A stretch of 64,000 bases of DNA from a bacterium (GTDB lineage: Bacteria > SZUA-79 > Acidulodesulfobacterales > Acidulodesulfobacteraceae): positions 62,001 through 126,000 of the forward strand of contig JAJZVN010000001.1 of NCBI GenBank assembly GCA_021845685.1. Reading direction: 5' to 3'. A program made the position numbers and the translations under genes. This document shows, piece after piece, positions 1 to 64,000 of this stretch (position 1 is its first letter; each line of letters starts with the position of its first letter). The notes under the pieces were generated by a model. The model was not told where the DNA came from. It did no database searches and saw nothing but the letters and a program-made list of their open reading frames with translations.

Positions 1-8
1 CCGTAAAG

Positions 9-30
9 CCCCAAGCTTAAAGCTATGGGG
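9..30. terminator. Hairpin at window edge: terminator or transposon-end-like
   Basis: CCCCAAGC pairs with GCT(A)TGGGG around a TTAAA loop, with one bulged A. A run of seven T follows about 15 nt after the hairpin, so it is not a textbook intrinsic terminator. The AAAGC + stem + TA layout also resembles the terminal hairpin of IS200/IS605 right ends. The upstream context lies outside the window, so neither reading can be settled. Confidence 0.35.
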
Positions 31-155
31 ATATAAGGCAATAAGTTTTTTTCTTGTATTATATAATTAATTGTTACGGAAGAAATAAGTAAATTATAAA
101 CCCGTATTATAGAGTTAAATAAATATAAAATATATAATTTTATTCATTCCATCCG

Positions 156-203
156 CTATCTAAACTACAGAATTATCAATTATCTATGGTATAGTTTAGA
201 TAG
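156..203. repeat. 12-bp perfect inverted repeat
   Basis: CTATCTAAACTA at 156-167 is the exact reverse complement of TAGTTTAGATAG at 192-203, with a 24-nt spacer. It lies about 100 bp upstream of the proposed promoter of the glycogen module. It could be a regulator-binding dyad or an mRNA stem; no T-run follows it. Confidence 0.5.
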
Positions 204-274
204 AATAATTTTCTTAATTTGCAATATTAATTTATCGCTATCCCGTATTAATTAATAGCGGAGCAGAATACTTA

Positions 275-305
275 TGACAAGCAAGATGGTTGGCTGTGTT
301 ATAAT
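275..305 (+). promoter_or_regulatory. Candidate extended -10 promoter for the glycogen operon
   Basis: TGTTATAAT at 297-305 is a perfect extended -10 (TGnTATAAT). The best -35 candidate, around TGACAA (275-280), is poorly spaced (19 bp), which is tolerated by extended -10 promoters. Transcription from here would begin near 312 and carry the A9/G12 tract into the 5' untranslated leader of the first GH57 gene. Confidence 0.45.
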
Positions 306-332
306 AGCTAAAAAGGCTGCACATTACTTCTC

Positions 333-355
333 AAAAAAAAATTGGGGGGGGGGGG
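333..355 (+). repeat. A9-TT-G12 homopolymer tract
   Basis: Nine A (333-341), two T, then twelve consecutive G (344-355). A G12 run is highly unusual in such AT-rich DNA. It sits in the predicted leader, 131 bp before the first start codon. Such tracts are prone to slipped-strand length change. Confidence 0.9.
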
Positions 356-486
356 TAGATAAAATTATATCATAATTATCGTTCTAAAGTATTAAAGTAT
401 TAGCTTTATCCCTCAAAAGGTAGATGCAAGCTGTTTATATAATTTTACAATATTAATTTATTATTCTGGAGTGAGGCAACTTTACT

Positions 487-2127
487 ATGAATACAGAAAA
501 ATCTGAATGGATCCCTGTTCTTCATTTTCACCTTCCTTTTGTAAGACATCCTGAAATGTCTAAATATTTAGAAGAAGAATGGTATTTTGAAGCGGTAACG
601 GAAACTTATTTGCCGTTATTGGAAGCATTTGACAATCTTGAAAGAGATAATATAGATTACAATATAACTATTTCTCTGACGCCAACTCTTTTAACAATGA
701 TGGCTGATAATCTGTTGTCGGAGAGATTAATTAATTATGTCAACGCAAGAGTTAAAGTTCTTGACGAAGAAGCATTCAGAACTCAGACAGATCCTGAATT
801 TCATCCTGTAACATTATTTTATAGAGAAAGATATAAGAACTTGGCAGGCAAACTTAGTAGAGGCGGCGGTCAATATATAATTAACGAATTATTAAAACAT
901 AATAAAATAGGGCATATAAATATAATAACATCGGCTGCAACGCACGGTTTCTTATTATTTATGGTAGGAGAGCCAGAAACTATTGCCGCTCAAATACAAG
1001 TGGGAATTGAAACTCATGAAAAATTGCTTGGGATTAAACCTTCAGGGATTTGGCTGCCTGAATGCGGATATACGTCAGGATTTGATGCTATTTTAAATAG
1101 ATACGGTATATTTTATACTTTTTTAGATCAGCATGGAATAGAAATGGCGTATCCTGAACCGCCAAACGGATGTTTTTCGCCTGTAGTTACCCCTTTCGGA
1201 GTCGTGGCTTTCGGCAGGGATCCTGAAAGTTCCAGGCAGGTCTGGTCTAGCAAAGAAGGTTACCCTGGAGCGCCGATTTATAGGGAATTTTACAGAGATG
1301 TCGGATTTGACCTTGATTTGCCGCATCTTATTCCGTTAAGACATGGAAGTATTAAGACATTTACTGGGTTAAAATATTATGCTATTACAGGAACGGGAAA
1401 TTACAAAGAAGCTTATAGACCCGGCGCTGCAAAAAGAAAAGCTTCCGAACATGCGGAGCAGTTTGTATTCAACAGGGCATTGCAGGGAAATTATTTAAAA
1501 AATATAATAGGAGAGCCGCCTGTAATCGTTTCCATGTATGATGCCGAGTTGTTTGGTCACTGGTGGTTTGAAGGACCATGGTGGTTAGAGTCTGTTTTTA
1601 GACAGCTAAATAAAAACAGCAGTATAGAATCTGCCGCTGCAGAAGATATATCAAAAGAAGCACTTTCTAATGTAAAATCAAAAAACGGCATACTTTACAG
1701 TCCCGATGAAAAAACATGGATTGCCCAGCCTGCCACTTCTACATGGGGAGGTGGAGGCTATAGCGAAGTCTGGCTTAACGGCAAAAATGACGAAATTCAG
1801 CAATTTTTATCGGACATAGCTATTGAATTGATTGATATATGTAAAAATAGATACAATGAAGTAATTTATAATGATGCGCTTAATCAGGCTGCAAGAGAAT
1901 TAATGCTTGCAGAATCAAGCGATTGGACATTTCTGCTTTCAACAGGGCAGGCTGTAAGCTATGCCGAAAGACGCATTAAGGCTCACTTGATAAGAGCAAG
2001 AAAATGTTTGTCTATGGCAATTGGATCCGAGCCGTTTGATAAAAAATGGTTTAAAGACATATCTTATAAAGACAATATATTTCCATGGATTGATGCAAAA
2101 GAACTGTATGGAAAAGATATATGCTGA
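487..2127 (+). CDS. GH57 1,4-alpha-glucan branching enzyme (DUF1957/TK1436 type)
   Basis: This enzyme transfers alpha-1,4-glucan segments to form alpha-1,6 branches in glycogen, in the cytoplasm. The N-terminus (HFHLPFVRHPE) and the motif order fit the GH57 branching-enzyme subfamily. The nucleophile is expected at Glu192 in WLPECGY and the acid/base at Asp352 in YDAELFGHWWFEG. The helical C-terminal domain seen in this subfamily follows, and 546 aa is normal. The ATG is preceded by GGAGTGAGG, spaced rather far away. It is the first gene of a glycogen cluster with two more GH57 genes and glgA, so it probably replaces a GH13 GlgB. The subfamily call rests on motifs; the family call is firm. 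Confidence 0.88.
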   Translation: MNTEKSEWIPVLHFHLPFVRHPEMSKYLEEEWYFEAVTETYLPLLEAFDNLERDNIDYNITISLTPTLLTMMADNLLSERLINYVNARVKVLDEEAFRTQTDPEFHPVTLFYRERYKNLAGKLSRGGGQYIINELLKHNKIGHINIITSAATHGFLLFMVGEPETIAAQIQVGIETHEKLLGIKPSGIWLPECGYTSGFDAILNRYGIFYTFLDQHGIEMAYPEPPNGCFSPVVTPFGVVAFGRDPESSRQVWSSKEGYPGAPIYREFYRDVGFDLDLPHLIPLRHGSIKTFTGLKYYAITGTGNYKEAYRPGAAKRKASEHAEQFVFNRALQGNYLKNIIGEPPVIVSMYDAELFGHWWFEGPWWLESVFRQLNKNSSIESAAAEDISKEALSNVKSKNGILYSPDEKTWIAQPATSTWGGGGYSEVWLNGKNDEIQQFLSDIAIELIDICKNRYNEVIYNDALNQAARELMLAESSDWTFLLSTGQAVSYAERRIKAHLIRARKCLSMAIGSEPFDKKWFKDISYKDNIFPWIDAKELYGKDIC

Positions 2128-2316
2128 ATTATAATAAAAAAGTATCAAAAAAGTATCAGATTTATTTTTCTTTTTTCAAGATATCTTTAAGTAAGTGTTA
2201 CAATAAATAATCAGATAATTTTTTTGTATCTTTTTTGTTTTTTATTTTTTGATTTTATAAATAATAAATATTATAAAAACTCCAGCTATATTAATTATTA
2301 TGAGGTTAATTAATTA

Positions 2317-4134
2317 ATGAACTTAATTTTATGGTGGCATATGCACCAGCCTGATTACAGAACTCATGAAAATGAGTTTATGCTTCCATGGGTTTATCTT
2401 CATGCCATAAAGGATTATATTGATATGCCTCTTAATATTATGTCGGTAGAGGGTATGAAAGCCAACATAAATATAACGCCGGTGTTAATTGACCAATGGC
2501 AGGAATATAATTTAAAATTGGAATTAGCTCTAAGCGAAGAAGATCCTATGAAAGTCGAAAATATCCTGCCAGACAGGTTTCTTAAGCCTTTAGTTGTCAA
2601 TACGCTCACAGACGAATGGCGGCAATGGATTGTTAAATATTATAAATTGGCAAATAAAGAAAGAATGATTGAAAGATTTGAACCTTACAAGCAATTGGTC
2701 AATATTTCTTTGGAAGATAACAATCTGCATTATTTAAACGATTCGTATTATTTTGATTTAACGGTGTGGTTTCATCTTGCCTGGTGCGGAGAATGGATTA
2801 AGCGGTATGACCCTGTGATAAAGCAATTGATAAATAAGGGGCATAAATATACTTATAACGACAGAATACTCTTGTTAAGAAGAATATCTAAATGGCTAAA
2901 ATACGGATTATCGTTATATGGACAGCCTTATATAAAAGGAGCGGAAATTCCTTCATGGCAACCTGATTATCCTGATTTAATAGATAAAACTTTGTTAGTT
3001 GAACTGTCTAAAAAAAAGAAAGGCGAATATCAGGTTACACTCACGCCTCACTATCATCCTATTATACCGCTTTTGCTTGATATTAATGCGGGAAGCATTA
3101 TAGCGCAAATTACGGGAATACAATATGAACCTGTTGAACTTAATGAATACCCCGAAGGATTAAAAAGTGCGAAAGAAAATATTAAAAGAATTAATAATTA
3201 TTGGTCTGCGGAACCATTTTTTAATATAAAAGCCGTATGGCCTTCAGAAGGTGCTATATCGGCTGAGACGCTTAATTTATTTGCAGAAGAGAAAATTGAC
3301 TTTTGCGCGAGCGGAGAAGAAGTTTTAAGCAATTCCTTAGGCGTAGATATTCATAAGCCGATTTCTTTAGAAGGACGCAATGTAATTCCTCTTTATAAAA
3401 TTTATAAGTGGAAAAATTCATCTATTAAATTAATATTCAGAGATTCGGAATTATCGGATATTATCGGTTTTACTTATTCTAAATGGAGAGGCGATGATGC
3501 CGCAAATAATTTTGTAAACAAGATAAAAGAAATTGATAAAATAGATAAAAACGCTATTGTTTCTATAATTATGGACGGCGAAAATGCATGGGAATATTAT
3601 TTTGAAAATGGGTTTTATTTTTTAAAAGATTTATATGAATTGTTTGTCCAAACCCATGAAATTAATCCGATAACTCTTAAAGATGCTTTTGAAACGGAAG
3701 AATATTTAACTTTAGATAATATTTATCCGGGTTCGTGGGTTCAAGGAAATTTGCAGATGTGGATAGGAGAACAGCAAAAAAATTTGGCTTGGATGCTGCT
3801 TGCAAATGCAAAACAAGAATTTTTAAAATGGAAAAAACAAATTAAAGATGAAATTAAAATTAAGAATGTTGAAGAACAAATTTTAAAAAGCGAAGGATCT
3901 GATTGGTTCTGGTGGCTTGGAGAAGATAATCCTCTTCTGTCTCAATCAATGATGGAAAAAGTTTTCAGGCAGCATTTAAAAAGTATTTACATTTTGATGG
4001 ATAAAAAACCGCCTGCTATTTTAGATGATACTTTAGTAGTTACTTCGACAGTTACTTCGGCAGTTACTTCAAAAATTGCTTCAAACATAAATACTGCAGA
4101 AATTGGCGGAAGCATGAAGAGAGGAAAATCATAA
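2317..4134 (+). CDS. GH57 alpha-amylase/amylopullulanase-like glycoside hydrolase
   Basis: A second GH57 enzyme, of the amylase/amylopullulanase type rather than the branching type. The start MNLILWWHMHQPDYR is the family's conserved N-terminal motif. The probable nucleophile is Glu311 in WPSEGAIS, and the probable acid/base is Asp420 in MDGENAWEYY. It has 605 aa with no signal peptide, so it should act on cytoplasmic glycogen or maltodextrins. The last ~35 residues are a Thr/Ser/Val-rich low-complexity tail. Its stop codon directly abuts the ATG of the next gene (TAA|ATG), which implies translational coupling. Whether it hydrolyses alpha-1,4 bonds, alpha-1,6 bonds or both cannot be told from the sequence. 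Confidence 0.85.
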   Translation: MNLILWWHMHQPDYRTHENEFMLPWVYLHAIKDYIDMPLNIMSVEGMKANINITPVLIDQWQEYNLKLELALSEEDPMKVENILPDRFLKPLVVNTLTDEWRQWIVKYYKLANKERMIERFEPYKQLVNISLEDNNLHYLNDSYYFDLTVWFHLAWCGEWIKRYDPVIKQLINKGHKYTYNDRILLLRRISKWLKYGLSLYGQPYIKGAEIPSWQPDYPDLIDKTLLVELSKKKKGEYQVTLTPHYHPIIPLLLDINAGSIIAQITGIQYEPVELNEYPEGLKSAKENIKRINNYWSAEPFFNIKAVWPSEGAISAETLNLFAEEKIDFCASGEEVLSNSLGVDIHKPISLEGRNVIPLYKIYKWKNSSIKLIFRDSELSDIIGFTYSKWRGDDAANNFVNKIKEIDKIDKNAIVSIIMDGENAWEYYFENGFYFLKDLYELFVQTHEINPITLKDAFETEEYLTLDNIYPGSWVQGNLQMWIGEQQKNLAWMLLANAKQEFLKWKKQIKDEIKIKNVEEQILKSEGSDWFWWLGEDNPLLSQSMMEKVFRQHLKSIYILMDKKPPAILDDTLVVTSTVTSAVTSKIASNINTAEIGGSMKRGKS

Positions 4135-6687
4135 ATGGTTAATTTTTTATTAGGTTTTCATTGCCATCAGCCTGTGGGCAACTTTGAAGGAGTATTTAAA
4201 GAAGTGCATAATAAATCTTATAGTCCGCTTATAAGAACTCTTTTAAAATATGATTCTTGCAAATTTTGTCTGCATATATCGGGATATTTGCTTGAATGGA
4301 TTGTTAAAAATGACCCTGAATTAATAGAAATTATAAGAGAAGGCGTATCTGAACATAAAGTAGAAATGCTCGGCGGAGGCTATTATGAACCCGTATTAGC
4401 TTCAATTCCCCGCCGCGATAGAATTAAACAGCTTGAAATGCTCAATGAAGCCGTCAAAAAATATTTTGGCGTTTATCCAAAAGGCGCATGGATTACAGAA
4501 AGAATATGGCAGCCCGATATTATTGATTCGCTTGATGAAGCAGGCATAAGTTATGCTTTTTTAGACGATTCTCAATTTTTTCAATCGGGCATTGATCCAA
4601 ACGATATAGATAACATTTTTATAACGGAATATAACGGAAAATATTTCAATCTATTTCCTATTCATGAAAGATTAAGATATAAATTGCCGTTTGCTAACCC
4701 TGATGAATCAGTGCGCGAAATTTTATATATGAATGAAAGATTATCTAGTCTTTCCGTTATGATTGACGACGGTGAAAAAATGGGAAGCTGGCCGAATACG
4801 TTTGAGTGGGTTTACGGTAAGGCTTTTAATAGCGAAGATAAGTTTGACGGTATCGGCGGCAACGGATGGCTCAATAAATTTTTAACTATTTTAGGCGATC
4901 CTTCTAATAATATTAAAATGAAACTGCCCTCTGAATTAATTGAAGAAATTCCTATCAAACAGCCTGTTTATTTACCTTTGTCAAGCTATAGAGAGATGGG
5001 TGAATGGACTTTACCCGTAGAAAAAAGATTTAAATACGATTATACAAAAGAAAAGTATCCCGATGCTGTATTAGCAGGAGGAATATGGCATAATTTTTTT
5101 ATTCATTATCCCGAATCAAATTTATTGCATAAACGAATGCTTTTTTTAAGCAATAAAATTAACGATTTTAAAATAAAATTTCCTGAAATGCAAAATTCAA
5201 TAAATTATAAAAATGCAATAAAGGAACTTTTTAAATCTCAGGCGAACGATGCTTACTGGCATGGAGTTTTCGGCGGAATTTACCTGCCTCACTTAAGAAG
5301 AGGTGTACAAAATTCATTAATTAAAGCATCTGTTTCCTATGATTTATTATGCAATGAATTAAAACAATTTGAAAATGATAATAAAAATAATAAAGATAAG
5401 AACAATAAGAAAGAAATCAGAAAAGATAAAAATAAATCAAATGATTACAATAATAACGTAAATAATATTGTTAGCGCAGTTAAAGTTGATAAAGGCGAAA
5501 CTGATAAGTCGGAAGGTATAAATAATATTAATGCAAATAATGATTTAAATAACCAAGATAACTCAAATAATGCAGGTAATGCAGGTAATATAGATAAATT
5601 TGATTTTGATATGGATGGAGAATTAGAATATCAGGCAAGAAATAAATTTTGGCAAATAATATATAAATCCTCTAACTCTCATATTATTGCGCTCGACTAT
5701 CTTGAAAAAAATATGTTTAATCCTTTCGGAGATATTTTTTGTTTGCATGACGAATATGATATACATATAATTAAAGATAAACTGAATATTAAAAATAATT
5801 CTGCAGAAAATAAAAATATAAACGAAGATGTTCCTCATACTATACATAACAATGTGAAAGTTCCTGAAGGTTTAACCGAAAAAGATTTATTTGTTAATAA
5901 CGGATTGATGCCTCATTTTCAATTAAAATACAACGGCAAAGATTTAAATTTTAATTTAAAATCAATTAATAATAATGATGATATAATTGTTATAATATCT
6001 GAAGGATTTACAGAAAATAAAGAAGAAAATGAAGAACCTAAAATTTTAATTGGTTTAGAAATAACTATATCCGATACTTTGCAATACCATATTAGTTTTA
6101 ATAATAATAAAATAGGCGACGGCAAAATTATAAAGGGAAACGATAATTTTAAAGATATCAAAGAGTATACTAATATTAGTAACGCAAATAATTCCGATAA
6201 TTCTATTGACAATAAAAGCAATAACGACAACATTAATAACATTAACAACAATAATAACGATAATAATTTTGGCGGCGAAGAAAATACGGCATTAAAAAAT
6301 TTGTCGGTATTTTTTAGATTTTCGTTTCCGGGAGGCGACGGTCCTGCTACATATATTAAACCTGATGAAAAAAATATTTACGGATTGCGCGAAAATCTTA
6401 TAGGCATACCTGTCAATTCAGTGATTGAAATAGGCGACTCTTTTTGGGGAGGCAGTCTGAAAGCGTTTATCAACACAAACGGTTATGCAAATTATAAAAC
6501 AAATGAAGAAAATAGTATAAACCTTGACTATATTCCTTTATTGAACTATTCTCCTATTACCACTATTTCGTTATATGAAGGCGGAAGCGAAAAAATATTT
6601 CAATCGGCAGAAACCATTATATCATGGGATTTGGAAGATAAAGATATTTCAGATATACATATTAAATGGAAAGCGGTAAAAAAATAA
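4135..6687 (+). CDS. GH57 4-alpha-glucanotransferase/alpha-amylase with Asn-rich inserts
   Basis: The third GH57 enzyme resembles Thermococcus 4-alpha-glucanotransferase, which moves maltooligosaccharide units between chains. It starts with FLLGFHCHQPVGNF. The nucleophile is expected at Glu122 in WITERIWQP and the acid/base at Asp211/Asp212 in MIDDGEKMGSWP. A C-terminal beta domain of the DUF1926 kind follows, containing SVFFRFSFPGGDGPATY. The family is usually about 650 aa; this one has 850. The excess is mainly two hydrophilic Asn/Lys/Asp-rich stretches, about residues 411-495 and 676-715, the second encoded by AAT/AAC runs. The catalytic half is uninterrupted, so the enzyme is probably active. 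It starts directly at the stop of the preceding GH57 gene. Confidence 0.87.
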   Translation: MVNFLLGFHCHQPVGNFEGVFKEVHNKSYSPLIRTLLKYDSCKFCLHISGYLLEWIVKNDPELIEIIREGVSEHKVEMLGGGYYEPVLASIPRRDRIKQLEMLNEAVKKYFGVYPKGAWITERIWQPDIIDSLDEAGISYAFLDDSQFFQSGIDPNDIDNIFITEYNGKYFNLFPIHERLRYKLPFANPDESVREILYMNERLSSLSVMIDDGEKMGSWPNTFEWVYGKAFNSEDKFDGIGGNGWLNKFLTILGDPSNNIKMKLPSELIEEIPIKQPVYLPLSSYREMGEWTLPVEKRFKYDYTKEKYPDAVLAGGIWHNFFIHYPESNLLHKRMLFLSNKINDFKIKFPEMQNSINYKNAIKELFKSQANDAYWHGVFGGIYLPHLRRGVQNSLIKASVSYDLLCNELKQFENDNKNNKDKNNKKEIRKDKNKSNDYNNNVNNIVSAVKVDKGETDKSEGINNINANNDLNNQDNSNNAGNAGNIDKFDFDMDGELEYQARNKFWQIIYKSSNSHIIALDYLEKNMFNPFGDIFCLHDEYDIHIIKDKLNIKNNSAENKNINEDVPHTIHNNVKVPEGLTEKDLFVNNGLMPHFQLKYNGKDLNFNLKSINNNDDIIVIISEGFTENKEENEEPKILIGLEITISDTLQYHISFNNNKIGDGKIIKGNDNFKDIKEYTNISNANNSDNSIDNKSNNDNINNINNNNNDNNFGGEENTALKNLSVFFRFSFPGGDGPATYIKPDEKNIYGLRENLIGIPVNSVIEIGDSFWGGSLKAFINTNGYANYKTNEENSINLDYIPLLNYSPITTISLYEGGSEKIFQSAETIISWDLEDKDISDIHIKWKAVKK

Positions 6688-6708
6688 ATTAAATAAGGAT
6701 TTTAAAAA

Positions 6709-8217
6709 TTGAATAATTTTAATGATGAAATATGGTTTGTGGCTTCCGAAATGGCTCCGTTGGTAAAAGCTGGAGGTTTGGGCGATGTTATCGGAAGTCT
6801 TCCTAAGTATCTCATAAAATTAGGAATGAATGTTAAAGTTATTATTCCCGCCTATAAATTTATTAATTATAACGAATTTGTGCAATTTGAAGAAAATCTG
6901 CCTGCCGGAAGAGTTTATTTCGGCGATATTCCGTTTGACTTCGGTGTAAAAAAAGCAAAAACCAAAGACGGCATACCTTTAATTTTTGTTGAGCAAAATC
7001 ATTTTTTCGGAAGAGACGATGTTTACGGTCCTCACGGCGGAACGGCAGGTTATCGCGATAATTTATGGAGATTTTCTCTTCTGGCGCATGCCGCCGTTCA
7101 TTGCATGAAAATACTCGGCGTTCCTAAAATAGTGCATTCTCACGACTGGTCGGGCGGACTTGTACCTGCAGTTGTTAAACAGACATTTAATGACAAAGAA
7201 AGACCTAAAATAGTTTTTACGATTCACAATCTCGGATATCAGGGCGTATATCCGATTGATGATTTCTACGATATCGGAATTGATTTTAGGTTTAATTCTT
7301 CTGGAGCTTTTGAACATTTTGGAACCTTTAACGCTTTAAAAGGCGGAATTCTTTTAAGCGACGCGGTTACTACGGTAAGTCCTTCGTACGCTAATGAAAT
7401 AACAACGCCGCAAGGAGGATTCGGGCTTGACGGGGAATTAAGAAATTTAAGAGAAAACGGAAAACTTTTCGGCATCTTAAACGGAATTGACGAAGAATAC
7501 TGGAATCCTAAAAACGATGTATTTTTAAATGTTTATTTCAACGGAAAAGATAGACCTTACAATTTTGACGATTACAGCGGCTGGAAAAATTTTAAAGAAG
7601 ATAATAAAAAAGCATTATTTTCAGAAATTGGATTGAAATTTAAAAAAAATAGCGTCGGTAAGCATGTGCCTGTTCTTGGAATTGTAAGCAGGTTAACTGA
7701 AGAAAAAGGAATAGATGTTTTTCTAGACTCGCTTTTTAACTGGAACAATTTTCCGTTTCAGGTTTTAATATTAGCAACGGGAAAACTTTTTATAGAAAAA
7801 AAAGCATTATATCTGCAAGAATTTTATAAAGATAAAGTTTATGCCAAAATAGGCACATTTGACGAAGCATTGGCCCATAAAATTTATGCATCCTCCGATA
7901 TTTTTATTATGCCTTCAAGAACAGAACCGTGCGGATTATCTCAGATGATATCAATGAGATACGGCGGAATAATTCTGGCTGGCGATACGGGAGGACTTCA
8001 CGATACCGTTGCAGATTTAAATGCAAACAAAGAAAACGGGAACGGAATAACCGTTAAGCATATTGACGTAAACTCTATTTCATCGGCATTAGACAGATTA
8101 TATAATTTATACTATGAAAAAGACTGGGGACAGTTTGTTATTAATAGCGTTAATTCCGATTTTAGCTGGAACGTTTCTGCATTAAAATATATAGATTTAT
8201 ATAATAAAATTTTGTAA
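6709..8217 (+). CDS. glgA: Glycogen synthase (GT5), ADP-glucose type
   Basis: Adds glucose from a nucleotide sugar to the non-reducing end of glycogen. The N-terminal KAGGLGDV motif (Lys20) binds the nucleotide sugar. The C-terminal GT-B half has SRLTEEKGIDVF and the catalytic-loop motif TEPCGLSQM (Glu406). The length of 502 aa is typical. The start is TTG at 6709, chosen because AAGGAT lies at a good distance upstream and no in-frame ATG exists near the conserved N-terminus. The gene is 21 nt behind the GH57 transferase and is clearly the same operon. No glgC or glgP lies in the window. Confidence 0.93.
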   Translation: MNNFNDEIWFVASEMAPLVKAGGLGDVIGSLPKYLIKLGMNVKVIIPAYKFINYNEFVQFEENLPAGRVYFGDIPFDFGVKKAKTKDGIPLIFVEQNHFFGRDDVYGPHGGTAGYRDNLWRFSLLAHAAVHCMKILGVPKIVHSHDWSGGLVPAVVKQTFNDKERPKIVFTIHNLGYQGVYPIDDFYDIGIDFRFNSSGAFEHFGTFNALKGGILLSDAVTTVSPSYANEITTPQGGFGLDGELRNLRENGKLFGILNGIDEEYWNPKNDVFLNVYFNGKDRPYNFDDYSGWKNFKEDNKKALFSEIGLKFKKNSVGKHVPVLGIVSRLTEEKGIDVFLDSLFNWNNFPFQVLILATGKLFIEKKALYLQEFYKDKVYAKIGTFDEALAHKIYASSDIFIMPSRTEPCGLSQMISMRYGGIILAGDTGGLHDTVADLNANKENGNGITVKHIDVNSISSALDRLYNLYYEKDWGQFVINSVNSDFSWNVSALKYIDLYNKIL

Positions 8218-8599
8218 AATATATACAAATATATAAAATAAATATTGAATAATTATTAAATTTATTTAATGTCTATTTGTCTATTTAGTAATTATTTCAT
8301 TGTATAACTTTATATACCTAACTTTTCTATTAATTTTATACATTTCATTATAACTATGGGATATTATTATTATGCTGCTTATTTTATAAAATAGATAATG
8401 TCCTGTATATTGATATACAGGACAAATAAAGATAATATATAAAAATATTTAATAAAAATAGGAAGTTCAAATGTCCTGCATAAAAAAATAAGGAAAAATT
8501 AGGTATATAACTAACTTTATTATACTTTATCGTATATTATTTATTACTTATCAATTAAAGAACAAGCTTATAAGGAACGAGCTTAATTAAAATTATTTA
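8218..8599. other. 382-bp AT-rich intergenic region with a strong dyad
   Basis: This separates the glycogen module from the polysaccharide genes. Apart from the perfect dyad at 8399-8424 and a related half-site at 8472-8480 it is featureless AT-rich DNA. No small gene with a convincing ribosome-binding site is visible. Confidence 0.7.
8399..8424. promoter_or_regulatory. 12-bp perfect dyad, possible operator, with half-site at 8472
   Basis: TGTCCTGTATAT and ATATACAGGACA flank a 2-nt centre (TG), giving a 26-bp near-perfect palindrome. TGTCCTGCA at 8472-8480 repeats one half-site about 70 bp downstream. There is no adjacent T-run, so a protein-binding site fits better than an intrinsic terminator, though a transcript hairpin for glgA is possible. 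Confidence 0.5.
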
Positions 8600-10054
8600 A
8601 TGAATATCATCCCTATTATATCTATTATACTTATTATAAAAATTTTAGTTATTTTATTTTCAAGCTTGTTTTTAGTTTTTTTAGCCTTAAAAAAACCTGA
8701 ATTAAGCGGATTTTTTGAAAAAGCAGGACTTTTCGGCATATTTTTATTTGCCCTTTTTATACCACTCAAAGATGGGTTTGCAATTTTTGGAATGGTTGTT
8801 GCCGTTGTTTTTTTTATCGCTTACCGCATTTCTAAAAGGGATTTTAAATTACCTTACACTGTTTTTAATAAACCTATTATTATATATGTCTTTATAGTAG
8901 CCCTTTCTTTTATATGGACGTATAGCATTAAAGACAGTATCAACGAAGGCGGCGAGATATTTTATTTTTTTGCTTTCTTTTTTGCGGCGGCATCTTTATT
9001 AAATACAAAAAAGAGAATAAATTTTATAGTCTATACTTTTACTTTTTCAATAAGTATTGCTATAATTTACGGTCTTTTTCAGGGAATTTTTATAAATGCT
9101 CTTCATTCGCTAAACAGAGTAACAGGACTTATAGGCAACTGGACGAGCTTCCCAGTTCAGGTTTCTTATGGTTTGGTTGTGATAACGGCGTATTATCTGG
9201 TAAGTTTTAAAAAACAAAATAACAATAAAGGATTAAAAAAAGGATTACAATATTCGTTAAAAAATTTATTATTGCGTTTAGGTTCTTTTGTTAAGAGTTT
9301 TAAAAAAATACCGTCATTAACGCTGTCTTTTTTGTTAGCAATAATTGTATTATTAGGGTTTTTAGACATTGTGTTTTCAAAGGCAAGGTCTGCATGGATA
9401 GGAATTATTCCGGCTATTTTTATTTTGATGTATTTAAGGTCAAAAAAGTTTTTTTTAACGGCCGTCATTTTATTTTTAGCGTTAAATATAGGATTTTTTT
9501 CTATTTCAAAAACATTTAAGAGCAGAATGCTTGCAATGTTTAATCCAAAAATTTATAAAATAGAATCAAAAAGTCACGGAGACATTGAAAGCCATCTTGC
9601 TCTTATAGAATCGGCATGGACTGTTTTTAAAAGATTTCCTTTAACCGGCGTGGGGGTTGGAGCATTCTCAAAATATTTTAATGAGCATAAAAAGGTTCGT
9701 TTTCCGTGGTATTATAATCCTAAAACAGGTAAAAAGCTATACGATTTATATGATAACTGGCCTGAAAATGGTTATATGCAAACCCTGGCGGAAACGGGTA
9801 TATTTGGTTTTTTATCGCTTATCTGGCTCTTTATAATTGCATTACGGCAGCCGATTAAACTTTTTATGAGTACGGATGATAAATTTAAACGAAAAATAGC
9901 TGCTATGACTCTGGGAACAAGTGTTATTTTTTATGGTTCTTTTGTAGGGGTTTCCAATATGTCTAATGATGAGCTTACTAACCTCTGGCTTTTATTTCTT
10001 GCAATTTTTGTTGCTGCTCTAAATATTTCTAACAAAGACAAAAATAATCAGTAA
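8600..10054 (+). CDS. O-antigen ligase/polymerase-like membrane protein (Wzy_C family)
   Basis: A polytopic inner-membrane protein of 484 aa with about ten or more hydrophobic segments, beginning with a very hydrophobic helix at residues 2-28. The larger periplasmic loop (around residues 310-400) contains SAWTVFKRFPLTGVGVGAFS and NGYMQTLAETGIFG, matching the Wzy_C/WaaL domain, in which conserved loop residues ligate polysaccharide to lipid A or another acceptor. The neighbouring sugar-phosphate transferase supports a role in surface polysaccharide. WaaL ligases and Wzy polymerases share this fold, so the exact activity is open. No close Shine-Dalgarno is seen; AAGGAA lies more than 20 nt from the ATG. 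Confidence 0.78.
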   Translation: MNIIPIISIILIIKILVILFSSLFLVFLALKKPELSGFFEKAGLFGIFLFALFIPLKDGFAIFGMVVAVVFFIAYRISKRDFKLPYTVFNKPIIIYVFIVALSFIWTYSIKDSINEGGEIFYFFAFFFAAASLLNTKKRINFIVYTFTFSISIAIIYGLFQGIFINALHSLNRVTGLIGNWTSFPVQVSYGLVVITAYYLVSFKKQNNNKGLKKGLQYSLKNLLLRLGSFVKSFKKIPSLTLSFLLAIIVLLGFLDIVFSKARSAWIGIIPAIFILMYLRSKKFFLTAVILFLALNIGFFSISKTFKSRMLAMFNPKIYKIESKSHGDIESHLALIESAWTVFKRFPLTGVGVGAFSKYFNEHKKVRFPWYYNPKTGKKLYDLYDNWPENGYMQTLAETGIFGFLSLIWLFIIALRQPIKLFMSTDDKFKRKIAAMTLGTSVIFYGSFVGVSNMSNDELTNLWLLFLAIFVAALNISNKDKNNQ

Positions 10055-10072
10055 TTGATAATTATTTACCTT

Positions 10073-10134
10073 ATAAAATATAAAATATAAAATATAAAAT
10101 ATAAAATATAAAATATAAAATATAAAATATAAAA
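10073..10134 (+). repeat. 7-bp microsatellite (ATAAAAT)8 over the ribosome-binding region
   Basis: Eight perfect tandem ATAAAAT units (10073-10128) plus a partial ninth end 4 nt before the ATG of the sugar transferase. They replace the usual Shine-Dalgarno position. Each unit also carries a TATAAAAT string that resembles a -10 element. The copy number is likely unstable. Confidence 0.92.
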
Positions 10135-10138
10135 AATT

Positions 10139-11518
10139 ATGATATCCCAAAAGAACAAAATATTGTCAAATTATCTTTATTTTGTTGATTTAATTTTTAT
10201 TACAGGCGCCTATTTTCTTGCTTACCTTACCGCTAATCTTTTAGATCCTCTTATTGTAGGATTCGGCTTACTCTCTGTATATGACTATATCTGGATGCTT
10301 ATTCCTATTGCACTTATATTTTATTTTTATCTTATTATATTCAGTTTTCATAAAGATTTGTTTATTAAGAAAAATATAATAGTTCAATTATTAAAAAGTT
10401 TTGAGCTGACTTTTGTTGCCGTATTAACTCTTTACGGAATTTTGTTTATGTTGAGAGTTCATTATGTATCAAGGCTTTTTATAGGATATTTTGCAATTTA
10501 TGTATTTATGTTTTTAGTTATTTCAAATTTTATAAGCAAGAGAATATTAAAATTATTTAAACGCCGTGATTATTCTTTTAGAACAATATTGGTAGTCGGT
10601 GATATAGATTCATCCGATAAGATAGAAAAAATAATTCAAAAGAATGAACACTTAGGGTTAAAATCGGCAGGCATTATCAACAAAGCAAATATTGGCATTA
10701 TTCCTGATTTTGTAGTTAAAAATCCTGTGGATGAAGTAATATTTGATATCAACGAAAATGATTTGAATAATATAAAAGAATTAACTCTTCTTCTGGAGGA
10801 AATGGGTATTACGGTTAAAATTATTACCAAGTTTATCCCTTTCAAATATTCAAAAATATCTTTTGAAAAGATTGATGATTTACCTATGCTTTCATTTTAT
10901 ACTGCCCCAGAAGATGAAATTCTGCTCCTTATAAAAAGAATAATAGATATAATAGTTTCATTTGCAGGCATCTTGATATTCTTTATTCCTTCAATAATAA
11001 TAGCAGTATTAATTAAATTTTCTTCAAAAGGAAATATATTATATAAAAGCAAAAGAGTAGGTCTTCACGGAAGACTTTTTACTTTTTATAAATTCAGGAC
11101 TATGATTAAAGCAAGCGATATTATGAGGGAAGAATTAAGAAAAAAATTCAATCCGGACGGAATTGAAATAAAGCTTAAGGATGACCCTAGACTTACATGG
11201 ATAGGTAAAATATTAAGAAAAACAAGTTTAGATGAAATACCCCAATTTTATAATGTTTTGCGCGGCGATATGAGTATTGTGGGTCCTCGCCCTCCGATGC
11301 CGGACGAGGTTGTAAAATACTCGCTTTCGCAGAGAAGACGTTTATCAATGAAACCGGGCATTACATGCCTCTGGCAAATAAGCGGAAGGAGCAGGCTAAG
11401 TTTTGAAGATAGAGTTTTTTTAGATTTAAAATATATTGATAACTGGTCTTTAAAACTTGATTTTATTATCTTATTTAAAACTATACCGGCTGTTATATTT
11501 GCTAAAGGCGCTATGTAA
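10139..11518 (+). CDS. Undecaprenyl-phosphate sugar phosphotransferase (WbaP/WcaJ-like)
   Basis: Initiates surface polysaccharide synthesis by moving a sugar-1-phosphate onto undecaprenyl phosphate at the inner membrane. It has 459 aa: four N-terminal membrane helices (about 13-130), a Rossmann-like middle (ILVVGDIDSSD, ~150-230), one more membrane helix (~265-290), and the catalytic bacterial sugar transferase domain. That domain shows YKFRTM, DEIPQFYNVLRGDMSIVGPRPP and GITCLWQISGRS. The start ATG at 10139 follows the ATAAAAT microsatellite directly. The sugar transferred (Glc, Gal or other) cannot be read from the sequence. It lies 84 bp after the ligase-like gene, so the two likely work together. 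Confidence 0.88.
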   Translation: MISQKNKILSNYLYFVDLIFITGAYFLAYLTANLLDPLIVGFGLLSVYDYIWMLIPIALIFYFYLIIFSFHKDLFIKKNIIVQLLKSFELTFVAVLTLYGILFMLRVHYVSRLFIGYFAIYVFMFLVISNFISKRILKLFKRRDYSFRTILVVGDIDSSDKIEKIIQKNEHLGLKSAGIINKANIGIIPDFVVKNPVDEVIFDINENDLNNIKELTLLLEEMGITVKIITKFIPFKYSKISFEKIDDLPMLSFYTAPEDEILLLIKRIIDIIVSFAGILIFFIPSIIIAVLIKFSSKGNILYKSKRVGLHGRLFTFYKFRTMIKASDIMREELRKKFNPDGIEIKLKDDPRLTWIGKILRKTSLDEIPQFYNVLRGDMSIVGPRPPMPDEVVKYSLSQRRRLSMKPGITCLWQISGRSRLSFEDRVFLDLKYIDNWSLKLDFIILFKTIPAVIFAKGAM

Positions 11519-11578
11519 ATTTTTATTTACTTCTTATGTTTTTTTATATTATTATCAAAATATAAAAATATTATATAA

Positions 11579-11607
11579 TCTATAATTATATATTATATAA
11601 TTATAGA
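11579..11607. promoter_or_regulatory. AT-only 12-bp inverted repeat before the aconitase gene
   Basis: TCTATAATTATA and TATAATTATAGA are exact reverse complements around a 5-nt loop. The repeat sits about 50 bp upstream of the aconitase start. It may be a binding site or a weak transcript stem; in such AT-rich DNA chance cannot be excluded. Confidence 0.35.
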
Positions 11608-11657
11608 TAAAATATGTTTATAGATAAAATTATTTTTAATTTATTTACGGAGGTAGA

Positions 11658-13595
11658 ATGCAATCAGAAGGATTAAGTCTTACTTACAAAATTTTAAAAT
11701 CTCATTTAATTAAAGGAAATTTAAATACTGGCGAAGAAATTGCAATAAAAATTGACAGAACGTTAACGCAGGATGCGACAGGGACAATGGCTTATCTCCA
11801 GTTTGAAGCCATAGGGGTTCCGCGTGTAAAAACAGATTTATCGGTTAGCTATATTGACCACAATACCCTCCAGACCGGTTTTGAAAATGCCGATGACCAT
11901 AAGTTTTTACAGACATTGGCGGCAAAATACGGGATATTGTATTCTAAAGCGGGAAACGGCATATGTCATCAGGTAAATTTAGAAAGATTCGGAGTTCCGG
12001 GTAAGACCCTGTTGGGTTCGGACAGCCACACTCCTACCGCAGGAGGAGTCGGAATGATAGCAATAGGCGCAGGCGGTTTAGATGTTGCCGTTGCTATGGG
12101 CGGAGGCGCTTTTTATATGACAGCGCCTAAAGTGGTTCTCGTAAAACTTTCAGGCAAATTGCAAGATTGGGTTTCCGCTAAAGATATAATTCTTGAACTC
12201 TTGAGAAGGCTGACGGTTAAAGGAGGAGTGGGTAAAGTTTTTGAATACGGCGGAGAAGGGGTAAAGACTTTATCCGTTCCGGAAAGAGCCGTCATAACAA
12301 ACATGGGAGCCGAACTTGGAGCTACTACGTCTATTTTTCCAAGCGATGAAAAAACTTTAGAATTTCTAAAAGCCGAAAGCAGAACTGAAGAATATATGCC
12401 TCTTGCCGCCGATGAAAATGCCTTATACGATGAAGTAATAGAGATAGATTTATCTACCCTTGAACCTATGGCTGCAAAACCGCATATGCCGGATAATGTC
12501 GTAAAAGTCAAAGAATTAAAAGACGTTAAAGTAGACCAGGTAGCTATCGGGAGCTGCACTAACTCTTCTTATGCTGATTTAATGACGGTAGCTTCTATTC
12601 TTAAAGGCAAAAAAGTACATCCCGATGTAAGCCTTGTAATATCTCCGGGTTCTAAACAGGTTTATGAAATGATAGCAAAAAACGGCGCTTTAGCGGATCT
12701 CATTTCATCAGGCGCAAGAATTCTTGAATCAACTTGCGGGCCATGCATAGGCATGGGACAGGCTCCTCGTTCAGGCGCAGTTTCTTTAAGAACTTTTAAT
12801 CGTAATTTTGAAGGCAGAAGCGGAACAAAAGATGCAAATATTTATCTTATTTCCGTGCAAACTGCCGCAGCATCAGCATTAGCCGGTTACATTACAGATC
12901 CGCGGACATCGGGGAAAGCTCCTGAAATTAAAATGCCTGAAAAATTTTATATTGACGATTCAATGATTTTACAGCCTTCAACCGAACCTGAAAAAGTTGA
13001 AGTTTATAGAGGACCTAATATTAAACCGTTACCGGTAAAAGAAAAATTGCCTGAAAGTATCGGCGGAAAAGTTTTGCTTAAAGTAGGGGATAATATTACT
13101 ACCGATCACATTATGCCTGCAGGCTCAAAGATACTTCCTTTAAGGTCAAATATACCTGCAATTTCCAAATATGTTTTTGAATCGGTTGATCCTGCTTTTT
13201 CTGAAAGAGCTTTAAAAGAAAAAGGCGGGTTTATTATTGCAGGAGAAAATTATGGACAGGGCTCCAGCAGAGAGCATGCAGCGCTTGCGCCGATGTATCT
13301 TGGAGTTAAAGCCGTTATCGTAAAATCTTTTGCAAGAATTCATTTTGCAAATCTTATCAATTTTGGCATATTGCCTTTGACATTTGACAATCCTGCCGAT
13401 TATGATAAAATTAATCAGGACGATTTATTGGAAGCCCCAAATATTTTAAAAGAATTAAGCGAAAGAAAACCTTTTAAATTTATCAATAAAACTAAAAATG
13501 AAGAATATATTTTTAAATATAATTTGACTGATAGGCAGATTAACATAATAAAAGATGGCGGTCTTCTTAACGAAACTAAAAATTCTAAAAATTAA
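11658..13595 (+). CDS. acnA: Aconitate hydratase (Aquifex-type)
   Basis: Interconverts citrate and isocitrate in the TCA cycle, using a [4Fe-4S] cluster. The cluster cysteines are Cys300 in GSCTNSS and Cys360/Cys363 in STCGPCIGMG. The N-terminus has DATGTMAYLQFEA and LLGSDSHTPTAGGVGM. The C-terminal swivel domain has GDNITTDHIMPAG and YGQGSSREHAA. At 645 aa it fits the shorter, Aquifex-type aconitase rather than the ~900-aa AcnA or AcnB. CGGAGGT lies just before the ATG. It overlaps nadK by one base (TAATG), so the two are translationally coupled. Confidence 0.93.
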   Translation: MQSEGLSLTYKILKSHLIKGNLNTGEEIAIKIDRTLTQDATGTMAYLQFEAIGVPRVKTDLSVSYIDHNTLQTGFENADDHKFLQTLAAKYGILYSKAGNGICHQVNLERFGVPGKTLLGSDSHTPTAGGVGMIAIGAGGLDVAVAMGGGAFYMTAPKVVLVKLSGKLQDWVSAKDIILELLRRLTVKGGVGKVFEYGGEGVKTLSVPERAVITNMGAELGATTSIFPSDEKTLEFLKAESRTEEYMPLAADENALYDEVIEIDLSTLEPMAAKPHMPDNVVKVKELKDVKVDQVAIGSCTNSSYADLMTVASILKGKKVHPDVSLVISPGSKQVYEMIAKNGALADLISSGARILESTCGPCIGMGQAPRSGAVSLRTFNRNFEGRSGTKDANIYLISVQTAAASALAGYITDPRTSGKAPEIKMPEKFYIDDSMILQPSTEPEKVEVYRGPNIKPLPVKEKLPESIGGKVLLKVGDNITTDHIMPAGSKILPLRSNIPAISKYVFESVDPAFSERALKEKGGFIIAGENYGQGSSREHAALAPMYLGVKAVIVKSFARIHFANLINFGILPLTFDNPADYDKINQDDLLEAPNILKELSERKPFKFINKTKNEEYIFKYNLTDRQINIIKDGGLLNETKNSKN

Positions 13596-14446
13596 TGCTA
13601 TCAAAAGAATTTAATAAAAATGTAAAAAAAGTTTTAATTTCATATAAAAGAGACGCTCAAGAAGCTTATAACGCGGCAGTTTATACAAGTAATATTTTTG
13701 AAAACAGAAATATAAAAACTGTTGTAAGACCCAGCATGGATATAGCTGCCGCAGATTTACTCGATGCTAATTTAATTATAGTTCTTGGAGGCGATGGAAC
13801 GCTTTTAATAACTTTCGGTAAAATATTTCCTTTAGAAGTTCCTGTAATAGGAATAGATTTCGGAAAACTCGGTTTTTTGGTTGAAATATCGGATAATGAA
13901 AAAGTTAAAGCAATCGAAAATTTTTTTGAAGGAACATTAGAATTCAGCGAGCGTATTACATTAGATATTACAGTTATGAGAAGCGGCGGGGTTGCAATGA
14001 ATTTTGTTGCTCTTAATGAAGTTGTTATAGCTCGCGAGCAAAGTATACATGCCAAAATTATCAATATTAGAGTTAATATTAACGATGTATGGCTTAATGA
14101 TTACAGATTAGACGGACTCATTGTTTCCACTCCTACAGGTTCTACCGCGTATTCATTAGCCGCAGGCGGTCCGATAGTATTTCCCGATTTAGAAGCAATA
14201 ATTATTACCCCTATTTGCCCTCATATGCTTTCAAACAGACCTGTTATAATCAATTCAAATGAAGTGCTTAAGGTAACATTTACTCCTCAAGACAGCAGGT
14301 TATTTATATCTGTTGACGGAAGAGACGGAATCAGGCTTGAAGACGGCGATGAGGTAATTGTCAAGAAGCGCCCCGTTAAGTTTTATCTGGCAGAATCTGT
14401 GAGTATGAGCTACTGGGATATTTTAAGAACTAAATTAAAATGGTAA
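13595..14446 (+). CDS. nadK: NAD kinase
   Basis: Phosphorylates NAD to NADP in the cytosol. It shows the GGDGTLL motif with catalytic Asp67, the GKLGFLVE strand, the NE-type motif LNEVVIAR, and the substrate-binding STPTGSTAYSLAAGGPI. The length of 283 aa is typical. Its ATG overlaps the aconitase stop in TAATG. The nadK-recN order seen here is common in bacteria, which supports the call. Confidence 0.95.
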   Translation: MLSKEFNKNVKKVLISYKRDAQEAYNAAVYTSNIFENRNIKTVVRPSMDIAAADLLDANLIIVLGGDGTLLITFGKIFPLEVPVIGIDFGKLGFLVEISDNEKVKAIENFFEGTLEFSERITLDITVMRSGGVAMNFVALNEVVIAREQSIHAKIINIRVNINDVWLNDYRLDGLIVSTPTGSTAYSLAAGGPIVFPDLEAIIITPICPHMLSNRPVIINSNEVLKVTFTPQDSRLFISVDGRDGIRLEDGDEVIVKKRPVKFYLAESVSMSYWDILRTKLKW

Positions 14447-14541
14447 AAATTTAATTTAAGGATGTTGATTAGTGTTTTTTAAAAAATATATTATACTATA
14501 ATTAATTTTTAATTAATTGTTATATTTTTTATTTACTTTTT

Positions 14542-16242
14542 ATGTTAAAAAAATTATATATTAATAATTTTGCCACGGTTGATTCTTTAATTCTGGAATT
14601 CGGTCAAAATTTAAATATACTTAGCGGGGAAACCGGCGCAGGCAAAAGCATAATAATAGAATCCGTTAATTTTTTATTCGGAAAAGCTAAAAATGTAGGC
14701 AATATCATAAGAACGGGTGAAAAGGAAGCATTTATCAGCTGTGTTTTTGATACGGGAGAGGAAGAAAAATATAAAATTATAAATGCTATTCTGGAAGAAT
14801 GCGGGATCGGAACAAATGACGACGAAGTTTTAATAAAAAGAACGGTTAATTTATCGGGCAAAAGCAAATATTTTATAAATAATGAACCGGCTAACAAAAC
14901 AGTTGTTGAAAAACTTAGTGAAATTTTAGTTAATATTTTTGGACAGAACGATAAAAGATTTTTAATTTCTAATGACAGTCAGCTTGCTTTTTTAGACGAA
15001 TACGCAGGAAATCAAACTTTTATATCGGATATTAAAGAGTTATATAAAGAAATAAACGGCATTAAATATCAATTAGATGAATTGTATAAAACAGCTGAAG
15101 ATATTTCTAAAATAAAGACTATTAATTCTTATATAATTTCTGATGCGGAAAGACTTGAAATTTCATCGGAAGAAGATGAAGAAAACATAAAAGACGAGCT
15201 TACAAGATTGGAGAATATTAATAAAATTAAAGAAACAATATTTACGGCATCTGATTTAATAGAAAATGAAGAAACAGGAATTTTAAAAAATTTTAATTTA
15301 CTTATTTCATTATTTGAAAAATTAGAAATCATAGACCCGCAATTTAAAAAAGATAATAATCTTAAAAATGCTTTTGAAGCTAAACTTTTAACGGAAGATA
15401 TATCGTCATCGTTAGAAAAGCGCTCTTCTTTTGACTATGACGAAGAAAGACTTAATATATTAAGAAATAAGCTTGATTTGATTATAACGATAGAAAATAA
15501 ATACGGGTTTAAAAATATTAAAGAATTTTTAGACGGATATCAAAAAGCAAAAAACGAAATATATGATGCGAATCTTATTGATGAAAAAATTGCGAAGTTA
15601 CACAATAAACTTGAAGAGAAAAAAATTGAATATTTGAATATCGATAAAATTTTGCTCAAAAATCGTATAGAAGCATCAAAAAAACTTGAAAAAGAAATTA
15701 TTGAGGAACTCTATTTTCTGGGCATAAAACCTGTATTCAATATAAATATAGAACATTTCAATTTTGATAACGGTTATTCTGAAACAGGACTTGCCAAAGC
15801 AATATTTATGTTTTCCGCTAACCCGGGAGAAGAACCTAAACCGCTGTCAATGATTGCTTCAGGGGGAGAACTTTCAAGGGTTAGCCTTTGTATGCTCAAA
15901 GCCGTGAATTCCAAAAAAAACGCAGGCTGCCTGATTTTTGATGAAATTGATTCGGGTATAGGTGGAGAAGTCGGCGATTTTATAGGAGAAGCTTTAAGAA
16001 AAATTTCTGAAAACAGTCAGGTTATATGTATTACGCATCTTGCGCAGGTAGCTTCATGCGGACAAAAACATTTGTTTGTCTATAAGACTGTCAAAGACGG
16101 CAGGACATACACGTTGTTAAAAGACCTTAATGCCAATGAAAGAATTGTTGAAATAGCAAGGATGCTTTCGGGAGATACCAAAAGCGAGCCATCTCTGACG
16201 CATGCTAAAGAAATTCTAAAGAAAAGAGGATTTGTCGTGTAA
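14542..16242 (+). CDS. recN: DNA repair protein RecN
   Basis: An SMC-like ATPase for double-strand-break repair. The Walker A is GETGAGKSIII near residue 33. A long charged coiled-coil middle (~150-390) separates it from the ABC signature ASGGELSRVSLCML and Walker B CLIFDEIDSGIGGEVG. The end QVICITHLAQVASCGQKHL is typical of RecN. The family usually has about 555 aa; here it is 566. It begins at ATG without a clear Shine-Dalgarno, 95 bp after nadK. Confidence 0.95.
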   Translation: MLKKLYINNFATVDSLILEFGQNLNILSGETGAGKSIIIESVNFLFGKAKNVGNIIRTGEKEAFISCVFDTGEEEKYKIINAILEECGIGTNDDEVLIKRTVNLSGKSKYFINNEPANKTVVEKLSEILVNIFGQNDKRFLISNDSQLAFLDEYAGNQTFISDIKELYKEINGIKYQLDELYKTAEDISKIKTINSYIISDAERLEISSEEDEENIKDELTRLENINKIKETIFTASDLIENEETGILKNFNLLISLFEKLEIIDPQFKKDNNLKNAFEAKLLTEDISSSLEKRSSFDYDEERLNILRNKLDLIITIENKYGFKNIKEFLDGYQKAKNEIYDANLIDEKIAKLHNKLEEKKIEYLNIDKILLKNRIEASKKLEKEIIEELYFLGIKPVFNINIEHFNFDNGYSETGLAKAIFMFSANPGEEPKPLSMIASGGELSRVSLCMLKAVNSKKNAGCLIFDEIDSGIGGEVGDFIGEALRKISENSQVICITHLAQVASCGQKHLFVYKTVKDGRTYTLLKDLNANERIVEIARMLSGDTKSEPSLTHAKEILKKRGFVV

Positions 16243-16503
16243 ATATAATTAATTAAATTTTAAAATTTAAAAACAATAAGATAATTGATTATAAAAATTT
16301 ATATAAATACATATAAATAAAAATACAAAAACTTATATTATTATATGTATAGTACGGCAATAACTATTTATATAAATAGGTCAATTTTCAAAACTTATTA
16401 GTAATTTAATATTATTAATAATTAATCTAAATTTATGAATAATAAAAAAATTGTATTAAAATTTATATTTAAAAATAAGTAATCAAAATAAGGAGATATT
16501 TTA

Positions 16504-17079
16504 TTGTATAAATCAGGAAAAGAACGGTTTGAAAAAGCCGGCGTAGATATTTATTTTCCGTCAAAAATTGAAATAGAAGACGACGCTAATAAAGTCGTAA
16601 TATTCAGAAAAGCTCTTATGTGCGACGTGAAAAGTCTTTATAATCTGTTTTCCGAATATTCAAAAGCCGGCGAAATGCTTCCGAGGTCAATGATTGATAT
16701 ATATGTTCATTTGAGAGATTATTATATTGCAGAGACAGAGATTGAGACGGAAGGAGAAGATTGCAGAGGATATGAGCTTGTCGGAGCATGCGCATTAAGC
16801 ATCGTATGGGAAAATTTGGCGGAAATAAGGTCTTTAGCCGTAAAAAAACCTTATGCCAGAAAAAAAATAGGCACGGAACTTATAAGGAAATGTCTGATAG
16901 AAGCTAATTTTTTTAAAATTACAAAAATTTTTGCTTTAACTTATAAACCTCAGTTTTTTATATATAACGGTTTTAAAATTATTGAAAAATCCGAACTTCC
17001 TCATAAAATATGGAGCGATTGCATAAATTGCGTAAAATTTCCTGATTGCGACGAAACTGCGGTTATGATTCAATTGTAA
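16504..17079 (+). CDS. GNAT N-acetyltransferase, small ArgA-like (N-acetylglutamate synthase family)
   Basis: Probably acetylates glutamate for arginine synthesis. The GNAT core has VVIFRKALMCDVKSLYNLF, GEMLPRSMIDIYVHLRDYY, LAEIRSLAVKKPYARKKIGTEL (acetyl-CoA site) and PQFFIYNGFK. The Cys-containing tail IWSDCINCVKFPDCDETAV is a hallmark I associate with the short ArgA-type GNATs of deltaproteobacteria. The start is TTG at 16504, supported by AAGGAGAT at proper spacing. The window also has an argJ, whose product can make N-acetylglutamate too; ArgA would then be anaplerotic. Substrate specificity is inferred. Confidence 0.75.
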   Translation: MYKSGKERFEKAGVDIYFPSKIEIEDDANKVVIFRKALMCDVKSLYNLFSEYSKAGEMLPRSMIDIYVHLRDYYIAETEIETEGEDCRGYELVGACALSIVWENLAEIRSLAVKKPYARKKIGTELIRKCLIEANFFKITKIFALTYKPQFFIYNGFKIIEKSELPHKIWSDCINCVKFPDCDETAVMIQL

Positions 17080-17169
17080 TTAAATATTAGATAGACATAA
17101 GTATTAATTTGTAATATAATTAAAAAATGACAAATGTTTTTGCATAAGTATTAGGAGGATATATAAAAT

Positions 17170-17541
17170 ATGTTTAATATTTTCGGCAGGAGCGATTCTG
17201 CGAGTGAAATTAAGCAAATCAATCCTGAAGAGGCGCTTAAAATTATTGAAAAAAATAAAGGAGCAAAAACTATTATATTAGATGTTCGCGAGCCCCATGA
17301 ATTTAAAGGCAATTTAGGACACATTAAAAATGCGATGCTCGTCCCTTTAAAATTGCTTTCGCTTAAAGCAAAAGAACTTGAAAAACATAAAGAAGACGAC
17401 ATTATTGTTGTTTGCCATAGCGGAATAAGAAGTCATTCGGCTTGCAATATCTTAAAAAGACACGGATTTAAAAATGTATACAATTTAAAAGGCGGAATGA
17501 TACTCTGGAAAAGATTAGGGTTAGATTCGCATAATGATTAA
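17170..17541 (+). CDS. Rhodanese-like domain protein
   Basis: A single-domain sulfurtransferase of 123 aa. It has the rhodanese opening ILDVREPHEFKGNLGHIKNA and the active-site loop CHSGIR with Cys82 as the persulfide-carrying residue, then the closing YNLKGGMILWKRLG. AGGAGG precedes the ATG well. No signal peptide is seen, so it is cytoplasmic. Its sulfur acceptor is unknown. It lies between the GNAT gene and the PPDK regulator, 29 nt before the latter. Confidence 0.88.
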   Translation: MFNIFGRSDSASEIKQINPEEALKIIEKNKGAKTIILDVREPHEFKGNLGHIKNAMLVPLKLLSLKAKELEKHKEDDIIVVCHSGIRSHSACNILKRHGFKNVYNLKGGMILWKRLGLDSHND

Positions 17542-17570
17542 TTTATTGATTTAAAATAAAAAATAAAATT

Positions 17571-18407
17571 ATGAGAAAAATTAATAATACGGAATCTGAA
17601 AATAATAAATATTTTTATGTTTTTGTAGTTTCCGATTCAACCGGGGAAACTGCAGAAAAAGTTGCAAGAGCAGCCTTATCCCAGTTTGATGTCGGCAATG
17701 TGCGCCTGAAAAGATTTTTGCTTGTTGATTCCGCGCAAAAAATAAAAGAAATTATTACCGAAGCATCCGAAAAAAAAGCTGTTATAATTTTTACTCTTGT
17801 AGGAGACGGACTCAGAAATACAATGTTGTTGGAATCTAATAACAGCTCGGTAGTCAGTATTGATATTATCGGACCTGTCCTAAATTCTATTTCGACGGTT
17901 CTGAATAAATCGCCTGAACGGAAACCGGGTCTTATTCACAGGATTAACGACGAATATTTTAAAAGGGTAGATGCCCTTGAATTTGCCGTAAAGCATGATG
18001 ACGGTCAGAGAATAGACGAGATTGGAGATGCCGATGCTTTGGTGCTTGGAATATCAAGGACATCAAAAACTCCGCTTTGTCTGTTTTTAGCGCAAAGGGG
18101 TTTTAAGGCGGCAAATATTCCGATAATTGATCATCAGGAAATAAATGAATCGGTTTATAATATTCCTAAAGAAAAAATATTTGGTTTAATTTCAAATCCT
18201 GAAAGAATACTCAGTTTGAGAAAAGAAAGACTTAAAAGAATGGGAATTCCTTTTTCTTCAGACTATGTCATAAAAGAATCTATTGAAGAAGAAATTGAAT
18301 ATTCTAAAGAAATTTTTACAAAACTCGGTATTCATTTTATTGACGTTACGGATAAATCCATTGAAGAAGTTGCCGCAGATATAATATCATCTATAAACAA
18401 TAAATAA
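17571..18407 (+). CDS. ppsR: Pyruvate, phosphate dikinase/PEP synthase regulatory protein (DUF299)
   Basis: A bifunctional ADP-dependent kinase and Pi-dependent phosphorylase that inactivates and reactivates PPDK or PEP synthase by phosphorylating a Thr near its catalytic His. The N-terminus has VVSDSTGETAEKVARAAL, the middle has VLGISRTSKTPLCLFLAQRG (the P-loop-like GISRTSKTP), and the end has LKRMGIPF. The length of 278 aa is standard. This implies that the genome encodes PPDK or PpsA elsewhere, relevant to gluconeogenic carbon flow into the glycogen pathway. Whether the target is PPDK or PpsA is not decidable here. Confidence 0.92.
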   Translation: MRKINNTESENNKYFYVFVVSDSTGETAEKVARAALSQFDVGNVRLKRFLLVDSAQKIKEIITEASEKKAVIIFTLVGDGLRNTMLLESNNSSVVSIDIIGPVLNSISTVLNKSPERKPGLIHRINDEYFKRVDALEFAVKHDDGQRIDEIGDADALVLGISRTSKTPLCLFLAQRGFKAANIPIIDHQEINESVYNIPKEKIFGLISNPERILSLRKERLKRMGIPFSSDYVIKESIEEEIEYSKEIFTKLGIHFIDVTDKSIEEVAADIISSINNK

Positions 18408-18452
18408 ATAATAAATAAATTGTTTGATTGCAAAAAAGGGGAATAAAAATTA

Positions 18453-19802
18453 ATGGATTTTGATAAAGTTGTGTCGATGGCTCAAGATTTTGCCGAAAAA
18501 AAAGGTTTGGAATTTGAAATTTATTTATTTGATGCTAAAATTTTAAAAATGGAAGCTGAAAATTCTAATATATCAAATTATACCGATGCTATATCAAATG
18601 GATTTTCATTAAGATTAAAAAAAGAAGATAAAATAAGTTTTTCATATTGTTCAGGTTTAGATGAAGAAAAAGTCGTTAATTCATTTAATAACGGTTTTAA
18701 TTTAATCGGATTAACCGAAAGCAACGGTGATATTTCTTTTAGCAGCGCCAAAATTGATGAAAATAATTTATATGAAAATAATTTAGGTATTTATAGCGAT
18801 AATTTTTTCAGTGTAGATATCGAAACTAAAAAAAATAATCTTATTGAGATGGAGAATATAGCATATTCTTTTGATAAAAAAATATATAAAGTAGACAAAC
18901 CTTCTTACAGCGAAGTTCTTATTGCTAAACGGTTAGTCAACTCTAACAGTATTGATTTATCTTCAAAGAAAACTCATTACGAGATTTTTTTATCGGCTGC
19001 TTCAAAAAATAATGATGAAAATGCTTCGGGTTTTGATTTTGATGCTTCTTTCGAATTTGGTTCTCTAAAATTTAAGAAAGTGGCCATGAATGGCGCTAAA
19101 AAGGCTGTAGATCAGCTTGGAGCAAGAATTATAGAAAGCGGAAAATATAATGTTCTTTTTGATAATATAACATCCTCGGAATTACTGTCAATCTTAAAGC
19201 AATCTTTTTATGCAAACAGCGTCTATAAGAAAAAATCATTGCTTGACGGAAAAATAGATTCTAAAGTCTTATCTGAAAAATTAACTATAATAGATGACGG
19301 AACACTCTTTGGCGGCTATGGAACCGATATTTTTGACGGCGAAGGAACTGCAATGCAAAAAAAGTTTCTATGTCTTAACGGAGTTATAAAAACTTTTTTA
19401 TACGATATTGAATATGCCAATAAGTTTCAAGTTAAATCAACAGGAAATTCGCGCCGTTCATCCCATAAGGAACCCCCTGAATTAGGGACGACTAATTTTT
19501 TTATAGAAACAGGTAAAAAACCTTTTATAGATGTCTTGAGTTCTATAAAAAACGGATTATACATAACTGAACTGATGGGTCTTCATATGGCAAAACCTTA
19601 TACAGGCGAATTTTCTCTCGGCGCCTCCGGTTTTTATGTAAAAAACGGTCAGGCAGACTTTCCTATTAAAGGCATAGTTATAAGCGGCAATATAATAAAT
19701 CTTTTTAATAATATTGTTGAAATTGCAGATGATATCCGTTTTTTCGGGACTATCGGCTCGCCTTCAATTTTAATTGATGATGTTCAGATATCGGGTAAAT
19801 AA
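18453..19802 (+). CDS. pmbA: TldD/PmbA family protein, PmbA subunit
   Basis: A subunit of the TldD/PmbA (TldD/TldE) metalloprotease that processes small peptides such as modified peptide precursors. It resembles PmbA: it lacks the TldD HExxxH zinc motif and carries GGYGTDIFDGEGTAM, STGNSRRSSHKEPPELGTTN and MAKPYTGEFSLGASGFYVK. The length of 449 aa is normal. GGGGAA precedes the ATG. secA begins 3 bp after its stop. A TldD partner gene is not in the window. Confidence 0.88.
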   Translation: MDFDKVVSMAQDFAEKKGLEFEIYLFDAKILKMEAENSNISNYTDAISNGFSLRLKKEDKISFSYCSGLDEEKVVNSFNNGFNLIGLTESNGDISFSSAKIDENNLYENNLGIYSDNFFSVDIETKKNNLIEMENIAYSFDKKIYKVDKPSYSEVLIAKRLVNSNSIDLSSKKTHYEIFLSAASKNNDENASGFDFDASFEFGSLKFKKVAMNGAKKAVDQLGARIIESGKYNVLFDNITSSELLSILKQSFYANSVYKKKSLLDGKIDSKVLSEKLTIIDDGTLFGGYGTDIFDGEGTAMQKKFLCLNGVIKTFLYDIEYANKFQVKSTGNSRRSSHKEPPELGTTNFFIETGKKPFIDVLSSIKNGLYITELMGLHMAKPYTGEFSLGASGFYVKNGQADFPIKGIVISGNIINLFNNIVEIADDIRFFGTIGSPSILIDDVQISGK

Positions 19803-19805
19803 AAT

Positions 19806-22415
19806 ATGGCTATGAATTTGCTTAAACAAATATTCGGTACAAGCAATCAAAGGGAAATAAATAGATTAAGACCTGTCATTGAACAAATAAATTCTCTTGA
19901 AGAGAAATACACAGCTTTTACAGATGACGAAATTAAAGGGGCAACTCTTAAGTTTAAAGAAATTTTTAAAGATTTGACGGATGAAGAGCAGGATAAAAAA
20001 TTAAATGAAATATTGCCCGATGCTTTTGCGATAGCAAGAGAAGCATCTAAAAGAGCATTAAAAATGCGGCCTTTTGATGTTCAGCTTATCGGGGGAATAG
20101 TGCTTCATCGCGGTAAAATAGCGGAAATGACGACAGGTGAAGGAAAGACCTTAGTTGCCGTATTGCCCGCTTATCTTAACAGTCTTACGCAAAGAGGTGT
20201 TCACGTAATCACCGTCAACGACTACCTTGCGAAAAGAGATTCTGAATGGATGGGAAAGGCTTATAATTTATTAGGATTAAGCGTCGGGGTTATCACTAAC
20301 GATTTAAACGATGAAGATAGAAAAAAGGCTTATTGCTGTGATATTACTTACGGAACTAACAATGAATTCGGCTTTGATTATTTGAGAGATAATATGAAAT
20401 ATTCGCTTGACGATTATGTTCAGCGCGAACTAAATTATGTTATAGTTGACGAAGTAGATTCCGTTCTCATAGATGAAGCAAGAACCCCTTTGATAATTTC
20501 AGGCGAAGCCGAAGAGATAACCGAGACGTACTATAAAGTTAATAAGGCAGTTGCGTTCTTAAAAGAAAATGAAGATTATACTGTTGACGAAAAACTTAAA
20601 ACGGCTATTCTAACGGAAAACGGCATTGAAAAAATTGAAGAAGCATTAAATATTAAAAATATTTACGACCCAAGACATCTTGAAACTCTCCATGCCGTTA
20701 ATCAGGCTCTCAGAGCTCGTGCATGCTATTCTAAAGATATAGATTATGTCGTAAAAGATAATGAGATTGTTATTGTTGACGAATTTACGGGAAGACTTAT
20801 GACAGGCAGACGCTTTGGGGAAGGGCTGCATCAAGCCATCGAAGCCAAAGAAAATCTTACCGTTCAGGGAGAAAACCAAACTCTTGCAACTATAACATTC
20901 CAGAATTTTTTTAGAATATATAGAAAACTTGCAGGTATGACGGGAACTGCCGATACCGAAGCCGAAGAATTTAAAAAAATTTATAATCTTGACGTAGTGA
21001 TTATTCCGACAAATAAGCCTATGGCAAGGAAGGATTATTCAGATCTTGTTTTTGCTACCGAAAATGAAAAATTTTCAGCCGTTGCCGATGAAATTGCAGA
21101 ATTATATAAAAAAACTCAGCCTGTTTTAGTAGGAACCGTCTCAATTGAAAAGTCTGAAAAATTAAGCATTTTGCTGAAAAAAAGAGGAATACCGCATGCT
21201 GTTTTAAATGCTAAAAATCATCTTAAAGAAGCTCAAATTATTGCTGCGGCAGGTCAAAGAAAATCGGTTACAATATCTACAAATATGGCAGGAAGAGGAA
21301 CCGATATTGTTCTTGGCGAGGGCGTCGTTGGACTTGGCGGTTTGCATGTTATAGGAACGGAAAGGCATGAGGCAAGAAGAATAGACAACCAGTTAAGAGG
21401 AAGATCAGGAAGACAAGGGGATATAGGCTCTTCAAGATTTTATGTTTCGTTGGAAGATGACCTTATGAGAATATTCGGCTCTGAGCGGCTGTCGCCGTTT
21501 TTAGAAAAATTAGGGCTGAAAGACGGGCAGGCAATTGAACATCCTATGATATCAAAAGCAATAGAAAATGCTCAGAAGAAAGTTGAAGGGCATAATTTTG
21601 ATATAAGAAAGAATTTGATTGATTATGATAATGTTATGAATAAACAGAGGGAAATAATTTATTCTTACAGAAGAAAAATATTGCAGGCTGAAAATTTAGA
21701 CGAGATGCATGAAGAAATTATTTCCGATGCGGAAACAATATTGGAAAACTATTTTGATATTTATATACCCGTTAAAGAGCATAGTGAAAACTGGGATATA
21801 GAAGGACTTAAAAATATTATAAAGGCTGACATAGGCATTGATTTAAGTGTAGATAAGGCAACAGATAAAAAAGAAGACCAAATTGATGAAATTAAAAAAT
21901 TAGACAGAAAATCATTATTTGAAAAAATTTATACAGAAGTTAAAGAAAAACTTGAATTAAAACTCGGAGAATTTCCGGAAGAAGAAGCGCTTAATATAGA
22001 AAAAGCGTTATACTTGCAAGCAATAGACAATATTTGGAAAGATTCTCTTACTTCATTGGAAACTTTAAAGGAAGGAATAGGGCTTAGAGGCTATGCTCAG
22101 CAAAATCCTTTAATAGAATATCAAAGAGAAGCTTATGAGCTTTTTATTAATATGCAAATGCGCATGAAAGAAGAAGCTGTCAATTCTATTGCTTCTGTCC
22201 GAATAGAAGAGGATATTACGGGAGAAGATATCCTTGAAGGCGCCGGTTTTGGAGCAGGAAATATGATGCTGACGCACGGAAGTTTTATAGGCGAAGAAGA
22301 TGAAAATACCGTTAAACAAAAACCTATAGTAAAACCTAAAAAAATAGGCAGAAATGAACCCTGTCCATGCGGAAGCGGAAAAAAATATAAAAATTGTCAC
22401 GGTAAAAATTTATAA
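19806..22415 (+). CDS. secA: Preprotein translocase ATPase SecA
   Basis: The motor ATPase that pushes unfolded preproteins through SecYEG. Walker A MTTGEGKTLV is at about residue 105, with the DEAD-like VDEVDSVLIDEARTPL, the helicase motif MAGRGTDIVLGEGV and QLRGRSGRQGD. The C-terminal zinc motif PCPCGSGKKYKNCHG, which binds SecB or ribosomes, is intact. The length of 869 aa is typical. The start could be the ATG at 19806 or at 19812; a clear Shine-Dalgarno is absent. It follows pmbA by 3 bp. Confidence 0.97.
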   Translation: MAMNLLKQIFGTSNQREINRLRPVIEQINSLEEKYTAFTDDEIKGATLKFKEIFKDLTDEEQDKKLNEILPDAFAIAREASKRALKMRPFDVQLIGGIVLHRGKIAEMTTGEGKTLVAVLPAYLNSLTQRGVHVITVNDYLAKRDSEWMGKAYNLLGLSVGVITNDLNDEDRKKAYCCDITYGTNNEFGFDYLRDNMKYSLDDYVQRELNYVIVDEVDSVLIDEARTPLIISGEAEEITETYYKVNKAVAFLKENEDYTVDEKLKTAILTENGIEKIEEALNIKNIYDPRHLETLHAVNQALRARACYSKDIDYVVKDNEIVIVDEFTGRLMTGRRFGEGLHQAIEAKENLTVQGENQTLATITFQNFFRIYRKLAGMTGTADTEAEEFKKIYNLDVVIIPTNKPMARKDYSDLVFATENEKFSAVADEIAELYKKTQPVLVGTVSIEKSEKLSILLKKRGIPHAVLNAKNHLKEAQIIAAAGQRKSVTISTNMAGRGTDIVLGEGVVGLGGLHVIGTERHEARRIDNQLRGRSGRQGDIGSSRFYVSLEDDLMRIFGSERLSPFLEKLGLKDGQAIEHPMISKAIENAQKKVEGHNFDIRKNLIDYDNVMNKQREIIYSYRRKILQAENLDEMHEEIISDAETILENYFDIYIPVKEHSENWDIEGLKNIIKADIGIDLSVDKATDKKEDQIDEIKKLDRKSLFEKIYTEVKEKLELKLGEFPEEEALNIEKALYLQAIDNIWKDSLTSLETLKEGIGLRGYAQQNPLIEYQREAYELFINMQMRMKEEAVNSIASVRIEEDITGEDILEGAGFGAGNMMLTHGSFIGEEDENTVKQKPIVKPKKIGRNEPCPCGSGKKYKNCHGKNL

Positions 22416-22509
22416 ACGGTATTATAATAATAATTATAATTAATATACGATAATATAGTATAATTTGAAAAATTTAATTTTTATAATATTATTATTTAAA
22501 TAAAAATTT

Positions 22510-23760
22510 ATGAAAATAAAAAATTATCTTTTTTCGGCAAAGGCTTCAGGATTAAAAAAAAACGGACAGCTTGATTTGGCTTTGATTTTTTCTAAGATAC
22601 CTTTAAGAGTAAGCGCCGTGTTTACAAAAAATAAAATTAAAGCTGCTCCCGTAATATTGTCTAAAAAAAATTCTAAAAATATTATAAGAGCCATAATAGT
22701 CAACTCAGGCAATGCTAATGCATGCAACGGATTAGACGGCGTTAAAGATGCTAAAAAAGTTATGTCCATTGCGTCTAAAGCTTTAAATATTAAAGAAGAC
22801 AATATTTTAATATGTTCAACAGGCGTAATAGGCGAAAGGTTAGATACATCAAAAATAGAACATGTTTTTCCCGAATTAATAAAATCATTATCCGAAGACA
22901 CGGCTGAAGAGACTGCAAGGTCAATAATGACGACGGATACATTTCCTAAAATATTTCTTAAGAGTATAACTATAAATAATACAAATTATCATATATTAGG
23001 TATGGCGAAAGGTTCAGGCATGATGATGCCCAACATGGCTACTATGCTTGCTTTTATTTTTACAGATTTGCCGATAAAAAAAAGTTTAGGAGATTCTTTA
23101 TTTAAAGAATGCGTTAAATATTCTTTTAATTCTATAACAGTGGACGGGGATACTTCAACAAACGACACGGCGTTTTTTTTATATCCGGATGCGGATACTA
23201 ATTTTGATAATAGCAAGATAAATAATAATATCGGCGATTCTACTTACTCTGTAGGTTCCAACGATGATATTTTCGTAGGAGTTACGGAAAAAGACATTAG
23301 CTATGACATTATAAAAGATTCAGTCAGAGACGTATGCTTCAATCTTGCAAAAATGATTGCGGAGGACGGCGAAGGCGCTACTAAATTTATAACCGTTGAA
23401 GTTGTAAATGCGTATAGCGAATCGGCGGCAAAAAAAATAGCATTTTCTGTTGCAAATTCTCCTTTAGTTAAAACAGCTATTGCAGGCGAAGATTTAAACT
23501 GGGGCAGAATAATGATGGCGATAGGAAAAGCTCCTGCAAGAATAAAGCCTAATTATATTGATATTTATATTAACAATTTTAAAATTGTAGAAAATTCAAA
23601 GTCATTAGGATTTATAGGCATTGAGAATGAAAAAAAAATTATGTCTCCAAAAGAAATAAATATTAAGATTGATTTAAAATGCGGACCTGCGCTCTTTAAG
23701 GTTTTAACATGTGATTTTACAAAAGAATATATAAATATTAATGCATCTTACAGATCTTAA
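22510..23760 (+). CDS. argJ: Glutamate N-acetyltransferase/ornithine acetyltransferase ArgJ
   Basis: Transfers acetyl from N-acetylornithine to glutamate in the cyclic arginine pathway, and may also use acetyl-CoA. The proenzyme self-cleaves before the nucleophile Thr178 in MMPNMATMLAF. Other motifs are NSGNANACNG, TVDGDTSTND and the terminal NASYRS. The length of 416 aa is typical, with a short Asn/Asp-rich stretch around residues 232-250. It starts at ATG with no visible Shine-Dalgarno. Confidence 0.95.
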   Translation: MKIKNYLFSAKASGLKKNGQLDLALIFSKIPLRVSAVFTKNKIKAAPVILSKKNSKNIIRAIIVNSGNANACNGLDGVKDAKKVMSIASKALNIKEDNILICSTGVIGERLDTSKIEHVFPELIKSLSEDTAEETARSIMTTDTFPKIFLKSITINNTNYHILGMAKGSGMMMPNMATMLAFIFTDLPIKKSLGDSLFKECVKYSFNSITVDGDTSTNDTAFFLYPDADTNFDNSKINNNIGDSTYSVGSNDDIFVGVTEKDISYDIIKDSVRDVCFNLAKMIAEDGEGATKFITVEVVNAYSESAAKKIAFSVANSPLVKTAIAGEDLNWGRIMMAIGKAPARIKPNYIDIYINNFKIVENSKSLGFIGIENEKKIMSPKEINIKIDLKCGPALFKVLTCDFTKEYININASYRS

Positions 23761-23825
23761 TAAAACAATTGGGATTATTTTAACTTCTTCAAAATGCGAA
23801 TTTGTAATATTTTGATTTTATACAC

Positions 23826-24542
23826 ATGAAAATTCCCGTATTATACTATCATAAAATAGATTATCCCAAAAATACCGCAATTTTAAAAGGCTTATATGTT
23901 AAACCGGAACAGTTTAAATTTCAGATGAAAGTTTTAAAAATTTTAGGCTACCGCACTATTTCGCCGTATGAACTCCTTCTATTTATTAAAGGTCATAAAT
24001 TGCCTTTTAAAAAACCTGTTTTAATAACATTTGACGACGGCTATAAAAATAATTATACTTATGCTTATCCTATTTTAAAAAATTTGGGTTTTACCGCCAC
24101 TATATTTATAAGTTCGGGATATATAGGTAAAACAAATGCGGTTATGGAACAAAACGGAAAAGAAAAACAGCCTGAAAATTTTTTGGATAAAAAAGATATT
24201 ATTGAAATGTCCGATAATGGAATCACAATAGCTTCTCACGGAATCAATCATTATTTTCTCGATAGTTTAGACGATGACGGGATTCTTACGGGAGAGCTTT
24301 TAGCTTCTAAAGCAATACTTGAAGATTTGACGGGGAAAAAAATTGAATTTTTTTCGTATCCCTACGGAGCTTATAATGCAAAAGTTATGAGAGAAGTAAA
24401 AAACGCCGGATACAAAGGAGCGTTTACTACAAACAAAGGCAAAACTGCGGCAGGAGATAATTCATATGAATTAAAAAGAATATCTATAAACGGACATAAT
24501 AAAATTTTTAATTTTTTATACAAAATAATTTTCTTGCAATAA
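23826..24542 (+). CDS. Polysaccharide deacetylase (NodB homology, CE4)
   Basis: A metal-dependent deacetylase domain of 238 aa. It has the catalytic/metal motif TFDDGYKNN, the zinc-binding ASHGINH (His-x3-His), and FSYPYGAYN. It starts with PVLYYHKIDY, like members acting on N-acetylated polysaccharides or peptidoglycan. No signal peptide or membrane anchor is obvious, unlike many secreted members, so its substrate and location are uncertain. It stands between argJ and the rpsB cluster. Confidence 0.87.
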   Translation: MKIPVLYYHKIDYPKNTAILKGLYVKPEQFKFQMKVLKILGYRTISPYELLLFIKGHKLPFKKPVLITFDDGYKNNYTYAYPILKNLGFTATIFISSGYIGKTNAVMEQNGKEKQPENFLDKKDIIEMSDNGITIASHGINHYFLDSLDDDGILTGELLASKAILEDLTGKKIEFFSYPYGAYNAKVMREVKNAGYKGAFTTNKGKTAAGDNSYELKRISINGHNKIFNFLYKIIFLQ

Positions 24543-24738
24543 TTCAATAAAAATGATAAAAAGTTAAGTTTAGGTAAAAAAAATCAAATAAACCGTATCC
24601 GTTTATTATTTGTGCTTGATTTTAATTTTATTAATTAATAGATTTAAATTAATAGATTTAATAGATTAATTTTAATAAATTAATGAAAATTTAATAAATA
24701 AATATAAACGGAGAGAACAAAGCACAAAGGAGAAAAAC

Positions 24739-25608
24739 ATGCCATTTACAGTTACAATTAAACAGTTGTTGGAGTCGGGAGTTCATTTTGGACACCAGAC
24801 AAAAAGATGGAACCCTAAAATGAAGCCGTATATCTATGGCGCAAGGAACGGGATTTATATTATAGACCTTCAAAATTCTCTTCCCTATTTAAAATCTGCA
24901 TACGAAAAAATAGTTGAGATTACTAAAAATGGGGGTATAATTCTTTTTGTCGGAACAAAGAAGCAGGGTGTTTCAATAATAACCGAAGAAGCCTTGAGAT
25001 GCGGTATGCCTTATGTTACAGAAAGGTGGCTCGGCGGTATGCTGACTAATTTTTCAACAATTAAATATTCTATCGTAAGATTAAATGAACTCGAAGCTTT
25101 AAAAAATTCCGAAGAATTTTCAAAATTTACAAAAAAAGAAATGGGAAGAATGGACAGAGACATAGAAAAACTTCAAAAAGTTCTAAGCGGTATAAGATAT
25201 ATGAACAAGATACCCGATGGACTGTTTATAGTAGATACAAACCGCGAAGAAATAGCGGTTAAAGAAGCAAATAGATTAAATATTCCGATAATCGGCATGG
25301 TTGATACCAATGCGGACCCTGCCCCTGTTGATTACATTATTCCGGGAAATGATGATGCTATAAGGTCTATAAAACTAATAGTGAGCATTATAGCCGATGC
25401 CGTTATAGAAGGAAAATCAATGCATGAGGCAAAACTTAACAAAACAAAAAATTCCGAAACGCCTATCGCCGATATTAACGAACAAACTTTTATGCAGAAT
25501 AATGAAAATGAATCGGCAAATAATAATACTAATACTGAAAATAATGATGCAGTGCCGGCACAGCTTACTAAAACTGTTATATCGGAAGAGCTTAATGCAG
25601 TATCGTAA
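24739..25608 (+). CDS. rpsB: 30S ribosomal protein S2
   Basis: A component of the small ribosomal subunit. The core (residues ~1-230) has GVHFGHQTKRWNPKMKPYI, FVGTKKQ, ERWLGGMLTNF and GMVDTNADP. AAAGGAG lies well before the ATG. A C-terminal tail of about 60 residues is rich in Asn, Glu and Thr and is not part of the conserved fold. It leads the conserved rpsB-tsf-pyrH-frr-uppS-cdsA-dxr cluster. Confidence 0.97.
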   Translation: MPFTVTIKQLLESGVHFGHQTKRWNPKMKPYIYGARNGIYIIDLQNSLPYLKSAYEKIVEITKNGGIILFVGTKKQGVSIITEEALRCGMPYVTERWLGGMLTNFSTIKYSIVRLNELEALKNSEEFSKFTKKEMGRMDRDIEKLQKVLSGIRYMNKIPDGLFIVDTNREEIAVKEANRLNIPIIGMVDTNADPAPVDYIIPGNDDAIRSIKLIVSIIADAVIEGKSMHEAKLNKTKNSETPIADINEQTFMQNNENESANNNTNTENNDAVPAQLTKTVISEELNAVS

Positions 25609-25721
25609 ATTATAAATTATAAATTATAAATTTAATTTGTAAATTTTCGGTATAAAGGGTTATTTTATATTGTTGTAATATAAAAATTCAAAATTATCTT
25701 TCAAAACGGAGGAAAATATAA

Positions 25722-26327
25722 TTGGAAAAGTCGCCTAATGTTGATGCAGGACTTGTCAAAAATTTACGTTCCATGACAGGAGCAGGTTTTGTAGATTGCA
25801 AAAATGCTCTTGTAGAATCAAACGGAGATATTGATAAAGCCGTTGATGTGTTGAGGAAGAAAGGGCTTGCAAGGGCTCAGAAAAAGGCTTCTCGGGAAAC
25901 TAAAGAAGGATTAGTTTTTTCGTATATACATGCAGGCGGACGTATAGGCGTGCTTATAGAAATAAACTGCGAAACAGATTTTGTAGCAAGAACAGATGAG
26001 TTTCACGAGCTTGCAAAAAATATTTCAATGCATATTGCAGCTGCGAATCCGCTATATTTAAAAAGAGAAAATATTTCTTCGGAAGTTATTGCAAAAGAAC
26101 GTGAGATTTATAAAGAACAATTAATTTCAATGGATAAACCGCAAGCCGTAAAAGAAAAAATAGTAGACGGAAAATTAGATAAGTACTTACAGGAAGTATG
26201 CTTATATGAACAGCCGTTTATAAAAGATCCTTCTAAAAATGTATCTTCTTTAATAGACGAAAATGTTGCAAAACTTGGAGAAAATATTATAGTTAAAAGA
26301 TATGCAAGATTTCAATTAGGCGAATAA
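25722..26327 (+). CDS. tsf: Elongation factor Ts (short form)
   Basis: The nucleotide exchange factor for EF-Tu. The N-terminal UBA-like part shows [20 protein letters not shown], followed by [22 protein letters not shown], the EF-Tu contact region. It has 201 aa, the short form with one core subdomain, as in thermophiles and several other phyla. The start is TTG at 25722 with GGAGGA placed correctly upstream. pyrH begins 4 bp after the stop. Confidence 0.96.
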
Positions 26328-26331
26328 ACAA

Positions 26332-27069
26332 ATGGATAATCAGCTTCCGTATAATCGTATTTTGCTTAAAGTCAGCGGAGAAGCGCTTGCAGGAGATAAT
26401 GGCTGCGGCATTGACCCAAAGGTAATTTTTTTTGTTTCACAAGAAATAAAATCTATTGCAGAACTCGGTATAGAAATTGCCGTAGTTATAGGCGGGGGCA
26501 ATATATTCAGAGGATTTAGCTCATCCTCCAAAGGTCTGGGAATAGAAAGATCTTCCGCTGATTATATGGGTATGCTTGCAACCGTTATTAATGCACTTGC
26601 TTTGCAAGCGGGATTAGAGGATATCGGCGTCATATCAAGAGTTCAGTCTGCCATAACAATGCAGCAGGTTGCAGAACCTTATATAAGACGAAGAGCCATA
26701 AGGCATCTTGAAAAAAAAAGAATTGTTATTTTTGGAGCAGGAACGGGAAATCCTTATTTTACGACAGATACGGCTGCATCTTTAAGAGCAATGGAAATAC
26801 ATGCGGATGTTATACTAAAGGCTACAAGAATTGACGGAGTTTATGATATGGACCCGATGATTCACAAAACTGCGCGTAAGTTTTCTAAATTATCGTATAT
26901 TGATGTTTTAAACAAAAATTTAAAAGTTATGGATTCAACTTCAATTTCTATGTGTATGGATAATAATTTGCCGATTATTGTATTTAATTTATTATCGGCG
27001 GGCAATTTGCTAAAAGTTGCAAAAGGAGATGAATCTATCGGAACCATTATTAACAAGAATAATCAATAA
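26332..27069 (+). CDS. pyrH: UMP kinase
   Basis: Phosphorylates UMP to UDP. It is an amino-acid-kinase-fold protein with [40 protein letters not shown] and [13 protein letters not shown]. The length of 245 aa is typical. It lies in its usual place between tsf and frr. Confidence 0.97.
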
Positions 27070-27160
27070 TAATTAAGAGTAGTAGTAATAATATAATAAT
27101 ATTGATAAAAATTTAAATAAATAATTAAAATATATTATACATATTTAAAGGAATTACTCT

Positions 27161-27721
27161 ATGGACGAAAATAAATTAATTTCAGAATTGAAAAAAGATA
27201 TGACTAATGCTGCCGAAGCTTATAAAAATGAACTTTCCAGAATTAGAACAGGCAGAGCTTCCGCGGCGTTAGTGGATAATATTACAATTGAATATTTTGG
27301 AGCATTGTCCCCTTTAATAAGGCTTGCAACAGTTTCTATTCCTGACAGCAGGACTATAATGATTAGTCCATGGGATATAAACTCTCTCGGGAGCATAGAA
27401 AAAGCTATACAAAAACACGATTCGTCTTTAAATCCTTCTAATAACGGCAAAAGTATTACAATACTTATTCCGCAGCTTACAGAAGAAAGAAGAAAAGATA
27501 TTAATAAACAAATTAGCAAGATGTCGGAATCTATGAAACAGGAATTGCGGAATATTAGGCGTATATCTAACGATAAAATAAAATCTGCCGAAAAAGAAAA
27601 AGCAATAGATGAAGATAAATCATTTAAACTGCAGAAAAAAGTTCAGGAATTAACGGATTCTTATATAGAAGAAATTGTTAAAATTACAAAAGCTAAAGAA
27701 AAAGATATTATGGAAATTTGA
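27161..27721 (+). CDS. frr: Ribosome recycling factor
   Basis: Splits the post-termination ribosome together with EF-G. It has 186 aa with the conserved ELSRIRTGRASAALVDNI, PWDI and the coiled-coil end. AAAGGAA precedes the ATG. It is in canonical position after pyrH. Confidence 0.97.
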   Translation: MDENKLISELKKDMTNAAEAYKNELSRIRTGRASAALVDNITIEYFGALSPLIRLATVSIPDSRTIMISPWDINSLGSIEKAIQKHDSSLNPSNNGKSITILIPQLTEERRKDINKQISKMSESMKQELRNIRRISNDKIKSAEKEKAIDEDKSFKLQKKVQELTDSYIEEIVKITKAKEKDIMEI

Positions 27722-27781
27722 TATTTTAAGATAAAATCCGTTATATACTGGTTATATACTGTTTAATTATAAATAAAATAG

Positions 27782-28510
27782 ATGAAAGAAAAAATTATAT
27801 TTGATAATTTGCCTCATCATATAGCAATTATAATGGACGGCAACGGAAGATGGGCAGAAAAAAGAAATTTAGATAGAATTGAAGGGCATATAAAAGGAAT
27901 TAAGGCATTAAGAAGTGTATTAAAATCTTCATTGGAATTTGGGATTAAATATCTTACGGTTTTTGCATTTTCATCTGAAAATTGGCAAAGACCTAAAAAA
28001 GAAGTGGATTCTTTAATGCATCTTTTAGAACAATATATTTCGGCTGAACTTCCTATGCTTATTAAAAATAAAATAAATTTCAACGTTATAGGAAATATTG
28101 AAAAAATTCCTTATTCTGCAAAAAGAAATATTCTAAACGCTATAGATAAAACATCAGGGTATAGCGATATTTTTTTAATATTAGCTCTTAGTTACGGTTC
28201 GAGGGAAGAAATAATTAATTCTGCCGCTAAAACTGCGTTAGATTTTAAAGAAGGCAGGATAAAAAACTTAAATTCAATAAACGAGAGTGTTTTTTCTTCC
28301 CATCTTTACACTAAAAATATGCCTGACCCTGATTTATTAATAAGGACTGGAGGAGAAGAAAGAATATCAAATTTTTTACTTTTTCAGATAGCATATACCG
28401 AATTGTATTTCACTAAAACTATGTGGCCTGATTTTGGAAGAAAAAATCTCATATCCGCTCTTAAAAATTATGAAAAAAGGATTAGAAGATTTGGGAAAAT
28501 TAAAGTTTGA
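27782..28510 (+). CDS. uppS: Isoprenyl transferase (undecaprenyl diphosphate synthase)
   Basis: Makes the C55 lipid carrier for peptidoglycan and surface polysaccharides. It has IIMDGNGRWAE with catalytic Asp19, the substrate motif AFSSENWQRP, and the C-terminal LIRTGGEERISNFLLFQIAYTE. The length of 242 aa is typical. Its product is the substrate of the sugar transferase at 10139-11518. No Shine-Dalgarno is visible. Confidence 0.96.
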   Translation: MKEKIIFDNLPHHIAIIMDGNGRWAEKRNLDRIEGHIKGIKALRSVLKSSLEFGIKYLTVFAFSSENWQRPKKEVDSLMHLLEQYISAELPMLIKNKINFNVIGNIEKIPYSAKRNILNAIDKTSGYSDIFLILALSYGSREEIINSAAKTALDFKEGRIKNLNSINESVFSSHLYTKNMPDPDLLIRTGGEERISNFLLFQIAYTELYFTKTMWPDFGRKNLISALKNYEKRIRRFGKIKV

Positions 28511-29312
28511 TTTTAAAAGATTTATTGCAGGTGTAGCATTCGGCGCTTTAATTATTTTATCTATTTTTTTGCTTAATACTTTAGGTTTTTTTTTTATTTG
28601 TGCAATATTAATCTCACTTTCCGTATATGAATTGTTTTTAATTCAAGATTTAAACAAACCCGATTTCTTTATTCCTCCTATTTTGTTGTCTGTTGCAGTA
28701 GCTTATTCCAATATTTTTCTATCCGCCGATTTATTTGTCTTAATTCTTTTTACAGCATCTTTTTTATTGCTGTTAAAAGATGTCTTATTTTTTAATTCCG
28801 AAAAAGACCGCAGTATTTATTTAGATTTATTTTCTATTATTTATGCAGGATTTTTTTTATCGTTTATCGTAAAAATATTTAATTTGCCTCAGGGCAAATT
28901 GATGCTGATGCTTTTGTTTATTATAATATGGGCGTCTGATATATTTGCGTATTACGGAGGGAGACATTTTGGCAAGCATTTCCTGCATCCGTCTTTAAGT
29001 CCGAAGAAAACTGTTGAAGGTGCTATATGCGGTTTTGCAGGGGCTATCGGCGCTGCGCTTTTTTTTAAAATTTTAGCGGGTAATAATTTTGAACAGGCTA
29101 ATATTTTCTTATATATTTTAATCGCGGGCATAACGGCGATTATCGGAATGATAGGAGACTTAGCCGAATCTCTTATTAAAAGAATTGCAGGCAAAAAAGA
29201 TTCAGGCCGTATTATTCCCGGTCATGGAGGCATACTTGACAGAATTGACAGCTTGATTCTTGCGGCGCCTGCTTTTTATTATATGTTTTTTTATTTAATT
29301 TTAAAAAAATAA
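28470..29312 (+). CDS. cdsA: Phosphatidate cytidylyltransferase
   Basis: An inner-membrane enzyme that makes CDP-diacylglycerol. About eight hydrophobic segments precede the CdsA signature KDSGRIIPGHGGILDRIDSL near the C-terminus. I place the start at ATG 28470, inside the end of uppS (41-nt overlap), giving 280 aa. An in-frame TTG at 28434 would add 12 residues. Neither has a clear Shine-Dalgarno, and translation may depend on uppS. Confidence 0.92.
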   Translation: MKKGLEDLGKLKFDFKRFIAGVAFGALIILSIFLLNTLGFFFICAILISLSVYELFLIQDLNKPDFFIPPILLSVAVAYSNIFLSADLFVLILFTASFLLLLKDVLFFNSEKDRSIYLDLFSIIYAGFFLSFIVKIFNLPQGKLMLMLLFIIIWASDIFAYYGGRHFGKHFLHPSLSPKKTVEGAICGFAGAIGAALFFKILAGNNFEQANIFLYILIAGITAIIGMIGDLAESLIKRIAGKKDSGRIIPGHGGILDRIDSLILAAPAFYYMFFYLILKK

Positions 29313-29503
29313 AGTATTGTATTTTACACAACAATATAAATAATTAATATAATTAATAAAATTTTTTTATCATATTTAATAAATATAAATCAAAAAATAT
29401 ATTTAGATATTAATTATATAATAAATAAATTAAAATTTTTCATATACAATAAGCTATTATAATATCAAATATTTATTTACATAATATAACTTAATCAGAC
29501 TCA

Positions 29504-30655
29504 ATGAAAAAAATTTTTATAGCAGGTTCAACAGGCTCAATCGGCAAATCAACCGTAGAGGTAGCATTGGCTTATCCTGAAAATATTAAGGTAACGGCAA
29601 TTTCCGCAGCGCATTATTCGGAAATTTTATTAGAACAGGTTATAAAGCTAAAACCTAAATATTGTTTTATTCCCGATAAAAATGAAGCTTCAAATGCGGA
29701 AGCGCATTTTAAAAAAAATTGTATAAATAATTTGATTTTTTATGAAGAAAAAAATCTAAAAGAAATAATTGATTCGGAAGATGTTGATATTGTTCTTAAC
29801 TCTATAAGCGGTTCTTCGGGACTTTTGGCTTCTTACTATACTATTCTTGCAGGAAAGGATATAGCTCTTGCAAATAAAGAATCTTTAGTAACCGCAGGGG
29901 GTATTCTTATAAAACTTTCCAAAAAAACAAATTCTAAAATAATTCCTGTAGATTCGGAGCATTCTGCTATTTTTCAATGTTTGAGATGCGGCGTCAAAAA
30001 AGATTTAAAGAAACTTATTTTAACTGCTTCAGGCGGTCCGTTTCTTAACACGGAGTATAAAAATTTAAGCAGTGTTACAAAAGAAATGGCATTAAATCAT
30101 CCTAAATGGAAGATGGGAGAAAAAATCACGATTGATTCATCAACTTTAGCCAATAAAGGTTTAGAAATAATAGAAGCGCATTATTTATTTGATGTAGAAG
30201 AAGATAAAATAGATGTTGTTATACATCCCCAAGCCGTTATTCATTCCATGGTTGAATTTCATGACGGAACGATATTGGCTCAGCTTGCCGATGCGGATAT
30301 GAAAGGACCTATAGGATATGCATTGTCTTACCCTGAAAGATTAAACGGTTTAATGAAATCAATTAATCTTGCGAAAATAGGCAGTATAGAATTTTTAGAA
30401 CCTGATTTGCAAAAATTTCCTTTTATATCTATTGCAAGAGAAGCGTTAAAAATAAAAAAAAGTATGCCGTGCGTTTTTAGCGAAGCAAATGAATTTTTTG
30501 TCAAAAAATTTCTTAAAGGAAATATTAAATTCACCGAAATTGCGGAAAAAGTAAAAAAAGTAATGGAAAAACATATCTCTTTTGAAATGAACAACATTGA
30601 AGATGTACTGGAAGCCAAAAGGATAGCAAAAGAACTTGCCTCTAAAGTCGGTTAG
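29504..30655 (+). CDS. dxr: 1-deoxy-D-xylulose 5-phosphate reductoisomerase
   Basis: The second enzyme of the MEP isoprenoid pathway. It has the NADPH motif AGSTGSIGKST, ANKESLVTAGG, the metal-binding Asp150/Glu152 in VDSEHSAI, and HPKWKMGEKITIDSSTL. The length of 383 aa is typical. It supplies precursors for the upstream uppS. In many bacteria rseP follows dxr, but here the cluster ends and an antisense small gene follows. Confidence 0.96.
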   Translation: MKKIFIAGSTGSIGKSTVEVALAYPENIKVTAISAAHYSEILLEQVIKLKPKYCFIPDKNEASNAEAHFKKNCINNLIFYEEKNLKEIIDSEDVDIVLNSISGSSGLLASYYTILAGKDIALANKESLVTAGGILIKLSKKTNSKIIPVDSEHSAIFQCLRCGVKKDLKKLILTASGGPFLNTEYKNLSSVTKEMALNHPKWKMGEKITIDSSTLANKGLEIIEAHYLFDVEEDKIDVVIHPQAVIHSMVEFHDGTILAQLADADMKGPIGYALSYPERLNGLMKSINLAKIGSIEFLEPDLQKFPFISIAREALKIKKSMPCVFSEANEFFVKKFLKGNIKFTEIAEKVKKVMEKHISFEMNNIEDVLEAKRIAKELASKVG

Positions 30656-30873
30656 AACAATACAATATTAACATTAATGCAAGTTTATCATTTATTATTT
30701 AAAATATAATAATGTAAGCTTTTAGTTCATAATAAAATTAAGACTAATTAAGACTAAGGCTTATTAACGGCACTTTAATATTAGCGTAAACCATATTAAG
30801 TATCTTATATATATAAGTTAAGTATCTTATGTAAAAACAATATGCAATAAATAAATAAATAATAGAAAATTTA

Positions 30874-31245
30874 TTAAAATTCTTTAAATTCTAAATCAAT
30901 TAAATTATTTATAAGCAGCGTTGCTTCTTTATATTTTATTTCTAACGGAGCGTCTATAATAATTAAGTCTATTATTTTTATAATAGTATCTTTTAAATAA
31001 GCGTTAACCTTCTGTTTAACTATAAAACTTGATATATGGCTGACTTTGCTGCTATTTTGTAATTGGATAGGCTCCAATTTTTCGGTTTCTTCATAAAGCG
31101 AAATAATATCCAAAATTACCGATCTTAAAGTATATATTAAAAAAGGGTCAATTTCTAAATTGATAATAATTTCAGGTAATATTAATATTAGATTTTCTTC
31201 AGAAAGACCCGTGTTTAATATTTCTTTTATTTTATTAAGTTCCAT
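30874..31245 (-). CDS. Hypothetical helical protein, 123 aa
   Basis: I do not recognise this protein. It has 123 aa and is Ile/Leu/Glu-rich, with no signal peptide, Cys or clear membrane helix. It is predicted to be mostly helical, with amphipathic stretches such as NLILILPEIIINLEIDP. It is one of only two - strand genes in the window and sits alone between dxr and the carbonic-anhydrase-like gene, with ~218 bp and ~159 bp of AT-rich DNA on either side. It is not a shadow of another gene. No good Shine-Dalgarno precedes the ATG, so it may be real but weakly translated. Confidence 0.6.
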   Translation of the reverse strand: MELNKIKEILNTGLSEENLILILPEIIINLEIDPFLIYTLRSVILDIISLYEETEKLEPIQLQNSSKVSHISSFIVKQKVNAYLKDTIIKIIDLIIIDAPLEIKYKEATLLINNLIDLEFKEF

Positions 31246-31404
31246 TTATATATTTTTATAAATTTAATTTGTAAATACAAAAATTATAATTATTATATTA
31301 AAAATATAAATAAATATAAATAAAAAATAATTAAATAAAATAAAAAATAATTTTTTAAATTCGTCTTAATTATTATATAATATAATAAAAATGGAGGACT
31401 ATAA

Positions 31405-31920
31405 ATGATTATTGAGAATTATTTAAACAAAATTCCCGACATTCATGATTCGGTTTATCTTTGCGATAACATAACAATCATAGGCGATGTTAAAATAAAA
31501 AAAGATTCAAGCGTATGGTTCGGCACTGTTATCAGAGGAGATGTCAATTATATAAGAATAGGCGAAAGAACAAATATTCAGGATAACAGTGTGCTGCATG
31601 TGCAGCATGATACAGGACCGCTAATCATAGGAAGCAATGTCACGGTCGGTCATAGCGTCAATTTGCATGGATGTTCCATAGGGGATAATTGTTTAATAGG
31701 AATAGGGGCGATAGTTTTGACAGGAGCCGTAATCGGCAGCAATTGCATAATAGCGGCGGGAACTGTTATAAAAGAGGATTTTATTGTTCCCGAAGGCAGT
31801 CTCGTAGCCGGAGTTCCGGGTGTTATAAAAAAAAGCCTTACAAAAGAAGATATAGAGTCTATAAGTTCATCCGCTCAAAATTACATAAATTATGTTAAAA
31901 ATTATAGAAATGTAACATAA
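31405..31920 (+). CDS. Gamma carbonic anhydrase-like hexapeptide-repeat protein
   Basis: A left-handed beta-helix trimer protein of 171 aa. The hexapeptide repeats run from about residue 15 to 130. RGDVNYIRIGERTNIQDNSVLHVQHD and GHSVNLHGCSIGDN contain the His residues of a metal site typical of the YrdA/PaaY/gamma-CA group. It may hydrate CO2, but many members have no shown activity. GGAGGA precedes the ATG. The IS-end-like island at 31952-32047 follows directly. Confidence 0.85.
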   Translation: MIIENYLNKIPDIHDSVYLCDNITIIGDVKIKKDSSVWFGTVIRGDVNYIRIGERTNIQDNSVLHVQHDTGPLIIGSNVTVGHSVNLHGCSIGDNCLIGIGAIVLTGAVIGSNCIIAAGTVIKEDFIVPEGSLVAGVPGVIKKSLTKEDIESISSSAQNYINYVKNYRNVT

Positions 31921-31951
31921 AAATTGATTTAACTAATCATAAAACTGAATT

Positions 31952-32047
31952 CCCGCTTTCGCGGGCCGGCGGGTGCTCGGAATATTGAGCATAGCCGTCA
32001 TACTTTGAAACAGGAAGCTCACGCCTCTTAAGGCGGGAGTAGTTCAC
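31952..32047 (+). mobile_element. IS200/IS605 right-end-like (omegaRNA-like) island
   Basis: This ~100-nt, distinctly GC-richer island is built from three stems: CCCGC/GCGGG (31952-31965), TGCTC/GAGCA (32074-type motif at 31974-31991), and CTCACGCCT-CTTA-AGGCGGGAG (32018-32039, one mismatch). It ends in TAGTTCAC. The layout GGAAGC + hairpin + GAGTAGTTCAC matches the right ends of IS200/IS605 elements, which also form the 3' end of TnpB-associated omegaRNAs. No tnpA or tnpB is adjacent. I read it as a solo end, a MITE-like derivative or an exapted RNA. It ends about 28 nt before the ppx/gppA start. Confidence 0.6.
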
Positions 32048-32075
32048 CCTTTTTTATCATGAGGATGTGTATATA

Positions 32076-33008
32076 ATGTTTGCCGCAATAGACATTGGAA
32101 CCAATACTATAAGATGCATTATTGCAAAATCAAAAAAAGACGTGCTGTCGCCGTTGTTTGTAGATATGAAAATTGTCAGACTCGGGGAAAATTTTAAAAA
32201 AACGGGAATAATTAATAAATCTGCCGTTGATAGAGCAATGAAAGTGCTGGCGTATTACTCGGATATAATCGGACAATACAATATAAATCCGGAAAATGTT
32301 ATTACAACAGGCACAAGCGTTATGAGAGATGCTTTAAACGGAAAAACGGTAGCAGGTAAAATATATGACGAGTTTCATATTAAAGTCAATATAATAGACG
32401 GAGAAAAAGAAGCCGAAATTACACTCTCGGGAATTGAAAATTGTTTTGACGGGTTAAAGAATTTTTATGCTATTGATATAGGAGGGGGCTCTACAGAGTA
32501 TATTTGCTGTAAAAACGGGCTGCCTATATGGAAAAAAAGCATTAACGTCGGAGCTATTCATTTAACCGAAGAATTTCTGAGGTCGGATCCCCCCAAATCA
32601 GATGAAATATTAAACATGGAATCATATATAGATAATAGTATAAATATTTTGAAAAACGGTCTATCAGCTTCAGGATACAATTTTAAAGAACCTTTAAGCC
32701 TTATAGGGACGGCAGGCACTATTACGACTCTTGCTATGGTAGATATGCAAATTAAAGATTATTATAGAGATAAAATTCACGGCTATAAGATAAAAAAAGA
32801 AAATATTGAAAATATATATAAAATTTTTCGCAGCGTTAATAATACCGAAAGATCTAATATAATCGGCATTGAGCATGGAAGAGAAGATTTAGTTATTTCA
32901 GGTACCGCAATTTGTCTTAAAAGTATGGATTTTTTTAACGCATCAAATATAATAGATTCCGAGTGCAGTCTGCTGGAAGGGCTTATAACTTATGAGAAAG
33001 AAATTTAA
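32076..33008 (+). CDS. Ppx/GppA family exopolyphosphatase
   Basis: Hydrolyses polyphosphate and/or pppGpp. It has the ASKHA-fold motifs FAAIDIGTNTIRC, TTGTSVMRDA, the phosphate-2 motif FYAIDIGGGSTEYI and LIGTAGTITTLA. It has 310 aa, the short form without the C-terminal HD domain. I choose ATG 32076, with GAGGA about 10 nt upstream, over an in-frame GTG at 32067. It is followed by guaB-guaA; a link with (p)ppGpp/GTP balance is plausible but inferred. Confidence 0.87.
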   Translation: MFAAIDIGTNTIRCIIAKSKKDVLSPLFVDMKIVRLGENFKKTGIINKSAVDRAMKVLAYYSDIIGQYNINPENVITTGTSVMRDALNGKTVAGKIYDEFHIKVNIIDGEKEAEITLSGIENCFDGLKNFYAIDIGGGSTEYICCKNGLPIWKKSINVGAIHLTEEFLRSDPPKSDEILNMESYIDNSINILKNGLSASGYNFKEPLSLIGTAGTITTLAMVDMQIKDYYRDKIHGYKIKKENIENIYKIFRSVNNTERSNIIGIEHGREDLVISGTAICLKSMDFFNASNIIDSECSLLEGLITYEKEI

Positions 33009-33037
33009 TTAAAAAAATTAAAACGGGGGATATTTAA

Positions 33038-34495
<1,458 letters not shown>

Positions 34496-34527
34496 ACAGC
34501 AGATTAATATAAATATAAAAATTAAAT

Positions 34528-36078
34528 ATGAAAATAAATTCGTCAAAAGTATTAATAATAGATTTCGGTTCTCAATATACTCAGCTTATAGCCAGAAAAA
34601 TTAGAGAAAGCGGGATTTATTGCGAAATATATCCTTTTCTAAGTTCTATAGAAAAAATAAAAGATTTTAATCCCGCCGCTATAATTCTTTCAGGAGGACC
34701 TTCGTCGGTTTACGATAAGAATGCTCCTTCTATATCGGATGAATTATTTAAAATAGATGTTCCTTTTCTTGGTATATGCTACGGTATGCAAATAACGGCA
34801 TATTTATTTTCAGGTAATGTAAAGCCTGCAAAAAATAGAGAATACGGTTATTCAAAATTGGAAATTACCAAAAAAAGCGAATTATTTGACGGATGCGGCG
34901 ATAATAATACGGTCTGGATGAGTCACGGCGATATAATCGTCTCTCCGCCGAAAGATTTTATAGTTACATCAAAAACAGAAAACGGCAATATTGCTTCTTT
35001 TGAAAATAAAGAAAAAAAAATATACGGTCTTCAGTTTCATCCTGAAGTTGCGCATACATTATGCGGACATAAAATATTAAATAATTTTTTATTTAATATT
35101 GCAGAAATTAAAAAAAATTGGGAATTGTCGGATTTTATAGAAGATAAAATAAAAGAAATTAAAACAGAAATATCATCTGACGATAATGCTGCTATCTGCG
35201 CACTGTCGGGGGGCGTAGATTCAACCGTAGCTGCTGTTATAGTGAGCAAAGCTATCGGTAAGAAACTTATTTGTATCTTTGTAGATAACGGTCTTTTAAG
35301 AGAAAATGAAGCAAAAGACGTTGTTAAGTTTTACAAAGAAAATTTATCTTTAAATGTAAAATTCGTAAAAGCCGAAAAAATATTTTTAAGCGCCTTAAAG
35401 GGTGTAAGCGACCCTGAAAAAAAAAGAAAAATTATAGGAAAATTATTTATTAATATTTTTGAAAAAGAGGCGGAAAAAATAAAAAACGCAAAATTTCTGG
35501 TGCAGGGAACTCTTTATCCCGATGTGATAGAATCTGTTCCTGTATACGGAGCATCAAGCATAATTAAAAGTCACCATAATGTCGGCGGTCTTCCTAAAAA
35601 ATTTAATTTTAAATTAATAGAACCGTTAAGAGAGTTATTTAAAGATGAAGTTCGTAGGATAGGGAAAAAATTAGATATTCCGGATGCAATAATTGAGAGG
35701 CAGCCTTTTCCGGGACCTGGGCTTGCAATAAGAATTATAGGTGAAGTGACTGCGGTAAATCTAAAAATGCTTAGAAAAGCCGATACGATAGTGAGCGAAG
35801 AAATTAAAAAAAATAATCTTTATAATAAATTATGGCAATCTTTTCCTGTTATTATTCCCGTTAAAACAGTCGGCGTTATGGGAGATAAAAGAAGTTATGA
35901 ATCTTTAATAGCAATTAGAGCGGTAACTTCTTCGGACGGAATGACCGCCGATTTTGCAAAATTAGATTATGATGTGTTAAGGCAAATATCTTCAAGAATT
36001 ATATCGGAAGTTAAAGGAGTCAACAGAGTGGTTTACGATATATCATCTAAACCGCCTTCAACTATAGAATGGGAGTAA
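34528..36078 (+). CDS. guaA: GMP synthase (glutamine-hydrolysing)
   Basis: Aminates XMP to GMP. The N-terminal class I amidotransferase has Cys84 in GICYGMQ and LQFHPEV. The ATP pyrophosphatase domain has the P-loop [13 protein letters not shown] (about 225-237). The dimerisation domain ends with the conserved KPPSTIEWE. The length of 516 aa is typical. The GGGAGTA at its stop codon is in register with the downstream 155-bp repeat. Confidence 0.97.
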
Positions 36079-36085
36079 ATATTTT

Positions 36086-36394
36086 ATGTAATTTAATTAT
36101 TTATTTTATTATAATATAGTTATATTAATATTGAAATTATTAAAATATAATTTATATAAATCTATATTATATTATGTAATTATATATATTTAAGGTTTGT
36201 TTAGATTATTATTAGATTATAAAATTGGAGTATAATTTTTATGTAATTTAATTATTTATTTTATTATAATATAGTTATATTAATATTGAAATTATTAAAA
36301 TATAATTTATATAAATCTATATTATATTATGTAATTATATATATTTAAGGTTTGTTTAGATTATTATTAGATTATAAAATTGGAGTATAATTTT
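36086..36394 (+). repeat. Exact 155-bp tandem duplication upstream of dnaE
   Basis: Copy 1 (36086-36240) and copy 2 (36241-36394) are identical by eye, apart from one T fewer at the end of copy 2. The unit includes the dnaE Shine-Dalgarno (GGAGTATAATTTT). So a second Shine-Dalgarno at 36227-36230 is followed by ATG TAA (36241-36246), a minimal start-stop ORF. GGAG occurs at exact 155-bp steps (36072, 36227, 36382). No other gene is in this 316-bp gap. Confidence 0.95.
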
Positions 36395-39300
36395 ATGGAT
36401 TCAAAATTTGTTCATCTTCATTTGCATTCGCAATATAGTTTATTAGACGGCGCAAATAAAATAGACGATATAATAAATAAATCTATAGAATTTAATATGC
36501 CTTCCGTTGCAATAACCGATCACGGTAATTTGTTCGGAGCGGTAGAGTTTTATGAAAAGGCCGTAAAAAAAGGAATTAAACCTATTATAGGATGCGAAGT
36601 TTATGTTGCTCCCGGCTCAAGGTTTACTAAAAACCAAAATGAAAAGCATTATTATCACCTTATTCTTCTTGCTATAAATGATGAAGGCTATAAAAATTTA
36701 TGCAAGCTTGTATCAAAATCTTACTTAGAAGGTTTTTATTATAAACCGCGCGTTGACAAAGATATTTTACAGGAATACAATAAGGGGCTTTTTGCATTAA
36801 GCGCCTGTATTAAAGGCGAAATTCCGCAAAAAATTTTATCGGGAAATATTGAAGAAACCGTTAAAAGCATCCAATTCTTTTCTAAGGTTTTTGATAACGA
36901 CAGGTTTTATCTTGAAGTTCAGGAAAATGGAATTAAAGAGCAAAATATTATAAATAAAACAATATTAGAATTAGGGCAAAAATATTCTATACCCGTAGTT
37001 GCGACAAATGATTGCCATTATCTAATGCAAGAAGATTATGAAGCTCACGATATTTTATTGTGCATACAGACAGGTAAAAAAGTAGATGATGACGATAGAA
37101 TGAGATTTTCAACCAAAGATCTTTATTTTAAATCCATATCTAAAATGTATGAAGACTTTTCTGATTATCCTGATTCGGTTCTAACAAATTCTATCGATTT
37201 ATCCGATAAAATTAATTTTAATTTTAAATTCGGAGAATTTCATTTTCCTGCTTATAAACCAAAGCATATTCCTGCAGGCAATATATATTTATCAGATTCA
37301 AACCCTGCTTCTTCAATAATTGCAGCATCGGGAATATCCGACTTAGATAATAAAGGGGATAATAAAGATAATAAAAATGATTATTCCGATGCACTTCGGG
37401 ACGGCGCGAAAGGCAGCGATGCAGGCGGCAGCGAAAACATGGAAGAATTGTTTGAACATGATGCAAGAGAAGGATTTGAAGAAAGAATAAACAGTAACCC
37501 CGTTTATCAGCCAAAAATTGAGGAATATAGGCAAAGACTTGAAAGAGAAATTGATGTAATAAAAAAATCTAAATTTGCAGGTTATTTTTTAATAGTTTCC
37601 GATTTTATCAAATACTCAAAAGAGCATGATATTCCCGTGGGACCGGGAAGAGGTTCCGCCGCCGGAAGTTTAGTTGCCTATTGTTTAAAAATTACCGACA
37701 TAGATCCTATAAAATATGACTTGCTGTTTGAAAGATTCTTAAATCCGGAAAGAATAAGTATGCCTGATATAGACAGCGATTTTTGCATTAACGGAAGAGA
37801 CGAAGTAATCAAGTATGTCGCTTTAAAATACGGAGAAAGCAATGTTTCGCAAATAATTACTTTTGGAACGATGCTTGCCAAAGGCGTTATTAGAGATACG
37901 GGGCGCGCATTAAATATGCCGTATAGTGAAGTAGACAAAATTGCAAAGTTAGTTCCGAATACGCTGAAGATCACTCTTGATGAAGCTATAAAAGAGGAAC
38001 CTAAACTTAGAGAGCTGATACAAAACGATGAAAAGGTCAAAAAATTAATAGAAATAGCGAGAAAGCTTGAAGGTCTCACGAGGCATGCTTCTACTCATGC
38101 AGCCGGCGTTGTTATTGCGAATAAGCCCCTTGATGAGTACCTGCCTCTATATAAAGGTTCTAAAGACGGCGATGTTGTTACTACGCAATATACAATGGAA
38201 GGCGTTGAAAAAATAGGTCTTATAAAATTTGATTTTTTAGGCCTTAAAACTTTGACGGTAATGAAAGAAGCAATAAATCTTATTAATGAAGCCGACAAGA
38301 ATAACGGTATAAAAAAAGAATTCGATATTTATAATATAGATTTAGCCGATCCAAAAACAGCCAAACTTCTTTCAAACGGGGATACTACGGGGGTTTTTCA
38401 GCTTGAAAGTTCGGGAATGAAAGAACTGCTTTTAAAATTAGCTCCAAAATCGCTTGAAGATATTATTCCTCTTGTTGCGCTATATAGACCGGGTCCTCTC
38501 GGCAGCGGTATGGTTGATGATTTTATTAAAGCTAAAAACGGCGTTAAAAAAATTAAATATTTACATCCGTTATTACAGGATATTCTTAAAGAAACATACG
38601 GCGTAATATTATATCAGGAACAGATAATGAGAATTGCTATTAAATTGGCTAATTTTTCTATGGGAGACGCCGATGTTCTCCGAAAAGGCGTCGGCAAGAA
38701 AAACGCTGAACTTATTGAAAAAATGAGAAATAAATTTATAGAGGGATGCAAAAATAACAATATTGACTATAATATTTCCGAAAAAATATTTTCGCTTATA
38801 ACAAAATTCGGAGAATACGGTTTTAATAAATCTCATTCTGCCGCTTATGCTCTTGTCGCTTATATGACTGCGTATCTTAAGGCTAATTACCCGGATTATT
38901 TTATTGCCGCCTTGCTTTCAAGCGAAATGTCAAATACTGATAAACTTGCGAAGATAATTAATGAAGCTAATCAATCAATAATAATTGCTCCTTCCGTGAA
39001 TTATTCTACTAAACATTTTGCTGTTTTACCGTTGAAAAATCATCCTGATATTAAAGAAAATTTAATTAAAAATGTGCCAAAATATGCCATAGAAACAGCG
39101 ACAGCGGCGGGTTTAGACGAAAAAAACGTTATACAGATAGGACTTGGAGCTATAAAAAATGTCGGAGATGCTGCTATTGAATCTATTTTATCTGAAAGAG
39201 AAAACGGCAAATATAAGAATTTACTTGATTTTTGTTCAAGAGTAGATACCAGAAAAGTTAATAAAAGAACAATAGAAAATTTAATTAAAAGCGGAGCTAT

Positions 39301-40345
39301 AGATATAGATATATATGAAACAAGAAGAAGTATGCTTGAAAAATTAGAGAAAGTAATGCAAGAAGCTGTTTTTATAAAACAAAAAAAATCATCGGACGAA
39401 TTTGAATTGCCGCTGTTATTTAATACAGAATCTGATGATAGTAATTTCCCAGAATTTAATAATATTATTTCTTCTGACGATATTTCTAAAGTTCATTATA
39501 ATACGTATAATAAGAAAGAGATTTTAGCTTATGAAAAAGAGGCTATAGGTTTTTATATTTCAGGGCATCCTTTAGACGGCTATGAAGAAAAGATTCAGCT
39601 CATTACGGATTATTCTATTTCATCGCTTATAAAAGAATGCATTTTAAATACATATAAAAATAATACCGAAAATACCGGAAAAAATCTGAAATATTCTCAA
39701 AATGATAAAAAGAAATACATTTTATGCGGAGTCGTTAACCAGCTAAAAATACATAACACTAAAAATAATGAGAAAATGGCATCATTTATTTTAAGCGATG
39801 CCGATGCATCGGTCGAAGTTGTTTTTTTTCCTAAAAATTATATAAAATATGAAAACATATTTAGTACTTCAGAGCCGGTAGTAATTTCAGGCAGGGTTGA
39901 CGAAACGGCATTAAAAGAAGATTTTTTATCTTCAAATAATAAGAATTCTTATGAGGATAGTGAAAATGAAGATAAAAATAGCAAAAGTTTTATAGAAAAT
40001 TCGGATTTTGACGCACGCGATTATAACGTTAAAATTATCGGAGAAACAATCGATTTTTTAGAAAGCTATATTATTAAAAACAATAAAAGTTTAAAAAATA
40101 TCCCAAATAAGAATAATAATTTATGTGTCATTGAAATTACACAGCAAAATCTATATGATAAAGATAAAGAAGAATTAAAAAAATTTATAAAGCGGCTAAA
40201 AACAGGTTTGATAGATTGCAGCGGCGGAACATCTAAGGTTTTAATAAAAGCAAGAAATATAGAAATAAGGCTTAATGAAGATATATTGGTGGATATAGAA
40301 ACTTTAAAAAAAACAAATATTGCTCAAAATATAAAAATAATTTAA
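36395..40345 (+). CDS. dnaE: DNA polymerase III alpha subunit
   Basis: The replicative polymerase. It has the PHP domain (HLHSQYSLLDGA at the N-terminus), palm motifs GPGRGSAAGSLVAYC and MPDIDSDF with catalytic Asp residues, GVILYQEQIMRIA, FNKSHSAAYALVAYMTAYLK, a C-terminal helix-hairpin-helix region and an OB-fold. I choose ATG 36395 with GGAG 9 nt upstream, not the in-frame TTG at 36380, giving 1316 aa against the family's usual ~1150. The excess lies in an Asn/Asp/Ser/Gly-rich insert at about residues 295-350 and hydrophilic additions after residue ~1000. Motif integrity suggests a functional enzyme. Confidence 0.95.
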   Translation: MDSKFVHLHLHSQYSLLDGANKIDDIINKSIEFNMPSVAITDHGNLFGAVEFYEKAVKKGIKPIIGCEVYVAPGSRFTKNQNEKHYYHLILLAINDEGYKNLCKLVSKSYLEGFYYKPRVDKDILQEYNKGLFALSACIKGEIPQKILSGNIEETVKSIQFFSKVFDNDRFYLEVQENGIKEQNIINKTILELGQKYSIPVVATNDCHYLMQEDYEAHDILLCIQTGKKVDDDDRMRFSTKDLYFKSISKMYEDFSDYPDSVLTNSIDLSDKINFNFKFGEFHFPAYKPKHIPAGNIYLSDSNPASSIIAASGISDLDNKGDNKDNKNDYSDALRDGAKGSDAGGSENMEELFEHDAREGFEERINSNPVYQPKIEEYRQRLEREIDVIKKSKFAGYFLIVSDFIKYSKEHDIPVGPGRGSAAGSLVAYCLKITDIDPIKYDLLFERFLNPERISMPDIDSDFCINGRDEVIKYVALKYGESNVSQIITFGTMLAKGVIRDTGRALNMPYSEVDKIAKLVPNTLKITLDEAIKEEPKLRELIQNDEKVKKLIEIARKLEGLTRHASTHAAGVVIANKPLDEYLPLYKGSKDGDVVTTQYTMEGVEKIGLIKFDFLGLKTLTVMKEAINLINEADKNNGIKKEFDIYNIDLADPKTAKLLSNGDTTGVFQLESSGMKELLLKLAPKSLEDIIPLVALYRPGPLGSGMVDDFIKAKNGVKKIKYLHPLLQDILKETYGVILYQEQIMRIAIKLANFSMGDADVLRKGVGKKNAELIEKMRNKFIEGCKNNNIDYNISEKIFSLITKFGEYGFNKSHSAAYALVAYMTAYLKANYPDYFIAALLSSEMSNTDKLAKIINEANQSIIIAPSVNYSTKHFAVLPLKNHPDIKENLIKNVPKYAIETATAAGLDEKNVIQIGLGAIKNVGDAAIESILSERENGKYKNLLDFCSRVDTRKVNKRTIENLIKSGAIDIDIYETRRSMLEKLEKVMQEAVFIKQKKSSDEFELPLLFNTESDDSNFPEFNNIISSDDISKVHYNTYNKKEILAYEKEAIGFYISGHPLDGYEEKIQLITDYSISSLIKECILNTYKNNTENTGKNLKYSQNDKKKYILCGVVNQLKIHNTKNNEKMASFILSDADASVEVVFFPKNYIKYENIFSTSEPVVISGRVDETALKEDFLSSNNKNSYEDSENEDKNSKSFIENSDFDARDYNVKIIGETIDFLESYIIKNNKSLKNIPNKNNNLCVIEITQQNLYDKDKEELKKFIKRLKTGLIDCSGGTSKVLIKARNIEIRLNEDILVDIETLKKTNIAQNIKII

Positions 40346-40407
40346 ATTATATAAAAAATAATTATTTATAATATTTTAACAAATAAAATAAATATAAAAT
40401 AAAAATT

Positions 40408-41391
40408 ATGGCAGCATACTTGTTAGATTTCGAAAAACCTATAGGCGAACTTGAAAATAAGATAGAGGAACTAAAAACATTTAATCTTAGCGGCATAGCC
40501 AATGTAGATGAAGAAATAAAAAACCTTGAAACTAAAAGAGATAAGGTGATAAATGAAATATTTAAAAATTTAAACAGCTGGCAGATTGCTCAGCTTTCCC
40601 GGCATCCGTCCAGACCTTACACTTTAGATTATATAGACATTATTACCGATAATTTTATAGAAATGCATGGAGACAGGGCATTTATGGATGACAGATCTGT
40701 TGTCGGAGGATTCGGGTTTATTAAAAAAGACAATGCTGCATCAAAACCGCAAAGAGTTCTTATAGTCGGACATCAGAAAGGCAGAACCACAAAAGATAAG
40801 ATGCAGAGAAATTTTGGAATGTCTAATCCTGAAGGCTACAGGAAAGCTCAAAGACTTTTTAAGCTTGCGGAAAAATATTTAATCCCTATCATAACGTTGA
40901 TAGATACACCCGGCGCATATCCCGGTCTGGGAGCGGAAGAAAGAGGCCAATCGGAAGCCATTGCGCGTTCAATTTACACGCTGCTTAACATAAAAGTTCC
41001 GGTTATATCGGTAATAATAGGCGAAGGAGGAAGCGGAGGAGCGATTGCTTTTGGCGCTGCAGATAAGGTCTTTATGCTTGAGTATTCTATATATTCAGTA
41101 ATATCGCCCGAAGGATGCGCTTCTATTTTATATAAAGATATAGCTAAAACTGAGGAAGCCGCAAATGCGTTAAAGCTTACCGCTAAAGATTTGTTAAATC
41201 TTAAGATTATAGACGGCATAATACCCGAGCCGTTAGGCGGGTCGCATAGAAATAAATTTGAAGCGGCTGGTAATTTAAAAAATACTATAATTGAAGCTAT
41301 TAATGATTTAAAAAATAAAAAACCGGATATAATTAGAGACGAAAGAATTAAAAAATGGATAAACATTGGCAGGACAAGTAAAAATACTTAA
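40408..41391 (+). CDS. accA: Acetyl-CoA carboxylase carboxyltransferase subunit alpha
   Basis: Half of the carboxyltransferase that makes malonyl-CoA for fatty acid synthesis. It has an N-terminal coiled-coil (about 10-50), RHPSRPYTLDYI, EMHGDRAFMDD, TLIDTPGAYPGLGAEERGQ and GEGGSGGAIAFG. The length of 327 aa is typical. accD is not in the window. dnaE-accA adjacency is common in proteobacteria. Confidence 0.96.
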   Translation: MAAYLLDFEKPIGELENKIEELKTFNLSGIANVDEEIKNLETKRDKVINEIFKNLNSWQIAQLSRHPSRPYTLDYIDIITDNFIEMHGDRAFMDDRSVVGGFGFIKKDNAASKPQRVLIVGHQKGRTTKDKMQRNFGMSNPEGYRKAQRLFKLAEKYLIPIITLIDTPGAYPGLGAEERGQSEAIARSIYTLLNIKVPVISVIIGEGGSGGAIAFGAADKVFMLEYSIYSVISPEGCASILYKDIAKTEEAANALKLTAKDLLNLKIIDGIIPEPLGGSHRNKFEAAGNLKNTIIEAINDLKNKKPDIIRDERIKKWINIGRTSKNT

Positions 41392-41506
41392 ATTGAGATA
41401 TAAAATATAAATTAATTAAAGATAAATATTTAAAAAAATAAAAAATATATAATAAAATTTAAATGATTATTAATTTAACAATTAGCAGGCAGGACATTTT
41501 TAAATT

Positions 41507-41558
41507 GGTAAAAATCGGTAAAAATAGAATATTTTTAAATATGCTCGTCGGTAAAAAT
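41507..41558 (+). repeat. Three GGTAAAAAT direct repeats before the HD-GYP gene
   Basis: Identical 9-mers lie at 41507-41515, 41517-41525 and 41550-41558, with 10-bp and 33-bp start spacings, close to whole helical turns. They end 30 bp before the start codon, and a GCAGG(C/A) motif flanks both sides. They could be an activator or repressor binding array. Confidence 0.5.
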
Positions 41559-41588
41559 TTAACTTCTTGCTTGCAGGATTGATTATTT

Positions 41589-43685
41589 ATGGTAGAATTC
41601 CCTGAAATTGCATATTTTATCTCCAAAGATTTATTGTCAAAAAATTCAAAAGAAGACGTTTATGAGAAAATTGCCGTAACAGCTTCAAAATTTATAAAAA
41701 GCGATTTAATCACAATATTTATTGTGGATGATGAACTTATCAAACCCGGAGGTCCTGAATTATCGGATAAAATAAATTGCGTAAAGTATTATAAAGACAA
41801 TCAATTTATAAAAAAAGATTTTACGCTTAGTATGGGAGAAGCTATAATCGGTTCCGTTATTGAAAACGGCGAGCCTATTGTTATTAAAAATTTTAAAGAA
41901 AACTTAACTGATGTTTATTATGAAGTTGAGAAACAGTTTTCGGGAATGAGTTCTCTTTTAAGCATACCTATTTTTTCAGGACCGTTAGTACTGGGAGCGC
42001 TCAATATTTATTCTGAAGATATTCACGAATTTACGGAGCAGGAAGAAGAAATCGGAAATTTTATCGCTTTATTAGGCGGAATATTTATTTATAATTCAAC
42101 GCTATTTGAAAATGCCAATTTTTTATATCTTAACCAAAAACAGCAAAATGAAAAAATTAGCACACTTCTTTCTATGTCTAATCTTGTTTCGTCTTCGCTT
42201 GATTTATCTAACATTTTAAGTTTAAGCGTAGATAAATTAATAGAATTTACTGGTACCGGCGGTGCTGCAGTATATTTTGCAGATAAAGAAGAAAATAAAT
42301 TTTGCTATGAATTTTTTAATTGCGGCAAGCCTGAATGCGAATTATACAACAGCATATTGCATTGTTATACCTATCCTAATTTTCAATGTATTTATTTAAA
42401 TGAAAAATTTTATCAGAAATTATCTGATATAGAAGAAAATAATGTTAATAGCAGTGAAGGTTTAAATTATAATTTTTTAAGATGCGATAAATCTGACGTA
42501 ATTTTATCAAAATGCACAGAATGTAACTATTTTAAAAACTTACAATTCAAATTATTAAAATTATATATAAGAAGAAAAGGAAAAACTTATGATGCCGAAA
42601 TTGTAGAAAATAAAAATAATAATCGCAATGGAGATGATGAAATTATATGCACTTTAGATAATGCCGAAGACAATAAAAACCCGTCGCTGCCTAATAGCTT
42701 TCCATCCTCATTTCTTGCAGGCGCTGGATTATGCTTAGATTGTTTAAAAAATTTCAAGCCTATTGTTAAAAACTTTAATCAGAATATTTTTGAAGACATA
42801 ATAAAAGATAAGTTTGCAGATTCTAACAAAAATAATAATTCTAAAACAAAAGACGATTGCTTAAAGAATTTGTACGTATCAACAGAGGTAGTAATTCCGC
42901 TTAAGACGGAAAAAAATTTTATCGGATTTATTTTTCTTTTAAATGACAACATTGATAACAATTTACAAAAAGAAAATAAGAAAAATGAACGTAAAATCAA
43001 ACATATAAACATTCATTCAAGCAATTTGACTAATTTACCCGACTCATTAGATTTTTTATCCGCTGTTTCGGATATTATTGCGGTGGCATTGTCAAATGCC
43101 GAGAGTCTCAATGCAGTGGAGGAAGCGCATTTTGAAACTATTAATTCAATGTCCGAAGCAATAGAAGCAAGAGATGAATATACCAAAAATCACGGGGACA
43201 GGCTTGTTGAATATGCAACATCAATAGCTGCTAAGTTAGGTTTGAACGGAATTGCTATAAGAGATATAAAATATGGCGCCGTATTGCACGATGTCGGAAA
43301 AATCGGCATAAGAGATTCTGTTTTAAATAAACCGGGGAAACTCACGGATGAAGAGTATGAAGAAATAAAAAAACATCCTGAAATAGGTTTTAATTTATTA
43401 AAAAAAATAAAATTTTTAGCTCCGGTCGCCAATATAATTCTGCATCATCAGGAAAGATACGACGGTAAGGGATATCCTGAAGGATTAAAAGGCGATTCTA
43501 TACCTATAGGTTCAAGGATTATCGCCGTTATCGATACTTTTGACGCAATGACTACTGATCGTCCATATAGAAAAGCTTTGCCGAAAGAAAAAGCTTTGCA
43601 GGAAATAAAAAATTGCTCAGGAACCCAATTTGACCCAAAAATAGTCAATGTTTTTCTTAAAGTTATATCTGAAGAAAAAAATTAA
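41589..43685 (+). CDS. GAF-domain HD-GYP cyclic-di-GMP phosphodiesterase with Cys cluster
   Basis: A soluble sensor/output protein of 698 aa. It has a first GAF domain (~20-170), a second GAF-like domain (~185-500) interrupted by a Cys-rich insert, and an HD-GYP output domain (~515-690). The HD pair is His567/Asp568, and HHQERYDGKGYP spans 619-630, so the phosphodiesterase should be active. The Cys insert begins at Cys239 (CYEFFNCGKPEC) and continues through CTECNYF to about residue 325. It resembles Cys clusters spliced into signalling proteins of sulfate reducers and may bind metal. Hydrophilic low-complexity runs occur at ~338-372, 411-425 and 456-480. cobQ overlaps its stop by one base. 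Confidence 0.88.
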   Translation: MVEFPEIAYFISKDLLSKNSKEDVYEKIAVTASKFIKSDLITIFIVDDELIKPGGPELSDKINCVKYYKDNQFIKKDFTLSMGEAIIGSVIENGEPIVIKNFKENLTDVYYEVEKQFSGMSSLLSIPIFSGPLVLGALNIYSEDIHEFTEQEEEIGNFIALLGGIFIYNSTLFENANFLYLNQKQQNEKISTLLSMSNLVSSSLDLSNILSLSVDKLIEFTGTGGAAVYFADKEENKFCYEFFNCGKPECELYNSILHCYTYPNFQCIYLNEKFYQKLSDIEENNVNSSEGLNYNFLRCDKSDVILSKCTECNYFKNLQFKLLKLYIRRKGKTYDAEIVENKNNNRNGDDEIICTLDNAEDNKNPSLPNSFPSSFLAGAGLCLDCLKNFKPIVKNFNQNIFEDIIKDKFADSNKNNNSKTKDDCLKNLYVSTEVVIPLKTEKNFIGFIFLLNDNIDNNLQKENKKNERKIKHINIHSSNLTNLPDSLDFLSAVSDIIAVALSNAESLNAVEEAHFETINSMSEAIEARDEYTKNHGDRLVEYATSIAAKLGLNGIAIRDIKYGAVLHDVGKIGIRDSVLNKPGKLTDEEYEEIKKHPEIGFNLLKKIKFLAPVANIILHHQERYDGKGYPEGLKGDSIPIGSRIIAVIDTFDAMTTDRPYRKALPKEKALQEIKNCSGTQFDPKIVNVFLKVISEEKN

Positions 43686-45466
43686 TGACAGATAAATATT
43701 TAATGATTCAAGGAACATCAAGTTCTGCCGGAAAAAGTTCGCTAACGGCAGGTTTTTTGCGTTATTTTTCAAATAATGGTTTTATCTGTTCCCCTTTTAA
43801 GCCTCAAAATATGTCTTTAAACAGTTATGTAACGGATGACGGCTGCGAAATTGCGCGTTCACAGTCCATGCAGGCTGAAGCGGCAGGTATCAAACCTACG
43901 AAATTTATAAACCCTATTTTAATAAAACCTTCAAAAGATAATTTAATGCATCTGATTGTAAATGGAAAATTTTTTGGTAATATGACTTTCCAAGAGTATA
44001 ATTCTAAAAAAGATGAATTTGTCAAAGTAATAAAAAAAAATTTTGAATATTTATTAAGCAAAAACGATATTATAATTATTGAAGGCGCAGGCAGCCCCGC
44101 AGAGATTAATCTTTATGATGCAGATATTGCAAATATGGGTTTTGCCGAGATTTACGATATTCCAGTAATACTTGCAGCAGATATTGAACGCGGAGGAGTT
44201 TTTGCGTCAATTTACGGTACGATAATGCTTTTGCCCGATAAATGGAAAAAATTAGTAAAAGGATTTATTATTAACAAATTCAGAGGAGATGAATCAATTC
44301 TTAAACCCGGGATTGAAATAATAGAAAAAAAAGTGGGCATACCGTGTCTTGGAGTTATACCATATATAGAAAACCTGTATGTAGAGCCTGAAGACAGTTT
44401 AAGTTTGCAATATTACGACAAAATCAAAAAAATAATTTCTACAAACTATAATTCGCCAAAAAATAATATTAAAATTAATACAAACGATTTTTTTAAACAT
44501 AATATTCGTCAGGATAATTATTATAAAGAAGGCAGCCTAAGCTATCAAAAACTTGAAGGTAATGAATTTGAACTTTATGAGAATAAGAACAGTAAAATTA
44601 AAGTTGGAATTATACATTTAGATAGTATTTCAAATTTTAATGAATTTGATCCGCTTTTTCTTGATGAAAGATTTAATATTTCTTTTATTAAAGAATCATC
44701 TGATAAAGAAACTTCCTTTGAGGAAACTTCTTTTGCTTTAAATAGTTTTGATATAATTATTATTCCGGGAACAAAATCTACTATTTCAGATTTAAAAAAA
44801 ATTAAAAAAATAGGATTATTTAATTGTATTAAAAATTATTATCGTAATTCTGAAGGTATTATAATGGGTATATGCGGCGGATTTCAAATGATGGGGAAAA
44901 TCATCAATGACCCTATGCATATAGAATCTCAAGAATTAAATATTGACGGTTTGGGTTTTTTTGATATGGAAACCATAATGCAAAAAGAAAAAATACTTTT
45001 TAATCAAAAGTATAAAATTAATAATAAATTAGATTTTTTTTCGGATAATTTAAATGAAATATTGCTTGATGGTTATGAAATACATAACGGAGTATCATTT
45101 TTTAATACTATTGATACTAATGATACTAAAGAAATTAATAACCAAACGGAAGAATTATTTAGTAATTTTGTAGGGAAAGGAATTATATCGAAAGATAAGA
45201 TTTTAATAGGAACCTATGTCCATGGTTTATTTGAAAACGATATATTTAGAAACATTATAGCTTCCGTATTAACAAAAAAGAAAATAAATAATGAAAATTA
45301 TGAAAATAAATACAATAAAAATTTAATCATTAATAAAAATAGCAGTAAAAATAAAAATAATGATTTTTCTTATCAGAAAATCAAAAATTATAATTTTGAA
45401 TTATTGGCAGAAATATTAGAAACAAGCGTAAATATGCCATTGATTAAAACAATATTAAGATTATGA
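43685..45466 (+). CDS. cobQ: Cobyric acid synthase
   Basis: Amidates the corrin ring at four carboxylates in cobalamin synthesis, using ATP and glutamine. The N-terminal ATPase has MIQGTSSSAGKSSL (Lys17). The type-1 glutamine amidotransferase domain has Cys397 in MGICGGFQMMG and the C-terminal YVHGLFEND. It has 593 aa against about 500 usual, due to Asn/Lys-rich stretches at ~245-285, ~345 and ~530-565. It is the only cobalamin gene seen here, coupled by TAATG to the HD-GYP gene. Confidence 0.93.
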   Translation: MTDKYLMIQGTSSSAGKSSLTAGFLRYFSNNGFICSPFKPQNMSLNSYVTDDGCEIARSQSMQAEAAGIKPTKFINPILIKPSKDNLMHLIVNGKFFGNMTFQEYNSKKDEFVKVIKKNFEYLLSKNDIIIIEGAGSPAEINLYDADIANMGFAEIYDIPVILAADIERGGVFASIYGTIMLLPDKWKKLVKGFIINKFRGDESILKPGIEIIEKKVGIPCLGVIPYIENLYVEPEDSLSLQYYDKIKKIISTNYNSPKNNIKINTNDFFKHNIRQDNYYKEGSLSYQKLEGNEFELYENKNSKIKVGIIHLDSISNFNEFDPLFLDERFNISFIKESSDKETSFEETSFALNSFDIIIIPGTKSTISDLKKIKKIGLFNCIKNYYRNSEGIIMGICGGFQMMGKIINDPMHIESQELNIDGLGFFDMETIMQKEKILFNQKYKINNKLDFFSDNLNEILLDGYEIHNGVSFFNTIDTNDTKEINNQTEELFSNFVGKGIISKDKILIGTYVHGLFENDIFRNIIASVLTKKKINNENYENKYNKNLIINKNSSKNKNNDFSYQKIKNYNFELLAEILETSVNMPLIKTILRL

Positions 45467-45527
45467 TATGATCGGAATTAAAAATTAATAATTATAATTC
45501 GGTTTATAGTATATTATTAAGCAAAAA

Positions 45528-45562
45528 ATACCCGCTTTTCTTTTTAAAAGAATTGCGGGTAT
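45528..45562 (-). terminator. Intrinsic terminator for the - strand lipoprotein gene
   Basis: ATACCCGC/GCGGGTAT forms an 8-bp stem, extended by an inner TTCTTTT/AAAAGAA stem. On the - strand the hairpin is followed by a six-T run. It lies between the convergent cobQ and lipoprotein genes and may also stop cobQ transcripts. Confidence 0.85.
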
Positions 45563-45608
45563 AAACTTTTAAAAATAAATTAATAAAAATAAGTTAGCTT
45601 ATTTTTTC

Positions 45609-45875
45609 TTACTTTTTAGCCGCTGCTGCTGTTTTAGCTGCTGCTGTTTTTTTAGCTGCCGCTGTTTTAGCTGCTGCTGTTTTTTTAGCTGCCGCAACTT
45701 TTGCCGCTGCCGTCAGTTTAGCTGCTGCTGTTTTAGCCGCTGCTTTTTTAGACGGAGCTGCTGGAGCCGTTGGAGCTGGAGCTGGTTTAGTCGGTTTTTT
45801 GGCACATCCAGAAAATGCTAAAGTAGATAAAGCTAAAAACATTCCTACGATTAACACTGTAAGCTTCTTCTTCAA
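45609..45875 (-). CDS. Small lipoprotein with Lys/Ala repeats
   Basis: An 88-aa lipoprotein. Residues 1-23 are a signal peptide ending in LAFSGC, with Cys24 as lipidation site (Phe at -3 is slightly atypical). A Pro/Ala/Thr linker (~25-42) follows, then about 45 residues built from Lys-Thr-Ala repeats, such as KKTAAAKTAAA, encoded by a 33-bp DNA repeat (45636-45668 and 45669-45701). The tail resembles histone-H1-like sequences but should sit in the periplasm or at the outer membrane. The start is TTG at 45875 with a perfect AAAGGAGGTGAT upstream. It has its own promoter and terminator, so it is probably well expressed. Its function is unknown. Confidence 0.85.
   Translation of the reverse strand: MKKKLTVLIVGMFLALSTLAFSGCAKKPTKPAPAPTAPAAPSKKAAAKTAAAKLTAAAKVAAAKKTAAAKTAAAKKTAAAKTAAAAKK
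45636..45701 (-). repeat. 33-bp coding tandem repeat
   Basis: Two adjacent 33-bp copies within the lipoprotein gene encode the Lys/Ala/Thr repeat. The second diverges at its last few bases. The copy number may vary between strains. Confidence 0.75.
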
Positions 45876-45902
45876 AATTAATCACCTCCTTTAATAATAT
45901 TT

Positions 45903-45931
45903 ATTCTATTTTTCGCTATGACTTTTGTCAA
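45903..45931 (-). promoter_or_regulatory. Sigma-70-type promoter of the lipoprotein gene
   Basis: On the - strand, TTGACA (45926-45931) and TAGAAT (45903-45908) are separated by exactly 17 bp. Transcription would start near 45896, just before the AAAGGAGGTGAT ribosome-binding site. Confidence 0.85.
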
Positions 45932-46244
45932 GAAAAATCTATAATAATTAATAATAATTTATATTATATAAATGTATTGTTGTAATATAAATAAGAATTA
46001 ACTGTCAATTTTAAAAACAATTTTAAAAATGATTTATTTACTATAATATTTAATTTATATAAATTATACTATTAAATTTATAAGCTTATATTATATAATA
46101 AAAAATATACTTAATTGCAACGTATTTATTTATTAATATAAGCTATACTATTAGAGCTATCCTTGCTAATGTTTATAATTTATACTTTGAATACAGTTAT
46201 TAGTTTTAATTATACATTAAATAATTTAAAAAATAAAATTAATT
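45932..46244. other. AT-rich divergent intergenic region
   Basis: Beyond the lipoprotein promoter, the ~310 bp up to thiE are nearly pure A/T with a TATAAGCTTATA palindrome at 46079-46090. No TPP-riboswitch-like structure or small gene is visible before thiE. Confidence 0.6.
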
Positions 46245-46928
46245 ATGGAAATTTCAAATATAAATATTTTCAATAAAAAATTTGTATTAAATATTATAAC
46301 TCCTGAATTTATGGACAATGATGATAATGATAAAGATATTGCCGACGATATTATTAAATTGGGTCAAACTGCAATAGATAGTAAAACTTCTTTGTTTCAG
46401 CTTAGAATTAAGAATATAAGCGGTAACGATTTTTATTATATTGCTATGAAATTAATAAAATTTTTTAATTTATATAGTAATAAAGAAAATAAACCTATTT
46501 TAATCGTTAATGATCGCGCAGATATAGCCGACATTGTCGGGGCTGACGGCGTTCACATCGGAGATGACGATTTGCCGCTGTTTTATATTAAAAAAATATA
46601 TCCTCAATTAATTGCAGGCGTTAGCGTTAAAAATATTGACGAAGCTAAAAAAGCCGAAGCAGAAGGCGCCGATTATATTGGCGCAGGTTCAGTTTTTGAA
46701 ACTTCGTCAAAATCTGATGCAGGTAAACCGATCGGCGTAGATATTTTAGCAAAAATATGCAATTCCGTAAAAATACCTGTAATAGCAATAGGCGGGATAA
46801 CTTTAGACAACATAGAAAAAGTTATAGAAACAGGCGTTAAAGGTATTGCTGTAATCGGCGCTGTTTCAGGAGCTAAAGATCCGTTAACGGCTGCTATAAA
46901 ACTTAATAGCTATAACTATAAACAATAA
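46245..46928 (+). CDS. thiE: Thiamine-phosphate synthase
   Basis: Joins the pyrimidine and thiazole phosphates to make thiamine phosphate. It is a TIM-barrel protein of 227 aa with LFQLRIKN, LIVNDRADIADIVGADGVHIG, GADYIGAGSVF and IPVIAIGGI. The conserved order of motifs is complete. The N-terminal half has a short Asp/Asn-rich insert (MDNDDNDKD). There is no Shine-Dalgarno before the ATG. TenI-type proteins have a similar fold, but the intact VNDRADIA and GVHIG motifs favour ThiE. Confidence 0.88.
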   Translation: MEISNINIFNKKFVLNIITPEFMDNDDNDKDIADDIIKLGQTAIDSKTSLFQLRIKNISGNDFYYIAMKLIKFFNLYSNKENKPILIVNDRADIADIVGADGVHIGDDDLPLFYIKKIYPQLIAGVSVKNIDEAKKAEAEGADYIGAGSVFETSSKSDAGKPIGVDILAKICNSVKIPVIAIGGITLDNIEKVIETGVKGIAVIGAVSGAKDPLTAAIKLNSYNYKQ

Positions 46929-46994
46929 ATACTATGTATAAATTAAAAACATATAAGTAATATCTGCAAGTAAATTAGTGAGGTCTTAATTACT

Positions 46995-47633
46995 TTGATA
47001 GAATTTGCGCATGTCTATAAATCTTATGATAAAAATTATATATTAAGAGATTTATCTTTTAATATATACAAAGGTGAGTTTGTCTTTATTACGGGACCAT
47101 CGGGCGCAGGTAAAACTACTACTATGAAAATGGTAATAGCGATGGAAAAACCCACGCATGGACAAATTAATGTCTTTAATGAGGATATTTCAGCTATTCA
47201 GCCTAAACAGATCCCTTTTTTAAGAAGAAAAATCGGATTTGTTTTTCAAGATTTTAAACTTCTTATCAATAGAACTGTTTTCCAAAATGTAGCATTAGGG
47301 CTAGAAATTTCAGGTGTTTCAGGTTCTATTATTACTAAAAATGTTACGGAAATTTTAAAAGCCGTAGAATTATATCAAAAAAAAGACGAATATCCGCTGA
47401 GTCTTTCGGGGGGAGAACAGCAAAGAGTGGCCATAGCTAGAGCTCTTGTTCAAAATCCATCTGTGCTTATTGCAGATGAGCCGACGGGCAATCTTGATTT
47501 TGAAACGGCGTCAATTATAATAGACATATTAAAATCGTTTAACAATAAAGGCACGACCATGATAATAGCAACGCATGACAAAACTTTAATTGAATTAGGA
47601 AGGGCAAGAGTAATTGATATCACAAAAAATTAA
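46995..47633 (+). CDS. ftsE: Cell division ATP-binding protein FtsE
   Basis: The ABC-type ATPase that, with FtsX, controls septal peptidoglycan hydrolases. Walker A is GPSGAGKTT (Lys40), the signature is LSGGEQQRVAIARALVQ, Walker B is VLIADEPTG, and the switch is IIATHD. It has 212 aa. The start is TTG at 46995 with GAGG upstream. ftsX overlaps its 3' end by 20 nt. Confidence 0.93.
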   Translation: MIEFAHVYKSYDKNYILRDLSFNIYKGEFVFITGPSGAGKTTTMKMVIAMEKPTHGQINVFNEDISAIQPKQIPFLRRKIGFVFQDFKLLINRTVFQNVALGLEISGVSGSIITKNVTEILKAVELYQKKDEYPLSLSGGEQQRVAIARALVQNPSVLIADEPTGNLDFETASIIIDILKSFNNKGTTMIIATHDKTLIELGRARVIDITKN

Positions 47634-48555
47634 TTATTTAAATAATTATTTCAAAATAGCATTTTTAAATATTAAATCAAATATTGCAGGGAATATCTTT
47701 GCTTTAAGCATAATGTCATTTTCTTTTTTTATTATGCTTTTCTTTATGCTCAGCTATATCAATATTTATAATTATATGCTTTCTTTTGAAAAAAATAATA
47801 CTATGATAATTTTTTTGAAAAATACTAATAATAAAAATAGCGAAGATGCGCACTTTAATAAAGTGCGTTTTAATAGAATAATAGCAAGTAATATTATTAA
47901 TAAAATTAAAAAATTTAAAGGCGTAAAAAAAGTTAAATACTATTCTAATAAATTATCATATAAATTTATGATTAAACATACGCCTAAAATAAAATCAATT
48001 TTAGCTAAAATTAAACCTGCATATTTTCCTAAAATAATTAAAATATATTTTAATTCAAATTATATAAGTAAAATATATCTGTCTAATATATATTTGCGAT
48101 TAAAATCTATGAGACATATCAGGTTTGTTTATTACAGCAAACTTATGGAAGATAGAATAAATCAATTTATTTTTTTCACTAAAATAATAGGATTTATTGT
48201 TTTAATGTTTTTATTTATATCGTCGGTGTTTGTTTCTTACAGTGCCATTAAACTTATTATTTTGAGAAAACAAAACGATATTGAAATATTAAAACTGATC
48301 GGAGCGACTAATAATTATATAAAAATTCCTATGTATATAGAAAGCGGCATAGGTTCGGTATTTGCATTTATTTTGTCGTTAATTTTGCTTTTTGCTATAT
48401 TTAATATTTTTATATATTACAGATTCAATAATTTCCTTGCTTTTTTTAAAATAAATATTACATTTTTAAGCAATTTTGATGTTTTTATTATTTTTTTTGT
48501 TGCATTATTATCCGGTATTTTAGGAACATATTTTTCATCAAGAAAATTTTTCTAA
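47614..48555 (+). CDS. ftsX: Cell division protein FtsX
   Basis: The membrane partner of FtsE. It has one N-terminal helix (~25-52), an extracytoplasmic domain (~55-185) that would contact a coiled-coil hydrolase activator, and three C-terminal helices (~190-215, ~245-275, ~285-308). LKLIGATNNYIKIPMYIES is the typical FtsX cytoplasmic loop. It has 313 aa and is very Lys/Ile-rich. The start is TTG at 47614 within ftsE, with AGGAAGG upstream. Confidence 0.9.
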   Translation: MISQKINYLNNYFKIAFLNIKSNIAGNIFALSIMSFSFFIMLFFMLSYINIYNYMLSFEKNNTMIIFLKNTNNKNSEDAHFNKVRFNRIIASNIINKIKKFKGVKKVKYYSNKLSYKFMIKHTPKIKSILAKIKPAYFPKIIKIYFNSNYISKIYLSNIYLRLKSMRHIRFVYYSKLMEDRINQFIFFTKIIGFIVLMFLFISSVFVSYSAIKLIILRKQNDIEILKLIGATNNYIKIPMYIESGIGSVFAFILSLILLFAIFNIFIYYRFNNFLAFFKINITFLSNFDVFIIFFVALLSGILGTYFSSRKFF

Positions 48556-48584
48556 ACTAATTACGTTATTAAAAATATATTAAT

Positions 48585-48747
48585 TTAAATCACGTTAGAA
48601 ATTGTTAAAACTGATTCAGCATATGATAAATACTGGATTACCGCTTTAGCGGTAATGACACTCTAAATAGGTTAAAATTTAAATCTTCGCAAAATCATTC
48701 CTGTATTGGCAGGAATCCAGAAAAAGAAATTTCTAACGGTGATTTAA
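48585..48747. mobile_element. 163-bp MITE-like element with terminal inverted repeats
   Basis: The ends TTAAATCACGTTAGAAATT (48585-48603) and its reverse complement with one inserted base (48728-48747) bound the element. Inside lie two inverted palindromes of the ATTCC-N-GGAAT kind: ATTACCGC-TTTA-GCGGTAAT (48637-48656) and ATTCCTG-N6-CAGGAAT (48697-48716). Each is flanked by CTGGA or TCCAG in opposite orientation. TTAA at both outer ends could be a target duplication. It carries no coding capacity. It fills the gap between ftsX and the EnvC-like gene. Confidence 0.7.
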
Positions 48748-48760
48748 GGTATTATAAAAA

Positions 48761-49507
48761 ATGTTATTAAAAAAAATAAAAATAATTTTTTTTATAGTCA
48801 TATTTATTGTTTTATCTATAGAGACAATAAAATCTGCAGCAGCCGTATCTCCGTTTATTAAAAACAGATCTGTATTTTATGAAAATTCATTGTCAATAAT
48901 TAATAAATTAAAATTATATAAACTTTCATTAAATAAACTTTATAAAGATTTAAAAAAAAAGAAAAATGAATCAAATAAATTAAATCATAAAATTAAACAT
49001 CTGAAGATAAAGTTAGAAAAGCTTAAAAAAAAAATTAAAAATTCTGGATATATTATTACGCAGCTTCTGAGGGATATTTTTATAATCAATAAAGAAAAAA
49101 AAGCCGACATAATAAACTTATCCGATAAAAATAATAATTATTTTATTACTAATTATATTTTAAAAAATTTGCTTAATAATGAAGAATATAAATTAAAAAA
49201 ATTAATAAACCGCAATAAAAAATTTGCTAATATTAAAAAAGAAATTGTAATTGAAAGAAAAAGGCTTAAAAAAGGAATAGACAGTCTTTCCCAATCAAAA
49301 TTAAAATTAAAAAAAATGATTGCCGATTCGCAAAATTATATGAGTACTGTTAAAGAAATAAAAACAAAAAAATCGGCTATTAACAATAAAAAGAGTAGAT
49401 TTTTAAGAAAGAAAGTTATAAAATTAATTCATAAAATTAAAAATAAAATTAAAAATAAAAATAAAAATAAAAATCACGGCGATATAAAATTTATTGTAGT
49501 AAAATAA
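48761..49507 (+). CDS. EnvC-like coiled-coil protein lacking a LytM domain
   Basis: A secreted 248-aa protein. Residues 1-28 are a signal peptide or membrane anchor, followed by Lys-rich coiled coils (about 45-100 and 150-230). Positioned ftsE-ftsX-this gene-ctpA, it occupies the place of EnvC, the amidase activator that FtsX regulates. EnvC normally ends in a LytM/M23-like domain of about 120 residues; here the protein stops in a Lys/Asn run with no such domain, and only 158 bp remain before ctpA. It may be a truncated EnvC or a stand-alone FtsX ligand. Identification rests on position and coiled coil only. Confidence 0.65.
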   Translation: MLLKKIKIIFFIVIFIVLSIETIKSAAAVSPFIKNRSVFYENSLSIINKLKLYKLSLNKLYKDLKKKKNESNKLNHKIKHLKIKLEKLKKKIKNSGYIITQLLRDIFIINKEKKADIINLSDKNNNYFITNYILKNLLNNEEYKLKKLINRNKKFANIKKEIVIERKRLKKGIDSLSQSKLKLKKMIADSQNYMSTVKEIKTKKSAINNKKSRFLRKKVIKLIHKIKNKIKNKNKNKNHGDIKFIVVK

Positions 49508-49540
49508 ATTTCTAATCCTGTAATATAAATATTAAATAAC

Positions 49541-49641
49541 CCCCTCCCCTTTGATGAGGAGGGGAATCGGCGGCGGTGAATGATAACCGTGCATGTTTAC
49601 CTCTCCGCTTGGTCTCCTTCCGTGAAGGAGCGGTACTTCAC
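49541..49641 (+). mobile_element. Second IS200/IS605-end-like structured island
   Basis: A GC-rich island in the 158-bp gap. CCCCTCC/GGAGGGG forms a stem at 49541-49564. CTCCTTC-CGT-GAAGGAG forms a terminal hairpin at 49614-49630, followed by CGGTACTTCAC. The order (G/C stem, CGGCGG, middle, terminal hairpin, GTAxTTCAC) parallels the island at 31952-32047, although the sequence differs. It ends just before the GGAGG of ctpA. No transposase is adjacent. Confidence 0.45.
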
Positions 49642-49665
49642 TAATTAAGATTTGGAGGAATTTAA

Positions 49666-51003
49666 TTGAAAAATAGAAATATTTTATTAATTTTTTTATT
49701 TACCGTTTTATTATTTGTGTTTCCGGCAAAAGCAAACGCTGTACTTAAAATACCTGCAAGCGCCGGTCATAAAAAGCTGACTTCTCTCCCCCAACGCAAA
49801 ATATATATATCCGCCGACGCTTTAAAAAATTTAAGGCTGTTTTCTAAAGTTTATACTTTAATTAAAAAAAATTATGTTAAAAACGAAAATTCCAAAAAAT
49901 TAATTTACGGCGCTATTGAAGGTATGGTTGCAACGCTTGACCCGCATACTTATTTTTTAACTAAAAGCGAATTCAAAGAAATGAAAGAAGAGACTACGGG
50001 GGAATTTGTCGGTATAGGTATAAAAATTTCATCTCGAAATAACCATATAGTAGTTATTTCGCCGATTGATGGGACTCCTGCTGCTATAGCAGGGATTAAA
50101 GCGGGGGATATAATAGAAAAAATTAATAATATACCCGTTTTTAAAATGGGAATTATGAAAGCGGTTAAGCTTCTTCAAGGCAAACCGGGAACTAAAGTTA
50201 AGCTTTTAATTATGAGAAAAGGTTTTAAAAGACCAAAGACATTTACAATCGAAAGAAAAAGAATATTGTTAAAAAGTGTAAAATATATGGTAATGCCTGA
50301 CCATATCGGTTATGTCAGGATTTCAAGTTTTCAGGCGGATACTAACTCTCAATTATTGAAAGACCTCAATATATTAAACAAAAAAGAAAATGGACTTAAA
50401 GGTTTGATTTTAGATTTAAGAAACAACCCCGGAGGTTTGTTGAATCAGGCAGTAAAAGTATGCAGCGATTTCATAAGAAAAGGCGTAATCGTTTATACCA
50501 AAGGCAGGTTAAAATTTCAGAACGTAAAATATTATGCGTTGAATCAGCATCTGCAGCCTGATTATCCGATTGCGGTACTTGTGAATGCGGGGACTGCCAG
50601 CGCGGCGGAAATTACAGCAGGAAGTCTTCAAGTTCACAAAAGAGCCGTCATTATAGGAGTGAAAACTTTTGGAAAGGGTTCCGTGCAGACTATTTATCAT
50701 CTGCCCGAAGGTGCGGGTATAGGTTTGACTACTGCTTTTTATTTTCTTCCGAACAATGTTTCTGTTCAGAATACAGGCGTTATTCCAAACTTTATTGTTC
50801 ATTCTTCAAAAGACTATATATTTGTTAAACCCTTACCTAAATTAAGAGAAATAGATTTAAGGCATCATTTCAAAAATCCAGAAAGTCTAAAAATAAAAAA
50901 AATGATAAAAAATAATGAGCTGTCAACATATTTTAAAAAAGACAATCAATTAAAGTTTGCTTATGAACTTTTAAAAAGCTGGAATATTTTAAAAAGTAAT
51001 TGA
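49666..51003 (+). CDS. ctpA: Carboxy-terminal processing protease CtpA (S41)
   Basis: A periplasmic Ser/Lys-dyad protease. It has a signal peptide (1-25), a PDZ domain (~105-185, GIGIKISSRNN and IAGIKAGDIIEKIN), and the S41 core. The nucleophile is Ser312 in NAGTASAAEI and the base is Lys337 in TFGKGSVQT. It has 445 aa. The start is TTG at 49666 with GGAGGAA upstream. In related genomes ftsEX-envC-ctpA is a common order; the protease may process the cell-wall hydrolase system. Confidence 0.94.
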   Translation: MKNRNILLIFLFTVLLFVFPAKANAVLKIPASAGHKKLTSLPQRKIYISADALKNLRLFSKVYTLIKKNYVKNENSKKLIYGAIEGMVATLDPHTYFLTKSEFKEMKEETTGEFVGIGIKISSRNNHIVVISPIDGTPAAIAGIKAGDIIEKINNIPVFKMGIMKAVKLLQGKPGTKVKLLIMRKGFKRPKTFTIERKRILLKSVKYMVMPDHIGYVRISSFQADTNSQLLKDLNILNKKENGLKGLILDLRNNPGGLLNQAVKVCSDFIRKGVIVYTKGRLKFQNVKYYALNQHLQPDYPIAVLVNAGTASAAEITAGSLQVHKRAVIIGVKTFGKGSVQTIYHLPEGAGIGLTTAFYFLPNNVSVQNTGVIPNFIVHSSKDYIFVKPLPKLREIDLRHHFKNPESLKIKKMIKNNELSTYFKKDNQLKFAYELLKSWNILKSN

Positions 51004-51027
51004 AATAATTTTTTATATAATTTATAT

Positions 51028-51960
51028 ATGATTAGCGATTATAAAAAAAAAGTAATAATAGCGTTAGATTTCAATAATATTGAAAGCGCTAAAGATTTAA
51101 TAGGAAAGTTAAAAGGAGAAGTTTATTTTTATAAAGTAGGGTTGGAACTTTTCTTAAATTGCGGCAAGGAAATTGTTGTATTTTTAAAAGAATCCGGCTA
51201 TAAAATTTTTTTAGATTTAAAATTTTACGATATTCCAAATACGGTATATAATGCAGTAAAGTCTGCAGGATTGTTTGGCGCAGATATAATAAACATACAT
51301 GCTTCTGGCGGCATTGAAATGATGAAAGCGGCAAAAAAAGGTTTATCGGAAGCAGAAGATATTACCGGAAAAAAAATAGAACTTTTTGCCGTTACCGTTT
51401 TAACGAGTTTTTCTTCGGATAGTTTAAAAGAAATTTTTTATTTTAATAAATCTATTATAAATATTAAAGAAAAAAGCATCAAATTTAATAATAACGGCAA
51501 TTACGACAAAGAAAGCGGCAGCATAAATATTAATAATAGTAAACCGTGTCATAATAATTTTGAAAATAGATATATAGGCGGCAATTATACAAGCGGTCAA
51601 CAAAATAAATTAATTAACGGCAAAACAGAAGAAAATATAGCCGAAAATATTGCTTTGCATTTTGCAGGTCTTGCAAAAATTTCAGGAGTTGACGGCGTCG
51701 TTTGTTCCCCTCTTGAATCTATGAGTATTAAAGCAATGTTCGGGGATGATTTTAAAACAATAACTCCTGGCATCAGATTAGAAGAAAACGGTGCAATAAA
51801 ACAAAATGACGATCAAAAAAGAATCATGACTCCGTCAAAAGCCTTTAAATCTAAAGCAGATTATATTGTGGTAGGCAGACCGGTAACTTGCGCAGCCGAT
51901 CCGCTGTTATCGCTTAAAAATATTCACAAAGATATTCAAAACGGCTATTTAAATAATTGA
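51028..51960 (+). CDS. pyrF: Orotidine 5'-phosphate decarboxylase with internal insert
   Basis: The last step of UMP synthesis. The barrel motifs are KKVIIALDFNN, the catalytic LDLKFYDIPNT, AVTVLTSFSSD, GVDGVVCSP, TPGIRLEENG and YIVVGRPVT. The family has about 230-240 aa; this one has 310. The excess is an Asn/Lys/Gly-rich insert at about residues 140-205, placed in the loop after the AVTVLTS strand. All catalytic motifs remain in frame, so the insert is a tolerated loop, not a frameshift. Confidence 0.94.
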   Translation: MISDYKKKVIIALDFNNIESAKDLIGKLKGEVYFYKVGLELFLNCGKEIVVFLKESGYKIFLDLKFYDIPNTVYNAVKSAGLFGADIINIHASGGIEMMKAAKKGLSEAEDITGKKIELFAVTVLTSFSSDSLKEIFYFNKSIINIKEKSIKFNNNGNYDKESGSININNSKPCHNNFENRYIGGNYTSGQQNKLINGKTEENIAENIALHFAGLAKISGVDGVVCSPLESMSIKAMFGDDFKTITPGIRLEENGAIKQNDDQKRIMTPSKAFKSKADYIVVGRPVTCAADPLLSLKNIHKDIQNGYLNN

Positions 51961-52208
51961 TAAAATAATAATACTTTGACCCGACTTCACCATAATTAAC
52001 AGCAGCATATTGATATTACTATATTTATGGGGGCAATAAAAATGTTTATGGGGACTACAAAAAATAAAAAATAAAATGCTACAATATCAATAAGTTATAA
52101 TTTTATAATAATAAAAACGATGAGGTTGAGTTAATTTAATAATATATTATATGTATAACGACGATATACATAAGTTGTGAAATAATAATAATATACTTTA
52201 AGGATAAT

Positions 52209-52952
52209 ATGGAACTTAGAATTTACGGAGTTAATACAATAAAAGAAGCAATTAATTCAGGCAGTGCAGTTTCAGATATTTTTATAAGCGAAAAAAAACA
52301 TAAAAACGGTCATATAGATAATGATTTGTTTAGACTAATAAAAGAACATAATTTAAAACTGACTATTAAAAACGAGCAATTTTTTCAAAAAGAATTTGGT
52401 AAAGATGCGTTAATAAAAGGAATTGCTGCTATAACAGACTATAAAGAAAAATTTTTCGAAGACGTAATTGCCAAAAATACCGGCAAATCCAATGTATTCT
52501 ATGTAATTTTAGATGATATGAACGATCCGCAAAACTTAGGCTCAATAATAAGAACAGCAAATTGCGCAGGAGCGGATTGTATTATTTTGCCTAAATCCAA
52601 TTCGGTTTTTATCACTTCTTCCGTGGCTAATGTTTCTCAAGGGGCTGTTTTTTATTCAGATGTCGTCAGGGTGCCAAATATTGCAAGAGCCATAGAGGAT
52701 TTAAAAGATATGGGCATTTGGGTTGTAGGGCTTTCAAGCGAAGCTGAAGACGATATATATTCTTTTAAATTTGATATTCCCGTTGCTATTGTAGTAGGTT
52801 CGGAAGGTAAAGGGCTGAGGAGACTTACGCAGGAAAGATGCGAAAAGATATTAAGTATTCCTATGAAGGGTAATATAAATTCACTTAATGCTTCGGTCAG
52901 CTTTGCTATTTCCGCTTACGAAATTTTTAGGCAGCGATATTTTATAAAATAA
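52209..52952 (+). CDS. rlmB: 23S rRNA (guanosine-2'-O-)-methyltransferase RlmB (TrmH/SpoU family)
   Basis: Methylates the ribose of a 23S rRNA guanosine. The N-terminal substrate-binding domain begins YGVNTIKEAI. The SPOUT knot domain has LDDMNDPQNLGSIIRTANCAGA, VGSEGKGLRRL and IPMKGNINSLNASVSFAI. The length of 247 aa is typical. AAGGATA is upstream of the ATG. Other SpoU family members cannot be fully excluded. Confidence 0.9.
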   Translation: MELRIYGVNTIKEAINSGSAVSDIFISEKKHKNGHIDNDLFRLIKEHNLKLTIKNEQFFQKEFGKDALIKGIAAITDYKEKFFEDVIAKNTGKSNVFYVILDDMNDPQNLGSIIRTANCAGADCIILPKSNSVFITSSVANVSQGAVFYSDVVRVPNIARAIEDLKDMGIWVVGLSSEAEDDIYSFKFDIPVAIVVGSEGKGLRRLTQERCEKILSIPMKGNINSLNASVSFAISAYEIFRQRYFIK

Positions 52953-52974
52953 TTATAAAATTAATTAAAAAAAC

Positions 52975-53003
52975 TTGACAATATTAAATTAGTGTTGTAA
53001 ACT
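52975..53003 (+). promoter_or_regulatory. Sigma-70 promoter of the cold-shock gene
   Basis: TTGACA (52975-52980), a 17-bp spacer and TAAACT (52998-53003). The transcript would start near 53010, giving a leader of about 95 nt, as usual for csp mRNAs whose leader responds to cold. Confidence 0.8.
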
Positions 53004-53103
53004 TAAAAAATAATAATTTATCTAAGTGTTTAGATAAAAATTTAATTTTAACGTATTACAGTTTGTATTGTAAAATTGTAAAAGAAGTAAGGAGAAGTAG
53101 ATT

Positions 53104-53307
53104 ATGAAGAGCCAAGGAAAAGTTAAGTGGTTTAATGACAGCAAAGGATTTGGATTTATTGAACAAGAAAATGGACAGGATGTTTTTGTTCATTATTCCG
53201 CAATTACTCAGGACGGTTTTAAAACCTTAACTGAAGGACAGAGAGTGGAATTTGAAATCACTAATGGAGCCAAAGGACCGCAAGCTGTTAATGTTTCTAA
53301 GGTCTAA
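53104..53307 (+). CDS. cspA: Cold-shock protein (CspA family)
   Basis: A 67-aa single-stranded nucleic acid chaperone. RNP1 KGFGFIEQ and RNP2 VFVHYSAI are intact, as is the opening [17 protein letters not shown] precedes the ATG. It has its own promoter and long leader and is likely monocistronic. Confidence 0.96.
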
Positions 53308-53445
53308 ACTATTTGTTTGCTGCCTTGAGCGATATTATTTATTTCATTCAATCTAAATAAATAAACGATTTAAAATTATATGTAATGAATGTAAATGTAT
53401 AGTTTAATCTAAAGGCGAAATTTTAGTTATTAGCAGATCCATTTA

Positions 53446-53482
53446 CCCCAGTAAATTAAATTTATTGGGGTTTTTTATTTTT
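53446..53482 (+). terminator. Strong rho-independent terminator
   Basis: CCCCAGTAAAT and ATTTATTGGGG form an 11-bp stem (one G-T pair) with a TAA loop, followed by TTTTTTATTTTT. It is ~140 nt after the cspA stop, so the csp transcript would have a long 3' UTR. Confidence 0.92.
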
Positions 53483-53530
53483 GGCTATTTTTTCTTGCGA
53501 TATATAATTAAAAATTAAAGGGGTTGCAAT

Positions 53531-53611
53531 ATGTTTAAAAACAAAGACGACTCGCAAAAGGCATGCTTTTGCATATCCCTTATCTTATACGAAAGGGGTC
53601 TTCAAGTTTAA
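53531..53611 (+). CDS. Possible 26-aa peptide
   Basis: ATG with AAAGGGG about 10 nt upstream opens a 26-codon frame containing CFC. It resembles nothing I know. It lies after a strong terminator and would need its own promoter. The start may be fortuitous. Confidence 0.2.
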   Translation: MFKNKDDSQKACFCISLILYERGLQV

Positions 53612-53765
53612 AGAATGATAAAAATTGCAAAAGATAATTAGAAATTAAATTAATAATAGAATAGTAATAATAATAAAATAACTTTATGTATAATAACAAG
53701 CTATGATAATAAAATGTTAAGATTAATTTATTATTCGGCAGTATTTAATCGGGAGGAAAATAATT

Positions 53766-55604
53766 TTGTTATATCAAGAAAAAATGAGAAATATCGCAGT
53801 AGTAGCCCACGTTGATCACGGTAAAACAACTTTAATAGATAAAATGCTTAAAGAAAGTTCCACCAGCAGAGATTCGCAAATGATGCCGGAAAGAGCTATG
53901 GATAGCGATGATCTTGAAAAAGAACGCGGTATTACAATTTTATCTAAATGTACCGGATTAAATTATAAAAATTACAAAATAAATATAGTGGATACGCCGG
54001 GGCATGGCGATTTCGGGAGTGAAGTAGAGCGGGTTCTTGCAATGGTTGACGGGGTGCTTCTTCTTGTAGATGCATTTGACGGACCTATGCCTCAGACAAG
54101 GTTTATTTTAAAAAAATGTTTTGAATATAATTTAAAAGCGGTGCTTGTTATAAACAAAATTGACAGACCCGGCGCAAGACCCAAAGAAGTTCTTGAAATG
54201 GTTTACGAACTTTTTATGGAATTAGGCGGAGAAGACGTTAATTTAGATTTCCCCGTGATATATGCTTCCGCTAAAGAAGGTTATTCTACAACCGATCTTG
54301 AAGAAAACATCGAAGATGTCAAAAAAAATGGTCTTACGGCTTTATTTGAAGCTATTATAAATTCTCTTCCTCATCCTGCTATATTAAATAAAAGTGATTT
54401 AGAATTTCTTGTTACAAGCATAGGGCATGATGATTTTTTGGGGGCTACGGCTATTGGAATAGTTAAATCAGGCAAATTAAAATCTAATGACCAGATTTAT
54501 TTATACAATATAAATGACGAACTTGTAAAAACTAGACCTAATAAAATGTTTGTCTTTGAAGGTCTTACAAAAATTGAAACCGATGAAATTCAGGAAGGAG
54601 ATATTGCGCTTGTTGCCGGTGTTACGGGTGTTAAGGCAGGCGATTATTTAGTTAAAGACAAACCTGTTAATCCGCTGCAAAGAATAAAAATAGACGAACC
54701 TGTAATACTCGTTAATTTTATTGTCAATAAAAGTCCTTTTGCCGGCAAAGAAGGCAAGTTGGTAACTACAAGACAATTAAGAGAACGTCTCCATAAAGAA
54801 ATTCTTAACAATGTAGGATTAAAAGTTTCAGATACAAACGATGAAACCGTTTTTGACGTATATGGAAGAGGGCTGCTGCATTTGTCTATTCTCATTGAAA
54901 AAATGAGAAGAGAAGGTTTTGAATTTGCTATTTCAAAACCAAGAGGAGTTGTAAAAGAAATAGACGGTAAAAAAATGGAACCTTACGAACTTTTATATAT
55001 AACCATAAAAGATGAGTTTACAGGTCCTATTTTGGAAAGACTGTCGGGAATGAAAGGATTATTGCTTGATATGACAAAAGACGATAAAGGTATGACTTAT
55101 CTTGAGTTTAAAATACCTTCAAGAGGCATAATGGGTTTTCATAATGAGTTTCTTACAATGACTAAAGGTACGGGCACGATGCATCATAATTTTTATAAAT
55201 TTGAAGAATATGCCTTTGACATTTCGCCAAGAAAAAACGGAGTTATGATTTCAATGGAAACAGCAGCAGCTAATTCTTACGGTCTTTACAATTTGCAGGA
55301 TAGAGGCAGTCTGTTTGTGAATCCGCAGGATGAATTATATGAAGGCATGATTGTGGGACAGCATTCTAAACCCGGCGATATTACCGTTAATCCGTGCAAG
55401 AAAAAGCAGCTTACTAATATGCGTTCTAAAGCTTCCGATGAAATGATAGCTTTGACTCCGCCTATTAAATTATCTATTGAGTATGCTCTTGAATTTATAG
55501 AAGACGATGAATTAATTGAATTTACTCCAAAATCTATAAGACTGCGCAAAAGATTATTGACGGAAAGCGATAGAAAGAAAGGTTCCAGATCCGGCGGCAA
55601 GTAA
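53766..55604 (+). CDS. typA: Ribosome-associated GTPase TypA/BipA
   Basis: A translational GTPase for ribosome assembly and stress response. It has G1 [10 protein letters not shown], switch [12 protein letters not shown]3 [10 protein letters not shown]4 [10 protein letters not shown] and the TypA-specific C-terminal region. It has 612 aa. The start is TTG at 53766 with GGGAGGA upstream. Confidence 0.95.
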
Positions 55605-55650
55605 AATAAAAATAGTATAATTATATATTATTATAAATTAATTAAATACT

Positions 55651-56472
55651 ATGAGAATAAAAGTTTGTGCAATACAGATGGTTTCTTCATCAGATAGAGA
55701 CAAATCTATGGATAAGGCTTTGTCTCTTTTATCTATGGCTGCAAAAAACGGGGCTAATATCGTATGCTTTCCCGAGCTGTTTCTTAATAATTGGTTCGTT
55801 CAATCTAAAGAAAACGAAAAAATAGAAGAAAGCTATAAACTTGCAGAACCGCTAAACGGTAAAACAATAAATATTATGCAGGAATATGCAGGCAAGTATA
55901 ATATGGTTATAATAGCTCCATTTTTTGAAATGCATAACGGTTTATATTTTAACAGCGCTGCCGTTATTAACAGTACCGGAGAAATTTTAGGGGTTTATAG
56001 AAAAATACATTTGCCTGAAATACCGCATTATTACGAAAAATCATATTTTTCTAACGGCATTGAAATACAGGTTTTTAAAACCGAGTTTGCTACGATAGGT
56101 ATACAAATGTGCTGGGATAACTTTTATCCTGAAATATCTAGAGAACTTGCGCTTAAAGGAGCGAATATAATTTTTGCGCCGACAGCTTCCGCGTTTAATA
56201 CAAACAGTAAATGGTTTTTAAGCATATCGGCTAATGCATTTATAAACGGCGCTTATATTATAAGAGTAAATAGGGTAGGAAAAGACGGCGGACTTGATTT
56301 TTACGGAAAATCTTTTTGCTCGTCGCCGGACGGCTCTCTTGTAGATGATTTTGCAGGTTTAAATGAATGCGCTCTTATTTATAATATAGATACATATGAA
56401 ATAGAAAGAGCAAGAAAAGCTTGGCCCTTTTTAGAAAATAGAATAAGCGGAATTTATAAAAACTTGTGCTGA
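55651..56472 (+). CDS. Carbon-nitrogen hydrolase (nitrilase superfamily)
   Basis: A cytosolic amidase/carbamoylase-like enzyme of 273 aa. The catalytic triad is Glu42 (FPELFL), Lys118 (YRKIHLPEIP) and Cys154 (QMCWDNFYPE). The Cys context and the FAPTASAF segment recall N-carbamoylputrescine amidase-like members, but the substrate cannot be assigned. It precedes the rimI-pyrK-pyrD genes closely. Confidence 0.88.
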   Translation: MRIKVCAIQMVSSSDRDKSMDKALSLLSMAAKNGANIVCFPELFLNNWFVQSKENEKIEESYKLAEPLNGKTINIMQEYAGKYNMVIIAPFFEMHNGLYFNSAAVINSTGEILGVYRKIHLPEIPHYYEKSYFSNGIEIQVFKTEFATIGIQMCWDNFYPEISRELALKGANIIFAPTASAFNTNSKWFLSISANAFINGAYIIRVNRVGKDGGLDFYGKSFCSSPDGSLVDDFAGLNECALIYNIDTYEIERARKAWPFLENRISGIYKNLC

Positions 56473-56494
56473 AAAATAAAATTGCATATTTTAT

Positions 56495-57043
56495 ATGAAC
56501 GATATAAACTTAATTAATTTAAAAGATATATACTATAAAAAAAATAATATTGAGGATATAGAAAATAAAGATTTATTGGATTATGCAATAAATGAAGTGT
56601 TTAACATTCATCTTGAAGCGTCTAAAACAAATTGGAGCAGAAAATTATTCGAAGATGAATTAAAAAAAGAAAATTCAGTATTTTTGTTATCTTATTCTAA
56701 TAATAATAATTTAAAAGAATTTAATTTAAATTCTAAAATAACCGGTTTTATAATTTTTTATTTTGTGTTAGATGAAATACATATCTTAGATATAACAATA
56801 TCTAAAGCAATGCAATCCCGCGGCATAGGAAGTTACCTATTAAATTATACTATTTATAAATTTGCGGATAAAAATATTAAATTAATATTTTTAGAGGTAA
56901 GAGTTTCAAATTTAAAAGCTATTAATTTATATAAAAAATTAGGATTTAAAACATTTATGGTTAGAAAAAATTATTACGACGACAACGGGGAAAATGCTTT
57001 GTGTATGGTAAAAGAATTAACCGATTTTAAGTTATTTACTTAA
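56495..57043 (+). CDS. GNAT acetyltransferase, RimI-like
   Basis: Likely acetylates a protein N-terminus (ribosomal S18 in the RimI family). The core motifs are IHILDITISKAMQSRGIGSYLL (acetyl-CoA loop), LEVRVSNLKAINLYKKLGFK and the RKNYYDDNGENALCM end, all typical of RimI. The length of 182 aa exceeds the usual ~150 because of an N-terminal extension and an Asn-rich loop. pyrK begins 7 nt later. Confidence 0.82.
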   Translation: MNDINLINLKDIYYKKNNIEDIENKDLLDYAINEVFNIHLEASKTNWSRKLFEDELKKENSVFLLSYSNNNNLKEFNLNSKITGFIIFYFVLDEIHILDITISKAMQSRGIGSYLLNYTIYKFADKNIKLIFLEVRVSNLKAINLYKKLGFKTFMVRKNYYDDNGENALCMVKELTDFKLFT

Positions 57044-57050
57044 CAGAGAT

Positions 57051-58067
57051 ATGGAAATCAAAAAAATAATAAGCGGAAATTTTGAAGTAACCGTCAACAT
57101 AAAGGTTAAAGATACGGATAACACATATTTGCTAAGAATTAAAAATGCTTTTATATCGCAAAATTTTATTCCCGGGCAATTTGTAATGATTAAACCTGAT
57201 TTTTGCTGTTCCGACCCGCTATCGGCGCGGCCGTTTTCAGTTTTTAGAAAATTTAATGAAAATGAATTTGAAGTTTTATACAGGGTTTGCGGTAAGGGCA
57301 CCGAATTATTAAGCAATGTTAAAAAAGGTGATTATGTGTCCGTAACAGGTCCGTCGGGTAACGGATTTAAAATTTTAAATAATAAAAAATCGCAGAATAT
57401 ATATATATTAATTGCAGGAGGTATAGGCATAGCTCCTCTTTTTTCTTTGCCCGATTTTATAAAAAATCACATTATAAAAAATAGTATAAAAGAAAATGAA
57501 GAAAATGAAAATTATGATTTAGAGGAAAATAATAAAATTATTCTATACTATGGAAGCAAAACTGAAAATGAATTGTATTTCAGGCACAGTATTCATTCAA
57601 GTTATGATGAAGTTTATTTTGCAACCGACGACGGTTCTTTCGGATATAAAGGCAATATTGTAGACCTTTTATTTTATAATATGAAAGATTATTGTTTAAA
57701 AAATTTTGAATTAGAAAATAAAGATAAAAATAATGAAAAAGATAAAAAAAATGTATTTGTCAATAAAGAAGTGATAAAAAGTGAAGAAAATGTAAGTATT
57801 AAAGAGCAATTAAATATTCAATTTTATTCATGCGGTCCGAAACCTATGCTTTCCAATCTAATAAATAAATTTAGAGATTATAGCTTAGATACATTTAAAA
57901 AAAATAGTCTTCAAGTGTCATTAGAAGAACATTTTGCATGCGGAATCGGAGTTTGTCTCGGATGCGTTATTAAAATAAATTCTTATAATAATTCAGATAA
58001 TTTTATTTTTAAAAGAGTTTGCAAAGACGGACCTGTTTTTGAAGCATCAGAACTTTATAATTATTAA
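57051..58067 (+). CDS. pyrK: Dihydroorotate dehydrogenase electron transfer subunit
   Basis: A flavin/iron-sulfur subunit that links PyrD to NAD. It has an FAD-binding RPFSVFRK motif, the NAD-side GGIGIAPLFSLP, and C-terminal [2Fe-2S] cysteines Cys297, Cys302, Cys305 and Cys324. The family has about 260-280 aa; here it has 338 because of charged Asn/Lys/Glu-rich inserts at ~140-162 and ~216-253. pyrD follows 46 nt later. Confidence 0.92.
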   Translation: MEIKKIISGNFEVTVNIKVKDTDNTYLLRIKNAFISQNFIPGQFVMIKPDFCCSDPLSARPFSVFRKFNENEFEVLYRVCGKGTELLSNVKKGDYVSVTGPSGNGFKILNNKKSQNIYILIAGGIGIAPLFSLPDFIKNHIIKNSIKENEENENYDLEENNKIILYYGSKTENELYFRHSIHSSYDEVYFATDDGSFGYKGNIVDLLFYNMKDYCLKNFELENKDKNNEKDKKNVFVNKEVIKSEENVSIKEQLNIQFYSCGPKPMLSNLINKFRDYSLDTFKKNSLQVSLEEHFACGIGVCLGCVIKINSYNNSDNFIFKRVCKDGPVFEASELYNY

Positions 58068-58113
58068 CAGCAAGACAATTAAACCTGAATTTTAAATAAA
58101 AATAAAGACGATA

Positions 58114-59046
58114 ATGATAATTGATAATAAAGAAGAAATTAATTTATCCGTCAGATTAGGAAATCTGTTTCTTAAGTATCCGGTAATGCCGGCATCGGGA
58201 ACATTTGGATACGGAGAAGAGTTTTTTGAAATAATTGATTATTCGCTTTTTGGAGCTTTAGTGACAAAAGGCATATCTTTAGAACCGTCAAAAGGCAATG
58301 AAATGCCTCGTATTTGCGAAACCCCGTGCGGATTAATAAATTCAATCGGTCTTGAAAACGTAGGTTTTGAAAGATTTAAAGAAGAAAAAATTAATTTTTT
58401 AAAAAAATTTAATATACCGATAATTGTCAATTTTTTTGGTAAGAGTATTGAAGAATATTCAATTATGGCTGAAAAATTATCTGATATTAATGGAGTATCC
58501 GCATTAGAAGCTAATATTTCTTGTCCAAACGTAAAGGAAGGCGGGAGGTCTTTTGGAGCCGATCCTGAAATTGTTTATGAAATAGTATCGTCTATAAAAA
58601 ATTGCTCCGCCCTTCCTTTGATAGTCAAATTAACTCCATTGGTGACTGATATTGCTATGATTGCTGAAGTTGCGGAAAAAGCAGGGGCAGATATAATTTC
58701 ATTGGTAAATACATTTCCTGCGGCAAGTATTGATATTAATAAAAGAAAATTTAAATTGAGCAGAGGTTATGGAGGTTTGTCCGGACCTGCAATTAAACCG
58801 ATAGCGATTAAATTGGTCAATGATGTTTATAATGCCGTCAGAATTCCTATAATAGGTATGGGCGGTATAAGTTCATGGGAAGACGCCGTAGAATTTTTTA
58901 TGGCGGGAGCAACGGCAGTTGCCGTTGGAACAGGCGCTTTTAGTAATCCGCATCTTATTTCTCAAATAACGGCAGGAGTTAAAAAATTTCTTTATGAAAA
59001 TAATTTTAGCAATATTTATGAAATAATAGGTATCGTAAATAATTAA
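58114..59046 (+). CDS. pyrD: Dihydroorotate dehydrogenase, class 1B
   Basis: Oxidises dihydroorotate to orotate with FMN. Motifs are PVMPASGTFGYGEEF, the active-site Cys137 in EANISCPN, VNTFPAASID, and the phosphate-binding GMGGISSWEDAVEFF. The catalytic Cys and the neighbouring pyrK mark it as the NAD-linked class 1B enzyme. It has 310 aa. Confidence 0.96.
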   Translation: MIIDNKEEINLSVRLGNLFLKYPVMPASGTFGYGEEFFEIIDYSLFGALVTKGISLEPSKGNEMPRICETPCGLINSIGLENVGFERFKEEKINFLKKFNIPIIVNFFGKSIEEYSIMAEKLSDINGVSALEANISCPNVKEGGRSFGADPEIVYEIVSSIKNCSALPLIVKLTPLVTDIAMIAEVAEKAGADIISLVNTFPAASIDINKRKFKLSRGYGGLSGPAIKPIAIKLVNDVYNAVRIPIIGMGGISSWEDAVEFFMAGATAVAVGTGAFSNPHLISQITAGVKKFLYENNFSNIYEIIGIVNN

Positions 59047-59200
59047 TATAGCCTGAAACATCAAAAAAAATTATATATGCTTGTTTTGAAGACAGAAATG
59101 AAATATTTATTGCATTATTGAATTATAAAAAATATAATTTATTAAATTATTCTCTAAATTTAATATTAACTTTTTTAAATAAAAAGTAGAGGTAGCCGAT

Positions 59201-59971
59201 ATGGATTACGGAATGAAAAACAGGCTTAGCCGTATTATTAGCCCTAAAGACAATAAAACCGTTATGCTTGCTATTGACCATGGTTATTTTATGGGACCTA
59301 CGGGGGGACTCGAAGAACCCGATAAAACAATTTCTCCTCTTATACCTTTTGCCGATTCGCTAATGCTTACAAGAGGCATTCTAAGAACAAAAATTAATCC
59401 TGATTTTAATATTCCGATTGTTTTGAGAGTCAGCGGCGGAACCAGTATACTAAAAGAAGATTTGTCCGACGAAGATATTTCAGTATCCATGGAAGATGCC
59501 GTAAGGCTTAATGTTAGCGCTGTCGCATTGTCTATTTTTATAGGGGCGGAACATGAAAAACAATCTATAATAAATCTTTCAAAATTGGTAGATAAGGGTT
59601 ATAAATACGGTATTCCCGTTCTTGCAGTAACGGCTGTAGGGAGAGATATGAAAAGAGATGCCCGCTATCTTTCATTGGCATGCAGAATTGCCGCCGAGAC
59701 GGGCGCAAATATCGTCAAGACTTATTATTGCGATAATTTTGAAGAAGTTATCAGAACTTGTCCCGTTCCTATCGTTGTTGCAGGCGGCAAAAAAACAACA
59801 GAGCAGGAAGCTTTGCAGCTTGCATATAATGCGGTTAGCAAAGGAGCTGCCGGTGTTGATATGGGCAGAAATATATTCCAATCCGAAAAACCTTTATCTA
59901 TGATAAAAGCAGTCAGGAGTGTTATTCATGAAGCATTAGAACCTCAAGATGCATATAAAAAATGTTTTTAA
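59201..59971 (+). CDS. LsrF-like class I aldolase/thiolase
   Basis: A Schiff-base TIM-barrel protein of 256 aa. The motifs closely resemble E. coli LsrF as I remember it: [23 protein letters not shown], Lys173 in IVKTYYC as the likely catalytic lysine, [10 protein letters not shown] and [11 protein letters not shown]. LsrF is a thiolase in autoinducer-2 breakdown, but no other lsr gene lies here. The same family also includes fructose-bisphosphate and aminodeoxy-type aldolases, so its real substrate is open. It lies 154 bp after pyrD, with AGAGGTAG upstream of the ATG. Confidence 0.8.
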
Positions 59972-59998
59972 ATTGAATTATAAAAAATAAAAACAAAT

Positions 59999-62050
59999 AT
60001 GAATAATTTAAAAAGCGAAAAAAGCGCTTATTTGCAATCTGCAGTTAATCAACCCGTCAACTGGTATCCATGGTGCAAGGAAGCTTTTGAAACCGCAAAA
60101 ACAAAAAATATTCCGGTGCTAATGGATATAGGTGCGGTATGGTGTCATTGGTGTCATGTAATAGACGAAGAATCATATGAAGACGAAGAAACCGCTTCAA
60201 TTATAAATGATAACTTTATTGCAATAAAAGTTGATAAAGACGAACGTCCCGATATAGACGGCAGATATCAGAAAGCGGTTACCGCTTTTGCGGGTCAGGG
60301 CGGCTGGCCGTTAACTGCATTTTTAACATACGAAGGCTATTTTTTTTACGGCGGCACATACTATCCCAAGGAATCAAAGTTTGGTCTGCCGGCATTTAAA
60401 ACCGTTTTGCTGCAAATATCAAAATATTACACGGAAAATAAAGAATTAGTGATAGAACAAAGCAAAGATTTTTATAATGAGCTTTTTGACGAAAAAAAAG
60501 GTATCGCAGGAAAAGGCGCAAGTTTGTTTTATCAGACAAATGATTTAAAACATATTTTTTCAAGCTCTTATGATTTAAGTTTAAAAGATACCGAAAAAAA
60601 AATAAAAAAACTTGCGGCAGAAAGCGCTAAAGAATTTTTGGTTCATTTTGACTATGAAAACGGAGGTCTTGACGAATCGCCTAAATTTTATTATTTTCCT
60701 GTTCTTGAGATGTTATATTATGATTATTTGATAAATTCAAATAAAGAATCTTTTGGGGCAGGTTTATTTGCTTTAGCTAAAATTGCGCTTGGAGGCGTTT
60801 TCGATCAGGTTGAAGGCGGATTTCACAGATATTCCACCGACAAAAAATGGATAATTCCCCATTTTGAAAAATTAGCTTCGGACAATGCTTCAGGCTTGAG
60901 AATTTATGTAAAATATTACAGCCGCATAAAAATATATTCCGGTTTAAATTTAAATTTAAAGTTAGATATCGGCGAACTTCAATCGCTTCTGCTCAATATT
61001 ATAAACAAAACTTTAGATTTTTTAACAGAAAGATTGTATGACCGCATAAACGGAGGCTTTTATTCAAGTATGAGCGCAGATGTTTCAGGCGAGTCTATTA
61101 CCGATGACGGAAGTTTTTATACGTGGACGGAAGATGAACTAAAAAATGCAATTTTTTCAAATGATAAAACCTTAAGCTATAATGAATTAAAATTCAGCGA
61201 AGCTGAATTTTTACTAAATTTTAACAAAGAAGACGGTACAATGCCTGACGGCAGGAAGGTAATCTATTTTAAAGAAAATGCTTTTAAAAAGGAAAATTAT
61301 GAGAAAACTAATAGCTTAATTAATAAACTAAAGGAAGTAAGAAATAAAAGAAAGTTACCTTTTATAGACAAATTAAAATATGCTTCAGTGAACGGCAATA
61401 TAATATATGCGCTAACGGAAGTATATAAAATATTTAAAGAAGATTATCAATCAACTGAAATAAATACAAATAAAATTAACAGTTCCGATAATAATGCCGA
61501 TAATTTTAATAATAATAACGAAACATTAATAAATAAAATCAAAGAAATAGCCGAAAAAAGCATTAAACCTTTTATTGAATACTTTGACAAAAACGGCGAC
61601 GTCGGAAGATTTATAGGCGAATATACGGAGTCTAATCTTGAAGACAACAGTTATATTTTATCAGCTTTAATCGGATTGTATGAAATTACTTTAAAAGAAG
61701 AATATTTAGAATATGCCAAAAAAATTGGAAATTATATTATAGTAAATTTTTACGACGGAGATAACGGTGGTTTTTACGATGTAAGAAAAAATCCAAAAAC
61801 ACCTTTGATAGGATTTCTAAATTTTAAAGAAAAATCAATATTGGATTATGGCGGCTATTCTTCTAATGCATTAGTATTATGCGGAATTGCAAAATTATAT
61901 TATTTAACTTCGGACGATGTTTTTGAAAGAGCGGCGGCCGTATCCGCCGGATATTTTATTAATTATGCTTCAGTTTATAAATATAATATAGCAGGATTTA
62001 TTTCCAGTATTATGGAGTATTCTATTTATAAGAATTATAAGAAGAAATGA
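59999..62050 (+). CDS. DUF255 thioredoxin-like/glucosidase-like protein (YyaL family)
   Basis: A 683-aa cytosolic protein. The N-terminal thioredoxin-like DUF255 domain (~1-165) has VWCHWCHVIDEESYED with Cys49/Cys52, and GGWPLTAFLT. It is followed by an alpha/alpha-barrel region resembling six-hairpin glycosidases (PKFYYFPVLEM, GGVFDQVEGGFHRYSTD). An Asn-rich insert lies at ~481-514. The family has no clearly established function. No Shine-Dalgarno is visible. Confidence 0.87.
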   Translation: MNNLKSEKSAYLQSAVNQPVNWYPWCKEAFETAKTKNIPVLMDIGAVWCHWCHVIDEESYEDEETASIINDNFIAIKVDKDERPDIDGRYQKAVTAFAGQGGWPLTAFLTYEGYFFYGGTYYPKESKFGLPAFKTVLLQISKYYTENKELVIEQSKDFYNELFDEKKGIAGKGASLFYQTNDLKHIFSSSYDLSLKDTEKKIKKLAAESAKEFLVHFDYENGGLDESPKFYYFPVLEMLYYDYLINSNKESFGAGLFALAKIALGGVFDQVEGGFHRYSTDKKWIIPHFEKLASDNASGLRIYVKYYSRIKIYSGLNLNLKLDIGELQSLLLNIINKTLDFLTERLYDRINGGFYSSMSADVSGESITDDGSFYTWTEDELKNAIFSNDKTLSYNELKFSEAEFLLNFNKEDGTMPDGRKVIYFKENAFKKENYEKTNSLINKLKEVRNKRKLPFIDKLKYASVNGNIIYALTEVYKIFKEDYQSTEINTNKINSSDNNADNFNNNNETLINKIKEIAEKSIKPFIEYFDKNGDVGRFIGEYTESNLEDNSYILSALIGLYEITLKEEYLEYAKKIGNYIIVNFYDGDNGGFYDVRKNPKTPLIGFLNFKEKSILDYGGYSSNALVLCGIAKLYYLTSDDVFERAAAVSAGYFINYASVYKYNIAGFISSIMEYSIYKNYKKK

Positions 62051-62151
62051 TAAATAATAAAATAGAATAAATATTAAATTTCTCATTTGCAGGATTAAGA
62101 TGAAAAATTATTACCTTTATTTTCTTATATATATTTAATATAATAAATAAA

Positions 62152-63387
62152 ATGAATAATAAAAACGTTAATATTAATGAAAATGAAAACAAGAAAACGC
62201 CTCTTTACGATAAACATTTAGCATTAGGCGCAAAGATTGTCTCTTTTGCCGGTTTTTATATGCCTTTATACTATAAAAGTATAATAGACGAACATCTTAA
62301 TGTAAGAAATCATTCCGGATTATTTGATATATCGCATATGGGCGAGATTATCGTAAAAGGTAGAGATGCAGGCCCTTTTTTAGATTTTGTTCTTACGGCA
62401 GATGTATCTTCAATTTTTCCGAACACTATAGCGTATTCCCTCATTCTTAATGAAAACGGCGGTGTTATTGATGATTTAACTGTTTATAAATTTTCTAACG
62501 AAAGTTATATGATTGTGGCTAATGCTGCCAATACTAAAAAAGATTTCGCATGGATTCACACTCAAATGATTAATTTGCAAAAGTCAAAATTACAGGATCA
62601 AAGCAAATTTCAAGATTTAACGGTTGAAAATTATAGCGATAAAATAGGCTTGCTTTCAGTACAAGGACCAAAATCCCGCAATATAATATATCCTTTAGCG
62701 GAAGATATTTCCGATAATTATGACAAAAGCAAAAATAATTTTTGTAATATTTTTAATTTTCAATATAATATTAAACCGTTTAAAGAACTGAGTCATTTTG
62801 AATTTAGCTGTATAAAATTTAAAGAAATAAATATTGAAGCCGTAATATCAAGAAGCGGCTATACCGGTGAATTCGGCTTTGAAATTTTTGTTTCGGCAGA
62901 TGATGTAAACAAATTATGGGATTATATTCTTGACAATAAAGAGCTTTCAAATCTTATGCCTGTAGGATTAGGAGCGAGAGATACTTTAAGATTTGAAGCT
63001 GCCCTTCCTTTATACGGACATGAGCTTGATGAAACTATTACTCCTTACGATGCGGGATTAGAAAAATATTTATCAAAAAATAAAGATTTTATAGGCAAAG
63101 AAGCTCTAGAAAAAGTTAAAAATAAAGAAAAGAAATTAATATTTTTTAAGCTGGCAGGGAAGCAGATACCGAGACATATGCAGAAAATACTTGATGAAAA
63201 TCTTAAACCTATAGGATGTGTTGCCAGCGGAACTTATAGCCCGCTGAACAAAATGCCTATCGGCAGCGCATATATTTCAGATTCCAATGTAATCCCGTCA
63301 TCGTTAAAAAACTTTTATATTGATATAAGAGGTAATTTTGAAAAAGCTGAAGTAGTAAATCCTCCGTTTCATAAAATGAAAAAATAA
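62152..63387 (+). CDS. gcvT: Glycine cleavage system T protein (aminomethyltransferase)
   Basis: Transfers the methylene unit from lipoyl-GcvH to tetrahydrofolate, releasing ammonia. Motifs are NHSGLFDISHMGEI, GVIDDLTVYKF, SRSGYTGEFGFEIF and LGARDTLRFEAALPLYGHELD. It has 411 aa against about 365, due to an N-terminal Asn-rich extension and two loop inserts (~145-160 and ~195-215). It begins a gcvT-gcvH-gcvPA operon. No glycine riboswitch is visible upstream. Confidence 0.95.
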   Translation: MNNKNVNINENENKKTPLYDKHLALGAKIVSFAGFYMPLYYKSIIDEHLNVRNHSGLFDISHMGEIIVKGRDAGPFLDFVLTADVSSIFPNTIAYSLILNENGGVIDDLTVYKFSNESYMIVANAANTKKDFAWIHTQMINLQKSKLQDQSKFQDLTVENYSDKIGLLSVQGPKSRNIIYPLAEDISDNYDKSKNNFCNIFNFQYNIKPFKELSHFEFSCIKFKEINIEAVISRSGYTGEFGFEIFVSADDVNKLWDYILDNKELSNLMPVGLGARDTLRFEAALPLYGHELDETITPYDAGLEKYLSKNKDFIGKEALEKVKNKEKKLIFFKLAGKQIPRHMQKILDENLKPIGCVASGTYSPLNKMPIGSAYISDSNVIPSSLKNFYIDIRGNFEKAEVVNPPFHKMKK

Positions 63388-63425
63388 ATGTTAAAAATAA
63401 TCAATTCTTGAAGGAGCTGCAAAAA

Positions 63426-63818
63426 ATGACGGATAAAAAAAATTTTTATTTTGCAAAATCGCATGAATGGCTCAGTAATTATTCTAATAATGACTATAGT
63501 CTCGGCATTTCCGATTTTGCTCAGTCTGAATTAGGAGATGTAGTTTATATCCAACTCCCCCAAGCCGGAAAGCAATATAAAAAAGGTGAAAAAATAGGCG
63601 AAATAGAATCTGTCAAATCTGTTTCAGAAATTTATGCCCCTGTAGATTTAACGGTAAAAAATATAAATTCTAATCTTAATGAAACTCCAGAATTAATTAA
63701 TAACGATCCTTACGGCAAAGGCTTGATCGCCAAAGTTGAATTACACAATCCCTCCGATTTATCACTGCTAATGGATAACAATTCTTACGAATTATTTGTA
63801 AAATCAAATCATGAATAA
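63426..63818 (+). CDS. gcvH: Glycine cleavage system H protein
   Basis: The lipoyl carrier of the glycine cleavage system. Lys64 in ESVKSVSEI is the lipoylation site. Other motifs are HEWLSN, GISDFAQSELGDVVYI and GKGLIAKVE. I choose ATG 63426 with AAGGAG upstream, giving 130 aa; an in-frame TTG at 63408 lies before that Shine-Dalgarno and is unlikely. Confidence 0.96.
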   Translation: MTDKKNFYFAKSHEWLSNYSNNDYSLGISDFAQSELGDVVYIQLPQAGKQYKKGEKIGEIESVKSVSEIYAPVDLTVKNINSNLNETPELINNDPYGKGLIAKVELHNPSDLSLLMDNNSYELFVKSNHE

Positions 63819-63821
63819 ATC

Positions 63822-64000
63822 ATGAATAATTTTCGTTATATTCCTGCTTCAGACGAAGAAGTAAAAAATTTATATAAATTCATCGGGATTAAAGATAAAA
63901 AAGAGTTATTTAATAAAATTATCGGCGATATTCCTTTGATTAACGAAAAAGAGCTTGATTTTATGCCAGATCAAATGGACGAGTTATCGCTGTATAAATA
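63822..64000 (+). CDS. gcvPA: Glycine dehydrogenase subunit 1, N-terminal part
   Basis: Cut by the window end. The ATG lies 3 bp after the gcvH stop. The first residues, FRYIPASDEEVKNLYKFIG, followed by KELFNKIIGDIP, match the start of the split P-protein subunit GcvPA (decarboxylating, PLP enzyme). About 59 residues are visible. Confidence 0.85.
   Translation, partial: MNNFRYIPASDEEVKNLYKFIGIKDKKELFNKIIGDIPLINEKELDFMPDQMDELSLYK

Follow-up and report, generated by a model that had tools for sequence, protein, structure and literature searches.

A solo IS200/IS605-type right end in the ppx/gppA leader of a member of the Acidulodesulfobacterales, very probably a dead remnant

The leader of ppx/gppA in the 64,000-nt stretch of DNA analysed here (the window) raises the question of whether a structured segment resembling the end of a mobile element is debris, a unit that still moves, or an RNA put to use by the gene that it precedes. 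A sequence-only reading of this locus had described a GC-rich island as a solo IS200/IS605-type right end, omegaRNA-like and without an adjacent tnpA or tnpB, and had offered three interpretations: a dead end, a MITE mobilised in trans, or an RNA captured as a leader or guide-type regulator. The patch in question (31966-32047) is flanked by a gene for a hexapeptide-repeat protein, which a narrower name would probably call gamma-carbonic-anhydrase-like, and by ppx/gppA, all in one orientation; its G+C content of 54%, against 31% across the window, and its distance of 28 nt from the ppx start codon (ATG) both agree with the earlier description. Coordinates of the features discussed are collected in Table 1.

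Table 1. Features of the ppx/gppA leader in the window, and four solo right ends located elsewhere
Feature	Location	Strand	Evidence or remark
Hexapeptide-repeat protein gene, upstream neighbour	31405..31920	+	Pfam PF00132, E=5.9e-18
3'-truncated copy of abundant palindromic repeat, GAATTCCCGCTTTCGCGGG, outside the element	31947..31965	.	49 genomic matches
IS200/IS605-type right-end remnant (tnpB 3' end and terminal hairpin), ending exactly at TTCAC	31966..32047	+	Homology, covariance model, AP1 edge
Last 21 tnpB codons and stop, in frame, PAGARNIEHSRHTLKQEAHAS	31966..32031	+	Translation; comparison with C107
Stem TGCTC/GAGCA	31974..31991	+	Matches a covarying stem of the family (TATCC/GGATA, ATACC/GGTAT)
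Terminal hairpin, CTCACGCC-TCTTAA-GGCGGGAG	32018..32039	+	Helix 8 of family structure
TAGTTCAC, element right terminus, expected TnpA cleavage site	32040..32047	+	Abuts flank common with AP1
Host flank, would-be guide if an omegaRNA is made, CCTTTTTTATCATGAGGATG	32048..32067	+	Follows TTTAT in AP1
ppx/gppA	32076..33008	+	Pfam PF02541, E=3.1e-51
L097 solo right end	G000 C75:192-328	-	Complete omegaRNA scaffold, no left end, after TTTTAG
L098 solo right end	G000 C66:5265-5399	-	Complete omegaRNA scaffold, no left end, after TTTTAG
L099 solo right end	G000 C191:33034-33172	+	Complete omegaRNA scaffold, no left end, after TTTTAG
L101 solo right end	G006 C201:1437-1571	+	Complete omegaRNA scaffold, no left end, after TTTTAT

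By blastn, the 82 nt of the patch are 84% identical to the tnpB 3' ends at C195 and C107 of the same genome (G000), with E-values of 1e-20 and 8.5e-19, and the final 57 nt reach 96% identity to C107; the tnpB 3' ends at C142 and C73 match more weakly (75-77%). Loci with matching ends bear PF07282 and Y1_Tnp genes in Pfam searches, in the arrangement of a Y1 tnpA followed by tnpB at C195 and of tnpB at C107, C142 and C73. The segment is more than a non-coding end: its first part is the in-frame 3' end of tnpB, its translation comparing with PAGIQSTGYSRHTMKQEAHAS at the C-terminus of the C107 TnpB. Behind the tnpB stop come the remainder of the terminal hairpin and then TAGTTCAC, which is identical across the aligned tnpB-linked copies and forms an exact junction to the host flank. 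With this hairpin and terminus, and with the same end found beside tnpA plus tnpB and beside tnpB elsewhere in the genome, comparison of sequences confirms the patch as a solo IS200/IS605 right end with neither tnpA nor tnpB next to it, its similarity to the family lying beyond chance by both blastn and the covariance model described below.

To describe the family, a covariance model was built from 19 right ends, both tnpB-linked and solo, with the window copy excluded. The resulting consensus comprises 42 pairs, with 97.2% of cells occupied by standard pairs and 18 pairs changing on both sides; when partners were slid by 1-3 columns as a control, 29-45% of cells remained paired, and the covariation score of the alignment was reached by none of 500 shuffles. 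The terminal hairpin, as helix 8, is 97.4% paired, with 7 of its 10 pairs changed on both sides. The consensus also includes a GAAUU/AGUUC pairing at about -105/-5, a position corresponding to the pseudoknot of the ISDra2 omegaRNA (PMC10097598). In the window the model finds a single match (31928-32047; 67.9 bits, E=1.6e-16), as compared with 125-148 bits for the tnpB-linked copies at C195, C107, C73 and C142. The omegaRNA-like character claimed earlier thus stands, in that the patch corresponds to the omegaRNA region of this genome's tnpB genes. That reading was to be given up if nothing similar lay beside any tnpB and no omegaRNA model matched; similar ends do lie there. The Rfam part of the comparison (no match in the window at curated thresholds, and nothing meaningful at gathering thresholds and E<=5) is uninformative, because six tnpB control loci, which returned tRNAs only, gave no omegaRNA match either.

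The ppx-leader copy is incomplete. It retains the CGGC/GCCG, TGCTC/GAGCA and terminal stems and, homologous to the family, the 3' scaffold up to the guide junction, and is broken within the scaffold at -82. Of the omegaRNA it lacks stem 1, the GAAUU strand native to the element and the central stem's 5' arm, and therefore does not amount to a complete scaffold, which comprises the central stem, stem 1 and a pseudoknot strand near -105; nor does it have the two ends of a PATE or MITE, no left end occurring 5' of 31966. Within the part that remains, reading frame and stems show no decay, which fits a young event as well as it fits selection.

The island as first drawn, with three stems from 31945 onward, joins two unrelated things. 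The right end is real but begins at 31966; the stem at 31952-31965 belongs to a palindromic repeat similar to GGATTCCCGCTTTCGCGGGAATGAC, which has 49 matches in the genome at <=2 mismatches, including 31947-31965 of the window. In 17 of 19 other copies inspected this repeat runs on into AATGA, as it does at the ppx site of AP1 (see below); in the window it halts at CGCGGG, where the tnpB end starts, reading CCGGCGGG. The notion that the repeat forms part of the element was rejected, since the element is missing from most repeat copies elsewhere and from the one in AP1. The genome also encodes a RAYT-like Y1 protein of 213 aa (C75:22490-22819), with no copy of the repeat beside its gene within the 3 kb read. 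The truncated repeat also supplies a GAATT at -101, by coincidence close to the -104 to -107 at which this motif stands in ten tnpB-linked copies measured, and the covariance model makes use of it. Because the three stems derive from two unrelated elements, a single-sequence fold of the island is not significant (z -1.45).

The history of the site can be read from the nearest named genome, Ca. Acididesulfobacter diazotrophicus AP1 (G002/G061), whose Ppx is 97% identical. Its ppx leader has the complete repeat and then AATGAACGATAATTTTAAATATTAATATTTTTAT directly followed by CCTTTTTTATCATGAGGATG, where the window has CGCGGG, the 82-nt end and CCTTTTTTATCATGAGGATG; AP1 therefore keeps an empty site, TTTAT followed by CCTTTTTTATCATGAGG, with near-identical flanks on both sides (TTTTTAT, then CCTTTTTTATCATG). 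Since this empty site ends in TTTAT and abuts CCTTTTTTATCATGAGGATG, the right edge (32047) is, as judged from the alignment, the exact insertion point 3' of the subfamily target TTTAT, a motif that also directly precedes the left ends of the tnpA plus tnpB element at C195 and of a relative in G012 (C8). A pattern search found TTTATCCTTTTTTATCATGAGG once in AP1 and once in the own genome, there with TTCAC replacing TTTAT. The left edge is a break: relative to AP1, the single relative from which the deletion is read (more distant ppx leaders being too diverged to align), 34 nt of flank, among them TTTAT, have been lost as far as the foot of the palindrome. Neither the AP1 ppx leader nor the other ppx leaders compared contain a right end. 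An assembly artefact is unlikely, as both flanks are collinear with AP1 and the locus lies on a 228-kb contig.

A dead IS605 remnant best accounts for what was observed, namely the homology, the in-frame tnpB tail, a right edge that is exact, the empty site in AP1 and the missing parts; we hold this interpretation with high confidence. On this account an IS605-type member with tnpA, tnpB and target TTTAT would have entered the ppx leader in plus orientation, 3' of TTTAT, once the host lineage had parted from that of AP1. Either a deletion or an aborted insertion, one-sided and completed only on the right, would then have cost it the left end and the genes, together with the 5' half of its omegaRNA region and 34 bp of flank to the foot of the resident palindrome, and left an 82-nt relic of 21 tnpB codons, right-end hairpin and cleavage site. 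Among the three interpretations offered earlier the dead end is thus best supported, by the missing left end, stem 1 and central-stem 5' arm and by the lack of a copy in AP1 and in the other ppx leaders compared. That the segment is instead a non-autonomous unit (MITE or PATE), moved in trans by TnpA and inserted in its present form, is very improbable for this copy. Miniatures with both ends and left-end-less solos do occur in the genus, some of the latter looking mobile, and C195 encodes an intact-looking TnpA; but the ppx-leader copy has no left end and no TTTAT or TTTAG directly 5' of 31966, simple insertion does not explain the loss of 34 bp of flank with the target, and four target-flanked solos described below, at 125-155 nt, are longer and have a complete scaffold.

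The would-be guide behind TTCAC, pointed out by the sequence-only reading, is a perfect match to AP1 behind TTTAT, while the own locus has TTCAC in that place and no second site with guide and target motif occurs in the own genome within 3 mismatches. One might accordingly picture an omegaRNA transcribed from the upstream gene that loads TnpB in trans and, in related strains, directs it to cut or block the ppx allele without an insertion, TTTAT-CCTTTTTTATCATGAGG. The genome does encode TnpB proteins with RuvC/TNB domains whose genes have this type of right end, and the GAATT at -101 could replace the pseudoknot strand. This geometry is, however, automatic for any insertion by this family, and poor loading of TnpB is expected for an RNA missing stem 1, its own GAAUU strand and the central stem's 5' arm; we regard such a role as highly improbable, a partly working hybrid RNA using the repeat-derived GAATT being just conceivable.

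That the segment was captured to serve ppx as a leader, attenuator or regulator we consider extremely improbable, and no positive evidence for it emerged. The orientation and the 28-nt spacing would suit it, but the right end is absent from the ppx leaders compared, the 28 nt next to ppx, with the likely ribosome site, are the same as in AP1, and the structure taken by itself is unexceptional. No convincing terminator or promoter was found on the plus strand of the leader; the one match resembling a terminator lies on the opposite strand and is the palindromic repeat. The remnant is most likely not a regulator of ppx, cannot move in the manner of known IS605 elements because it has no left end, and probably does nothing. 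The locus is best annotated as a mobile-element relic rather than a ppx riboregulator, and has little further import.

Searching the host genome with the covariance model yielded 15 matches, five beside tnpB (C142, C107, C73, C195 and C139), one at a contig edge (C149) and nine others, none of which has a TNB-domain (PF07282) match beside it; solo right ends hence outnumber tnpB-linked ones. Four solos without left ends from the genus (L097, L098 and L099 in the host genome, L101 in G006; Table 1), selected for sharp left edges and so not an unselected survey, measure 125-155 nt each. They start directly after TTTTAT where the hairpin is of the GC type and directly after TTTTAG where it is of the AT type, matching the motifs that precede left ends in the full elements corresponding to them; TTTTA(T/G) occupies 0.47% of window positions. 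L099 and L101 have a common internal 5' breakpoint despite their different hairpin types. For L098, AP1 provides a near-exact empty site, CAAATTTTAG joined to TAAATAATATAATATT, with one junction base differing and 11 additional bases upstream in G000; for L097 the left flank alone is comparable, AP1 having TTTTAA there, and the flanks of L099 have diverged.

Such tail-only units may be mobile. We put forward tentatively, as a proposal that is on balance doubtful, that in Acidulodesulfobacterales the omegaRNA/right-end segment is itself mobile as a unit of 125-155 nt that has no left end, inserts 3' of TTTTAT or TTTTAG and spreads guide scaffolds without tnpA or tnpB, the ppx-leader copy being derived by decay from such a unit or from a full element. 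A limited search of open-licence papers turned up no description of IS605 solo right ends that lack a left end and are flanked by the target. Should complete scaffolds lacking a left end insert at the TnpB target motif, guide RNAs would spread apart from the nuclease, with a bearing on the origin of trans-acting guides and of TnpB-derived regulators.

Several other loci came to light. Five tnpB-less copies in the host genome, of about 400 nt (L177, C198:22718; L178, C198:82804; L180, C10:14797; L181, C191:158875; L182, C13:4013), share a 5' part that includes a TATAAT-like box (GATATAATAT), and their tnpB tail is diverged. Four of them terminate in GCTTCAC and one, L177, in AGTTCAC; L180 and L181 additionally bear a left-end-like hairpin. 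All five look like non-autonomous elements that carry a promoter along with an omegaRNA. Fused left and right ends form miniatures of PATE type at L103 (G006 C231:24617-24751) and L110 (G005 C17:24260-24396). A 40-nt near-perfect palindrome, GGTGAACTACTCCCGCCTTAAGAGGCGTGAGTAGTTCACC (L023, G000 C51:114259-114298), consists of the terminal hairpin of IS605 and has TTCAC termini on either strand, and a truncated right end (L022, G000 C23:37879-37939) lies about 25-35 nt downstream of an ORF annotated by eye as PIN-domain-like. In another family, a single-contig genome of 1.54 Mb (G039 C1) has 13 matches to the right-end model (e.g. L187-L190), with tnpB motifs at one of the four loci read.

Several known systems bear comparison with the ppx-leader copy. 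The omegaRNA of ISDra2 overlaps the 3' end of tnpB and has its 3' boundary at the guide junction; its right-end UUC pairs with GAA near -105, the pseudoknot strand lies at -103 to -105, and the scaffold extends back to -116 (PMC10097598), whereas the ppx-leader copy starts at -82, short of the part with stem 1 and the pseudoknot strand. Palindromic repeats of the REP-like kind are represented by its immediate left neighbour, a sequence unrelated to the IS605 end. In Haloquadratum walsbyi, PATEs and terminal-only IS605 sequences lack a transposase, arose by deletion of the core, have palindromes at their ends and cause no target duplication, and some PATEs retain only short C-terminal remnants of transposase genes (PMC3119063); they resemble the ppx-leader copy as IS605-derived, transposase-free remnants, but have both ends, whereas here the right end alone is left and the deletion extends into the left flank. 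An ends-only, PATE-like element of Halanaerobium hydrogeniformans likewise joins the last part of tnpB to a right end without genes, but retains 28 nt of left end with a hairpin (PMC7290912), of which the ppx-leader copy has none. The ppx-leader copy is terminal-only IS605 debris, of a kind already known from Haloquadratum and Halanaerobium.
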